Positions 1-47,843 of a stretch of DNA of 47,843 nt are shown here, piece by piece (the first letter of the stretch is position 1; every line of letters begins with the position of its first letter). The translations under genes and the position numbers were made by a program. Source of the stretch: Eubacteriales bacterium (GTDB taxonomy: Bacteria > Bacillota > Clostridia > Christensenellales > Aristaeellaceae); NCBI GenBank assembly GCA_028693055.1, contig JAQUWD010000027.1, forward strand, positions 1 through 47,843, read 5' to 3'. The notes below the pieces were generated by a model that had not been told where the DNA came from, ran no database searches, and saw only the letters and a program-made list of their open reading frames with translations.

Positions 1-37
1 AAGGCAATTCAACGAATGACGAGAAAACCTTTTTAAT

Positions 38-571
38 TCAACACATTACGCACATTAGCAAATAACAGAAACGCCTCAAAGTCTTACTGGAAAAGGCTTT
101 GAGACTTACAAGTGTCAAACGTGGGATGATGATGTAAAGAACGATATTGGGGGCAACTACGATAATATAATCCGTTGCGTTATAAAATCCCGTTCTGGCA
201 TAGAGCTCAGCCATATCCATGTACATTTTATAGTCGCTGCTTGGCACATAGGCAACGGTAGCAAAAAGAAATAGTCTACTAAGAACGGTGATTGTTGCTA
301 GAAACCAACATAGGGTTCGCACGGGAAGCTGTAGCTCCGCCCTTTGAACAAGCCATTGAAAAGCAATAAAAAGCCATATGCTTAGAATGAGAAATACTAG
401 TGTTCTGTAGCTTGAGCCGAGGCATCGCTCTAAGGTCGTGCCTGTTTTAAACTCTGGCATAGCGTAGCGGCAGAAAAAAAGCATGACAAAATAGATAGCA
501 AGAAAACAAATCACTACACGCGTCAATCGATCCTTAAAATCTCTGGCTACCCTATGTTCAGGAAGCTTCAT
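38..571 (-). CDS. Membrane protein, probably truncated glycosyltransferase-type (GT39-like) N-terminus
   Basis: This reads as a 177-residue membrane protein with hydrophobic helices near residues 20-36, 55-73, 84-108 and 135-150. The luminal-type stretch SSDYKMYMDMAELYARTGFY resembles the loop after the second helix of polytopic mannosyl/arabinosyl-type transferases of the GT39/ArnT superfamily, which normally exceed 450 residues. After residue 150 the protein stops being hydrophobic and ends in a basic tail, which fits a truncation or frameshift. I infer a broken gene, but the left window edge is only 37 bases away, so I cannot see whether homology resumes. A good promoter lies upstream. There is no clear link to the phn-type operon whose 3' end is 112 bases upstream. 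Confidence 0.5.
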   Translation of the reverse strand: MKLPEHRVARDFKDRLTRVVICFLAIYFVMLFFCRYAMPEFKTGTTLERCLGSSYRTLVFLILSIWLFIAFQWLVQRAELQLPVRTLCWFLATITVLSRLFLFATVAYVPSSDYKMYMDMAELYARTGFYNATDYIIVVAPNIVLYIIIPRLTLVSLKAFSSKTLRRFCYLLMCVMC

Positions 572-619
572 GCTTTTATCTCACTTTCTAGCAAAACGTG
601 AATTGCTTGAAGTGCTGCT

Positions 620-648
620 ATTATAGCAATAGATGGAAATAAAAACAA
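620..648 (-). promoter_or_regulatory. Promoter of the truncated membrane protein gene
   Basis: On the minus strand TTGTTT (648-643) and TATAAT (625-620) are separated by 17 bases, about 50 bases before the start codon at 571. It shows that this gene can be transcribed separately from the nucleotidase gene. Confidence 0.55.
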
Positions 649-682
649 TCATCATTTATCCTATTGGGAATAGCAAATCCTC

Positions 683-2188
683 CTAGGCTTTATAGCCTAC
701 AACCATAAAGAATTTCTCCGGCTTGGAAACCTCAACTGTAGGATGCTGAGAGAAATAGGTAAGGATCAATTCACTGATCTCCGTTTGTATCTCGCGCACG
801 CGGGGACAGCGAAGATAAAAATCAAAGTCTCCCGCACCTGTTGCACGGTAGTTGCTCATACATAACGTCATTTTATCTTCGTCTTGGATAGGCTTGCCCT
901 TCCGTTTTAGATAGACAAGACGGCTACCCTTGGGATGTGATAAATCAAACTGATACTCCAATCCATAAAAGTAATCATAATTGTAATGCGCTTCCTTGGG
1001 ACGTAGAAAATGGTCGGAAATGGCAACGGAACCGTCTGGCTGAACCTCAAAATAGGTGGCGCACTGCTCCAATGCTTGCCGAAGAATAAAACCGGTCACC
1101 TCCAAAACCACAAGGGTATTGGAATAAATGTAGCTGGCTACGACGTCGCGAACGGTCACGTCGCTGTCAAAGCCGCGAATTTCATTACCAAGGGCGGTGC
1201 AGGAAATATCCGCGCCGCTGGAGGCTAGCTGTACTTGATTGAAAAAATCAGCGATGGGGGAACCATGAAGAGCCATTAATAGCTTGCTTTCCGGCCATAT
1301 GGCATGATTGAGATGCCCAATCGGGTGATCCAGCCATGAGGTAAGCTTTGTGAACAGTCGTTCCTCTGCGGGGTGAAGAACGCAATGATCCTTCACTTCA
1401 CAAAGCTCTGAATGGAAGCGATCCTCATCGTCTAAAACAACTTTTATATAGGCGCTGCTGTTACAGGGCGGCTGCACAATATGCGTCCCGCAATAGGTGA
1501 CGCCGTTCATTGCAATATGCTGATGGCCTGTCAACAGTAGGTCGAAGGGGAAGTCTTCGCAAAGCTTGCAGCCGATATTCTCGTCGGTATCCGAAAGTGG
1601 CTTTCCCATGGCAACGTCCTTTTCCAAGCCGCCGTGATAAAGCCCCACCAACAAGTCGCAGCGCTGCCGTACTTCCTTTATGCAGCGGGTAACCGCCTCC
1701 ATAGGGTCGCTAACGGTAAGCTGCTGTAGGTTCTCCGGCTTTTCCCATCGATTGACCCAGTTGGTTACGATGCCGATGATCCCGACGCGCAGCCCGTTGG
1801 CGAGGGTGCGAACGTCCCAGCCGGAAATCGGAAGCTGGTGGGTTTTGTCCTCTACGTTAGCGCATAGGCATTGCGCGTCCAATGCGTTTAGATAATCGCT
1901 GAGCACCTGATAGCCATTATTAAAATCGTGGTTTCCCAAGGTTATATAATCATATCCGCGTTCGTTTAGCGCCCGGGCTACTGGCAGCGGTTTTTGAAGG
2001 CTGTGGCAGTAGTAGGTGAGAGGAGAGCCTTGAATGGTGTCTCCGCCATCGATGATCAGTGTATTTCCATCCTTGGGGAAAGCCATGGAAAGAAGTCCCA
2101 AGCGCATTGGCTGGGACTTCATAAAGTTTGTCGGGTATAGATAGCCATGGGTATCTGAAGTAAAGTAAATTGTCAGCTTCGGTTTCAT
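683..2188 (-). CDS. 5'-nucleotidase / metallophosphatase (UshA family), cytosolic
   Basis: A 501-residue two-domain 5'-nucleotidase-family enzyme. The N-terminal calcineurin-like metallophosphoesterase shows the metal-binding series D12-x-H14 (SDTHG), GGD ending at D50, GNHDF at 85-89, HGG, and GHQH near 220. The C-terminal half corresponds to the nucleotidase substrate-binding domain. Unlike secreted UshA proteins it has no signal peptide, so it should act in the cytoplasm. It starts 2 bases after the second permease gene and is the last gene of the phosphonate-type importer operon, so it probably dephosphorylates what the importer brings in. Family members hydrolyse 5'-nucleotides, cyclic nucleotides or UDP-sugars; the exact substrate cannot be read from sequence. 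Confidence 0.88.
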   Translation of the reverse strand: MKPKLTIYFTSDTHGYLYPTNFMKSQPMRLGLLSMAFPKDGNTLIIDGGDTIQGSPLTYYCHSLQKPLPVARALNERGYDYITLGNHDFNNGYQVLSDYLNALDAQCLCANVEDKTHQLPISGWDVRTLANGLRVGIIGIVTNWVNRWEKPENLQQLTVSDPMEAVTRCIKEVRQRCDLLVGLYHGGLEKDVAMGKPLSDTDENIGCKLCEDFPFDLLLTGHQHIAMNGVTYCGTHIVQPPCNSSAYIKVVLDDEDRFHSELCEVKDHCVLHPAEERLFTKLTSWLDHPIGHLNHAIWPESKLLMALHGSPIADFFNQVQLASSGADISCTALGNEIRGFDSDVTVRDVVASYIYSNTLVVLEVTGFILRQALEQCATYFEVQPDGSVAISDHFLRPKEAHYNYDYFYGLEYQFDLSHPKGSRLVYLKRKGKPIQDEDKMTLCMSNYRATGAGDFDFYLRCPRVREIQTEISELILTYFSQHPTVEVSKPEKFFMVVGYKA

Positions 2189-2190
2189 AA

Positions 2191-3009
2191 TTATCCTCGG
2201 GCTAGTTTTTTACGCACTTTGGTGGAGAATAACTCGATAAGCAGCATCAGCACGATCATACCGCAGAGAAACGCGCCGACCATGCTCCAACGGCGAGAGT
2301 TGATGCATTGGATTAGCGCCGCACCTACGCCGCCTGCGCCGACAATGCCCAAGGTGGTTGCATCCTTGATGTTGATATCGAAACGATAAATCAACGTGGA
2401 AACAAAGTTTGCATATAGCTGAGGCAGAATACCATAGCGTATTTTTTGAAAGGTGGTGCAGCCAGCAGCATCCAAGCTTTCCAATATGCGCGTATCCAGA
2501 TCCTCGATGGCGTTGATATACATTTTGCTGATCATTCCGATGGAACAAATGCTTTGGGTAACCACGCCGCAAAAAGCGCCGGGGCCGGTAACCCGAATCC
2601 AAACCAATGCCCATACCAGACTGGGAATGGTGCGAATGAGCAGAATAAACGCCCGTGCGATGAACGCAGCCCATTTTGGCATAATGTTCTCACTGGCTAA
2701 AAAGCTAATGGGGATAGCCAGAATACCGCCGATGATGGTGCCGAGAATAGCGATGCAAACCGTTTCAAACAGCATGTAAAGCACGCCGTCCTTGGTCATG
2801 TCTACCAGCATGCTTACATCGGGATGAGTAATGCCGTAAACAATGCCGTAGGCTACGTCGCTGCCCTTGGATGCAAGGCCTTTATATTCGATGGCATTGC
2901 CGGACCAGCCCAGCAAAGCAACGACAACCAGTACGATCAATGTATAAATCCACCAGCGCTGGGGTTTGCGCTCATACATCTCTTCAATGGGGTTGATGGT
3001 CTTTTCCAT
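2191..3009 (-). CDS. phnE: Phosphonate-type ABC transporter permease (second PhnE)
   Basis: A 272-residue inner-membrane permease of the PhnE type. It has an N-terminal anchor helix (about 20-40), a core of about five more helices, and the EAA-type coupling loop ESLDAAGCTTFQKIRYGILP around residues 177-196, followed by the typical GAGGVGA segment. It pairs with the upstream permease as a heterodimer that binds the PhnC ATPase. The start ATG at 3009 follows a GGAGG-type ribosome site in the 17-base gap after the first permease. Two different permeases are usual in Firmicute phn-type importers. Confidence 0.9.
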   Translation of the reverse strand: MEKTINPIEEMYERKPQRWWIYTLIVLVVVALLGWSGNAIEYKGLASKGSDVAYGIVYGITHPDVSMLVDMTKDGVLYMLFETVCIAILGTIIGGILAIPISFLASENIMPKWAAFIARAFILLIRTIPSLVWALVWIRVTGPGAFCGVVTQSICSIGMISKMYINAIEDLDTRILESLDAAGCTTFQKIRYGILPQLYANFVSTLIYRFDINIKDATTLGIVGAGGVGAALIQCINSRRWSMVGAFLCGMIVLMLLIELFSTKVRKKLARG

Positions 3010-3026
3010 GCGCGTATCCTCCTCCC

Positions 3027-3878
3027 TTAGCTTAATTTGCGGCGCAGATATTGACTGGTATTTTCAATAATCAACACCACAACAAACAACGAAATCAGCA
3101 CCATGCCCAAGCCTTCATAATCGCGCCAGCCGATCCGCTCGTTGATGAGGATGCCAAGACCGCCAGCGCCCACATAGCCCAGAATGGAAGCGGCGCGGAT
3201 ATTGATTTCAAAGGAGTAGAGACAGTGGGATAAATAGGTGGGTAGAATTTGAGGCATACAGGCGCTCCAAAACGCCTGAAAGCGAGACGCGCCTAAGGCT
3301 TCCATGGCTTCGAAAGCGCCCATGTCAATGGTTTCAATGCTTTCGTAAAGCATTTTGGTAACAATGCCGAAGGTAAAGATGGTGATAGCCACCGTGCCTG
3401 CAAAGGTACCTAGCTTGAAAATAAGAGCGCAGATAGAAGCAATCACCAGCGTGGGCAGCGTGCGCACGATATTTAGTACAACGCGCAGGATGGCTACAGC
3501 GGCGCCGCTTCTGTTGATGTTGGTTGAGGCGGCTACGGCGAAGGGCAACGCCAGCGTAGAGCCGATAACGGAGCCCATGACGGACATCTTAATGGTGTCC
3601 AGCAACGGCCCGATCACCTTGTCAAAATAGGATAGGTCGGGTTGAAAGATTTTTTCTAGAATGACGGTGAACTGGTGTCCCCGCTTAATAATAATACCGA
3701 AATCAAATTCGGTCACAATAGCGGAAATCCATACCGCGGCAACGAGCAAAACAACCACGATCCATGTTTTTGAGCGCGGCTTTTGAACGCTATGGTCATT
3801 GCCGATCGTCATCGTCTTGGGTTTGAAGATTTTATCATAGAGCGGTGTCTTAGTCGCCGCGCTTTCTTCTGATTTCAT
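3027..3878 (-). CDS. phnE: Phosphonate-type ABC transporter permease (first PhnE)
   Basis: A 283-residue PhnE-type permease. After a polar N-terminus it has a first helix at about 38-56, then a core of several helices with the EAA loop EAMEALGASRFQAFWSACMP around 190-209 and the downstream GAGGLGI motif. The start overlaps the last 4 bases of phnC, which indicates translational coupling. Together with the next permease it forms the membrane channel of the importer. Relatives carry phosphonates, phosphite or organophosphates, so the substrate is open. Confidence 0.9.
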   Translation of the reverse strand: MKSEESAATKTPLYDKIFKPKTMTIGNDHSVQKPRSKTWIVVVLLVAAVWISAIVTEFDFGIIIKRGHQFTVILEKIFQPDLSYFDKVIGPLLDTIKMSVMGSVIGSTLALPFAVAASTNINRSGAAVAILRVVLNIVRTLPTLVIASICALIFKLGTFAGTVAITIFTFGIVTKMLYESIETIDMGAFEAMEALGASRFQAFWSACMPQILPTYLSHCLYSFEINIRAASILGYVGAGGLGILINERIGWRDYEGLGMVLISLFVVVLIIENTSQYLRRKLS

Positions 3879-4666
3879 GCTTGAACCGCCGCCTTCCCAG
3901 CTTTGGCTTCTTCCTCTGCCGTGGGAATCGGCGCGCCGTTATAAATCTGGTCCAATACCTGCTGGGTGACGGTATCGGTTGGGCCGTCGTATACGATTTC
4001 ACCGGCACGAATCCCGATGACCCGGTCGGCAAACTTAAGGGCCAGATCCACATGGTGAATATTGATCAGGATGCTGATGTTCATCTCTTGATTGATGCGC
4101 TTAAAATCGTTCATCACCTGATCGGCAGTAACGGGGTCAAGCGCCGCAACCGGCTCGTCGGCTAAGATGATCGTAGGGTTTTGGTTTAATGTACGCGCCA
4201 GTGCAACGCGCTGCTGCTGACCGCCGGAAAGCTGATCGCAGCGGGTATAGGCTTTATCCAGAATACCTACCTTATCCAGCGCTTCCAATGCGGCAATTTC
4301 TTGCTTTTTGGTAAACAGACCCAGCAGCACCCGGAAAAAGCTCATATCGGGCACCATAGAGGTCAATACGTTTTTAATAACCGTAGAGCGCGTCACCAGA
4401 TTGAAGGATTGAAAAATCATCCCGACATGGCGGCGGAATTTGCGCAGACTCTTTCCGTGCAAAGTCATTACATCGACGCCATCCACCAAAACCTGTCCCT
4501 CGGTTACGTCGATCATCCGGTTGATGGTACGGATCAACGTGGATTTTCCTGCGCCGGAAAGGCCGATGATCGCGACAAATTCGCCTTGATCGATGGTGAG
4601 GTTTACGTCCTTTAACCCCTTTACGCCGTTGGGATAGGTTTTTCCAGCATGTTTAAACTCAATCAT
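3875..4666 (-). CDS. phnC: Phosphonate-type ABC transporter ATPase
   Basis: A 263-residue ABC ATPase. It shows Walker A GLSGAGKST (about 35-43), signature LSGGQQQR, Walker B ILADEP and the H-loop NIHHVDLA, in the normal order. Residues such as FRRHVGMIFQSFNLV are typical of the PhnC subfamily. It powers import through the two PhnE permeases encoded directly downstream. A hairpin terminator separates it from phnD, so it is probably expressed at a lower level than the binding protein. Confidence 0.92.
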   Translation of the reverse strand: MIEFKHAGKTYPNGVKGLKDVNLTIDQGEFVAIIGLSGAGKSTLIRTINRMIDVTEGQVLVDGVDVMTLHGKSLRKFRRHVGMIFQSFNLVTRSTVIKNVLTSMVPDMSFFRVLLGLFTKKQEIAALEALDKVGILDKAYTRCDQLSGGQQQRVALARTLNQNPTIILADEPVAALDPVTADQVMNDFKRINQEMNISILINIHHVDLALKFADRVIGIRAGEIVYDGPTDTVTQQVLDQIYNGAPIPTAEEEAKAGKAAVQA

Positions 4667-4742
4667 GTGCCCGCCTCTTTATGTACAGAATATCAATGGT
4701 TTAGCCTATTCATCTTACCATTGAAAGATAAGCATTACAAGC

Positions 4743-4781
4743 AAAAAAATTGGGGCGATACGGAATTGGCCGTATCGCCCC
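4743..4781 (-). terminator. Intrinsic terminator/attenuator between phnD and phnC
   Basis: A perfect 12-bp stem (4752-4763 with 4770-4781, GGGGCGATACGG and its complement, 6-base loop) is followed on the minus strand by a run of seven T (4749-4743). Placed after the binding-protein gene, it would make phnD mRNA abundant and let only part of transcription reach phnC-phnE-phnE-nucleotidase. Confidence 0.88.
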
Positions 4782-4800
4782 ATGAGAGTATGGGTTTGGG

Positions 4801-5844
4801 TTACTGTACGGCAGTCAGGGCCTGACGGGCTCCGTCGTAGTCCGCGTCGGTAGCAACAGCATAGCCGGTGTGGCTGTACACGGAGAAGATCGCCTGACCC
4901 TCTTCGGTGCCAATGATGTTGATCAGAGCAGTCTGCATCGCGGCGATGAATTCGGGATTGTAAACTGCGTCGTTGGCCTTGGTGATGGCGACGGTATCGT
5001 TGTAAATACCATCGGTAACGCCGATGACGTTTAACTCGTTCCAGATGCTATCGCTGCGGCCCATGCCAGCCTTGCCGGTGGCGTCCTGCTGGTCGGTAGG
5101 CAGCGTCCAAGCGTCAACATAATCGCGACGACCGTCCGCATAGCAAACGATAACGTCAACAGCCTCGGCAGCAGCCTGAGCAAAGCTCTCGCCGTAGCCG
5201 CTGAGGGTCAGCACGTTGGTCAGGTCGGTGAGCTTCTTACCGTCATAGTTGTTCATCAGCCACATGGTGGGGTAGATGTAACCGGCAGAGGAAGAGGTCT
5301 TAAGCACTGCCCAGTTGGCCTTGTCCAGGTCTTCCCAGGTCAGAGCCTCGCCAGCGTTTACCTTGGCGGCCAGCTCCTTGCCGTAAGCGGAGGGCGTTGC
5401 GTAAATCAAGGAACGATAGAAGGTTACTTGGTTTTCAGTAGGCAAGGTCATGTTGGCGTCGCCGTTCCAAGTAGCGGGATCGGTGCTGTCGTTGCTCAAG
5501 CCGGCGCGGGTAGCGGTGAGGATAACGTCAACTTCGTCGCTGTATAGGGCATAGGTGCCGCCGGGCAGCCAGCCGATATCGATGGTGCCAGCAGCCATAG
5601 CCTCGCCGGTGGCCTCATAGGAAGTGCCGACGGTGATGTCGACTTCGCCGATGTCATAGCCCTGCTTGAGCATTTCAGCCTGTAGCAGCTCCGGCAGGTT
5701 CTTGGTGCCGGTGATGATAACATCCGCATCCTTCGAGGGTACAAATTCAAGGGTCAGCTTGTCCATCTTGACCGCTTCTGCCATAGCAGAGGTGCAGCCG
5801 ATCAGCATGAGTACCGCCAGGAAAAGAGCAATTGCCTTTTTCAT
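4801..5844 (-). CDS. phnD: Phosphonate-type ABC transporter substrate-binding lipoprotein
   Basis: A 347-residue periplasmic-binding-type protein. Residues 1-17 are a lipoprotein leader with lipobox LIGC and lipidation at Cys17. The mature part resembles the PhnD/PtxB family: VPSKDADVI near the start, then GTIDIGWLPGGTYAL, KTSSSAGYIYP (anion-binding Ser/Thr cluster) and DVIVCYADG. It captures the substrate outside the membrane and delivers it to the PhnE pair. ATG is preceded by AGGAGG. It is the first gene of the operon, behind a near-consensus promoter. The real ligand (phosphonate, phosphite or phosphate ester) is not determined. Confidence 0.9.
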   Translation of the reverse strand: MKKAIALFLAVLMLIGCTSAMAEAVKMDKLTLEFVPSKDADVIITGTKNLPELLQAEMLKQGYDIGEVDITVGTSYEATGEAMAAGTIDIGWLPGGTYALYSDEVDVILTATRAGLSNDSTDPATWNGDANMTLPTENQVTFYRSLIYATPSAYGKELAAKVNAGEALTWEDLDKANWAVLKTSSSAGYIYPTMWLMNNYDGKKLTDLTNVLTLSGYGESFAQAAAEAVDVIVCYADGRRDYVDAWTLPTDQQDATGKAGMGRSDSIWNELNVIGVTDGIYNDTVAITKANDAVYNPEFIAAMQTALINIIGTEEGQAIFSVYSHTGYAVATDADYDGARQALTAVQ

Positions 5845-5879
5845 GTGTAAATGCCTCCTAGAATTTTTGGATCCAATTC

Positions 5880-5908
5880 ATTATAGCAAGCCGGTATGAA
5901 GATTACAA
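5880..5908 (-). promoter_or_regulatory. phnD promoter
   Basis: Minus-strand TTGTAA (5908-5903), 17-base spacer, TATAAT (5885-5880), about 35 bases before the phnD start. It lies between the uxaC stop and phnD, so the importer operon has its own promoter. Confidence 0.75.
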
Positions 5909-5919
5909 TCCTCTTTATG

Positions 5920-7332
5920 TTAAGATTTGGAGAAGAAATGGAAGTAGCGCTTTGCGTTTGCATAGCTTATGCCGCGAACGATTTCGTTCAGCGCATCCTC
6001 GTCATTGGGGAACATGCCTTCCTCTACCCATTCCCCAAGCATCCGGCACAAAATCCTGCGGAAGTATTCGTGGCGGGGATAGCTCAGGAAGCTGCGGCTA
6101 TCCGTAAGCATGCCCACAAACCCTGCCAGATAGCCGCAATTGGCCAAGCTGGTCATCTGATCGATCATACCCTGAAAATGGTCGTTAAACCACCATGCGG
6201 AGCCGTGCTGCACCTTGGAAACGGCTTCATCGCTTTGGAAGCAGCCGATGATGGTATCAATGGCCTCGTTATCGTTGGGGTTCAGGCTGTAAAGTACGGT
6301 TTGGGGTAGAACGCTGCGGGATTGCAGCGCGTTTAAGAAAGCAGCGGTTTGATCGGCTGGCGCGTAGTTGCTGATGCAATCAAAGCCGGTATCAGGCCCA
6401 AGCTTCTCGAACATGGGCTGGTTATTATTGCGGCGGCAGCCGTAGTGCAGCTGCATGACCCAGTTCATCTGATGATACTTTTCGCCGACAAACAGCATGA
6501 ACGCGGTTTTGAAAACAGCCTGCTCCGCTTCGCTGACATTGCCGCCGGACAAGCGCTTTGCAAAAATTGCTTCCACCTCTTCGTCGGTGGCGGGGGCGTA
6601 CATGACATAATTGAGCGCATGGTCGCTGAGGCTGCAATGGTTGGCGGCGAAATAGTTCATACGCACGGCTAGCGCAGCTTTTAAAGAAGCAAAGCTTGTA
6701 ATTTTCGTCTGAGAGCACTGGGACAGCTTGTCCAGATAGTCGAGATACTCCGGCTTCTCGATATTCATGGCTTTGTCCGGGCGCCATGCGGGCAGTACGG
6801 TGGTTTTCATGGTATCGTCCGCCATCAGCTTCTGGTGCCATTCCAGCGTGTCGATCGGATCATCGGTAGTGCAGATCAGCTCCACGTTGCTCATGGCGAT
6901 CAGCCCGCGCACACTATGGTCGGCTTGACGCAGCTTTTCATTGCAAAGGTGCCACACCTCCTCAGCGTTTTTGGGGGTGAGGGTGCCGTGATAGTCAAAA
7001 AAGCGTTGCAGCTCCAAATGACTCCAATGATACAGCGGGTTGCCGACGGCCTTGCTCAGCACCTCGGCCCATTTGATGAACTTATCATGATCGGTAGCGT
7101 CGCCGGTGATGAATTTTTCTGGTACGCCGGCAGAGCGCATCAAGCGCCATTTGTAGTGGTCGCCGCCCAGCCAGATCTGGGTGATGTTGTCGTAGCGCAG
7201 ATCCTCATAAATCTCTTTGGGGCTGATGTGGCAGTGGTAGTCCATAATGGGGCATTTTGCAGCCACATCGTGGTACAGCTTGACGGCGGTAGGAGTATTG
7301 AGAAGAAAGTCCTTATCCATGAATGCTTTCAT
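5920..7332 (-). CDS. uxaC: Uronate (glucuronate/galacturonate) isomerase
   Basis: A 470-residue uronate isomerase, the usual family length. It belongs to the amidohydrolase superfamily; the metal-site pair H33-x-H35 sits in MDYHCHISPKEIYEDL, and WWFNDHFQGMIDQM and GMLTDSRSFLSYPRHEYFRR near the C-terminus are family hallmarks. It converts D-galacturonate to D-tagaturonate (and D-glucuronate to D-fructuronate) in the cytoplasm. It lies downstream of the LacI-type regulator on the same strand, with a cre/LacI-like site in the gap, and opposite to the uxaB operon that supplies the next steps. Start ATG follows GAAAGGAGC. Confidence 0.96.
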   Translation of the reverse strand: MKAFMDKDFLLNTPTAVKLYHDVAAKCPIMDYHCHISPKEIYEDLRYDNITQIWLGGDHYKWRLMRSAGVPEKFITGDATDHDKFIKWAEVLSKAVGNPLYHWSHLELQRFFDYHGTLTPKNAEEVWHLCNEKLRQADHSVRGLIAMSNVELICTTDDPIDTLEWHQKLMADDTMKTTVLPAWRPDKAMNIEKPEYLDYLDKLSQCSQTKITSFASLKAALAVRMNYFAANHCSLSDHALNYVMYAPATDEEVEAIFAKRLSGGNVSEAEQAVFKTAFMLFVGEKYHQMNWVMQLHYGCRRNNNQPMFEKLGPDTGFDCISNYAPADQTAAFLNALQSRSVLPQTVLYSLNPNDNEAIDTIIGCFQSDEAVSKVQHGSAWWFNDHFQGMIDQMTSLANCGYLAGFVGMLTDSRSFLSYPRHEYFRRILCRMLGEWVEEGMFPNDEDALNEIVRGISYANAKRYFHFFSKS

Positions 7333-7384
7333 AAGGGGTTGCTCCTTTCATGATGGGGATATGTTTGAATAATAGGGTTATGTT

Positions 7385-7398
7385 TGAAAACGCTTTTA
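7385..7398. promoter_or_regulatory. cre-like / LacI-family operator before uxaC
   Basis: TGAAAACGCTTTTA matches the Firmicute catabolite-responsive element consensus TGWAANCGNTNWCA at all but one position. It overlaps the stop codon of the LacI-type gene and lies about 53 bases before the uxaC start. It could bind CcpA or the neighbouring LacI-type protein. Confidence 0.5.
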
Positions 7399-8421
7399 CA
7401 GGGTGCTTCCACGCTTGATCAATTCCCCGGTAAAAACGGTTTTCTGCGGCATTTCTTTGCCCTCCAGCACGCCTAACAAGGTGGCGACGCATTGCTGGCT
7501 GACGGCCTTGAGCTTGTTGTCCACACTGGTTAATTCGGGCTCGGTGCAAAGGCTGTAGGGGGAGCTGTTGTAACCGATGATGCTTAGATCGCCCGGGATG
7601 GTTTTGCCAAGGACATGGGCATATTTCATCGCGCCGACGCTAAGGATATCCTCTGAGGAAAGCACAGCGTCGAACATCAGACCCTTATTATGGAGCCCGA
7701 CGAGATAATCTCGCACGGCGGGAATACTGACGCTGTCCTGGGCGAAGAAGCGCAAAAGCGATTCGTTGACGGGAAGGCCACGGCTTTCATAGGCGGCGCG
7801 ATACCCTGCTAATTTGTTCAAACCGTTATGATTCTTGCTATGATATAGATATAGAATATTTTTGCAGCCTGTGTCCAGCAAATACTGGGCAGCCTCCATG
7901 GTAGCGCGCTTTTCATCGCAAAGCACGCAGTATACGTTTTCACAGGTGAACGAGGCGTTTAAAATGACTACCGGCATTTGTTGAGCGGCCTTGCGGATGT
8001 ACTCGTTGTCCTTTTCCTTACTCTCTAAAAAGGTGGAGCCCATCAGGATCATGCCGTCCACATGCTTGCTTGTTAGCAGCTCAACGCCCTGTATGCGCGC
8101 TTCAAGTTCACGCCCCGTGCAGCTCAGCAAACAGTCATATTGATGGGAGCGCAATGTCATTTCTAAATACGATAGCGCCTGCGCCAAATAGGAGTCCGCT
8201 GCGTTGGGACAGAGCAGGCCGATGGTTTTCATGCTGTTCAAGCCTAGACCCCGGGCGAAGGCGTTTGGTACATAACCGCTTTCTTCAATAACCGCCAAAA
8301 CATGCGCTTTGGTTTTGGCGCTGACATGAGGACTGTTGTTCAGTACCCTCGACACGGTTGCAATGGAAACGCCGGCCTTTTGGGACACATTATATATATT
8401 CGTCGTAATCACCTCTAGCAT
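7396..8421 (-). CDS. LacI-family transcriptional regulator of the uronate locus
   Basis: From the ATG at 8421 this is a 341-residue LacI/GalR regulator. The N-terminal helix-turn-helix reads IYNVSQKAGVSIATVSRVLNNSPHVSAKTKAHV, with the hinge GYVPNAFARGL; the remainder is a periplasmic-binding-protein-like effector domain. A longer frame starting at TTG 8460 is excluded because that codon lies upstream of the -10 element of its own promoter. It stands between uxaC and the divergent uxaB operon, so a uronate-pathway intermediate is the likely inducer (inference). The palindrome at 8586-8603 is a probable binding site. Confidence 0.9.
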   Translation of the reverse strand: MLEVITTNIYNVSQKAGVSIATVSRVLNNSPHVSAKTKAHVLAVIEESGYVPNAFARGLGLNSMKTIGLLCPNAADSYLAQALSYLEMTLRSHQYDCLLSCTGRELEARIQGVELLTSKHVDGMILMGSTFLESKEKDNEYIRKAAQQMPVVILNASFTCENVYCVLCDEKRATMEAAQYLLDTGCKNILYLYHSKNHNGLNKLAGYRAAYESRGLPVNESLLRFFAQDSVSIPAVRDYLVGLHNKGLMFDAVLSSEDILSVGAMKYAHVLGKTIPGDLSIIGYNSSPYSLCTEPELTSVDNKLKAVSQQCVATLLGVLEGKEMPQKTVFTGELIKRGSTL

Positions 8422-8451
8422 GTAAATACTTTCGTTACGTAAATCATTTTT

Positions 8452-8480
8452 ATTATACAACCTTCACAGGCCTATTGCAA
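8452..8480 (-). promoter_or_regulatory. Promoter of the LacI-type regulator
   Basis: Minus strand TTGCAA (8480-8475), 17-base spacer, TATAAT (8457-8452). The expected transcript start near 8446 leaves a leader of about 25 bases before the ATG at 8421. Confidence 0.7.
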
Positions 8481-8547
8481 ACGATTTTTTCAGTTTGAGC
8501 AAGGAATTTGTGAAAAGTTTATTTTGGCTCAAATGTAAAAAAATCAA

Positions 8548-8576
8548 TTGACGCTGGATGAAAATGAGAGTAGAAT
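8548..8576 (+). promoter_or_regulatory. uxaB operon promoter
   Basis: TTGACG (8548-8553), 17-base spacer, TAGAAT (8571-8576). The expected transcript start near 8583 is immediately before the palindromic operator, and the leader to the uxaB ATG is about 70 bases. Confidence 0.75.
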
Positions 8577-8585
8577 ACAAATGAT

Positions 8586-8603
8586 GATGTAATTGTTTAC
8601 ATC
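8586..8603. promoter_or_regulatory. Palindromic operator of the uxaB operon
   Basis: Perfect 7-bp inverted repeat GATGTAA-TTGT-TTACATC. Its position over or just past the uxaB transcript start is typical for a LacI-family repressor site, and the LacI-type gene is divergent and adjacent. Binding by that protein is inferred. Confidence 0.65.
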
Positions 8604-8653
8604 GATAATCATGAGCTTATGTACAAACGTGTAAGAAAATGGAGGGACATTGT

Positions 8654-10120
8654 ATGGAGCGGCTGACCGGGAAAATCCAGAAAACGGTTCATCGTCCAAT
8701 GAAAGTGATGCAGTTTGGCGAAGGCAATTTTTTACGGGCTTTTGTCGATTACATGTTCGATATCACCAATGAAAAAACGGGGTTGGACGCCGGTATTGTC
8801 TTGGTAAAGCCTATTTCATTTGGTTCGCTCGCGCCCTTTCACGAGCAGAATTGTCTATACCATGTCATGCTGCGCGGCCTTGTGGACGGCAAGCCGGTAG
8901 AAAAATCCAGATTGATCACGTCGGTTGAGGACGTGGTGGACGCTTATGGCGAGTATGAAAAGTACGCCGATTACGCCAAGGTCGATACGCTTCGCTACAT
9001 CGTCAGCAATACCACCGAAGCCGGTATCGTGCTGGACGAGAGCGACAAATTTGAGCTTTGCCCCCCCAATACCTATCCCGGAAAGCTAACCAAATTCCTT
9101 TTCGAGCGTGCCGAAGCCTTCGATTACGCTGCGGATAAGGGAATTGTTATTCTGCCCGTCGAGCTGATTGACGACAACGGCATTCAACTGAAAAAGTGCG
9201 TGATGGCGCTGGCAAAGCTTTGGAAGCTGGGCGAGCGCTTCGAGAAGTGGCTGGACAACGCCTGCGTTTTCACCTCCACCTTGGTGGACCGAATCGTTAC
9301 CGGCTACCCCAGAGACGACGCGGAGCGGCAAGGCATTTGGGACAAGCTCGGCTGCGAGGATCGCCTTCTGGTGACCGGCGAGCCCTTTGCCCTGTGGGTC
9401 ATTGAATCCCCCAAGGATATTTCTGGCGAGCTGCCCTTCGCGTCCTGCGGTCTGCCGGTGGTTTTCACCGACAATCAGAAGCCCTATAAACAGCGCAAGG
9501 TACGCATCCTGAACGGCGCGCATACCTCCTTTGTACCCGCCGCCTTCCAGTGCGGCTATGATTATGTGCTGGATGCGATGCATGATTCTCAGATTAAAAC
9601 CTTCATGCAAAAGACGCTTTACGATGAAGTAATCCCCACGCTAACCTTGCCCAAGGATGACTTGATGGCCTTCGCCGAGGCGGTCACCGGTCGATTTGAA
9701 AACCCGTTCATTAAGCATGCGCTACTCTCGATTTGCCTTAACAGCGTGAGCAAGTGGCGGGCTCGCTGCATGCCCAGCTTGGTGCAATATGTAGAGAAAA
9801 CAAATCAACTGCCCGAACACCTGACCTTCTCGCTGGCCTCCTTAATGGCACTGTATCACGGCGGACGGTTGGAGGATGGCAAGCTGATTTGCCAGCGCAA
9901 CGGACAGCCCTATACCCTTCAGGATGATGCGGCGGTGCTGGAATTCTTCGTCCAAGAAGATGGAAAGGATACCATTGTAAGGGATTTCCTGTCCAACGTA
10001 GCTTTCTTTGGGGAGGATTTGACGCGGATTTCCGGCCTAGAAGAAAGCGTGACGGAAAGCTACCATGCCATTCTCCAAAAGGGCATGAAAGCCGTTATGA
10101 CCGAAAAATTCGGAGGCTGA
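8654..10120 (+). CDS. uxaB: Tagaturonate reductase (altronate oxidoreductase)
   Basis: A 488-residue member of the long-chain mannitol dehydrogenase family. The Rossmann entry MKVMQFGEGNFLRAFVDYM lies near the N-terminus and the substrate-domain signature KQRKVRILNGAHTSF in the centre. It reduces D-tagaturonate to D-altronate with NADH. I chose the ATG at 8654 because GGAGGGA (8641-8647) lies at proper distance before it; the upstream in-frame ATG at 8639 would sit on the ribosome site itself. First gene of the operon; uxaA follows after 3 bases. Confidence 0.93.
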   Translation: MERLTGKIQKTVHRPMKVMQFGEGNFLRAFVDYMFDITNEKTGLDAGIVLVKPISFGSLAPFHEQNCLYHVMLRGLVDGKPVEKSRLITSVEDVVDAYGEYEKYADYAKVDTLRYIVSNTTEAGIVLDESDKFELCPPNTYPGKLTKFLFERAEAFDYAADKGIVILPVELIDDNGIQLKKCVMALAKLWKLGERFEKWLDNACVFTSTLVDRIVTGYPRDDAERQGIWDKLGCEDRLLVTGEPFALWVIESPKDISGELPFASCGLPVVFTDNQKPYKQRKVRILNGAHTSFVPAAFQCGYDYVLDAMHDSQIKTFMQKTLYDEVIPTLTLPKDDLMAFAEAVTGRFENPFIKHALLSICLNSVSKWRARCMPSLVQYVEKTNQLPEHLTFSLASLMALYHGGRLEDGKLICQRNGQPYTLQDDAAVLEFFVQEDGKDTIVRDFLSNVAFFGEDLTRISGLEESVTESYHAILQKGMKAVMTEKFGG

Positions 10121-10123
10121 GCC

Positions 10124-11605
10124 ATGAAGCGAGCATTGAGAATCACCCCAAAGGATAACGTAGCCGTAGCTTTGGAGCCTCTGGAAAACGGCGCGGTCAT
10201 TGAGGTGGACGGGATGACGGTACGGCTTGCCACAGACGTTCCCGCCGGGCATAAGCTAACGCTTCACGATCTAAAGGCAGGGGAGAAGATTATTAAATAT
10301 GGTTATCCCATTGGGGAGGCGAAATGCGACATCCCAGCGGGAAGCCATGTGCACGTTCATAACCTGCATACGCTGCTAAATGGCGAGCTTGCTTATGAAT
10401 ACACGCCGAAGGGCAAGCTGATCACGGAGTGTAAGCCTGCTACCTTTAGGGGATATCGCCGGAAAAACGGCAAAGTCGGGGTACGAAACGAGCTTTGGAT
10501 TTTACCTACCGTCGGCTGTGTTTCAAACGTGGCTAAGGAGCTGGAGCGTCGGGCGCAAACGTTGGTAAAAGGCGCTGTGGAGGGCGTTCACGCTTTCCCG
10601 CATCCCTATGGCTGCTCCCAAATGGGAGAGGATCAGGAGCATACCCGTACCATCTTAGCGGATTTAGCGTGCCATCCCAATGCCGGAGGCGTTTTGGTAT
10701 TGGGTCTGGGATGCGAAAATAGCGGCGTGGAGGAAATCCGTAAACGCATGACGAATGATAACGCTGATCGCGTTCGCTTTCTCGTTTGCCAACAGGTAGA
10801 CGACGAGCTGGAGGAAGGCGTTAAGCTGCTGGGTGAGCTGGCGGCTGAAATGCAAAAGGATCAGCGGGAGGAATGCCTTTCCGCTGAGCTGGTGATTGGT
10901 CTTAAATGCGGCGGCTCTGACGGCTTTAGCGGCATTACCGCCAACCCGGTCATCGGCGGCTTTTCCGACCAATTGATCGCGCAGGGCGGAAGTACCATTT
11001 TAACCGAGGTACCGGAGATGTTCGGCGCGGAAACCATCCTCATGGAGCGCTGCGAAAATGAGGAAATGTTCCGGAAAACGGTGGCGCTGATCAACGATTT
11101 TAAGGCGTACTTTGAGGAGCACCATCAGGTGGTGTACGAAAACCCTTCGCCCGGCAACAAAGCCGGTGGCATCAGCACCTTGGAGGATAAAGCGCTTGGC
11201 TGCACCCAAAAGAGCGGCTTTGCCCCTGTGAGGGATGTGCTGGCCTATGGCGAAAAGGTGAAGGAAAAGGGACTCAGCCTCTTGTCCGCACCGGGCAACG
11301 ATTTGGTGGCGGCGACCGCCTTGGCGGCGGCTGGCGCGCAAATCGTACTGTTCTCAACCGGCAGAGGTACGCCCTTCGCTTCCCCAGTGCCCACCGTTAA
11401 GATTTCGTCCAATTCGCCCTTGGCGCAAAAAAAGGGAAATTGGATTGATTTTAACGCCGGTGAGCTGCTGGACGGCAAAACACTGCCGGAAATGTCCCAG
11501 CTGCTGATGGAGCAGGTTTTGGCAGTAGCCGGAGGCCAGCTGGTAGCAAGCGAACGCAACGGATACCATGACATGGCGATCTTTAAAACCGGGGTAACGC
11601 TTTAA
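10124..11605 (+). CDS. uxaA: Altronate dehydratase
   Basis: A 493-residue UxaA/GarD-type dehydratase. Residues 1-95 form the small SAF-type domain (DVPAGHKL, HVHNLHTL). The large C-terminal domain has the family segments YRRKNGKVGVRNELWILPTV, HPYGCSQMGED and LKCGGSDGFSGITANPVIG. It dehydrates D-altronate to 2-keto-3-deoxygluconate (KDG), using a metal ion in characterised family members. It is 3 bases behind uxaB, so the two should be translated from one message. Length is normal and no key block is missing. Confidence 0.95.
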   Translation: MKRALRITPKDNVAVALEPLENGAVIEVDGMTVRLATDVPAGHKLTLHDLKAGEKIIKYGYPIGEAKCDIPAGSHVHVHNLHTLLNGELAYEYTPKGKLITECKPATFRGYRRKNGKVGVRNELWILPTVGCVSNVAKELERRAQTLVKGAVEGVHAFPHPYGCSQMGEDQEHTRTILADLACHPNAGGVLVLGLGCENSGVEEIRKRMTNDNADRVRFLVCQQVDDELEEGVKLLGELAAEMQKDQREECLSAELVIGLKCGGSDGFSGITANPVIGGFSDQLIAQGGSTILTEVPEMFGAETILMERCENEEMFRKTVALINDFKAYFEEHHQVVYENPSPGNKAGGISTLEDKALGCTQKSGFAPVRDVLAYGEKVKEKGLSLLSAPGNDLVAATALAAAGAQIVLFSTGRGTPFASPVPTVKISSNSPLAQKKGNWIDFNAGELLDGKTLPEMSQLLMEQVLAVAGGQLVASERNGYHDMAIFKTGVTL

Positions 11606-11643
11606 CGCTTCACATTTATTGGGATAGGAAAGGATGAAGTACG

Positions 11644-12600
11644 ATGGAAATGATCGAGAAACTATCTTTGGCTGGCATTGTACCCGTAATCAAGGTAGAG
11701 GACGCGGCGGACGCGGTGCCTCTTTGCAAGGCTCTGAGCGACGGCGGTCTGCCGGTGGCTGAAATCACCTTCCGCAGCGACGCTGCCGAGGAAGCCATCA
11801 AGCGCGTGCACGCTGAGCTGCCGGACGTTATTTTAGGCGCGGGAACCGTGCTCACCAAGGATCAAGTGGATCGCGCTGTGGCTGCCGGAGCCACCTACAT
11901 TGTTTCTCCCGGCCTGAACCGCGAGATCGTGCGCTACTGCAAGGAAAAGGGCGTGCCGATCGTGCCCGGCTGCGCTAACCCCAGCGATATTGAAGTCGCC
12001 TTGGAGGAGGGCTTGAAAACCGTCAAGTTCTTCCCGGCGGAAGCGTTGGGCGGTCTGCCCCTGATCAAGGCGATGTCCGCGCCCTACGGTAACGTGACCT
12101 TCCTGCCCACTGGCGGCGTTAATGAGAAAAACCTGAACGAATATCTGGCCTTCTCCAAGATCGTTGCCTGTGGCGGCAGTTGGATGGTTCCCGGCGACGC
12201 GGTGGCGGCGAAGGATTGGAAGCGCATTGAGAACCTGACCCGCAGTGCGGTAAACACCATGCTGGGCCTTGAGCTGCGCCATGTGGGCGTAAACAGCGGC
12301 GATCCCGATACCTGCAAAAAGGACGCAGAACAAATTGCCAAGCTGCTGGGCTGGCCGCTGGACGATCACAAGAACGCGACCTTTGTGGGCGATGGCTTCG
12401 AAGTGATGAAGATTCCCTTCCGCGGCAAAAATGGCCATATCGCCATCGCTTGCAACAACATCAAGCGCGCCCGCTGGCATTTGGAGCGTCGCGGCTTTAT
12501 GTTTGACGACAATACAGCCATCATGAAGGATGGTAAGCTCCGCGCTATCTACCTCAAGGAAGACGTTGCCGGTTTTGCCTTCCATCTGCTGCAAAAGTAA
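11644..12600 (+). CDS. kdgA: KDPG/KHG aldolase fused to a glyoxalase/VOC-like domain
   Basis: Residues 1 to about 205 are a class I KDPG aldolase: E40 and R44 in AEITFRSDAAEEA, GAGTVL at 65-70, the CANPSD phosphate-side loop, and Schiff-base Lys128 in VKFFPAEALGG. It splits KDPG to pyruvate and glyceraldehyde-3-phosphate. Ordinary Eda/KdgA proteins stop near 210 residues. Here about 105 more residues follow (from LRHVGVNSGDP), with features of a single vicinal-oxygen-chelate half: short beta strands, HIAIACNNIKRARWHLERRG and a closing AGFAFHLLQK. The extra domain may have a regulatory, oligomerising or separate catalytic role. Start ATG is preceded by GGAAAGGATG. Confidence 0.93.
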   Translation: MEMIEKLSLAGIVPVIKVEDAADAVPLCKALSDGGLPVAEITFRSDAAEEAIKRVHAELPDVILGAGTVLTKDQVDRAVAAGATYIVSPGLNREIVRYCKEKGVPIVPGCANPSDIEVALEEGLKTVKFFPAEALGGLPLIKAMSAPYGNVTFLPTGGVNEKNLNEYLAFSKIVACGGSWMVPGDAVAAKDWKRIENLTRSAVNTMLGLELRHVGVNSGDPDTCKKDAEQIAKLLGWPLDDHKNATFVGDGFEVMKIPFRGKNGHIAIACNNIKRARWHLERRGFMFDDNTAIMKDGKLRAIYLKEDVAGFAFHLLQK

Positions 12601-12649
12601 TCCAAGCACTACAGAAGCCCATTATTCATAACAACAGGAGAGAATCATC

Positions 12650-13687
12650 ATGAGTAAGAAAGTCGTTACCTTTGGCGAAATTATGCTACGTCTGAAAAGC
12701 CCCGCTTACGAGCGCTTTTTCCAATCCCCTTCGCTGGAGGCCACCTTCGGCGGCGGCGAAGCCAACGTGTGCGTTTCCTTGGCCAACTATGGCATGGAAA
12801 CCTCCTTCGTTACCGTGCTGCCCAAGAATGACATCGGCGAGGCTTGCCTGCGGGAGCTTCGCGCCTTCGGCGTAGAAACCAAGGATATCGTCCGTAAGGA
12901 TGGCCGGATGGGCATTTACTATCTGGAAACCGGCTCCGTGCAGCGCCCCAGCAAGGTCATTTACGACCGCGCCGGTTCCGCCATCTGCGACGCCAAGTCC
13001 GGCGATATCAATTGGGAAAAGGCTTTTGAAGGCGCTAATTGGTTCCACATCACCGGCATTACCCCCGCAATCAGCCAAGGCGCGGCAGATCTGTCCTTGG
13101 AGGCTGTCAAGGCCGCCAAGAAGCTGGGCCTGCATGTAAGCTGCGACCTCAATTACCGCAAGAATTTGTGGAAGTATGGCAAGACGGCGGATCAAGTAAT
13201 GACCGAGCTGGTCAAGTACGTGGATACCGTTATTGCCAACGAAGAGGATTTCCAGAAGGCGCTGCTGCTGAAAGCGGAAAGCGCTGGCTCCGTGGAGGAT
13301 GGAGAGCTGAACATCGAGCAGTATAAAGCGATTGCCAAGCTGGCGATGGACACCTATCCCAACATCAAGCGCGTTGCCATCACCTTGCGGGAATCCAAGA
13401 GCGCCAATCATAACGATTGGAGCGCCTGCCTGTACAACGGTAAGGATTTCTTCCTCTCCCGGAAATATCGCATCACCGATATTGTGGACCGTGTCGGCGG
13501 CGGCGACAGCTTCGGCGGCGGCTTGATTTACGGCCTCAATACCTATGACGACGAAAAAACGGCTCTGGAATTCGCCGTTGCCGCAAGCTGCCTGAAGCAT
13601 ACGATTCCCGGAGACTTTAACCGCGTCAGCGCTTCCGAGGTGGAAAGCCTGATGAAGGGCAGCGGCAGCGGACGGGTACAGCGGTAA
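12650..13687 (+). CDS. kdgK: 2-keto-3-deoxygluconate kinase (PfkB family)
   Basis: A 345-residue PfkB/ribokinase-family sugar kinase. The N-terminus has [10 protein letters not shown] and [16 protein letters not shown] (substrate region). The C-terminal signature [12 protein letters not shown] contains the catalytic-base Asp in a GGGDS variant of the common GAGDS. It phosphorylates KDG to KDPG, the substrate of the aldolase encoded just upstream. ATG follows AGGAGAGAATC. About 30 residues longer than minimal KdgK proteins, which is normal for the clostridial subgroup. Confidence 0.93.
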
Positions 13688-13721
13688 AAAAATTCCTTTA
13701 GAAAGAAAGGTGGTTCTGTCC

Positions 13722-14519
13722 ATGAATCATATGTTCTCGCTGGAAGGCAAGATTGCCTTGATCACCGGCGCAAGCTACGGTATTGGTTTCGCCATTGCTA
13801 CCGGTATGGCGGAAGCCGGCGCTACCATCGTATTCAACGATATCAAGCAGGAGCTGGTGGATAAGGGCATTAAGGCTTATGCTGAGAAAGGCATTAAGGC
13901 TCACGGCTATGTCTGCGATGTTACCAACGAGGAAGCGGTCAATGCTTTGATTGCCACCATCGAAAAGGAAGTCGGCGTGATCGATATCTTGGTGAACAAT
14001 GCGGGGATTATCAAGCGCATTCCTATGTGCGATATGACCGCCGCCGAGTTCCGTCAGGTTATCGACGTCGACCTGAACGCACCCTTTATTGTTTCGAAGG
14101 CATGCATCCCTTCCATGATTAAGAAGGGCCAGGGCAAGATTATCAATATCTGCTCCATGATGAGCGAGCTGGGCCGCGAGACGGTAAGCGCCTACGCCGC
14201 CGCCAAGGGCGGACTCAAAATGCTGACCCGCAATATCTGCTCCGAGTATGGCGATAAGAATATCCAGTGCAACGGCATCGGCCCCGGCTATATCGCTACG
14301 CCTCAGACTGCGCCCTTGCGGGAGAAACAGCCCGATGGTAGCCCTCATCCCTTTGACAGCTTCATTCTGGCTAAAACCCCCGCACATCGTTGGGGCAATG
14401 CGGAGGACTTAATTGGCCCCGCTGTGTTCTTGGCCTCTGAGGCTTCGGATTTTGTCAACGGACATATCCTCTATGTGGACGGCGGCATTCTAGCCTATAT
14501 CGGCAAGCAACCGCAATAA
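13722..14519 (+). CDS. Short-chain dehydrogenase (gluconate 5-dehydrogenase / KduD-like)
   Basis: From ATG 13722 (AAAGGTGG upstream) this is a 265-residue classical SDR. It has the TGASYGIG dinucleotide motif at 15-22, NNAG at 92-95, and catalytic S145, Y158 and K162 (SAYAAAKGG). It ends with the usual VNGHILYVDGG. Family position fits gluconate 5-dehydrogenase or 2-keto-3-deoxygluconate 5-dehydrogenase. In this operon the second reaction is attractive because it would join 2,5-diketo-3-deoxygluconate from unsaturated pectin or glycosaminoglycan sugars to KDG. Last gene of the operon, followed by a strong bidirectional terminator. Confidence 0.87.
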   Translation: MNHMFSLEGKIALITGASYGIGFAIATGMAEAGATIVFNDIKQELVDKGIKAYAEKGIKAHGYVCDVTNEEAVNALIATIEKEVGVIDILVNNAGIIKRIPMCDMTAAEFRQVIDVDLNAPFIVSKACIPSMIKKGQGKIINICSMMSELGRETVSAYAAAKGGLKMLTRNICSEYGDKNIQCNGIGPGYIATPQTAPLREKQPDGSPHPFDSFILAKTPAHRWGNAEDLIGPAVFLASEASDFVNGHILYVDGGILAYIGKQPQ

Positions 14520-14530
14520 AATAGCATACC

Positions 14531-14567
14531 AAAAGGGAGCATGTGCGAGATGCACATGCTCCCTTTT
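14531..14567. terminator. Bidirectional terminator between uronate operon and potD
   Basis: A perfect 16-bp stem (14531-14546 with 14552-14567) with a 5-base loop; the stem ends in AAAA and TTTT so it works in both directions. It lies between the SDR stop (plus) and the potD stop (minus), 7 bases from the latter. Confidence 0.92.
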
Positions 14568-14573
14568 CGTATA

Positions 14574-15617
14574 CTATTTGCTGCTCTTAATTTGAGTCCA
14601 CATGGTGTTATAAACCAGCAGCAGCTTGTCGTCGATATCATGGAAATATTCGCAGCGATCCCGTACCTCTTGACTGGGGTTGATGACGTGGTTGCTGGTA
14701 TATTCCTCGCCGATTAGCTCAACCGTTGCAAGATTGGGGGTGGAGTACCAAATCTCGTCGAAGTTCATTTGAGCAATGTCCGGGCGGCACATGAAGTTGA
14801 TAAACTTCTCGGCGTTCTCCTTGTTTTTCGCGCCTTTAGGAATGATCATGGTATCAACCCAGATATTGCTGCCTTCGTCAGGAATCACAAAATCCAAATC
14901 TTCGTTTAAGGCGATGGCATACATAGCGTCGCCGTTCCACATCAGCGCTAGCGCGGCTTCTCCGGCAACCATCTTGTCCTTGGTTTCGTCCACCTGATAG
15001 GCTTTAACGATGCCGTCTTTTTTCTGCTTGAGCAAAAGCTCCTTGGCTGCGTTGATTTCCAGCGGGTCCACGGTGTTCATGCTGTAGCCGAGGTATTTGA
15101 GCGCAATGCCCATGGAATCGCGGATGCTGTCCAGCATAAAAACGTTGTCCTTGTATTTGGTGTCAAACAGCACGCTCCAGCTGGTAATCGGCTCGTCCAC
15201 CATCGTCTTGTTATAGCAGATGCCTACGGTGCCCCACATATAGGGAACGGTGTATTTGGCGTCAGGATCGTAGTATTGCTTTTCTAGCGCCTTATCAATG
15301 TTGGTATAATTAGGTACATTGTCGAAGTTGATTTCCTCCAGCAAGCCTTCTTTTAGCAGCCGTTCGGTGCAGTAGTCGGAGGGAATCACAACGTCAAAGG
15401 AGGAGGGAGAGTTGCGTACCTGCACCATCATATCTTCGTTGGTGGTGAAGTAGGTCATGTTGACCGTAATGCCTGTTTCCTCTTCAAACAGCTTAATAGC
15501 GTCTGGGCTGATGTATTCTTCCCAGTTGTATACGGTTACCATGCCCTCGGCGGAAGCGACGGTGAAGAGGGACAACGCCAGCAGGAAAACCAGAAGAAAG
15601 CAGAAAACCTTTTTCAA
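14574..15617 (-). CDS. potD: Spermidine/putrescine-type ABC transporter substrate-binding protein
   Basis: A 347-residue PotD/PotF-family binding protein. The leader KKVFCFLLVFLLALSLFTVA ends in ASA for signal peptidase I; there is no lipobox Cys. The mature start VTVYNWEEYISPDAIKLFEEETG is the family signature, followed by YCTERLLKEGLLEEINFDNVPN and VPYMWGTVGICYNK. No ATG is available. The TTG at 15617-15615 is the best start because GGAGGA lies 7 bases before it. It delivers polyamine or a related cation to PotBC. Last gene of the pot operon. Confidence 0.9.
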   Translation of the reverse strand: MKKVFCFLLVFLLALSLFTVASAEGMVTVYNWEEYISPDAIKLFEEETGITVNMTYFTTNEDMMVQVRNSPSSFDVVIPSDYCTERLLKEGLLEEINFDNVPNYTNIDKALEKQYYDPDAKYTVPYMWGTVGICYNKTMVDEPITSWSVLFDTKYKDNVFMLDSIRDSMGIALKYLGYSMNTVDPLEINAAKELLLKQKKDGIVKAYQVDETKDKMVAGEAALALMWNGDAMYAIALNEDLDFVIPDEGSNIWVDTMIIPKGAKNKENAEKFINFMCRPDIAQMNFDEIWYSTPNLATVELIGEEYTSNHVINPSQEVRDRCEYFHDIDDKLLLVYNTMWTQIKSSK

Positions 15618-15694
15618 TTTCTTTTCCTCCAATTGTTTTTGTTGGTATGGTAAGCGCTTGCGCGCACAAACCCTTTGATTGCGGATGTGGTTTT

Positions 15695-16468
15695 TTAGGC
15701 TTTTTTGACCTTTCCGCTTCTTCGGTTAATAATCAGAAGCAGAATCAGCAACGATAGGAACATAAGCGCGCTAAGGGCGTTCAGCGAGGGCTCGATGCCG
15801 ATTCTGGCCTTGGAATAGATCAGCGTCGATAGGTTTTGCACCATGGGGCTGGTGGTAAAATAGCTGATGACGAAATCGTCCAACGATAGGGTAAAGGCTA
15901 GCAGCATACCCGTCACTACGCCCTCGCGGATTTCCGGCAGAATCACGTGAAACAGGGCGTATGTGGGAGTAGCGCCCAAGTCCAGCGCAGCCTCGTAGGT
16001 ATGCTTGTTCATCTGCTTTAGTTTTGGCATGACCGACAGGATCACATAGGGTGTGTTGAAGGTGATGTGAGCGAAGAGCATCGTCATAAAACCTCGCTCT
16101 ATTCGTGAAAAGGTAAACAGAAGCATCAAAGAGATACCCGTTACGATGTCCGGCATGGTCATGGGCAGATTGGTAATGGTCATCATGACCGACTGGGGAC
16201 GCTTTTTCATGGCGTGAATCCCGATGGCTGCCAGCGTGCCTAAAATCGTTGCCGCAACAGCCGCCAGCACAGCAATCGCCAGCGTGATATAAAGCGCCTT
16301 CATAATGGCCTCATCCTTAAACAAGGCTTCGTACCAACGGAAGCTGAAGCCCTCCCATTTGGCACGGCTCTTACCGGCATTAAAGGATTGAATAATCAAC
16401 ACGGCAATAGGTAGATAAAGGAAAAGGAGTATAATTGCTAGGTAAAACTTTTTTACAAAGCGCCTCAT
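15695..16468 (-). CDS. potC: Spermidine/putrescine-type ABC transporter permease C
   Basis: A 257-residue six-helix permease. The first helix (LAIILLFLYLPIAVLIIQSFN) is the standard PotC beginning, and the EAA coupling loop EAALDLGATPTYALFHVILP is intact, followed by the family-typical FTLSLDDFVISYF. It pairs with PotB. The start overlaps the potB stop by 4 bases. The potD gene follows after a 77-base gap without a terminator. Confidence 0.93.
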   Translation of the reverse strand: MRRFVKKFYLAIILLFLYLPIAVLIIQSFNAGKSRAKWEGFSFRWYEALFKDEAIMKALYITLAIAVLAAVAATILGTLAAIGIHAMKKRPQSVMMTITNLPMTMPDIVTGISLMLLFTFSRIERGFMTMLFAHITFNTPYVILSVMPKLKQMNKHTYEAALDLGATPTYALFHVILPEIREGVVTGMLLAFTLSLDDFVISYFTTSPMVQNLSTLIYSKARIGIEPSLNALSALMFLSLLILLLIINRRSGKVKKA

Positions 16469-17454
16469 GCGATACCGCCTCCTTCGCCCTCAGGGTCAGC
16501 CTTGCGTAAAACGCCTAGGCTGATCAGGATAAGCGCCATCATGACCAAGGAAAGCGCGCTGCCGATTCCCCAGTCATTGGCGGTCAGGAACATGCTTTCA
16601 ATCAAATCGCCAAACATCATGGTATGTCCGCCGCCTAAGATACGCGGAATGAAGAAGGTGGTTACCGACGGCATAAATACCATCGTAATGCCGGAAATGA
16701 TCCCCGGCATGCTCAGCGGCATGGTTACCTTCCAAAAGGTTTTCATCCCATTGGCGCCCAAATCCTGTGCGGCTTCCGTCAGCTTTGGGTCTAGCTTGTT
16801 CAAGGAGGTATAGATGGGGAATACCATGAAGGGTAGGAAGTTGTACACCATGCCCAGCAGCACGGCGCTGTCATTGTACATCAGCTTCGCCGGGCCAATA
16901 CCCAAGGCTTTCAGAAGCATGTTAATCAACCCCTGATCCTCTAAAAGCGACATCCATGCGATGGTTCGAAGCAGGAAATTCATCCACATGGGAATGATGA
17001 ATAGCACAACGATGGTGGAGCCGATTTTCATTTCTCGGTCAGCCATGAAGAGCGCCGCCGGATAGCCCAGCAGCAAGCAAATTAAGGTGCACCATAAAGC
17101 CATCCAAAGGGAGTAAACCAGAATGTCGATGTTCACCGTGCCGCGGGTGATTAAGGACGCATAGTCCGGGCCTAGCTCCTCGTACATTTTGTTTACGGTG
17201 TAGTTGCTGTCCCAGAAATTGATAAAATTATCAAGGGTAAACTGTCCGTCGCCGGAGGTAAAGGCGTAATAGGCGATCAATACGCAGGGCAGAATGGTAA
17301 ATAGCACCATCCACAGCGTATAGGGCATGGAAAAGAAGGAACGCTTGATACCGCCGTGACGGCGCACACTCCACACGCATAAGAGGATAAAGGCTGCCAG
17401 AGCAGCTACCAGCGCCCACAGCGCCCAAGAGGGCAATTGAAGGCTTTGCTTCAT
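16465..17454 (-). CDS. potB: Spermidine/putrescine-type ABC transporter permease B, with N-terminal extra helix
   Basis: A 329-residue permease. Residues 45 to the end match PotB: first core helix [33 protein letters not shown] in the middle, EAA loop [20 protein letters not shown]. About 40 residues at the N-terminus are extra (helix [19 protein letters not shown] plus a basic linker), giving seven predicted helices instead of six. This places the N-terminus outside if the core topology is normal (inference). Start ATG overlaps the potA stop. Confidence 0.9.
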
Positions 17455-18527
17455 TCCAATGGCGCCTCCTCGCTGATGGGATCATTGGCGGGCTTCATGA
17501 TATGGATGTTGTAGGGAACAATGGTAAGCCCAACTTTGCTGCCCTGCGGCTGCATGACGGTGGAATGCACCTTAAAGGCGTATTCGCCGGTTTCAATCAT
17601 CATTTCATAGTGCACGCCCTTAAAAAGAACGCTTTGCACCGTGCCGGTAAGCTGGCCGATGTCCTCGCCGACAATCATGATATCCTCCGGGCGAATGACC
17701 ACATCCACAGGCTGATTTTCGCCAAAGCCGGAGTCAACGCAGGGAAAGTCGAAATTGCAGAAATGAACCATCTCATCCTTAATCATGGTGCCGCGCAGAA
17801 TGTTGCTTTCGCCGATAAAGTCAGCCACAAAGGCGTTGGCAGGTTCGTCGTAGATGCGCTTCGGATCGCCGATTTGTAAAATGTGACCGTCTCGCATCAC
17901 CACCACGGTGTCGCTCATGGTAAGCGCTTCTTCCTGATCGTGGGTCACATAAATAAAGGTAATGCCAAGGCGCTGCTGCATGCTTTTAAGCTCTAGCTGC
18001 ATTTCCTTGCGAAGCTTTAAATCCAATGCGCCAAGAGGCTCGTCCAGCAGGAGAACCTCCGGCTCGTTTACGAGGGCGCGGGCGATGGCGATGCGCTGCT
18101 GCTGCCCGCCGGAAAGCTGATCGACACTGCGCTTTCCATAGCCCTTTAGGTTGACCAGCTCCAGCATGCGGTCCACCTTTTTGCCGATTTCTGCTCTGCT
18201 CATTTTCTTGATTTTTAAGCCAAAGGCGATGTTGTCCTGCACGTTGAGGTGGGGGAATAGGGCATATTTTTGAAAAACAGTGTTAACACGACGCTTATAA
18301 GGAGGAACGGCAGTAATATCCTTGCCTTCAAAAAAGACGGTTCCACTGGTAGGGTATTCAAAGCCGCCGATAATGCGCAGGGTGGTGGTTTTGCCGCAGC
18401 CGCTGGGCCCAAGCAAGGTGACGAATTCCTTTTTACGCACATATAAATTGATGTTGCTCAGAACGGTTGTGCCGTCAAAATCCTTGGATATGTTCTTAAG
18501 GTCGATCAAATGCTCTTGTTCCATCAT
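17451..18527 (-). CDS. potA: Spermidine/putrescine-type ABC transporter ATPase
   Basis: A 358-residue ABC ATPase of the PotA type. It has Walker [10 protein letters not shown] (40-48), signature LSGGQQQR, Walker B LLLDEP, then the H-loop [16 protein letters not shown]-terminal TOBE-type regulatory domain follows from about residue 240 ([14 protein letters not shown]). Forms the motor for PotB/PotC. The gene begins 40 bases after the XRE-cupin regulator on the same strand with no terminator between, so the regulator may be part of the transcript. Confidence 0.94.
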
Positions 18528-18567
18528 GGCGCGGCTCCTCTTGTTACGTATTTTGTAAGCCTATTGA

Positions 18568-19101
18568 TCAAAAACTGGGCGGCGTAGATACCCATAGGAC
18601 GCTGGCGGGTTTTGCCCCTGTGTTTTCCAAATAATGCGTGGTGGCGGGATGAAGGCAGAAGCTAAAGCCTTTTTTAACATGGTAGGTTCGCTTTCCGGCA
18701 ACCAGCGTGATTTGCCCCTTTAGCACATAGCCAAATTCCTCGCCTTCGCTGGGAGGCATTTCGTTACTTTTCGCTCCGGGTGCAAGCTCCAACAGAATCG
18801 GCTCCATGCTGTTCTTTTGAGCGTCGGGGACCAGCCATGTAATCTTTCGGGATTCCTCTTCTTTTTCAAACATATCTTGGGGGGCGTAGACCACCCGTTC
18901 CGTATGCTCGTCAGCGAAAAATTCCTTTAAGCTGGATCCGAGACATTCCAACAAATCCTTAAGAGTTGCGATTGAAGGAGAGGCGAGGTCTCTTTCCAAT
19001 TGGGAGATAAAGCCCTTGCTCAGCTCGCAACGATCTGCCAGCTCTTCCTGAGTCAAATTCAACTGGATTCGCATTTCCTTGAGCTTTTCGCCGATTTCCA
19101 A
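18568..19101 (-). CDS. XRE-cupin transcriptional regulator of the pot operon
   Basis: A 177-residue regulator: an N-terminal XRE helix-turn-helix (LTQEELADRCELSKGFISQLE) and a C-terminal cupin (about 105-175; GEEFGYVLKGQITLVAGKRTYHVKKGFSFCLHPATTHYLEN). This architecture is that of PuuR-like regulators that sense small metabolites, and it sits directly upstream of potABCD. I prefer the TTG start at 19101 (EIGEKLKEMR), because family members begin there and GAGGTG lies before it; the longer ATG frame would start at 19140, inside the operator. Confidence 0.87.
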   Translation of the reverse strand: MEIGEKLKEMRIQLNLTQEELADRCELSKGFISQLERDLASPSIATLKDLLECLGSSLKEFFADEHTERVVYAPQDMFEKEEESRKITWLVPDAQKNSMEPILLELAPGAKSNEMPPSEGEEFGYVLKGQITLVAGKRTYHVKKGFSFCLHPATTHYLENTGAKPASVLWVSTPPSF

Positions 19102-19138
19102 AGCCTTACACCTCACTTCTTGTTTAGCTATGCTAATC

Positions 19139-19166
19139 AACTTTAAAGTTTAGAAATAGTAAACTT
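19139..19166. promoter_or_regulatory. Inverted-repeat operator upstream of the XRE-cupin/pot unit
   Basis: AAGTTTA (19146-19152), 7-base spacer, TAAACTT (19160-19166), overlapped by a second palindrome AACTTTAAAGTT (19139-19150). Repeated AAGTTTA-type half-sites right before an XRE gene are the expected layout for autoregulation. Confidence 0.6.
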
Positions 19167-19336
19167 CAAAACAGCATGAATTAAACCATAACCCATGTGC
19201 AATGTCAATAGGTTTTTGAAAAAATATAGTGTCTAGCTTTTATTACACAACGCGCACGCGTTCCTTTTTCAAGTTCACAAATTGCTTCGACTGTGCTATG
19301 ATAAGGAAACAGTATTTCAATAGGGAGGGACTCTTC

Positions 19337-20128
19337 ATGTACTGGAATGATTTTCATTTTTACAGTACGGCGCTAGGCATTCAAACCGCGGCCTATGTGC
19401 TTTTGCCTGATCAGCAGGTGATGTCGCAAAACAACGGCTCGCTGTTGCCAACGCTCTATTTGCTTCATGGCCTAAGCGACGACTACACCATGTGGCTTCG
19501 GCAGACCCGCATTGAACAGTACGCCAGAAAATATCGAGTGGCTGTGGTCATGCCGGCGGTCAACCGCTCATTCTATACGGATATGGCCTGCGGTGCAAAA
19601 TACTTTTCTTTCATCAGCGAGGAATTGCCCAAGCTAATGGAAACCTATTTTCCGTTGAGCAAAAAGCGGGAGGATCGCTTCGCGGCTGGGCTTTCCATGG
19701 GCGGCTACGGAGCCATGAAGCTAGGCCTTCGCTGCCCGCGGCGTTACGGGGCGGTGGCAAGCCTGTCCGGCGCATTGGAAATGGAAAAAACCTACGACCC
19801 GTCTACACGTCAGGATCCAGCATTTCTGCGGGAATGCGACGCGATATTCGGCGGCGAAAAAGCGCTCAAGGCTGGCAAGGATAACCTGAGCAGACTTGCG
19901 CTTCAATTGTCAAAGACGCCAGACAAAGCGCCTCGCATCTATGTGGCATGCGGTACAGCGGATTTCCTGTATGCCGCCAACAACAGCTTTATCGCTAACT
20001 TTGGAAAGGCGTTGTCCATGGAATACCACACCGAAGAGGGAGCCGCCCACACGTGGGATTTCTGGGATCGCCAAATCGAAAAGGTGCTGGAATGGTTGCA
20101 GCTGCCAGCGGCTGAAAACGTATGGTAA
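19337..20128 (+). CDS. Alpha/beta-hydrolase esterase (esterase D / EstA family)
   Basis: A 263-residue serine esterase of the S-formylglutathione-hydrolase-like / tributyrin esterase group. The nucleophile S120 lies in AGLSMGGYGAM (GxSxG), the oxyanion loop is YLLHGLSDDYTMWLR, and the C-terminal EEGAAHTWDFWD gives the catalytic His. It hydrolyses short-chain acyl esters; in gut clostridia such enzymes are often linked to deacetylation of plant glycans. The start ATG at 19337 follows AGGGAGGGA; the longer frame from 19229 has no ribosome site. No signal peptide. Its stop overlaps the next gene. Confidence 0.87.
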   Translation: MYWNDFHFYSTALGIQTAAYVLLPDQQVMSQNNGSLLPTLYLLHGLSDDYTMWLRQTRIEQYARKYRVAVVMPAVNRSFYTDMACGAKYFSFISEELPKLMETYFPLSKKREDRFAAGLSMGGYGAMKLGLRCPRRYGAVASLSGALEMEKTYDPSTRQDPAFLRECDAIFGGEKALKAGKDNLSRLALQLSKTPDKAPRIYVACGTADFLYAANNSFIANFGKALSMEYHTEEGAAHTWDFWDRQIEKVLEWLQLPAAENVW

Positions 20129-20949
20129 AAAAGACAACCGCTATGGAGCGCCTTCTTCGGGAAGGTTTCTTTGACCATAAGGAGGCGGCGCTGCCCTATC
20201 TGCTAAGCGGTGCGGTCTATTGCGGCGCGGTACAGGTAAAAAGCGGCGGGCAGCTTGTGGATCTCGCCCTACCAATGAATGTGCGAGGTCTAAACGAGCG
20301 CTATGTAGGGAAGGGCGGCTATAAGCTGGAGGGAGCCCTGCGGGACTTTGGCATATCCGCCGAGGAGCGCGTCTGCATCGATGCGGGCGCGTGTACCGGC
20401 GGCTTCACAGACTGCCTTGCTCAGCACGGCGCTCGGCTGGTATATGCTGTAGAGGTAGGCTTTGGGCAGCTGATGGGCAAGCTCAGTCAGAATCCGCGGA
20501 TCATTAATCTGGAAAAAACCAACATTGGCGACGAAAAGCTGCTGGCGCTTGATCCTCTGCCCACATTAGGCAGCGTTGATTTAAGTTATCTTTCGCTGGA
20601 AAAGGCGGTTCCCCAATTTCGTCGCGTCATGCACGGAAGCGGAGAGCTGATGTGCTTGGTGAAGCCCTTGTTTGAAATTGCGGACGCGCAGGCACGCCGC
20701 ACGGGGCAAATTGAGGACGGCGAGTATCTGCCGTTGCTGCTCCACCTCATCGACACGCTGAATCAGCAGGAGCAAACCACCGTTCTGAACGTCACTCATA
20801 GCCCGGTGACCGGCAATAACGGAACTGTAGAGTTCTTCCTTCACGTAGCTTTTGGACTTTCCAACAAGGCTCCTGATTTGATGACGGCGGCGCAGGCGGC
20901 GATTGAGCGTGCTCTTGAGCTACCTAAATATCACAAAAAATCTTCCTGA
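20122..20949 (+). CDS. TlyA-family RNA methyltransferase (S4 + FtsJ-like domains)
   Basis: A 275-residue TlyA/hemolysin-A-family protein, normal in length. A weak S4-like RNA-binding region covers residues 8-50 (ERLLREGFFDHKEAALPYLL). The FtsJ-type Rossmann methyltransferase then has the entry YVGKGGYKLEGAL, the SAM loop CIDAGACTGGFTDCL, and VDLSYLSLEKA. Characterised members 2'-O-methylate rRNA. In most Firmicutes tlyA sits with xseA/xseB/ispA/dxs/argR; here it overlaps an esterase gene by 7 bases and none of those partners are near. It may therefore be a paralogue, and rRNA substrate is inferred. Confidence 0.82.
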   Translation: MVKKTTAMERLLREGFFDHKEAALPYLLSGAVYCGAVQVKSGGQLVDLALPMNVRGLNERYVGKGGYKLEGALRDFGISAEERVCIDAGACTGGFTDCLAQHGARLVYAVEVGFGQLMGKLSQNPRIINLEKTNIGDEKLLALDPLPTLGSVDLSYLSLEKAVPQFRRVMHGSGELMCLVKPLFEIADAQARRTGQIEDGEYLPLLLHLIDTLNQQEQTTVLNVTHSPVTGNNGTVEFFLHVAFGLSNKAPDLMTAAQAAIERALELPKYHKKSS

Positions 20950-21014
20950 TTCGGGATGATTACCCACCCATGGCGCGTTAAATGAGCAAAGGGATCACCA
21001 AGGAGGATGGAAGA

Positions 21015-22169
21015 ATGGGAAGACAGAAGAGAATCGCCGCCGCGCTGGCGCTGTGCCTGTGCTTGATGTTAACAGGGACGGCTTTGGCAGAAAGCTACGG
21101 CGTTATTTATAATACGGATACGCTGAACCTACGGTCTCAGGGAAGCTCCGACAGCCAATGGCTTGGCACTTACAACCGAGGCACTTGGTTGCAAATCGTG
21201 GGTAGCCAGAATGATTTTTATCAGGTATATACCCCCGATGGCAAAACGGGTTATATGAGCAAGAACTATATCGACACAACGGGCGACAGCTATCAGACCC
21301 GGCGTATTGCCATGGTTACAAACCAAAACGGAGGCGCTTTCCTGAACTTTCGGCTGCAGCCCAATTATACCTCTCAGGTGCTGGGTATTTTCTATTACGG
21401 TGTGCCGCTGTTGGTATTAAGTGAAAGCAACGGCTGGTATTGCGTGCAGATGAACGGCCAGACCGGCTATGTGCGCAGCGAATATGTTACGGTCAGCGAT
21501 ACGGTTGGCAGCGGAACGGTAGCCACCATTAAAACGCCCAACAATACTTCCATGAATATGCGGCAAGGCCCGGGCAACAACTACGGCGTGGTGCGGCAGT
21601 TTTCCGGCGACCGTTATGTGATGGTACTGGCGCAGGGAACCAACTGGTGGCGGGTAGCCATCGACGGCTATACTGGGTTTATGAATAGCAGCTTTCTCAC
21701 GCTAGGCCTGAACGCTGCCAAAGATATCGCGGCGCAGAACGGCGGTGGGGCTAGCGGTGGAAGCTACGGCGTTGTCTCCAACCCGCGCAGCACCCAAGCG
21801 CTGAACCTACGCGTACAGCCCACTACCAGCGCAGCGGTGCTGGAAAAGCTGTATAACGGCGCGAAGCTTTGGGTGGATGAGCAGGGCGCGGAATGGTCAG
21901 CGGTTACGGTGCAGCAAAGCGGAATCAGCGGCTATGTAATGACGCAATACCTTAAGCTGTACAATCTACCTACCACACCCACCCGCGTGGTTTATCACCC
22001 CAACGGTACCTATGTTAATCTGCGCTCCACCCCCGACCTGACCTACGGTACGGTCAAGACCCGTGTTCCCACCGGGCGAAGCGTCACCATCCTCACTCCC
22101 GGCGCGGAATGGTGCAAGGTAAAATATAATGGCTACAGCGGCTACATGCTGACCTATTTCCTGCAATAA
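21015..22169 (+). CDS. Secreted protein with five SH3b (SH3_3-type) repeats
   Basis: A 384-residue exported protein. Start ATG 21015 is chosen because AAGGAGG lies just before it; residues 1-26 are a signal peptide ending ALA. The mature part is nothing but five bacterial SH3 repeats of about 65 residues, each with an LNLR/MNMR-like strand and closing GYM/GYV. The first four begin near SYGVIYNTD, RIAMVTNQN, VATIKTPNN and SYGVVSNPR; the fifth begins near TRVVYHPN. Such repeats bind peptidoglycan or cell-wall polymers. No catalytic domain is attached, so it is probably a wall-associated adaptor. Its 3' end overlaps the convergent membrane-protein gene by 77 bases. Confidence 0.87.
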   Translation: MGRQKRIAAALALCLCLMLTGTALAESYGVIYNTDTLNLRSQGSSDSQWLGTYNRGTWLQIVGSQNDFYQVYTPDGKTGYMSKNYIDTTGDSYQTRRIAMVTNQNGGAFLNFRLQPNYTSQVLGIFYYGVPLLVLSESNGWYCVQMNGQTGYVRSEYVTVSDTVGSGTVATIKTPNNTSMNMRQGPGNNYGVVRQFSGDRYVMVLAQGTNWWRVAIDGYTGFMNSSFLTLGLNAAKDIAAQNGGGASGGSYGVVSNPRSTQALNLRVQPTTSAAVLEKLYNGAKLWVDEQGAEWSAVTVQQSGISGYVMTQYLKLYNLPTTPTRVVYHPNGTYVNLRSTPDLTYGTVKTRVPTGRSVTILTPGAEWCKVKYNGYSGYMLTYFLQ

Positions 22170-22812
22170 GGGAGGGAAGAAGCCTTTTTTCCCCAAGCAT
22201 CCATTGCACGGCGGATATGGTTACCATAGCAAGCAGCTCCAACGAGCAGAGATAGAAAACGCTTCCCCTTTCAAAGAGCAGTGCAAGCGGTGTACCGACA
22301 GGGGCGAAGGATAAAAAAAGATAATTGGTTGAAAAAGCCCGGTTAAAAATAGCCACGAACAGCAAATAGCCGTTTCCCAACAGGAAGGAGTATCTTCCAT
22401 CCTTGGGAAGCGGCTTTTGCTGCGCCATAAAAAACAGGGCGGTGCAGAGAATCAGCACATGCAGCCGATGAAAGGAAAGGCTCATCCATAAGGGATAGGA
22501 GCAGCGAATCACAGCGGGGAAGCATAAAGCCAGAAAAGCGCAGGGAGAGCCCAGCAGCAGTGAAAAATGATAACTCCATGCTCCCGGAAGCCAGAGCATC
22601 CAAATGCTCAATAGGCCCATGAAACCGCAAAGATGCAGCGGCAATCCCGTCTGAATCGTCAGCAAGCCGTCCAAATGTAGCAGCCATAGCTGGCTCATCA
22701 TGGAAAGAAGTAAGCCAAGGGAAAGCAGTAATCTGGTTATCAATCGCCTTTCCGGGATGCGTCCCCCAAAGACTGCTAGAGACGCCCAAAGCAGAAGGGA
22801 AGCCCATTGCAA
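22093..22812 (-). CDS. TIGR02206/YwaF-like integral membrane protein, probably missing its N-terminus
   Basis: A 239-residue polytopic membrane protein resembling the YwaF/TIGR02206 family, with the hallmark LPLHLCGFMGLL and FNRAFSTNYLFLSFAPVGTPL. Family members usually begin with another 25-40 residues containing a first helix, which are absent. The only usable start is TTG at 22812, which lies inside the T-tract of the terminator that ends the upstream gene, with no ribosome site. The C-terminal 25 residues run antisense through the SH3b gene. I infer a 5'-truncated, perhaps nonfunctional gene. The biochemical role of the family is unknown to me. Confidence 0.65.
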   Translation of the reverse strand: MQWASLLLWASLAVFGGRIPERRLITRLLLSLGLLLSMMSQLWLLHLDGLLTIQTGLPLHLCGFMGLLSIWMLWLPGAWSYHFSLLLGSPCAFLALCFPAVIRCSYPLWMSLSFHRLHVLILCTALFFMAQQKPLPKDGRYSFLLGNGYLLFVAIFNRAFSTNYLFLSFAPVGTPLALLFERGSVFYLCSLELLAMVTISAVQWMLGEKRLLPSLIAGNRSACSRCSHYILPCTIPRRE

Positions 22813-22846
22813 AAAAATCGCCTCCGTCCTTAGTATGACGGAGGCG
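22811..22846 (-). terminator. Intrinsic terminator after the Ord-like gene
   Basis: A 9-bp perfect stem (22820-22828 with 22837-22845, CG pair extending it) followed on the minus strand by seven T (22817-22811). It ends the ord transcript 29 bases after its stop codon. Confidence 0.87.
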
Positions 22847-22874
22847 GAGATCCCTTATACGCAGAAGGCTTTCA

Positions 22875-23900
22875 TCAGCAGTAGTATTCCATGGGGTAGG
22901 TCATATACTCAATTTCTTCCAGCTGATCCATCGTAACCAGACCTGCGGGGGCGCGAAGCACGCTGGGGATGCGGTTAACGATGGTTGCGCAGGTGTGCTC
23001 TACCGTAGCGGGCTTCACTACATGGAACTCCGTATCCGGCTCACCGGTGATTTTCCAGTCGCACATATCGCCGTCGTCAGGCCCATAAACCTTGCCGATG
23101 CACTGGGTTTCGATAATAGGTCCTTGAAAGGTCTCCGTGGTGACCACAGCAGCCATGCCGATGCAATTGCCCTTGGGAATCACTGCGTTCATGGTGGAGG
23201 ATTTCAGGTCGCCATCATGGAAATACGGCACGCACTTCTGGGTTTGGGACTTAATGGTCCAGCCCATTTTGGATGCCAACGCTTCATTAGAATTCCATAC
23301 ATAGGAAGGCTCTAGCGTTTCGGGATGAGCGATTTGCTTTTCAAACTCGTCCGGGGTAAGCCCAACGCCATGAGCCTTTGCTAACGCAAGCCCATAATCC
23401 TCGACGTTATAGCTGACGGAGCCCTCGATTTTCTTAATCTGATGGCAGCCGCCAGCTACTATACCCACCATGTTGACCCAGAAAACATCCTCCATGCCGC
23501 TGCCCACGAAGGTGCAGTCGTTTTCTTTAGCCATAACGTCCAGACGGTTGGCGCGAACAGGATCGGTCGTCCAGCAGTAGGTAGCCTCCTCGCAGGTGGA
23601 AATCACGCTGATCCCGCGGCTCAGGCACTTTTCATAATGCTCGAAGCAGTCGCTGACCAGACTGAACAGCGTGACAAGCGCGATATCGGGGTCGGTATTG
23701 TCCAGCACTGCATCTGCGTCATTGCTGATCAGCACGCCGGTTTTAAAACCCAGCTCTGCAAAGTCGCCGATATCCATGCCGATGATTTTGGGGTTCACGT
23801 CGATAGCGCCGACGATTTGCGCGCCCTTTTCATACAGATACCGAATGATATACTTCGCCATTTTACCGCAGCCATACTGTACTACCTTAACCTTTTCCAT
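22875..23900 (-). CDS. ord: 2,4-diaminopentanoate dehydrogenase-like oxidoreductase
   Basis: From ATG 23900 (AAGGAGG upstream) this is 341 residues. The Rossmann start [34 protein letters not shown] and the DapB-like layout match Ord, which oxidises (2R,4S)-2,4-diaminopentanoate to 2-amino-4-oxopentanoate in clostridial ornithine fermentation. The other pathway genes (oraS/oraE, ortA/ortB, orr) are not in the window, so this may be an orphan or a paralogue acting on another amine. Its promoter is built for the MerR regulator encoded just upstream. Confidence 0.8.
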
Positions 23901-23933
23901 CAGGAAAACCTCCTTGTTATTTTTTCTACAATC

Positions 23934-23964
23934 ACTATAAACCCTCATGCTGCTGTAGAGTCAA
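23934..23964 (-). promoter_or_regulatory. MerR-type promoter of ord
   Basis: Minus strand TTGACT (23964-23959) and TATAGT (23939-23934) are 19 bases apart, the over-long spacing diagnostic for MerR-activated promoters. The spacer contains a dyad (ACTCT...AGGGT) around GCAGCA that recurs upstream of the merR gene. Confidence 0.8.
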
Positions 23965-23966
23965 GC

Positions 23967-24809
23967 TTATTTTTGAAAAGATACGGGTACTTGAAGCCGC
24001 AAGAACATGGAGCGCTCTGAGGAATCAAAAACATTGAACTCCGTAAGCACCTCACAAATATAATCCCCGGAAATGACATATTCATTCTGCTGGCAAAAAT
24101 GAAGCAGCTTGCCTGCGCATTCCACCTCATCGTCATAATGCTCCAAATAAATGCAGGCATACATGCCGCCATCCAATATCCGTACCTCCGAGCGAGACGG
24201 AAAATTAGGGTCAACAAACAAGAAAATCTGATCGGCTACAAATTGCTGCGCTTTAAAGTTTTCAGCCGAGATAGAGGTACCCACGTTATAATCATAAGCC
24301 TGAGGAAAATGATTGCTCAAAAGGGTTTCTCTAAGGCGATTGAGCGTCTGCTCATAGGTATCAATATTGTAATCGTAAAAATTGATTTCAGAGGGGATGG
24401 AAAAAATCCTTCTTCGATCGATATACTCAAGCGACAACGTGCCGCTGGTAGGCGATTTGCGATACCGTTCAATTCCAGCGATAGCGCGGGAAATCGCTTC
24501 TCGACGCTGCTTCAATCTTCGGATCTCCTCAAAAAGCTGCTCTCGTTTACGGATTAGGATTTCCTCGATTAGCCGAATATCCTCCTTGCTTAGAATACTA
24601 CTGATTTCGTCTAGGCTCATGCCCAGCTCTTTCATATATTGGATCATATCCAGCCGCGCGTTTTGGCGGATACTATAATAGCGATAGCCTGTTTGCTCGT
24701 TAACCTGAATGGGCTTCAGCAGGTTGAGCTGATCGTAAAGCCGTAGCGTTGGAACGGAAACATGGTTGATTTCCGCCATTCGGCCGATGGATATCAAATC
24801 TTCGGTCAT
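23967..24809 (-). CDS. MerR-family activator with effector-binding domain
   Basis: A 280-residue BmrR-type regulator. It has an N-terminal MerR winged helix (ISIGRMAEINHVSVPTLRLYDQLNLL, then TGYRYYSIRQNARLDMIQYMKELGMSLDEI) and a long helix at about 80-120. The C-terminal part of about 150 residues is GyrI-like and presumably binds a small ligand. ATG is preceded by AAGGGAGG. The ord promoter starts within 3 bases of its stop codon. Both this gene and ord carry the same dyad, so the protein probably controls both. Confidence 0.88.
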   Translation of the reverse strand: MTEDLISIGRMAEINHVSVPTLRLYDQLNLLKPIQVNEQTGYRYYSIRQNARLDMIQYMKELGMSLDEISSILSKEDIRLIEEILIRKREQLFEEIRRLKQRREAISRAIAGIERYRKSPTSGTLSLEYIDRRRIFSIPSEINFYDYNIDTYEQTLNRLRETLLSNHFPQAYDYNVGTSISAENFKAQQFVADQIFLFVDPNFPSRSEVRILDGGMYACIYLEHYDDEVECAGKLLHFCQQNEYVISGDYICEVLTEFNVFDSSERSMFLRLQVPVSFQK

Positions 24810-24826
24810 CTTTCTGTACCTCCCTT

Positions 24827-24854
24827 ATAAACTCTCTGCTGCTTTAGAGTTTAT
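24827..24854. promoter_or_regulatory. MerR operator at its own promoter
   Basis: Perfect 9-bp inverted repeat ATAAACTCT (24827-24835) and AGAGTTTAT (24846-24854) around CTGCTGCTTT, 18 bases upstream of the merR start. The core resembles the dyad within the ord promoter spacer (23937-23965), which is one base longer between the arms. Confidence 0.75.
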
Positions 24855-24936
24855 CGATGAGGAAGCGCTTTGTCAACGCTGTGCTGCGTGTAAAAAACAC
24901 CTCCCTCGGATATACTGCCCGAAGGAGGCGATCAAT

Positions 24937-25368
24937 GTGCTCGGTTTTTTATTCGCCGTCATCGCCGGAGCGGCAATGAGCGTGCAGGGCGTTATGAACA
25001 CCCGTTTGCAGGACAAGATTGGGCTTTGGGAAGCCAATGCCTACGTGCAAGGCACGGCCTTTATCCTGTCGATCATCGTTATGTGGGTTTTTGGTAGCGG
25101 CAGCATCAAGGCCATTGCAGGCGTACCCAAGGGATATCTGCTTGGAGGTGCGCTGGGCCTTGCCATTACTGTAACCGTTATGCTCTCTATCAAGGGATTG
25201 GACGCAACCGTGGCGATTTCGACTATTCTGATCGCCCAGCTGCTGGTGGCTGCCGCAATTGACTATTTCGGATGGATGGGGCAGGAAAAGGCCGCCTTTG
25301 ATGCAAAGCAATGGATTGGGCTTGTTTTGATGCTGGGCGGCGTTGTGCTGTTCAAGTGGGGAGCTTAG
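24937..25368 (+). CDS. DMT-family small transporter (YdcZ/DUF606-like)
   Basis: A 143-residue four-to-five-helix protein of the YdcZ/DUF606 half-size group within the drug/metabolite transporter superfamily (GFLFAVIAGAAMSVQGVMNTRL at the start is the family signature). It probably acts as a homodimer or with a sister protein; none is adjacent. The GTG at 24937 is the start, because GGAGG precedes it by 7 bases; the longer open frame from 24766 runs antisense through the merR 5' end. It is divergent from merR and its stop overlaps the next convergent gene by 4 bases. Confidence 0.82.
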   Translation: MLGFLFAVIAGAAMSVQGVMNTRLQDKIGLWEANAYVQGTAFILSIIVMWVFGSGSIKAIAGVPKGYLLGGALGLAITVTVMLSIKGLDATVAISTILIAQLLVAAAIDYFGWMGQEKAAFDAKQWIGLVLMLGGVVLFKWGA

Positions 25369-25862
25369 GGGGCGTCGGTAGCAGAGACGTTGTTTAGCAA
25401 AATATTGGTTTTACTATTGAGGTCGTTAATCGCCACCGTAAGGTTGTTTAAGGGATCGTTTACCTTTTGGCCGCTGGCAAGGCAAGCCTCGTACGTATCG
25501 ATAATGGAGTAAATGTTATCAAAAATATCTGTGGTGTACAGCCGTCCCACCTCGCCGTACATCCCCACATTTAGGTCGTTAACAACCTCGATCCCATGCA
25601 CATATTGCCTAACGCGTGATAATACGCTGGAGGTAGTGGTAGCCCCCAAGCGGCTAAGACTGTTGGTGCTGCTCATGGCATGCTGCATTTCGCTACGTAT
25701 TCTAGCATTGCGTTGGCTTTCAAAATTGCCGGTATCCAAGCTGCCCACGCCTGTAAAGCGCATAATCAAGAAAGCCACCAAAAGAACCAGTAGAATAATC
25801 AGTATGGGACGGTAGCGGTTGGAGCGCATCACATTGTTGTACCCTTTTTGATAACGCATCAT
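25365..25862 (-). CDS. Hypothetical protein with one N-terminal membrane anchor
   Basis: A 165-residue protein I do not recognise. Basic residues 1-17 are followed by one strong transmembrane helix (YRPILIILLVLLVAFLIM). A hydrophilic, Ser/Thr/Asn-rich part follows (about 40-165), predicted to lie outside, with helical stretches such as LNNLTVAINDLNSKTNILLNN. A good promoter (TATAAT near 25907-25902) and AAGGAGG site precede it. It lies convergent with the DMT transporter. Confidence 0.7.
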   Translation of the reverse strand: MMRYQKGYNNVMRSNRYRPILIILLVLLVAFLIMRFTGVGSLDTGNFESQRNARIRSEMQHAMSSTNSLSRLGATTTSSVLSRVRQYVHGIEVVNDLNVGMYGEVGRLYTTDIFDNIYSIIDTYEACLASGQKVNDPLNNLTVAINDLNSKTNILLNNVSATDAP

Positions 25863-25931
25863 CCATGCTTTCCTCCTTGCTGTATCTTTTATAATGAAGT
25901 ATTATAACACAGTATGATGAAAAAATGCAAA

Positions 25932-26160
25932 AGGTGCGGGAAGGCTATACCTTTCCGCACCTCAGACTGTCGAAAAACTCCCTTAAGAGGGTGTCGGGGG
26001 AGCCAGCAGGCTACCCTGACTATATTCGTATCGACCGGCTTTGCCGGTCGGGCGGGCAGTTTGCGGCAAAGCCGCAAACATTACCCGTAACTGGCGAAAA
26101 AGCGCGTAGCGCTTTTTTGACACGCTGAGGCGCAGGAAGGCTATACCTTTCCGCACCTCC
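25932..26160. repeat. Noncoding hairpin cassette bounded by 25-bp direct repeats
   Basis: 25939-25963 and 26135-26159 are identical 25-mers containing AAGGCTATACCTTTCCGCAC. The first lies in a 13-bp stem-loop (12 of 13 pairs) that can serve as a terminator. Between them are three tight triloop hairpins: GACCGGC-TTT-GCCGGTC, GTTTGCGGC-AAA-GCCGCAAAC and AAAAAGCGC-GTA-GCGCTTTTTT. Short open frames here are not protein-like. The layout suggests a dispersed palindromic repeat element, which only a genome search can confirm. Confidence 0.7.
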
Positions 26161-26222
26161 GGTGTCACTCCTGTGCAGGTAAATACTTTTTCTTGCCCTA
26201 ATTAGACATAAAACTCAAAGGG

Positions 26223-26639
26223 TTAAAATTCATATTGCGTGCCATGGGACAATAACACTCCGTCGGTTAGCTCCACCCGTAAAATAATCGTGTTTTCATC
26301 TTCAAAATTGTTATGTCCGTTATCAATCCATTGACTAAAGGCTTTTCTTAATTTTTCAGCGATTATCCGATTTTCTTCTTTTCTAAAATAGCCTAAGCTT
26401 GCAGCTTTTCCATGGGCTGTAAACCATTCCCCGGCGAGCGCTACGGTTGGATTTCTATCGATTTGCTTCATTTTACTGGAAAGCGCGTAGGTAATGATAT
26501 AAAACGCTCGATTGTCATAATAAGCGTCTATGTTTCGTACATAAGGCATATTGTTTTCTATAGTTGCCAACGCTAGAATGGAATCCTTGCCAAACCGTTC
26601 GGTCATGATTTTTTCCAGTTCATCGTTCCATTCCTTCAC
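26223..26639 (-). CDS. Pyridoxamine 5'-phosphate oxidase-like flavin protein
   Basis: A 138-residue split-barrel flavoprotein of the PNPOx-like superfamily (about 130-150 residues is usual). It starts MKEWNDELEKIMTERFG, then ATIENNMPYVRNIDAYYDNRAFYIITYALSSKMKQIDRNPTVAL, where the last segment is the flavin/phosphate strand. Substrate unknown; relatives bind FMN, F420 or heme. The start is GTG at 26639 behind AGAGGAG. It is 26 bases after the aldo-keto reductase gene on the same strand and may share its transcript. Confidence 0.82.
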   Translation of the reverse strand: MKEWNDELEKIMTERFGKDSILALATIENNMPYVRNIDAYYDNRAFYIITYALSSKMKQIDRNPTVALAGEWFTAHGKAASLGYFRKEENRIIAEKLRKAFSQWIDNGHNNFEDENTIILRVELTDGVLLSHGTQYEF

Positions 26640-26665
26640 ATTAACACGCTCCTCTGGCGTATGCC

Positions 26666-27655
26666 TTATTTCTTTGTCAGCAAGTCAATTTGTCTCATTT
26701 CCTCCTGGGTAAAGGCGGGAGCGGAAACAATCTTGCAATTTTCGATAATTTGTTCCGGCTTGCTAGCGCCGATGAGTACAGAGGTTACCGCGTTTTCCCG
26801 TAGAACCCAGCTCAACGCCATTTCTGCAAGGCTTTGTCCGCGGCTTAGGGCGATATCGTTGAGCTGCCGAATGGTATCCAACAGCTCGTCGGTAAGCGCG
26901 TCGGGCTTTAAATAACGGGGGTCGTGGGCCGCCCGGCTGTCTGCCGGAATGCCATGGAGGTACTTGTCCGTTAAGATTCCGTTGCGCAACGGTGAAAAGG
27001 CGATACAGCCGACGCCGTTTTCTTCAAGCGTTTGAAAAAGTCCGTTCTCCGCGTCCCTCATCAGCATACTGTACCGCGGCTGATGAATCAAAAGATGCAA
27101 CCCCATGCCGTCCAGAACCTTTACCGCCTCGGCGGTCTGCTCTGCATTATAGTTAGAAATGCCGATATATAACGCTTTGCCGCTTTTCACGATGTCATAA
27201 AGCGCGCCCATGGTTTCCTCGATGGGGGTTTCAGGATCAGGACGATGATGATAAAAAATATCTACATAATCAACATTCATCCGCTGCAAACTTTGATTGA
27301 TGCTAGCCATCAGATACTTTCGGCTGCCAAAGTTGCCATAAGGCCCCGGCCACATATCATATCCCGCTTTGGTGGATAGAATCAACTCGTCGCGATAGGG
27401 CTTCCAATCCCGGCGCATATGCTCGCCAAAATTACGTTCGGCCTCTCCGTAAGGCGGGCCGTAATTATTGGCCAGATCAAAATGGGTGATACCGCAGTCA
27501 AAGGCTGTACGCAGAAGGCTTTGCTGCACAGAAAAGGGAGTGATATCTCCAAAGTTATGCCACAGCCCCAAGGACACCATCGGCAGCTTTAGACCACTGC
27601 GGCCTACCCGGCGATATTTCATAACGTCATAACGATTCTCTTTTGGCAAATACAT
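26666..27655 (-). CDS. Aldo/keto reductase, YghZ-type (L-glyceraldehyde-3-phosphate reductase-like)
   Basis: A 329-residue AKR of the AKR14/YghZ type. The conserved beginning YRRVGRSGLKLPMVSLGLWHNFGD is present. The catalytic tetrad is seen as FDLANNYG (Asp, Tyr), STKAGYDM (Lys) and YHHRPD (His), with the NADPH site VLIGASKPEQIIENCK near the C-terminus. YghZ proteins detoxify aldehydes such as methylglyoxal and L-glyceraldehyde-3-phosphate. AAGGAG precedes the ATG; the PNPOx-like gene follows downstream. Confidence 0.9.
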   Translation of the reverse strand: MYLPKENRYDVMKYRRVGRSGLKLPMVSLGLWHNFGDITPFSVQQSLLRTAFDCGITHFDLANNYGPPYGEAERNFGEHMRRDWKPYRDELILSTKAGYDMWPGPYGNFGSRKYLMASINQSLQRMNVDYVDIFYHHRPDPETPIEETMGALYDIVKSGKALYIGISNYNAEQTAEAVKVLDGMGLHLLIHQPRYSMLMRDAENGLFQTLEENGVGCIAFSPLRNGILTDKYLHGIPADSRAAHDPRYLKPDALTDELLDTIRQLNDIALSRGQSLAEMALSWVLRENAVTSVLIGASKPEQIIENCKIVSAPAFTQEEMRQIDLLTKK

Positions 27656-27666
27656 AGCGTTACTCC

Positions 27667-28254
27667 TTAAATTTCGATGGTCTTTTCCGCTTCACTCATC
27701 GCCTTGCGATATTGGCGAATACGCACGCGGATCATTAGGTATGCAGCCAAGTCCAGCGCAGCCTCCGCCACAAGGCAGATGCCGATGAACAGGAAGATGG
27801 TCTGCGCAATATAAATCGGATTCGCGAGGCACATGACGCCCAGCACAAAGGATACTGCTGCGCCAATCAGCATAACCCACCAGCGCTTGTCGCCTATGCG
27901 TTTGAGGTCAACAGCCATCTGTACCTTTCCAAAGCCGCCCGCTAGCATGGACAATCCCCAAATAGCCGGCAGAATCGTAGCAAGGAAGGTCGGGTAGCAG
28001 AACATCAAAACAGAAAAGCAAATCAGCACCAAACCAAGCGCTAACCGAATCCCCAGCATGCCAGCCAGAACGCTGTCCCGCATATAGTTGATAACGCAGA
28101 TGATACCCGCAACCGCCAATAATGCTGCGATGCCATAGTTGGCGATCGCTAGCGCTTGCTCTGGCAACAAAATAAGCAAAAGACCGCAAACAGCATAGAA
28201 AACAATAGCGGACAAACTGGCAGTGGTTAGGTTCCATTCAAAATTCTTCTTCAT
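27667..28254 (-). CDS. HdeD-like DUF308 membrane protein
   Basis: A 195-residue protein with six hydrophobic helices arranged as three repeats of a two-helix unit, the DUF308/HdeD plan. No catalytic motif is visible. It lies 11 bases upstream of the aldo-keto reductase and 36 bases after the aminotransferase gene on the same strand. HdeD relatives are linked to acid or envelope stress in enterobacteria; function here is unknown. A second DUF308 domain occurs at 36.4-37.7 kb. Confidence 0.8.
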   Translation of the reverse strand: MKKNFEWNLTTASLSAIVFYAVCGLLLILLPEQALAIANYGIAALLAVAGIICVINYMRDSVLAGMLGIRLALGLVLICFSVLMFCYPTFLATILPAIWGLSMLAGGFGKVQMAVDLKRIGDKRWWVMLIGAAVSFVLGVMCLANPIYIAQTIFLFIGICLVAEAALDLAAYLMIRVRIRQYRKAMSEAEKTIEI

Positions 28255-28290
28255 AAAGTATTCCCATCCTTTTATCTATCAATCGAATGA

Positions 28291-29418
28291 TTACGCAAAA
28301 AAACCATGGATGGCTTCGATGACCTTGGCGCTATCAGCCGTCGTCATTTCATAATACAACGGCAGACGGAGCAGCCGCTCGCTGTCCCGGGTGGTGAAGC
28401 GATCCTCTCCCACAAAGGAGCCAAAGCGAAGCCCAGCCTTTGCGCTATGAAGCGGAATATAGTGGAAGACAGCGCAAATATCACGCTCCTTCAAATAGGC
28501 GATCAATCGGCTTCTCTCTTCCTGGTCGCGGAGCTTGATATAATACATATGGGCGTTATGGGTGCATCCCTCTGGGATTTTCATGCGTTCAAGCCGCCCC
28601 TTGCATTCCAAATCCGCAAGGCCGTCGTCATATTCCATCCAGCGCGCCATCCGCTTGGCTGTAATCTCGTCGCGCTGCTCCAGCTGCGCCAGAAGATAAG
28701 CGGCGTTTAGCTCGCTGGGAAGAAAGCTGGAGCCAATATCTACCCAAGTATACTTGTCCACCTGTCCACGGTAGAAACGGCTGCGATCCGTGCCTTTTTC
28801 CCGAAGGATTTCCGCACGCTCCACCATGGCATCGTCGTTAAGAATGACTGCGCCGCCTTCACCCATGCTGAAATTCTTTGTTTCATGAAAGCTAAAGCAT
28901 CCAACGTCGCTCATAGCGCCCGCCGCTTCTCCATGATAGGTAGAGGTAATAGCCTGCGCCGCGTCCTCCACCATCCCCAAGTGGTATTCCTTTGCCAAGG
29001 AACGAAGCGCGTCCATTTCGCAGCAAACGCCCGCGTAATGGACGGGAGCAATGGCTTTGGTTTTGGCGGTAATCGCTTTTTTCACACAGTCAGGATCCAA
29101 ATTCATGGTGTCTGGGCATACGTCCGCGAAGATCGCCTTCGCGCCTCGGAGAACAAAAGCGTTGGCGGTGCTCACAAAGGTAAAGGAGGGCAGGATCACC
29201 TCGTCGCCGGGCTGAATGTCCAATAATAGCGCAGCCAGCTCTAAAGCGGAGGTGCCGGAGGTGGTCAGGAGAGCCTTGGGCGCGCCCGTTATTTTTTCCA
29301 GCTCTCGATTGCATCTTTTGGTAAATTCACCATCGCCGCAAATTTTACGCCCGGCAATCACCTGAGCAATATATTCGGATGATTGGGGCACATAGGGGGG
29401 AATATTAAAAGGGATCAT
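28291..29418 (-). CDS. dTDP-4-amino-4,6-dideoxygalactose transaminase-like (DegT/DnrJ/EryC1)
   Basis: From ATG 29418 (GGAGGAAAAA upstream) this is a 375-residue PLP sugar aminotransferase. It begins MIPFNIPPYVPQSSEYIAQ as in RffA/WecE; VEDAAQA and the PLP-lysine segment FHETKNFSMGEGGA are present. It would transfer an amino group to a nucleotide-linked 4-keto-6-deoxyhexose. No other nucleotide-sugar genes are near. It lies 60 bases downstream of the ATP-grasp pair, and an extended -10 (TGCTATAAT at 29463-29455) suggests its own promoter. Confidence 0.88.
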   Translation of the reverse strand: MIPFNIPPYVPQSSEYIAQVIAGRKICGDGEFTKRCNRELEKITGAPKALLTTSGTSALELAALLLDIQPGDEVILPSFTFVSTANAFVLRGAKAIFADVCPDTMNLDPDCVKKAITAKTKAIAPVHYAGVCCEMDALRSLAKEYHLGMVEDAAQAITSTYHGEAAGAMSDVGCFSFHETKNFSMGEGGAVILNDDAMVERAEILREKGTDRSRFYRGQVDKYTWVDIGSSFLPSELNAAYLLAQLEQRDEITAKRMARWMEYDDGLADLECKGRLERMKIPEGCTHNAHMYYIKLRDQEERSRLIAYLKERDICAVFHYIPLHSAKAGLRFGSFVGEDRFTTRDSERLLRLPLYYEMTTADSAKVIEAIHGFFA

Positions 29419-29454
29419 TGCTTTTTCCTCCGTTAACATAATCAAGGCAAACCC

Positions 29455-29463
29455 ATTATAGCA
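29455..29463 (-). promoter_or_regulatory. Extended -10 promoter before the aminotransferase gene
   Basis: TGC-TATAAT on the minus strand in the 60-base gap after the second ATP-grasp gene; the -35 region is poor, which extended -10 promoters tolerate. Confidence 0.45.
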
Positions 29464-29478
29464 CGGTGAGAGTCAAAT

Positions 29479-30339
29479 TCACAGTCTCATTTTCACGCCG
29501 TCTAGATAAAGGGACACGATGTCAATATCGCTGGTTTGGTAAAGCATTCTGCTGCCCACAACGTCCTCCACCTCTCCGACGACTGGACAATCCGGGGCTT
29601 CATACAGCAAATCAATCCCCGCCATGCAAAGCGGCGCGTCTGCATCATGAAAACGGCGAATCACCCGCTGTGCAAGCTCGCGTTCCTTTTGGGTAAGCGG
29701 ATGAAGTCGAACGTCTCCGCCCCGTTTAAAATTGCTGACCACCCCGGTTTTGGCGGTGCGCAGCACGCCCCCGACAATTTGTTCAAACAACACATACACC
29801 CGTAGATCAAAGCCGGGCATGCCTACAACCCGCTGCTGTAAAGTCGGTTCAGGTAAAATGGAGCGAACCGCCAGCCGCCATTGTTCCGGATTACTCACAG
29901 CTTGTACGCGGTCGCCCCCGTGACTGCATGCCGGTTTGACGATGACGGGATAGGCGGCGGGCGGTTCCGTTTCTGCCGTTACAAAGCTGCTGAAGGGCAT
30001 TGGAAGCCCGGAAAGGAACTGGTGGGTCCGGCGCTTGTCGTTACATAGCTCGCAAACCCGGGAGCCATTGAACACCGGCACGTCCATAGCCTCGAAATGG
30101 CGGCTGTACAGGACTTGCCTCATCCGGGAAAGCACTGCATCGGGCCGCACTGGCTCGCCGTTTCTGAGGACGTGCGGCTCACCTTGACCGTTCATGGTTA
30201 GCGTCAACTGGTCTAGCGTAACCGGTTCGATTGCTAATCCACGGGCTTTTCCCTGATCGTTCATCATAGCGGCGTAATCCAGATTTACCTGTAGATCCTG
30301 CCGCTCATATAAAAGCCAGATTTTTTTCACGAGCTTCAC
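29479..30339 (-). CDS. ATP-grasp ligase (RimK/GshB-like), second of a tandem pair
   Basis: A 286-residue ATP-grasp protein, distant from named families. The ATP-binding lysine/glycine loop is VIVKPACSHGGDRVQ. DLRVYVLFEQIVGG and the acidic metal site AGIDLLYEAPDCPVVGEVEDVVGSRML follow as in RimK-type enzymes. It should form an amide (or thioester) bond using ATP through an acyl phosphate. Its ATG overlaps the stop of the first ATP-grasp gene by 4 bases, so both are made together. Substrate is unknown. The N-terminal domain (1-110) is little conserved. Confidence 0.78.
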   Translation of the reverse strand: MKLVKKIWLLYERQDLQVNLDYAAMMNDQGKARGLAIEPVTLDQLTLTMNGQGEPHVLRNGEPVRPDAVLSRMRQVLYSRHFEAMDVPVFNGSRVCELCNDKRRTHQFLSGLPMPFSSFVTAETEPPAAYPVIVKPACSHGGDRVQAVSNPEQWRLAVRSILPEPTLQQRVVGMPGFDLRVYVLFEQIVGGVLRTAKTGVVSNFKRGGDVRLHPLTQKERELAQRVIRRFHDADAPLCMAGIDLLYEAPDCPVVGEVEDVVGSRMLYQTSDIDIVSLYLDGVKMRL

Positions 30340-31217
30340 CTGATGCTTTCCGCGATATAGCCCATAATCTCCGCCGCCATGTTAACGCCTGTACATTGTA
30401 ATGTGGTTTTGAAATGAGCGTTGCTGTTCACCTCGCATAGAATCGGCCCATCCTTGCCGAAAAGCACGTCCACCCCAGCAAAGTCCAGCCCTAGCTCTTT
30501 AGTGGCTTTTAACGCAATCGCCTCTTCCTGCGGGGTGGGGGTATAAGCTTCCATGGCTCCGCCTCGGGAAAGATTACTGCGAAAATCCCCGTCCGTGCTT
30601 CTGCGTAGCATGCTGGCAACCACTTTTCCACCCACCACATTGATCCGCGCATCGTGACCAAGGCTTTCTTTCACCGCACGCTGAAAAAGCATAGGCGTTC
30701 CCGCCAAGGCTTGAACCTTCGCCCGCAGAGCCCCTAGCTCTTCCAGCAGATAAACCTGCTGACCAAAGGAGCCAAAGCATTCCTTGAGCACGATGGGAAA
30801 ACCTAGCGTCCGGGCTACTTCATCCACAAAATCCAAGGAGGGATAGCCAATATTGGGAAAGGTTTTGGGCGCTATCACGGTCATGGGCATCGGGACGCCC
30901 TTATCCTTTAGCCGTAGCCAAGTAAGAGCCTTATCGTCACATGCAAGGATGCTGTCCGCGCTGTTAAACAAACGCATCCCAACCCCCTCTAAAGCCATGG
31001 CTAGCTGCACGTCCTTATCCCAGAAAAGGACAAAATCGTAGGAAGAACTCGGAAAGGAGGCTGCGCATAGCTCGCAAACCACCTCCGCATTGGTTTTAAC
31101 CTCTAAACCAATCCCAATACTTTTAGCAGCTTCCAGCAATGTCAAATAAATCTCGTCAAACTTATTGGTCTTCAAAAATGCATTGACCACCAGCAAACCC
31201 TGTGGCATCCAGTCCAC
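30336..31217 (-). CDS. RimK-like ATP-grasp ligase, first of a tandem pair
   Basis: A 293-residue RimK/LysX-type ATP-grasp ligase. The N-terminal pre-ATP-grasp domain covers about 1-95. ATP-site motifs are PIVLKECFGSFGQQVYLLEE, LFQRAVKESLGHDARINVVGGKVVASMLR, and the magnesium site FAGVDVLFGKDGPILCEVNSNAHFK. RimK-like enzymes add glutamate or other amino acids to a carboxylate. It starts 4 bases after the amidohydrolase-like gene. It differs strongly from the second ATP-grasp, so the two probably act on successive intermediates (inference). Confidence 0.85.
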   Translation of the reverse strand: MDWMPQGLLVVNAFLKTNKFDEIYLTLLEAAKSIGIGLEVKTNAEVVCELCAASFPSSSYDFVLFWDKDVQLAMALEGVGMRLFNSADSILACDDKALTWLRLKDKGVPMPMTVIAPKTFPNIGYPSLDFVDEVARTLGFPIVLKECFGSFGQQVYLLEELGALRAKVQALAGTPMLFQRAVKESLGHDARINVVGGKVVASMLRRSTDGDFRSNLSRGGAMEAYTPTPQEEAIALKATKELGLDFAGVDVLFGKDGPILCEVNSNAHFKTTLQCTGVNMAAEIMGYIAESIR

Positions 31218-31221
31218 TTCC

Positions 31222-31866
31222 TCACAGTATTTGATTCAACGCTTGAATCGCGTTGCCGAGTGCATCCATGATATCCGAAAACCGTTCCTCGGGCTGATCC
31301 TCCATCAGTAAACGACTGTTAAGCTCAATCTGAACGGCGGGAATACCGCATTCCCGCGCCACCGTGGAGGAAACAGTATGGATACCGCTAGCGCTGAAAG
31401 GGTCGTCCACGGTTTGACGTGAAAAAGCATGAGCCAAAAAGGCAGCTTGCAGGATTTTTACGACTTCGTTTTGCCCATGAAGATTCTGTCCCTTCCCTGT
31501 GCCCAAGCAAAGGTCCATGGGTCTTGTTGGAGACAGCTGATGCAAATCCAGCAAGCAGCGAATGCAGTTTTCTCGGATATAATCACAAAGCCTGTCGCGG
31601 TAATCGCTTTGCTCATCGTGATTGGCGTCGTCTGCTAGATGCAGCGTTTTATAGATGCAAGGGGTTCCTTCCTGCTGGTTAAGGAGCCTTGCCAGCATCC
31701 CCGTATAGCGCTCCGCCTGCTTTGGACGGCCGTTTCTGGTTTGAAGCACGGCATGGGGTGCGCTGAGCATCACGCCGCCTATGCCAGAAAGAAGCTCAAA
31801 GGAATGGGGATGATTTGTAACGGAAAAATATTGCAGCGCTTCGTTTATATTTGGGTTCTGATACAT
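31222..31866 (-). CDS. N-formylglutamate amidohydrolase-like protein
   Basis: From ATG 31866 (GGGGGAGG upstream) this is 214 residues. It resembles the zinc-dependent N-formylglutamate deformylase/HutG family: GGVMLSAPHAV with a metal-type His near the N-terminus, DLHQLSPTRPMDLCLG in the middle, and the closing ECGIPAVQIELNSRLLM with a Glu typical of the family. It is shorter than HutG enzymes (about 260) and no histidine-degradation genes are present. Head of a tightly packed unit with two ATP-grasp ligases, so it probably deacylates or hydrolyses a small amide in the same pathway. Confidence 0.75.
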   Translation of the reverse strand: MYQNPNINEALQYFSVTNHPHSFELLSGIGGVMLSAPHAVLQTRNGRPKQAERYTGMLARLLNQQEGTPCIYKTLHLADDANHDEQSDYRDRLCDYIRENCIRCLLDLHQLSPTRPMDLCLGTGKGQNLHGQNEVVKILQAAFLAHAFSRQTVDDPFSASGIHTVSSTVARECGIPAVQIELNSRLLMEDQPEERFSDIMDALGNAIQALNQIL

Positions 31867-31894
31867 TCTGCGCCTCCCCCTCAATGGATGTGTC

Positions 31895-31923
31895 AGTTTA
31901 GCACGGGCTGCAGGGGTTGTCAA
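31895..31923 (-). promoter_or_regulatory. Promoter of the amidohydrolase / ATP-grasp unit
   Basis: Minus strand TTGACA (31923-31918), 17-base spacer, TAAACT (31900-31895); the transcript would start about 25 bases before the ATG. It also shows that the longer open frame upstream of 31866 is not the coding start. Confidence 0.7.
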
Positions 31924-32000
31924 TGGAACGGACAGCGCGTCAAGGGCCAGAAGCCTTGCTAAGATCATGTTAATCCGTCCCTTTCAACCAAACCCGCAGC

Positions 32001-32030
32001 TTGCCAAATGGCCGCGGCGTATAGTATAAT
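32001..32030 (+). promoter_or_regulatory. Promoter of the phosphodiester glycosidase-lgt-like-ogt-pyk operon
   Basis: TTGCCA (32001-32006), 18-base spacer, TATAAT (32025-32030), about 70 bases before the first start codon. Confidence 0.7.
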
Positions 32031-32101
32031 AAGCTGCCTTTATAGGCGCGAACGGCTTTGCGCTGGTCGCCTTTGACATCATAGAAAGGAACGACTATAT
32101 C

Positions 32102-33112
32102 ATGCGAAAGACTACCTTTTCCATATTAACTGTGGCTGTGCTCCTGTTGACGCTGTCTTTGGCGGTTTTACTCCCTTCCGGGGCAATTACCGAGGAGGCT
32201 CTCGTGCGTTATCAAAACACCTCCGAGGAAGAAGAAGATATCTCGCAAGCCATTAAGCCTGTGGCGGTGTTGGCTAGCGCTGTGTTCAGCGATATTCTCC
32301 CCTCCGACACGATTGATTCTCTGCCCATTGACCGCACCGCTCCCGGAAAAACGCCCATTGCAAGCGGTTTTACCGAAAGCGGCTATCGGGATGACAGCAT
32401 TATCGTCGAGATGGAGCAGCGGCGCATCGATGACAGCGACGTTTTTATCGCCTTTGTTAAAATTGCCAATCCGACGCAGCTGAGAACCGCGATTGCCGGG
32501 AAAAAGTTGAGCTCGGACAACACCAACCAAACCACTCGCATCCTATCGAATTATAACGGAATTGTCGGTATGAACGGCGACTATTTTTCCAAAACCAAGG
32601 CCGGCTACATCGTCCGTATGGGGGAGAGCTATCGGGAGCAAACCAGCAAGAATATGGATTTGCTGTTGATTGACGAGCTGGGTGATTTTCACATTCTGAC
32701 GCGTGGTCACGACGAGCAAAAGCGTGGCTTGGAGGCCTTTACCTCTCAGCATCAAATCATCAATGGCTTTTTCTTCGGCCCCGCGCTGGTCATCGACGGC
32801 GCGGTTCAGGAAATCCCCTCCGAGTATCAGTTTGACCCCGGTCAGCCGAACCCGCGGGCAGGCATCGGTCAAATAGGCCCCCTTACCTATGCGATGGTTG
32901 TTGTCAACGGACGTACCGACGAATCCGTTGGGGTAACGATGGCGCAGTTTGCCCAAATCATGGCAGATATCGGCTGCCAGCAGGCGTATAATCTGGACGG
33001 TGGCAATAGCGCCACATTAGCCTTTAACGGTTCGGTATACAACACCAAGCCTCAAGCAGAACGCGGCGTGCAGGATATTATCTATTTTGCCAGCGCCACC
33101 GGTGAGGAATAA
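32102..33112 (+). CDS. Exported phosphodiester glycosidase-domain (NAGPA/DUF2233) protein
   Basis: A 336-residue protein with an N-terminal hydrophobic segment (about 7-27) serving as signal or anchor, an acidic linker (SEEEEDIS), and a phosphodiester glycosidase domain (about 90-330). Domain landmarks are the NYNGIVGMNGDYFSK strand, INGFFFGPALVIDG and the C-terminal QQAYNLDGGNSATLAFNG. Family members cleave GlcNAc-1-phosphodiester linkages, often on wall or capsule polymers outside the cell. First gene of a four-gene operon; the next gene starts 5 bases after its stop. Confidence 0.88.
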   Translation: MRKTTFSILTVAVLLLTLSLAVLLPSGAITEEALVRYQNTSEEEEDISQAIKPVAVLASAVFSDILPSDTIDSLPIDRTAPGKTPIASGFTESGYRDDSIIVEMEQRRIDDSDVFIAFVKIANPTQLRTAIAGKKLSSDNTNQTTRILSNYNGIVGMNGDYFSKTKAGYIVRMGESYREQTSKNMDLLLIDELGDFHILTRGHDEQKRGLEAFTSQHQIINGFFFGPALVIDGAVQEIPSEYQFDPGQPNPRAGIGQIGPLTYAMVVVNGRTDESVGVTMAQFAQIMADIGCQQAYNLDGGNSATLAFNGSVYNTKPQAERGVQDIIYFASATGEE

Positions 33113-33117
33113 GAAAG

Positions 33118-34164
33118 ATGGATGGAGCCTACTCTTTTTTAGGAATGAACGTATATCCCTTCGGTCTTTTTGTGGCGGCAGGCACGCTGCTGACGTTGGG
33201 GTTGATGGGCGTGCTGGGCTATACCCGCCGCCTCCCTGCCGGAACCGTACGCGTTTTTGGCCTGTTAGGGATACCGTTGGGGCTTCTGGGTTCGAGAACG
33301 GCTTACTGCCTGTTCAACCTATCCAGTTTTACGGAAACCTATGGCAATCCATGGCTTATGCTGAATTTTTTTGACGGTGGGCTTTCCTTATGGGGGCTAC
33401 TATGCGGCTTGGTATTAGCTGCATTTTTAACCGCGCTGCTGATGAAGGCGCGCTTTGCTCACGTTTTAGACGCGTTTGCCACGTCCGTCGGATTGCTTTT
33501 GACGGCTGTCTACCTGGGCGAAGGCTATACCGAGCTGGGTATCGGAAAAGTGGTACAAGAAAATGTGCTGACTACCCATGCCCCTTGGCTGTTTTTGCGA
33601 GAGCAGATGGGGGTAAACGTAGAATACCGAATGGCGGTCTACCGCTATCAAGCCCTTGCATGCGCAATCCTGTTGATCGTAATGCTGACGCTTTTCCTTC
33701 GCTTCCGCGGGCGAAAAGCACTGCGTCCCGGAGATCTCTCGATGGTATTCTTTTCCCTCTTTGGAGGCGTACAAATTGTGTTGGAAAGCCTCCGTGACGA
33801 CGGTCATATGCTGATTACCTTTCTCAGACTGGGGCAGGTAGGCGCTGCGGTGTTGATTTTGATTGCTTGCGGCGTTTTTTCCCGTCGATATCTGCATTTA
33901 AAAGCCAAGAAGGATCACCGTATTCTTTGGACATGGTTGATTATAATCGTTTGCGTGGCTGGAGTGGCGCTGCTGGAATTTTCGCTAGACGGCCGTTTCA
34001 GCTGGGGTGTTCCTTCAATGGGGCGAGATTACGCTCTGATGGCTGTACTCTGCTGCCTGATGGCGGCTCTGCCATGCTCCTTATGCCATACGCTGAATAA
34101 AAAACTGTATCATGAAGAACGCTTTCAGGTAAAGATTGCCGTAGGCGAGGAAGGGAAACGCTAA
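33118..34164 (+). CDS. Divergent Lgt-like membrane protein
   Basis: A 348-residue polytopic protein with the topology and several landmarks of prolipoprotein diacylglyceryl transferase: YPFGLFVAAGTLL at the start, FDGGLSLWGLLCG in the middle, and MVFFSLFGGVQIVLESLRDDGHM with LRLGQ near 220-250. The residues that define active Lgt are not there. The GG-x-x-F-H-G loop reads GGLSLWGLL (no His), and the R-x-GNF-x-N-x-E segment is replaced by YLGEGYTELGIGKVV. About 70 C-terminal residues add extra helices. I infer a paralogue with a changed or lost activity. The stop TAA abuts the ogt ATG. Confidence 0.75.
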   Translation: MDGAYSFLGMNVYPFGLFVAAGTLLTLGLMGVLGYTRRLPAGTVRVFGLLGIPLGLLGSRTAYCLFNLSSFTETYGNPWLMLNFFDGGLSLWGLLCGLVLAAFLTALLMKARFAHVLDAFATSVGLLLTAVYLGEGYTELGIGKVVQENVLTTHAPWLFLREQMGVNVEYRMAVYRYQALACAILLIVMLTLFLRFRGRKALRPGDLSMVFFSLFGGVQIVLESLRDDGHMLITFLRLGQVGAAVLILIACGVFSRRYLHLKAKKDHRILWTWLIIIVCVAGVALLEFSLDGRFSWGVPSMGRDYALMAVLCCLMAALPCSLCHTLNKKLYHEERFQVKIAVGEEGKR

Positions 34165-34629
34165 ATGAACGCTTCTGCCGTCATGGAAACCCCTGTTGGT
34201 TTTTTGCTGCTGAAGGAAGAGGATGGCGCATTAACACAGGCTGACTTTTGCGACAAACTGCCGCCGGACGTCACCCTGACGGACACACCCCAGCTAAAAT
34301 GGGCCATAGAACAGCTTACGGAGTATTTTGCCGGGCAGCGCCGCGAGTTTGATCTGCCCCTCGCCCCGAAGGGCACGGCCTTTCAAAAGCGCTGCTGGGA
34401 TGCGCTGAGGACCATTCCGTACGGTGAAACCCTGAGCTACGGCGAAGAGGCTGCTCGTATCGGTAATCCGAAGGCCTGCCGCGCTGTGGGTATGGCTAAC
34501 CATTATAATCCGATCTGTGTGATCATTCCCTGTCACCGCGTTATCGGAAAAAACGGGAAGATGGTCGGATATGGCGGCGGGTTGTCCATCAAGGAATTTC
34601 TTTTGGAGTTAGAAAGGAAAGAAAAATGA
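34165..34629 (+). CDS. ogt: Methylated-DNA--protein-cysteine methyltransferase
   Basis: A 154-residue O6-alkylguanine-DNA alkyltransferase. The acceptor C123 lies in VIIPCHRVIG, preceded by the helix-turn-helix region FQKRCWDALRTIPYGETLSYGEEAARIGNPKACRAVG and followed by YGGGLSIKEFLLELE. It repairs O6-methylguanine and O4-methylthymine by suicidal alkyl transfer to the cysteine. Normal length for Ogt. Directly abuts the lgt-like gene and overlaps pyk by 4 bases. Confidence 0.95.
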   Translation: MNASAVMETPVGFLLLKEEDGALTQADFCDKLPPDVTLTDTPQLKWAIEQLTEYFAGQRREFDLPLAPKGTAFQKRCWDALRTIPYGETLSYGEEAARIGNPKACRAVGMANHYNPICVIIPCHRVIGKNGKMVGYGGGLSIKEFLLELERKEK

Positions 34630-36389
34630 TGCGTCTAAAAACAAAAATTGTGTGTACGCTGGGTCCTGCCACCGAGAAGGACGATATTCTGCGAGAGCTG
34701 ATCTTATCCGGCATGAATGTGGCGCGTCTGAATTTTTCTCATGGTACTCACGATACTCACCTGGTCAATATCAAGCGAATCCGCTCCATGAGCGAGGAAC
34801 TGAACCTGCCGATCGGCGTAATGCTGGATACGAAAGGGCCAGAAATTCGCCTCCTAACCTTTAAAGAGGGGAAGGTCAGCCTGAAAAAAGGACAAACCTT
34901 CACGCTGTGCACTCAAAGCGTTGAAGGAACAGACGAGCATGTATCCATCAGCTATCAGGAGCTGCCCAAGGATGTGCACGAGGGTACAAATATTTTAATT
35001 GACGACGGTCTGGTAGGCATGACGGTACGCACAGTAACCTCCACGGAAATTGTCTGTGTGGTAAATAATGACGGCGTCGTTTCCGACCGAAAAAGCGTGA
35101 ATGTCCCGGATGTTGAACTGAGCATGCCCTATATTAGCGAAAAAGACCGGGATGACATTGTTTTTGGCGTTCAACAGGGCGTCGATTTTGTTGCAGCCTC
35201 CTTTACCCGTTCTGCGCAGGATATCCTGGATATTCGTAAAATTTTCAGTGCTGAGGGACGCACCAATATCAGCATCATCGCCAAAATTGAGAACATGCAG
35301 GGCGTTAACAATATCGATGAAATCTTGCGCGTCAGTGACGGCATTATGGTAGCCAGAGGGGATTTGGGCGTTGAAATACCCTTGGAGAGAGTGCCCGTTA
35401 TCCAGAAGATGCTGATTCACAAAGCCTATTCCAGCGGTAAGCAGGTCATAACCGCTACGCAAATGCTGGACAGCATGATGAAAAACCCCCGTCCTACCCG
35501 GGCGGAGGCGACGGATGTTGCCAACGCAATTTATGACGGCACCAGCGCCATTATGCTTTCCGGCGAGACAGCGGCGGGACTGTATCCCGTAGAGGCCGTG
35601 CGCACAATGGTTCGGATCGCTAAGACGGCCGAAGCGGACATTAATTACGGAAAACGTTTTAAGGAACGAGACATGGAGCTGACGCCGGATGTGACCAACG
35701 CCATCTCTCATTCTACCTGTACCTCCGCACAAGATCTTGGCGCGTCGGCGATCATCACCGTAACCAAAACCGGACGTACCGCGCGAATGATCTCAAAGTA
35801 TCGGCCAAGCTGTCCCATTATCTGCTGTACCACGGAGGAGGTTGTTTGCCGTCAGCTTTGCCTAAGCTGGGGTGTTACCCCTCTGGTCATTGAAGAAGCC
35901 AGCAATACCGACGAGCTCTTTGAGCGCGCGGTTCAAGCCGGTGAGGACGCAGGACTTCTCCATGACGGCGAGCTGGTTGTTATGACGGCGGGCGTACCTT
36001 TAGGGGTCAGCGGCACCACGAACCTAATGAAGGTACATGTGGTAGGACATATTCTGGTAACAGGCCATGGCGTTACGATGCAATCCTGCTGCGGAAGCCT
36101 GTGCGTCTGCCACAATGGCGAAGAGGCGCTGCGCACCTTTCAGGACGGCGACATTTTGGTCATTTCCCAAACGACCAACACCTTGCTGCCTGTGATTCGC
36201 AAGGCTAGCGGATTGATTTTAGAGGATCAAGACGTTAACGGTCACGGCGCGATTGCCGGTATGAGTCTCAATTTACCTGTAATCATTGGCGCACAAAACG
36301 CTACCAAAATACTGAAAAGCGGAGCCGTGGTTAACCTAGACGCGGAGCGCGGCACCGTTGCCAGCAATGATAGCGGTTCGGGAAAATAG
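34626..36389 (+). CDS. pyk: Pyruvate kinase with C-terminal PEP-utilizer domain
   Basis: A 587-residue pyruvate kinase. The (beta/alpha)8 core begins RLKTKIVCTLGPAT; MLDTKGPEIR, the metal/substrate region IIAKIENMQGVNNIDEI, MVARGDLGVEIP and QVITATQMLDSM are all intact. The regulatory C domain (about 350-470) is followed by an extra domain of about 110 residues ending NGHGAIAGMSLNLPVIIGAQNATKIL, the PEP-utilizer mobile-domain type found in Bacillus/Geobacillus enzymes. Catalyses the last ATP-making step of glycolysis, and here also uses the glyceraldehyde-3-phosphate branch from uronates. ATG overlaps the ogt stop. Confidence 0.96.
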   Translation: MMRLKTKIVCTLGPATEKDDILRELILSGMNVARLNFSHGTHDTHLVNIKRIRSMSEELNLPIGVMLDTKGPEIRLLTFKEGKVSLKKGQTFTLCTQSVEGTDEHVSISYQELPKDVHEGTNILIDDGLVGMTVRTVTSTEIVCVVNNDGVVSDRKSVNVPDVELSMPYISEKDRDDIVFGVQQGVDFVAASFTRSAQDILDIRKIFSAEGRTNISIIAKIENMQGVNNIDEILRVSDGIMVARGDLGVEIPLERVPVIQKMLIHKAYSSGKQVITATQMLDSMMKNPRPTRAEATDVANAIYDGTSAIMLSGETAAGLYPVEAVRTMVRIAKTAEADINYGKRFKERDMELTPDVTNAISHSTCTSAQDLGASAIITVTKTGRTARMISKYRPSCPIICCTTEEVVCRQLCLSWGVTPLVIEEASNTDELFERAVQAGEDAGLLHDGELVVMTAGVPLGVSGTTNLMKVHVVGHILVTGHGVTMQSCCGSLCVCHNGEEALRTFQDGDILVISQTTNTLLPVIRKASGLILEDQDVNGHGAIAGMSLNLPVIIGAQNATKILKSGAVVNLDAERGTVASNDSGSGK

Positions 36390-36403
36390 AAAAAAATCGT
36401 CAG

Positions 36404-37651
36404 TTAATGACTCTTGGCGTAGATAGTCTGCTTCACGACCTTGCTTTCAGGGTCGCGAAGCTCATCCTCCAAGAAATGAAAATAGGAGCCCGGCGTAACG
36501 AAGCCGTTGGGCGGTAACAAGCATAAGCCGCTTTCGGAAGCAATCAACTCCGCCATAGCGCAGCAATTGGTGCGTAACGCATTGTAAACCGAGAAGCCGC
36601 CTGATTGTACCTTATAAAAGGCTGCCCCCAAGTCATATTCCCGCCGCCCAACAGGCTGCCATGGAGCGCATTTTTTAAGAATACGCTCCATGGCGGCTTT
36701 TACATTGTCGCCTTCCGTATGCGAAATCGACAGTGAAAAGCCGACCAACAGCTTCCCTTCGGCTTGACGGCAATAATCCAAGTATGGCTCGGTGGGGACA
36801 AGCATAAAAACCCCATCGGAAAGCAAGCCAAACAGCCGGTTGCTATTTTCGTCATAACAGCCATAGGATATCGTCTGCCCGCGAAGGCTTACATCAACAT
36901 GTCCGAAGCCGAAAGCCACGTTCTTCCCCAGATGAAAAATGACCTTCAGTTCTTCGGTACCCGTCGGCTTTCGGCCTCCCCGTTTATGGATTACCGTATC
37001 GTGGGTAAGCATTTCCTGCTTTTTTTCCAGCCCGCGCAGCCACAAGGAAGGAAGCAGCGCTGTTAACAAAACCGGAAGCCGAATCCGAAGGTGGCTCAGC
37101 ACACGGCTGTCCTCAACGTTTCGGTTGATCAAAATACCAATCATATCAACAAGCTGCCACAAGCCGTACAGGATCAAATATATTCCCGCATACGCCTTCA
37201 GGTAGCTTGTGCCTGATGGGGTAAACAAAAGAAGCGCGGCACTGCACAACGAAAAAGCTGTCAACAGGATATAACGCAACTTTCCGTGTTCTTTTGTCAC
37301 AAAGAGCTGTAGCAGATATCCTATTTGAATGATCCCCACCAGCAGCGACCATACACCTACCGCAATGGTGACACTGCCCGGCAAAAGCTTTGGAAAAAGC
37401 GACAACAAAACGGCTGCTAGTAGAGAAACAACAGCCGAAAGAAAAGAATGGGGATGGGGTTCCTTCTTTTGAAAAACAGATACAAATAAGGAAGGTACTC
37501 CGTTAATCAGGAGTGCTATGACGCATGTTATGTTCAAAAAACGCAGCAAGCTCTCCGGACTGATCAGTACCCAAAAACCTAGGCCCACAAAGGTGAGGAA
37601 GCGCAGTAACAGGCTGATCGGTGTAAGCGCCTTGAGAGAATGCTCGTTCAT
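36404..37651 (-). CDS. DUF308 membrane domain fused to an NlpC/P60-like (papain-fold) domain
   Basis: A 415-residue protein from ATG 37651. Residues 1-190 hold about six helices of the DUF308/HdeD type. After a basic linker (KKQEMLTHDTVIHKRGGRKPTG) comes a soluble domain of about 190 residues with a conserved-looking His in FGFGHVDVSL, a Cys in LRTNCCAMAELI, and LLPPNGFVTPGSYF. The order His then Cys resembles permuted NlpC/P60 or LRAT-like papain-fold families. I infer a membrane-anchored hydrolase or acyltransferase; no function is established from sequence. It converges on pyk with a 14-base gap. Confidence 0.7.
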   Translation of the reverse strand: MNEHSLKALTPISLLLRFLTFVGLGFWVLISPESLLRFLNITCVIALLINGVPSLFVSVFQKKEPHPHSFLSAVVSLLAAVLLSLFPKLLPGSVTIAVGVWSLLVGIIQIGYLLQLFVTKEHGKLRYILLTAFSLCSAALLLFTPSGTSYLKAYAGIYLILYGLWQLVDMIGILINRNVEDSRVLSHLRIRLPVLLTALLPSLWLRGLEKKQEMLTHDTVIHKRGGRKPTGTEELKVIFHLGKNVAFGFGHVDVSLRGQTISYGCYDENSNRLFGLLSDGVFMLVPTEPYLDYCRQAEGKLLVGFSLSISHTEGDNVKAAMERILKKCAPWQPVGRREYDLGAAFYKVQSGGFSVYNALRTNCCAMAELIASESGLCLLPPNGFVTPGSYFHFLEDELRDPESKVVKQTIYAKSH

Positions 37652-37697
37652 ATTGCCTACGCCCCCTTGACGTTCCACCGCAACCGATGGATAAGCT

Positions 37698-38096
37698 TTA
37701 GCCTTGCAGCTTTCGACCCCATTTATCTGTAAAAGCGCCGGTTAGGATTAGGATGCAGTCCAGCAGCCAACCAATTCCAAGAACGCCGCCCGTTAACAGA
37801 TAGAGGATGCCCGCACCTGTTTTGCCAACGTAAAATTTATGAAAGCCCAATACGCCCGCAAAAAAGCACAGAAGGAAAGCCACCCACTTGCTCTTGGAGG
37901 ATAACTCGGGAGCTTGAGAGCGGTATGAGACGTTCTCGCTTCTTTGGTCGGAATTTTGAATGACGTTATAGATTACCGTTTGCGGCTGGCTTTGCGTGTT
38001 CGGCTGATTTTGGGCTTTGATAGGCTGGTACGCGCCGCAGTATTGGCAGCGATTGACGTCGTCATATATATTTGCTCCGCAATTTGAGCATTTCAT
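37698..38096 (-). CDS. Zinc-ribbon plus TM2-domain protein
   Basis: A 132-residue protein. Residues 1-25 are a zinc ribbon with Cys3, 6, 17, 20 (CSNCGANIY...CQYCGAY). A polar Gln/Asn-rich linker follows. The C-terminal TM2 domain (about 65-130) has the family features [36 protein letters not shown] and [12 protein letters not shown]. Small two-helix membrane protein of unknown role. Ribosome site GGAGGC precedes the ATG; the promoter TTGCTA-17-TACAAT is present. Confidence 0.92.
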
Positions 38097-38126
38097 GGCA
38101 TTTCGCCTCCTTATTTTAACTTGCTT

Positions 38127-38155
38127 ATTGTATCATTCTATTACGTCGCTAGCAA
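38127..38155 (-). promoter_or_regulatory. Promoter of the TM2-domain gene
   Basis: Minus strand TTGCTA (38155-38150), 17-base spacer, TACAAT (38132-38127), 30 bases before the ATG. Confidence 0.65.
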
Positions 38156-38277
38156 GTATTTTATCCGCACGCCTTGCCAAAACCCGCATACCGTGACAGT
38201 GAAGGTTGATGAGGATGGCAAGCGAGAGAGAACCGTACCGCCGCCTTACGACCGACCATTATGAAGGAGGCGTGCCA

Positions 38278-38780
38278 ATGTCATTCTACTCTTATAAGAA
38301 CGCGAACCCCTGTTCTTGCCCCGGTGTGATTTCCGGCAGCGCGCTGGATGGTTTGCAGGAGAAGGTATGCGTGCAGGTAAAGCGCGTATACGACAGCTGC
38401 TTACAGCAGGAGCAGCTGGACGACAAATGCGTCACCATTACCAGCTATGCCATGGTGGCAGGCAATAACTGCGGCTGTAACTGCAATTGCGGCTGCGGAA
38501 CCAGCGGCGGATGCGGTAACGATGCAGCTGAAACCGTTCCTCCCACCTCTGCGCCCGTACCGCCGATCACCTTCGAAAGCTGCCGTTCAACGACTACGGA
38601 AGGAACCATACGAAACCTGACTGTGGAGCGTCTGTGCGACCGCCCCTGCTTTGCCCGCGTGCGCTGCAAGATCGATATGCCGATCGACATTCTCTTTGTG
38701 GACAGCCGCTGCGTAGAGTACATCGGTAAGGGCGTGATCACGGTGGATAATCCTCCCCCTACGCAACGGCAACGCTATAG
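38278..38780 (+). pseudogene. Cys-rich, possibly spore-coat-type protein, 3' end cut by the recombinase element
   Basis: From ATG 38278 (AAGGAGG 8 bases before it) the product starts MSFYSYKNANPCSCPGVISG. It has a Cys/Gly-rich loop CGCNCNCGCGTSGGCG near 65-80, then a beta-rich segment (VERLCDRPCFARVRCKIDMP, SRCVEYIGKGVITV) near 115-160. About residue 158 (base ~38750) the sequence stops looking like this protein. The frame continues only antisense through the serine recombinase gene, to a chance stop at 38928. The 5' part is intact with good start signals, so the gene was cut, not decayed. The missing 3' part is not found elsewhere in the window. A spore-coat role is a guess from composition. 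Confidence 0.72.
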
Positions 38781-40418
38781 CTATTCTTGCATACATTTTT
38801 CTCCAAATAGCTCGACGGTAGCATTTTCGCCGTCCCAAAGGACGCGCTCTATGACGGTTTTGAGTAAACGCCGCTGCTCGTCAAAGTCGAGGGAGACAAT
38901 GGGGTGCTTGAACTCGGCCATAAGCTGACCCATCATGTCCAGCGCGTCGGTTTGCCGCTGGCTGGAGGATAGCTCGCCTTGAATGCGGGTGATATCCTTC
39001 TCCGCGTCGGCAATCTGATCGCCCAAGCGTTCAACCTCGTCAGAGATACCGTGTACCACGGCAGGGGATAGGGATAGATCGGAGAGACGAAGCAACCAGT
39101 CGCGTTGCTGGGCGCGGAGAGAATCAAGAGCGCTTCGTCGCGCATCCAGCTGGGCGGCTAGATCGTCCTTGCGGTGGGTAATTTCCAGCTGATCATTTGC
39201 GGCTCGGTGGGTGAATTCGCCGTTGTTTCCAGCAAGATCGGCTAGATGGGATAGTACCAGCTGATCCACCACCTGTGCGTCAGCGTTACGCATACGGCAG
39301 CGCTGGCTGCGACTGGATGATTTAAGCATGCAGGTATAGGTAATGCCGCGACTGCCGTCCTCCCGGATGCGGGAATGCATTTTTGGGCGCATATAACTGC
39401 TGCAATCGGCGCAGATCAGCAAGCCGGATAGGAGGGCCGTCTTGGTGCGCGGCGCGTGGTAGGCGGAGTCTTTCACCGACTGCATAAGCCGCTGAGCCTG
39501 CACCCAGTCCGCGCCGGAAATAGCGCCCGTATGATGGCCGACGGCAATAATCCAATCCTCCGTTGGACGCAGAACAGCGGAGGGTCTGTCCGAATCGGTG
39601 CGTCCAAAGGGCTGTATACCGTGGGAGCCGTCAAAATCCGCCTCGTTGACGCATAGGTTGTAGTCGCCCGCGCTGAAATAAATCCACGCGTCCCTATCGG
39701 CTGTACAATAGACGGGGTTAAGCAAAATTGCCTTGATGGTGGCGCGGCTGTAGTTCTTGCCAGTGCGGGAGGTAATGCAGTGCTGTAGACAATAAGTCTC
39801 TACCCCAGCGAAGGACTGCTTCTCAAGATACTGGCGAAAGAGGGTGCGGACAATATCCAGCTCCGGCGGGTACTCCACAAGGACGTTGTATTGACGGGAT
39901 TTGCCGCCGCGCTCGAAGGAGACGCGCTCGCTATGATAGCCGGTGGGCGTGGTGCCGCCCAGCCAGCGGCCTTCCTTGGCGAGCATTTGAAGATTGTCCA
40001 CAATGCGCTCGGTGAGGGTGTCCCGCTCCAGCTGCGCAAAGACGGAGGAAATGTAGATCATGGCGCGACCCATGGGCGTGGAGGTGTCAAACTGTTCGCG
40101 GAGAGAAACGAAAGAAATACCAAGGCTGTGAAGCTCGTCCAAGGTGCGGGAAAAATCGGAGACGTTACGGCTGATCCGATCCAGACGATAGCAGCAAAGG
40201 ACGCTGAACTTCCGCTTCCGCGCGTCCGCCATCATGCGCTGAAAGGCAGGACGCTTCACATTACCGCCGGAATAGCCCTCGTCCTCGTCGTAGATGAGGT
40301 AGGAGGGACTATCAAAATGCGTATCGCAATAATCCCGGCAAAGGTCGATCTGTGTTTGCACAGATTCGCCCTTGCCGGTAAAGCGGGATTTGCGGGGGTA
40401 GATGGCTATGGTGGGCAT
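38781..40418 (-). CDS. Large serine recombinase
   Basis: A 545-residue large serine integrase. The resolvase domain has catalytic Ser11 in YPRKSRF, then YRLDRISRN and the helix FAQLERDTLTERI. The Recombinase domain is about 160-290, the zinc ribbon has C336, C339, C363 and C374, and a coiled coil lies at about 405-490. All parts needed for integration are intact. ATG follows AGGAGG. Its stop lies at the edge of the interrupted Cys-rich gene, the usual position of such a gene at one end of its element (attL or attR). By family it should recombine attP with attB, and with a directionality factor reverse this. Confidence 0.93.
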   Translation of the reverse strand: MPTIAIYPRKSRFTGKGESVQTQIDLCRDYCDTHFDSPSYLIYDEDEGYSGGNVKRPAFQRMMADARKRKFSVLCCYRLDRISRNVSDFSRTLDELHSLGISFVSLREQFDTSTPMGRAMIYISSVFAQLERDTLTERIVDNLQMLAKEGRWLGGTTPTGYHSERVSFERGGKSRQYNVLVEYPPELDIVRTLFRQYLEKQSFAGVETYCLQHCITSRTGKNYSRATIKAILLNPVYCTADRDAWIYFSAGDYNLCVNEADFDGSHGIQPFGRTDSDRPSAVLRPTEDWIIAVGHHTGAISGADWVQAQRLMQSVKDSAYHAPRTKTALLSGLLICADCSSYMRPKMHSRIREDGSRGITYTCMLKSSSRSQRCRMRNADAQVVDQLVLSHLADLAGNNGEFTHRAANDQLEITHRKDDLAAQLDARRSALDSLRAQQRDWLLRLSDLSLSPAVVHGISDEVERLGDQIADAEKDITRIQGELSSSQRQTDALDMMGQLMAEFKHPIVSLDFDEQRRLLKTVIERVLWDGENATVELFGEKCMQE

Positions 40419-40518
40419 GGAGCGCCTCCTTCAAAAGAAAATTGATTCGTTTCAAGGCTTTTTGTCCTGCGTCTGCCAATATAGGTATTCGCTGAAAGCT
40501 CTTTCCGAAAAAGAAATA

Positions 40519-40599
40519 TCACTCATCGGCCATTGCGTCTAATTCGTCTATTGTTTTGACAACGACCTTGCCCTGCGCCACCTGTTCAATACTTCTATG
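40519..40599 (-). pseudogene. Antitoxin-type C-terminal remnant
   Basis: Minus-strand codons give RSIEQVAQGKVVVKTIDELD followed by AMADE and a stop. This is typical of the C-terminus of small antitoxin or Phd/RelB-like proteins. Stops lie directly upstream in the same frame, and no toxin gene is adjacent, so only a stub remains. Confidence 0.45.
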
Positions 40600-40963
40600 T
40601 CAACGCCTCTATTTCATTATAAGCAGGAGCGCTTGTTCTGTTAATGGTATTTCCTGTTGTAAAGAAAATGACAAACAATTGTCTTAAAAGATACTTTTGA
40701 TGCTAAAAACGATTATCATTTGCCCATTTCAGCGCAGATACGTTTTAAAAAGGTAGACGGACGGTCAAAGACGGACGTGAGGTATGAACGCAGAGGCGCA
40801 GAATGTCAGCAGCACATTCTTAGACAGTATGACCCGGACGACCCGATGATGGGCATACATACCGCGATATGGCTTATGAGGCGGGATGCCAACTAGCGCC
40901 GCCGGAGGATAGCAACACGGACAACCAGCCGGGCATAGACTTAACAGAGGAGCGTGATAGCAT
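40600..40963. other. Intergenic stretch with a possible gene fragment
   Basis: No full gene is seen. On the plus strand, codons from about 40725 to 40893 give an open stretch (VDGRSKTDVRYERRGAECQQ and HILRQYDPDDPMMG). It has the composition of a real protein but no start signals, and is probably the end of a decayed gene. Confidence 0.3.
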
Positions 40964-41215
40964 ATGGCGCGCAAGAAACAGGAGATCAACGTAATTCTAA
41001 CCTGCTGCGGATATAAGTACCCAAGCTCTGAGTTTTTCTCGGCGGTGGCTCCCACCATGAGGAATTTTAACCGCTATTTATTGGATAAGACAGCTGAGCA
41101 CATGCATGTAACCCAAGAAGGTTATGAGGAATGCTTGGAAGCACTGGACGGTAAGGCGCCATGGGGCATGACGGAGGAAGAACGAGTAGCAGCGCTGGCT
41201 CGGGTACAGAGATAA
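40964..41215 (+). CDS. Small hypothetical protein of the mobile region
   Basis: An 83-residue soluble protein I do not recognise, starting MARKKQEINVILTCCGYKYP, with AGAGGAG upstream. It is charged and probably helical in its second half (DKTAEHMHVTQEGYEECLEAL). Small orphan proteins of this kind are common next to recombinases in phage-like elements. It could be a DNA-binding or accessory (directionality) protein, but nothing proves it. Confidence 0.5.
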   Translation: MARKKQEINVILTCCGYKYPSSEFFSAVAPTMRNFNRYLLDKTAEHMHVTQEGYEECLEALDGKAPWGMTEEERVAALARVQR

Positions 41216-41420
41216 AAACCAAGAAGGGTGTGCGAAACGAACCGAACCACCGAAATGACGCGAAGCGGCATGAATGGCAACGGAGGGAAACGACAGCCCA
41301 GTGGGCTGTTTGCCGGAGACCAAAATGTGCCGAAAACGTGGATTCCCCCAAAGTGTAGACCGAGTACTGAGCATCGAACAGCGCTTTGAAGTGCGCGGCG
41401 TATGGATGCTGTGCAATGAA

Positions 41421-41607
41421 CGGATGCAGCGGCGGCGGGGGAGGAAAAAGTGGATCTGGCGGTAATATGACGCTGAAAAGCGCCACCCAGCAGGGCGCGG
41501 CTAAGGAGCTTGCCAATCTGGTGAACCAAGGGAAGATCAGCAACACACAGGCCGCTCCAATTGCCGCAAACGAAATAGTAAGCAAGAAAAAGGCAAGCAG
41601 CCACTGA
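41421..41607 (+). CDS. Small Gly/Ser-rich then helical hypothetical protein
   Basis: Sixty-one residues from ATG 41421: a Gly/Ser-rich start (GCSGGGGGKSGSGG) and a helical tail (KSATQQGAAKELANLVNQGK, then AAPIAANEIVSKKKASSH). It may be a fragment of a larger structural protein. Ribosome site is weak, and the neighbouring sequence is full of broken frames. Confidence 0.35.
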
Positions 41608-41719
41608 AATAAGACGGCAAGCGGAATGTTTGGCTACACAAGATAGGAGCATAGAAGATGGCTAAAAAGTGAAATACACTACCAAGAATTTCTTGGACAT
41701 GGCGCAGACGGAGCAAAAG

Positions 41720-41751
41720 AACCGCCAGAGCGGAAAAGCGCTTTGGCGGTT
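41720..41751. terminator. Hairpin terminator between the small genes and the broken sugar transporter
   Basis: A 13-bp stem (41720-41732 with 41739-41751; one G-T type mismatch) around GAAAAG. The minus-strand side continues TCTTTTGCT, a weak T-run, so it may end the transporter operon coming from the right. Confidence 0.5.
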
Positions 41752-41861
41752 CAATCAAAATTGAATCCTTGTGAAGATTTTTTTCTTCAATTCTCTCAAA
41801 GTAATGTAATTACTGACAATACAGGCGATATATATCATGAGTCTGCATCATACTGATAGGC

Positions 41862-42706
41862 TCAGCCTTTTATTGCCCCCGAGGTCATTCCCTCCATAAA
41901 ATAGCGCATGGATAAAAAGAAAAACACCAGCAATGGTAAAACGGCAATTGCAAAACCGGCGTACAGCGGTCCATACTGCGGCAGTAAATCGAAGGAGGCC
42001 TTGTATGCCTTAATGCATACGGAAACTGGCCACATCTGGGGTGATTTAAGCGTCAGAGCAGGCCACATGTAATCGTTCCAGTCATTAAGCAGGCGCATTA
42101 CAAACACCGTCACTACAATGGGTTTGGAAAGCGGAAGCGCAATATTGAAATAGATGCGCCCCTCTCTGGCGCCGTCTAGACGTACCGCCTCAAAGATATC
42201 CTCCGGCAATCCTGCAAAGAAATTACGCATCACCAGCACCACAAAGGGAAGACCGTTTGCGATGTTCATCAATGACACAGCAGGGTACGTGTCTAACAGT
42301 CCGAGACGCGCAGTAAGCACATAGCTTGATATCAGCGTAAGCATGCTGGGAATCATCATCATAATCAATATCAGGTAGTACAGCAGATTCTTGCACGGAA
42401 AACGAAGCCGAGCAAACGCATAGGCGGCTACAGAGCCAAGAATCAGCATACTGGGCACGCTGATGAGGCAGATCATGATCGAATTGACAAAGCTGCCGCC
42501 GATATAGCTCCACGCATCCATATAATACTCTCAGTGCAGCTCGTGCGGCAGACCCCAAAAGTTGCTGTAGTACTCCGGGTTGCTTTTCAGTGATGTAATC
42601 AACATAAATATCATTGGGTACAGCATCAGAATCGTCAACAAGGCGAGGCTCAGCCGCACAAATAGCTGTCCGAGTTTGAGCTTATGAATAAGCTTATTTG
42701 CCGTCA
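41862..42706 (-). pseudogene. MalG-type sugar ABC permease, broken by one nonsense codon
   Basis: Reading from ATG 42706 (AGGTGA upstream) gives a normal permease beginning with a first helix (LSLALLTILMLYPMIFMLIT) and reaching WGLPHELH. There a TGA at 42533-42531 interrupts the frame. The same frame continues EYYMDAWSYIGGSFVNSIM and the rest of a carbohydrate permease, with the EAA loop EAVRLDGAREGRIYFNIALP and C-terminal SMRYFMEGMTSGAIKG, to 41862. Total would be about 280 residues, normal for MalG/LacG. A Trp codon TGG changed to TGA by one base would explain it. The 219-residue part after the stop has its own ATG but lacks the first helix. Confidence 0.85.
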
Positions 42707-42718
42707 TCTTCGTTCACC

Positions 42719-43625
42719 TCACGCGTTAAAGTCCGTTTGCGATTTCATGCGATTGCTTAAAATCGTCAACGACAGCACAAGCAGAAACATCACCACGGAA
42801 ATCGCACATGAATAGCCAAAGTTCGAGCTGGAAAAGGCAGATAGATACATGTACAGCGCAGGAGTGTAGGTCGCATAGCCGGGGCCGCCGCTCGTCATAA
42901 CCAAGGGCGCGGTTATGGACTGCAAGCAGGCGATAATCGCCAGTATAATCGCAATCTTAAACTGACTGAGCAAATATGGAATATGGATACGAACCACCTT
43001 GCCCACCGCAGACAGGCCGTCCAACGTGGCGGATTCCAGTACATCCGTCGAGAGCCCCTGTAAGCCTGAAAAAAACAACAGCATGTTGAAGGCGTGTATC
43101 CATGGAAAGTACATTAAAATGAGTGACCATAGCGCTGTGCTGGAATTGCCAAGCCAGTTTGCAGCGTATTGACCCATTCCGACAAGCTCCAGCAAACGGT
43201 TGAGAATTCCTCCATCGCCATCGTAAATCAGCTGCCAGATGAGCTGGTTCACAATCTCCGGCACAACCATCGGTATGGACAACAGCACGCGATACAAATA
43301 TTGGTGACGCTTGCTTTTTATATGGAAGATCAGTTCCGCTGCTAGCAATGGAGGGATGATGCATTGCAGCACATACACAACTGTCCAGATGGATACGTTC
43401 TGTAGCGAACGAAAAAACACACGATCGCTAAACAGCTTTACATAATTACGAAATCCTATCAGAATAGGCGCGTCAAACCCATTCCAGCGCGTGAATGAAT
43501 AATAGAAAGACAGTATGGCTGGGTAATACTTAAATATGAAATATCGCAAGAACAACAATACATGGCATTACCATTGCCAAACCGATGACCGCTTGACCTC
43601 TATATTTTCTAAGCAGACCTTTCAT
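42719..43625 (-). pseudogene. MalF-type sugar ABC permease with an early frameshift
   Basis: The true start is ATG 43625, behind AAAAGGGGGAA. It encodes MKGLLRKYRGQAVIGLAMVM, then PCIVVLAIFHI and a stop near 43532. The family sequence resumes in another frame at about 43545 (FKYYPAILSFYYSFTRWNGF) and runs through to 42719, including the EAA-type loop SATLDGLSAVGKVVRIHIPYL. Thus one extra base or two lost bases near the end of the first helix broke the gene. It is 12 bases upstream of the second permease and 15 bases downstream of the glycosidase fragment. Confidence 0.82.
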
Positions 43626-43640
43626 GAAATTCCCCCTTTT

Positions 43641-44846
43641 CTATTGCTTGTGTAGGTGACAGAGCCTGAGCACAGGCGGTGCGGACAGACCATATGCTAC
43701 GCAATCGTATCGCGAGACCGGGACTGAGCCTCGAGGAGCGACTTGTCGCCATGCGTTGGGCCACGCGCTATTGCGTAGCGGCGCTTCGGTATGGTGCGGG
43801 CCAAACAGATTTCTAAGCGAGCAGCTAAGCTCCAAGACAACCTCGTTCCAGCCCGGGTACATAGGCGCTTCAAACGGAAGCTCCTCTCCGTTATGCGAGA
43901 ATGATTGACCAATCAGCACACCGTTGATATACGCGCTCAACGCCGTACCCGTATAAGCGGGCACACCCAGTAGTCCGCCTTCCATGGCTTCATCCAGCAT
44001 AAAGCGATAACGGTATCGAACCCGTCCGCAGTAGAATGGCAGACCCAGCGCGGTGAGGTCTCCATGTGCCAGCATGCGCGGCCTCTGCACATTCAGCCGC
44101 TCCGGTGAAGCCACTGAGAACTCTCCCAGCAGATACAGCGGGTTCAGCTCGGCTATGATGTCAAAGCGCTCGCATGATAGCGTCGCACGGTTTTCTCCTA
44201 GCGTACACAGCCTAGATATTTCCGCCACATTCAGCTCGCCCAGCCATTTCTCCGGCATAGGATTGTCCGTGTGGCGTCCGTTGATTGACAAGCGGAATAC
44301 GTCGCGTGACTCATAAGCCATCATAAGCTTCTTCGGCAGATAATCGAGGTGAAACCGACAGGTGTAACGCAGGCCCGTGCCCTTGCTAAACTGATTGCGT
44401 CTAATCCATTCATCACGGTACTGGATAGCCATATACCAAGGATTGCTCTCGAAACCGTTAGCGCGATACGCCTCCTCGCACGCATAGGGCGCGTACAAGT
44501 CTCTAAACGCGGTGCCTGCAACCTGTAGCTCACCCATATCCAGCGGAAGTGCGTTGAACTGTAGCGGTTTAATGTCTACGCATTCCAAAGGCATACTCAC
44601 AGCCAGTTCTTTTGGTCGCTGCTGTTTAGACAGTGTCTCCTCTGTCTCCAGCAGCAGCAGCGACTCATTAGGAGACAGGCAGACCCAGCCATCCTCGAAA
44701 AAAGGGGTTGGAGTGAGTAAAGCGTCAAAGGGATCTAGCCTTGCCAGCGTTCTTCCCGTTCGTGCATCGATGTGGACGCACTGCGGCGATTCATTGGCGT
44801 TGCATATAAAATAGACCGTCTCGCCTGCGCTTATCACCCTGCGCAT
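43641..44846 (-). pseudogene. C-terminal part of a large glycoside hydrolase (GH106-like), 5' truncated
   Basis: About 400 residues of C-terminal beta-sandwich domains typical of large Firmicute glycosidases. There is an accessory domain (VYFICNANES, LNVAEISRLCTLGENRATLS) and a galactose-binding-type end with NLFGPHHTEA and YGLSAPPVL. The catalytic barrel expected before this part is absent: coding resemblance begins abruptly near 44846, where the truncated binding-protein gene of the other strand begins. Assignment to GH106 is tentative. It is the first gene before the two permeases on the same strand. Confidence 0.65.
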
Positions 44847-46077
44847 GATGAGCGTCACTGCGTCTGCTGAGAGCAGCAAGGTGGAGCTTACCTTCTGGAC
44901 ACAGGATTCCTCGCAGTACGAAGCGTGGTTTGTAGCTGCAATTGATGCCTACAATGAACAAAGCAATACCGTGAGTATATCTGCGGAATATTTTCCCAAC
45001 TACTCCGATAAGCTGAGCCAAGCCTATGCAGCCGACCAAGAGCCGGATGTGGCGTTCACGTGGCAGGGCATCACCAACTGGGCGAAAGCCGGTAAGATAA
45101 GCGCAGTTCCTGCTGAGCTTGCAGCTTCGATGGAAGAGAACATCTACCCTGGTGCACTGACCAACAAAATGTACAACGGCCAGTATTACGGCATTCCCGC
45201 TGAGATCAATGTGGAAAGTCCTACCTTGTTTGTGAATATGGATTTGCTCTCCTCTCTAGGCGAAACGCTGCAGGAAGGCTGGGTAGAGAACAACGGCCCA
45301 GCCAGCTGGGATGAGCTTGCTGCTTTTGCCGCGAAGCTTACTGAAAAAGATGAATTAGGTGTAAAGCGTTCTGGTCTGTCCTTTGTATACGGCACTTGGG
45401 AAGCGACCTTTGTTTCCCTCATTTGGCAGCTTGGCGGCGACTACCGTGACGAGGCTAACAGCTGCGTGCACTTCAACACCGATGAGGGAAAAGCCGCTTA
45501 TTGCCAAGGCGACGAAGCTATCTCCGACGCAGGCTCTACCCGCTGGGATTTGTTCACACAGGGCAACGCTGTTATGTCCATCGGTGCGCCGTGGAATGCT
45601 GCCAGTCTACTGACCGACGCCCCTGAAATGAACTATCAAGTATTCAATATGCCTGCCTTCATCGAAGGGTCTGATCCCTACTGCGTCGCTACCGGCGGCT
45701 GGGGCTACATTGTGTCGGCCAAGCTTGATGACGCCAAGGCTGCCGCTGCTTGGGATTTTGTAAGCTTCCTCACCTCCAGTGAAATGAGTGGAAGCTGGGC
45801 GCTCGCCACCGGCGCGCTTTCCGCAGACAAAAATGCCAACACTGGCCTCACATTCGACGCAAATGTTGGTTCGGTAGAGAAAGCTATTGCCATCAGCACT
45901 CAGATTCTGCCCTACGGACAGGAGGACGGCGCTTATACGCTGGACGCTTCTCAACTGTTATACACCATTGTTCGTCAGCATCTACGTCAGCTGCTTGAGG
46001 AAGGTGATATCGAGGCCGCGCTGTCAGGCATGGAATACGAAGGCAATGAGATGATCGAAACCAACCTAAGCCGCTGA
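44845..46077 (+). pseudogene. Sugar ABC transporter substrate-binding protein lacking its leader
   Basis: About 410 residues of a family 1 solute-binding protein: VELTFWTQDSSQYEAWFVAAIDAYN, QEPDVAFTWQG, YGIPAEINVESPTLFVN, VMSIGAPWNAAS, ATGGWGYIVSAK. The first residues SVTASAES look like the last part of a signal peptide whose hydrophobic core is gone, and no ribosome site precedes the ATG. So the gene lost its promoter and the leader coding sequence, making export impossible. The region around YCQGDEAISDAGSTRW is shorter than usual, which may be a second small deletion. A terminator follows. Confidence 0.8.
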
Positions 46078-46139
46078 TAAAAAGTGGCTGCGCAAACTAG
46101 GGCTGTTACATAAGTCTTGTTATTTATAATCAGCACAAA

Positions 46140-46177
46140 AAATCCGCTTTCAAGTGTTACTTGTTAGCGGGTTTTTT
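46140..46177 (+). terminator. Terminator after the binding-protein pseudogene
   Basis: Imperfect 15-bp stem (46140-46154 with 46160-46174) around TGTTA, followed by TTTTTT (46172-46177). Confidence 0.65.
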
Positions 46178-46228
46178 AGGTGCGCCTGGCATGGGCGATA
46201 GCTAGGCTGAACAATCGTAAGTCCATAG

Positions 46229-46357
46229 TACAGACTGGAAGGAGGCCAATGTCTGGTTGTGATAGAAAATGGTATTGTGACCGCAACAGAAGGAGACTCG
46301 CCGTAAAGCGATCCGTTGCTTGCAAACATCTATCTTGATGTATTCGATAAAGACAAC
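46229..46357 (+). pseudogene. Group II intron reverse transcriptase fragment
   Basis: One frame gives VIENGIVTATEGDSP, a stop (46304-46306), then PLLANIYLDVFDK. Bacterial group II intron RTs read ...TEEGTPQGG-x-x-SPLLANIYLDxxDK at the same place, so this is a scar of the RT palm region with the GTPQGG loop shortened and a stop inside. Nothing else of an intron is seen on either side. Confidence 0.6.
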
Positions 46358-46857
46358 CTACGCGGAGTCGGTGGTGGACAGCACGGCGGCGGAGCTGAAC
46401 AAGAGCATAAGAGATGACGGAACCAGTAAGTTAAAAGCGGATTACCTGCAAGCCGTCGACGGTGGGGACAATGCAAAGGCCAAGCTGATAACGGCGGTAC
46501 TGCGGGATGCGCTGGGCATGGAGGAGCGGGAAGTCAAGTACAAAGCCGCCAGTTGGGTAAAGGAGCACCACAACGGGCAGCTTTATGCGGCGGTAGAGGC
46601 TGGGACGCGAAGACGGCGCGGGAGACTGTGGCAAAGCGCAAAAGGGTGGTAGAGAGGTAAGCGACATTGGAAGCGGCCTTAGCAGTAAATACAAAAAGCT
46701 GATGAAGGAATGGCGGGCAAAGAGATACCAGCAGAATGTAACGGCGGCGCAGCGGATGCTAATTGGGCTTGGGCTGACGAACAAAGCTGGGGAGAATTAC
46801 TATGACGCGGAGAAGTTCGCGGAGGGGGTGAAGTATGGGCAAGGAGAGGGACTGTAA
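46350..46857 (+). pseudogene. Phage-like helical protein gene with at least two frameshifts
   Basis: Three frames must be joined: AESVVDSTAAELNKSIRDDG to YAAVEAG (about 46355-46603), DAKTARETVAKRKRVVER (46604-46657), and SDIGSGLSSKYKKLMKEWRA to the stop at 46855-46857. The combined product has alternating amphipathic helices with the GD-x-x-x-A spacing seen in phage or conjugative-element structural and polyvalent proteins. Each join needs a one-base change, so it is a dead gene. Confidence 0.65.
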
Positions 46858-46913
46858 GTCTGTTGACAAGTTGAAGTGGCAAATGTATACTGCTACCAAA
46901 GGGGGATGCTTCC

Positions 46914-47435
46914 ATGGACGAGCAGAAGCTGGAATCCGTTCTTGATACGATACTGACGAAGTTGGGCGGCTTGGAAAAAGGCCAGGCGACGCTGGAAAAG
47001 GGACAGGCGACGCTGGGAAACAGATTCGACAAGCTGGAAGGCAAGGTTGACAATCTTGAAAACAAATTTGACAAGCTGGAAGGCAAGGTTGACAATCTAG
47101 AAAACAAATTTGACAAGCTGGAAGGCAAGGTTGTCAATCTAGAAAACAGATTTGACAAGCTGGAAGGCAAGGTTGACAACCTAGAAAAAGGTCAGTCGGA
47201 AATGGTAGGCAGATTAGATAAACTAGAAGATGGTCAGGCTGGAATGATTGGCAGATTAGACAAACTGGAAGATGGTCAGACTGGAATGATTGGCAGATTA
47301 GACAAACTGGAAGACGGGCAGCTTGCCATCCGCAAGGAACAACTGCGCAGCAGACAGGACATGGCGACTGCACTGAGCATGATTTTTGACATGTATGAAA
47401 ATTCCATTGGAGAGCTTGAAAGAAAAGCAAAATAG
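46914..47435 (+). CDS. Coiled-coil protein built of 14-residue repeats
   Basis: A 173-residue protein behind AAGGGGGATG. Four near-identical units of NRFDKLEGKVDNLE (residues 36-91) are followed by three units of RLDKLEDGQ-x-GMIG (about 100-137), all with heptad spacing, so a long parallel coiled coil is expected. The C-terminus (QDMATALSMIFDMYENSIG) is another helix. No signal peptide. In function it may be a spacer or scaffold in a phage-like element. Repeat copy number is likely to vary. Confidence 0.75.
   Translation: MDEQKLESVLDTILTKLGGLEKGQATLEKGQATLGNRFDKLEGKVDNLENKFDKLEGKVDNLENKFDKLEGKVVNLENRFDKLEGKVDNLEKGQSEMVGRLDKLEDGQAGMIGRLDKLEDGQTGMIGRLDKLEDGQLAIRKEQLRSRQDMATALSMIFDMYENSIGELERKAK
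47019..47324 (+). repeat. 42-bp tandem repeats in two families
   Basis: 47019-47186 holds four 42-bp units (AAATTTGACAAGCTGGAAGG core). 47211-47324 holds nearly three units of the same period with a second core (AGATTAGACAAACTGGAAGA). Period 42 equals 14 codons, so copy-number change keeps the frame. Confidence 0.9.
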
Positions 47436-47530
47436 CGCATCCATTGACGGTGAGAAATAGAAGGCGCGGTTTGCTATGCTAAAAGCATGCAGCCCGCGCT
47501 GTTTTTTACGCGGAGAACGGAGGGGAGAGG

Positions 47531-47749
47531 ATGACCCCAAGACGGTTTCAGCTGTATACCGGCGTGCCAGGGAACCAGCTGGCGTTATACGCGCGGCAGG
47601 GTGACAGCAAAATATACGAAATGACGGTGCAATTATGCAAAGGAAGCACCCTCTGGACTGCTATAATAAAACGAGACCCCCACACAATGAGAAAAGGCCG
47701 CGGTAAGAATCGCTGCTCAGACTGCCCTGAAAACAAACCCCAAAGATAA
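47531..47749 (+). CDS. Small hypothetical protein, probably frameshifted
   Basis: Seventy-two residues starting MTPRRFQLYTGVPGNQ behind GAGGGGAGAGG, a strong ribosome site. It is not recognised. Near 47705 another frame becomes more protein-like (AVRIAAQTALKTNPKDKYSK, then HTTKYMLKRSKG and a stop near 47800), which suggests that the gene is frameshifted and originally ended about there. A related-looking basic tail (KYTTKNFLDMAQTEQKNRQS) occurs near 41670-41765. Confidence 0.35.
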   Translation: MTPRRFQLYTGVPGNQLALYARQGDSKIYEMTVQLCKGSTLWTAIIKRDPHTMRKGRGKNRCSDCPENKPQR

Positions 47750-47843
47750 GTACAGCAAACACACTACCAAGTATATGCTTAAGCGAAGCAAAGGCTAAGA
47801 GGGAAGCACGACATCAAAGCCCAAACGTTTCAAGGCAGCGATA

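Follow-up and report, generated by a model that had tools for sequence, protein, structure and literature searches.

Serine recombinase elements split genes of the sporulation programme in several spore-forming bacteria. In Bacillus cereus ATCC10987 the element gin, which consists of non-phage DNA with a serine recombinase, splits the late mother-cell gene gerE; the gene becomes whole again when its parts are rejoined across a short core, and excision has been demonstrated (PMC5595907). SP-beta in spsM of Bacillus subtilis has counterparts in vfbin (spoVFB) and vrin (spoVR) (PMC4191935). The prophage-like element yin, whose excision has been measured, occupies the sigma-K-regulated gene yabG of Clostridium botulinum, with its recombinase beside the 5′ part of the gene (PMC10747680), and skin is a serine recombinase element in sigK of Bacillus and Clostridioides difficile (PMC5025042). 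Here we describe a Cys-rich, predicted spore-coat gene that is split by a recombinase-carrying element; we give a probability of roughly three in four to the reading that this element is excised in the mother cell so that a 272-codon gene is rebuilt.

The window, by which we mean the whole stretch of DNA analysed, is the entire 47,843-base contig C45 of genome G000 (3.83 Mb in 116 contigs, 2.35% contamination), and the right end of the element therefore lies outside it. A Cys/Gly-rich open reading frame begins on the forward strand at position 38278 and matches its orthologues up to residue 157, after which it reads through the antisense of the 3′ end of a recombinase gene, leaving the 157-codon 5′ half of the Cys-rich gene at 38278–38748. 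Across the aligned part this half is approximately 88–93% identical to most orthologues in the genus, which are about 100 residues longer. An initial annotation of this DNA had noted that the gene loses its 3′ end exactly where a serine recombinase gene begins on the opposite strand, and this was confirmed, the break being exact at 38749–38750. The same annotation had allowed for a natural end of the gene near residue 158 and for uninterrupted copies in relatives; no such natural end is present, the intact proteins of the genus running on to 258–281 aa, and uninterrupted copies are common. Among 17 genus genomes, the window's own included, 12 carry the gene in one piece (spanning a 270-aa query completely or almost so), four carry it in two pieces (G000, G005, G007 and G016), and G004 gave a weak partial match and nothing more. 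We found no confident Pfam or NCBIfam family for the gene. A profile built from it retrieved 2746 homologues, and among the 120 matches listed those that bear a name are all called 'hypothetical protein'. The AlphaFold model of the protein, with a mean pLDDT of 69 overall, has a confident all-beta core at approximately residues 29–211, for which we found no known fold.

The only other piece of the gene in its own genome was found on a different contig from the 5′ half, as a match at C93:16153–16500 that covers query residues 154–270 with 96% identity; the 3′ half itself occupies G000:C93:16156–16503. The two junctions have the dinucleotide AA in common, which at attL supplies the first two bases of codon 158 (38749–38750, ..GTGGAT-AA-TCCTCC..) and at attR lies at C93:16156–16157 (..GGGGGC-AA-GGACGT..). 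Joining the flanks at AA yields an in-frame open reading frame of 272 aa with 28 Cys that follows the orthologues along its whole length. The attP site of a large serine recombinase consists of a 2-bp core between palindromic arms. At this locus the element-side arm in attL (38751–38775) is an inverted repeat of the 25 bases that precede the C93 core, matching at 20 of 25 positions; in 20,000 random arm pairs drawn from C45 and C93 the mean score was 6.2 and the maximum 15, so that none reached this value, and the attB arms of the same site agree at 6 of 25 positions. This pairing of the arms indicates that C45 and C93 each hold one end of a single recombined site. The element is thus bounded by an attL and an attR with a shared core and inverted repeats, and rejoining restores the gene. 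Both the 3′ remainder and the short core that had been anticipated at the two ends were recovered, the former on C93, in frame and with the partner att arm, the latter as AA at attL and attR.

It could be objected that C45 and C93 do not belong together and were brought into one genome by an artefact of assembly or binning, in a genome that is fragmented and shows some contamination. This we consider scarcely credible, since neither junction is at a contig edge (the distance to the end is 9 kb on C45, and 10 and 16 kb on C93), the arms on the two contigs are palindromic partners, the reading frame rejoins exactly, and similar splits occur in 14 other genomes. That the break in the Cys-rich gene is the product of site-specific recombination in a sporulation-type gene is well supported by the sequence comparisons.

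The recombinase gene at the attL edge of the element (38781–40418, reverse strand) is intact and encodes 545 aa. Its product has the domains PF00239, PF07508 and PF13408, all above cut-off, as required of a large serine recombinase, and the initial annotation of such a gene at the edge of the element therefore holds. The protein matched the integrase family phrog_95 of PHROGs (3.7e-96), and the closest protein found was 69% identical. Recombination directionality factors vary from element to element (PMC10747680), and none was recognisable among the small open reading frames beside the recombinase. The stretch at 40419–41860 contains only small overlapping open reading frames, with no family among those scanned; they look decayed or unrecognised and may hide a directionality factor.

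A sigma-K-type promoter lies upstream of the Cys-rich gene on the forward strand (38167–38194), with a −35 element GCAC at 38167–38170, a 16-base spacer and a −10 element CATACCGT at 38187–38194. The motif A[CG]-N15-18-CATAnnnT occurs upstream of all 82 gene copies inspected (80 named loci, the window and G005); in 40 rounds of shuffling it occurred in 3.5 copies on average and in no more than 8. Anchored on CATA, the −35 element reads GCAC in 69 of the 82 and agrees in at least three of four letters in 78; of the spacings from 14 to 19 that were tested, 16 was best in 81, and most of the spacer is low in information. The 82 copies are orthologues and hence not independent, so the promoter argument rests on the contrast between motif and spacer. 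GCAC-N16-CATAnnnT follows the sigma-K consensus; sigma-E patterns were found upstream of none of the 82 copies. A TGA-rich block (TGAAGG at 38200–38205 in the window, often TGAACG elsewhere) lies approximately 13–18 bases past the start of the −10 element and is conserved nearly as well as the promoter.

The distribution of the gene also fits a spore gene. Across 60 relatives, the window's genome included, 37 have both the gene and SpoIVA, one has the gene only, nine have SpoIVA only and 13 have neither (p 1.1e-6, uncorrected for kinship), the single gene-only genome being the weak match in G004. In the window's genome we found SpoIVA together with two sigma genes that are strong matches to the SigK/SigE type; the non-sporulating host that the initial annotation had held against its own proposal is not indicated by this gene content, and the uncultured bacterium is likely to form spores. 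The Cys-rich gene resembles a spore gene expressed late in the mother cell under sigma-K control, and we infer a coat or exosporium function for its product. Judged by sequence only, then, the element sits inside the coding region of a mother-cell sporulation gene.

Inside the element, the DNA from 40419 to the end of the contig at 47843 holds, besides the small open reading frames by the recombinase, genes for a sugar-type ABC transporter: two permeases on the reverse strand (41862–42521, PF00528, 4.6e-18; 42719–43558, PF00528, 1e-8) and a solute-binding protein on the forward strand (44845–46077, PF13416, 1.2e-24), with an open reading frame at 43641–44879 for which the scan gave no family. 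The other visible end of the element, inside attR at C93:1–16155, encodes one DUF5107 and one DUF6259 protein, a response regulator paired with a histidine kinase, and a LacI-type sugar-binding regulator, to which inspection by eye added an epimerase, a solute-binding protein and two permeases. The DUF6259 gene has a match in only three of the 17 genus genomes, the window's own included. A fragment of a Mutator-family transposase near the left end of C93 (G000:C93:227–580, L039) is a likely reason why the contigs of the element were left unjoined. In a PHROGs scan of ten proteins from the two visible ends the integrase was the only clear phage function; a repetitive coiled-coil open reading frame at 46914–47435 was discounted as a phage protein, having matched many families including tape-measure and hemolysin.

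We surveyed 308 genomes of the family with a profile search, which found the gene in 152. It is split in 15 of these (approximately 1 in 10), and both pieces were located in 14, G199 being counted on its 5′ half alone. The breaks fall at three positions: site 1, between codons 157 and 158 with core AA (G000 and G005); site 2, in the VCDE-FFSLP region with core GA (G016, G007, G023, G131, G199, G200, G198, G263, G278, G320, G139 and G270); and site 3, near codon 43 (G315). Five of the 80 named loci diverge at site 2 and one ends there, all from the same genomes as in the family survey. Several further candidates were set aside: G197 has a stop or frameshift within one contiguous gene, the pieces in G152 lie at contig edges, G240 and G251 each carry a stop, and G203 (L126) ends at the site-2 core. 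This public contig (L126, 6752–6781) stops no more than 2 bases from that core, an end that fits an assembler meeting both the integrated and the excised form in a mixed population but is no proof of it. An IMG/VR contig, listed there as viral (L128:1626–2654), bears the Cys-rich gene's 5′ half with its break at site 2.

Both junctions were available for 11 site-2 cases, and in ten of them (19/25 in G278) palindromic arms matched at 17–23 of 25 positions around the GA core; no clear attP palindrome was seen at the GA core of G131. The arms of G005 match at 19 of 25 positions around the same AA core as the window's, with different arm sequences. When arms were mixed between six elements (n = 30), 29 pairs scored 4–15 and one scored 20, which we take to be the related G016/G007 pair. 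A large serine recombinase open reading frame adjoins the junction in 13 of the 15 cases (the window, G005, G016, G007 and nine more, that of G023 being truncated); the flanks available for G139 and G199 are short and showed none. The recombinases of G000 and G005 are 57% identical and those of G016 and G007 55%, with approximately 20% between the site-1 and site-2 pairs, and the recombinase gene lies at opposite edges of the element in G000 and G005. By these comparisons at least two independent element arrivals are needed, with recombinases of at least two distant groups. As controls, spoIVA was found in two separated pieces in none of 46 genomes with a match (the match in G032 is cut short where its contig ends, and in G040 there are two copies, both of full length), and znuA gave one near-full-length match in all 17 genus genomes, with extra partial matches in G005 and G006.

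Orientation bears on whether the recombinase removes DNA or merely turns it around. Five cases, all at site 2, have both halves on one contig, without exception in direct orientation, around inserts of 49 kb (G016), 39 kb (G278), 38 kb (G270), 16 kb (G023) and 6 kb (G131). At site 1 the halves are on separate contigs in both G000 and G005, so that a recombinase there might instead invert or rearrange a chromosomal segment and switch the gene without excision. The flanks in G005 lend this some substance: its recombinase and attR adjoin the core fur-znuACB operon (L040:151–5556, L041), and in G013 (L064) znuB lies directly downstream of the intact Cys-rich gene. Simple insertion leaves this arrangement unexplained; it may have arisen by rearrangement or by recombinase-driven inversion. 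Gene order is nonetheless unstable in the genus, so a later rearrangement could explain G005, and the sparse occurrence of the DUF6259 gene inside attR is as expected of an acquired island; with the direct orientation of all five same-contig cases, these points make inversion at site 1 a poor prospect. We infer instead a single excisable element that extends from window position 38751 via further contigs to C93:16155, with the gene halves in direct orientation and excision timed to the mother cell.

The relatives of the window element differ in content. Among 10 scanned of the 14 open reading frames listed for the G023 insert there are genes for phage head, tail and endolysin proteins, and a scan of 10 of the 42 in the G016 insert gave a tape-measure protein along with a helicase of the DnaB type. 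The 6-kb insert of G131 (L079:10678–16945) has four open reading frames of at least 110 aa, for a response regulator, an Hpt protein, a hybrid histidine kinase and the recombinase, and is apparently a very small non-phage intervening element. The G023 recombinase (L155:1559–2446), in a 16-kb phage-like insert, is without its N-terminal catalytic part, and the split there may for that reason be permanent. Median pN/pS was 0.09–0.12 between split halves and intact genes and 0.14–0.17 between intact pairs, which agrees with a working gene but also with a recent split or insertion.

Taken by themselves, the phage-like content of two of the three elements examined and the truncated G023 recombinase would suit ordinary integration into a dispensable gene, in which conserved codons serve as attB, the gene is inactivated, and excision serves only transfer of the element or lysis. 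So would the result that none of the recombinase genes inspected is preceded by a convincing promoter of the sigma-E or sigma-K type. We nevertheless think this explanation unlikely: the split gene has kept its sigma-K-type promoter and two open halves, 15 splits at three positions of one gene stand against none in 46 for spoIVA in the relatives, and a sigma gene in the window's genome is interrupted as well. Known elements in such genes, moreover, are reported to leave during sporulation (PMC5595907, PMC4191935).

The second split in G000 affects a SigK/SigE-type sigma gene (C53:24715–25377, reverse strand), which is broken after ..GISRSYVSR and adjoined by a recombinase gene at C53:23066–24670 (together C53:23066–25377; L002, L204). 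Its tail, VEKHAIELL.., is on another contig (C47:8721–8746, L220). The rebuilt site has a core GT with arms matching at 16 of 25 positions in G000 and 21 of 25 in G006. We read this locus in 12 genus genomes and found the break in five (G000, G002, G006, G007 and G012) and run-through in seven; the tail was found in four of the five broken cases, none being found for G002, and in G007 head and tail lie on one strand of one contig approximately 7 kb apart. The best profile for the sigma gene is TIGR02846, with a score below the model's cut-off. This profile and the skin-like split suggest a tentative assignment as sigK, sigma-E being a close paralogue. The recombinase beside it and that of the window are 21–22% identical.

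From these observations the following course of events may be proposed for the window element, in which excision, its timing and the accessory factor are modelled on the skin, spsM, spoVFB, gerE and yabG systems (PMC4191935, PMC10747680, PMC5595907). The recombinase would have recombined attP with an attB inside the Cys-rich gene. During sporulation the recombinase, with a putative directionality factor, would recombine attL with attR, releasing the element and restoring the gene. The mother cell, which is dying anyway, would lose the element, and the forespore would keep it. If the split sigma gene is sigK, its excision would come first and that in the Cys-rich gene second, and sigma-K would then transcribe the rebuilt gene. 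A broader proposal, to which we give slightly less than even odds, is that the sigma-K gene and its client are two locks on sporulation, split by distant recombinase elements and rebuilt in order, with the germ line retaining a sugar-uptake island that the terminal cell discards. The Cys-rich gene would then be a docking hotspot for the whole family, with three positions open to phages and to islands of non-phage DNA, of which only those that leave in time are tolerated.

The proposal of a removable intervening element in a sporulation-type gene, made in the initial annotation, is supported by the two halves, the shared core, the arms, the promoter and the recurrent splits in the family. Its remark that such a gene was not known as a target agrees with our searches: among the titles and first abstract lines listed from the open PMC literature, subscription papers aside, none dealt with the Cys-rich gene or with the splitting of sporulation genes in this lineage. 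As far as these searches show, the target gene, the host lineage and the repeated use of one target by skin/gin-type elements are new. An apparently unnamed target gene and an uncultured lineage are thereby added to the developmentally excised elements, together with a frequency of 15 in 152 and fixed sites that are re-used by distant recombinases. Why such elements settle in late mother-cell genes becomes testable by comparing sites, recombinases and genes. For spore formers that are known mostly from metagenomes, the locus brings to light a probable protein of the coat or exosporium, and GCAC-N16-CATAnnnT offers a concrete promoter signature for the sigma-K regulon of the lineage.

Compared with the systems described to date, the window element is a candidate, by class, for an element that works like those of the skin/gin type. 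It resembles gin in joining DNA that is apparently non-phage at its visible ends and a serine recombinase within a late mother-cell gene that is restored across a short core (PMC5595907), and differs in having one recombinase seen, a 2-bp core, visible cargo of the sugar-uptake type and an unnamed Cys-rich gene as target; its excision is predicted from sequence, whereas that of gin is demonstrated. The phage-like relatives at site 2 are comparable to SP-beta, vfbin and vrin (PMC4191935), but their target is another gene, and across many species of an uncultured family this one gene is entered at three positions by elements whose recombinases are only distantly related. With yin it shares a clostridial setting, a sigma-K-regulated target and a recombinase that has the same three Pfam domains and lies beside the 5′ part of the gene (PMC10747680), although yin is prophage-like and the visible ends of the window element are not. 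Like skin, it is a serine recombinase element in a sporulation gene (PMC5025042), and the same genome has a split of that kind in a SigK/SigE-type sigma gene; unlike skin, the window element itself occupies a gene other than sigK.
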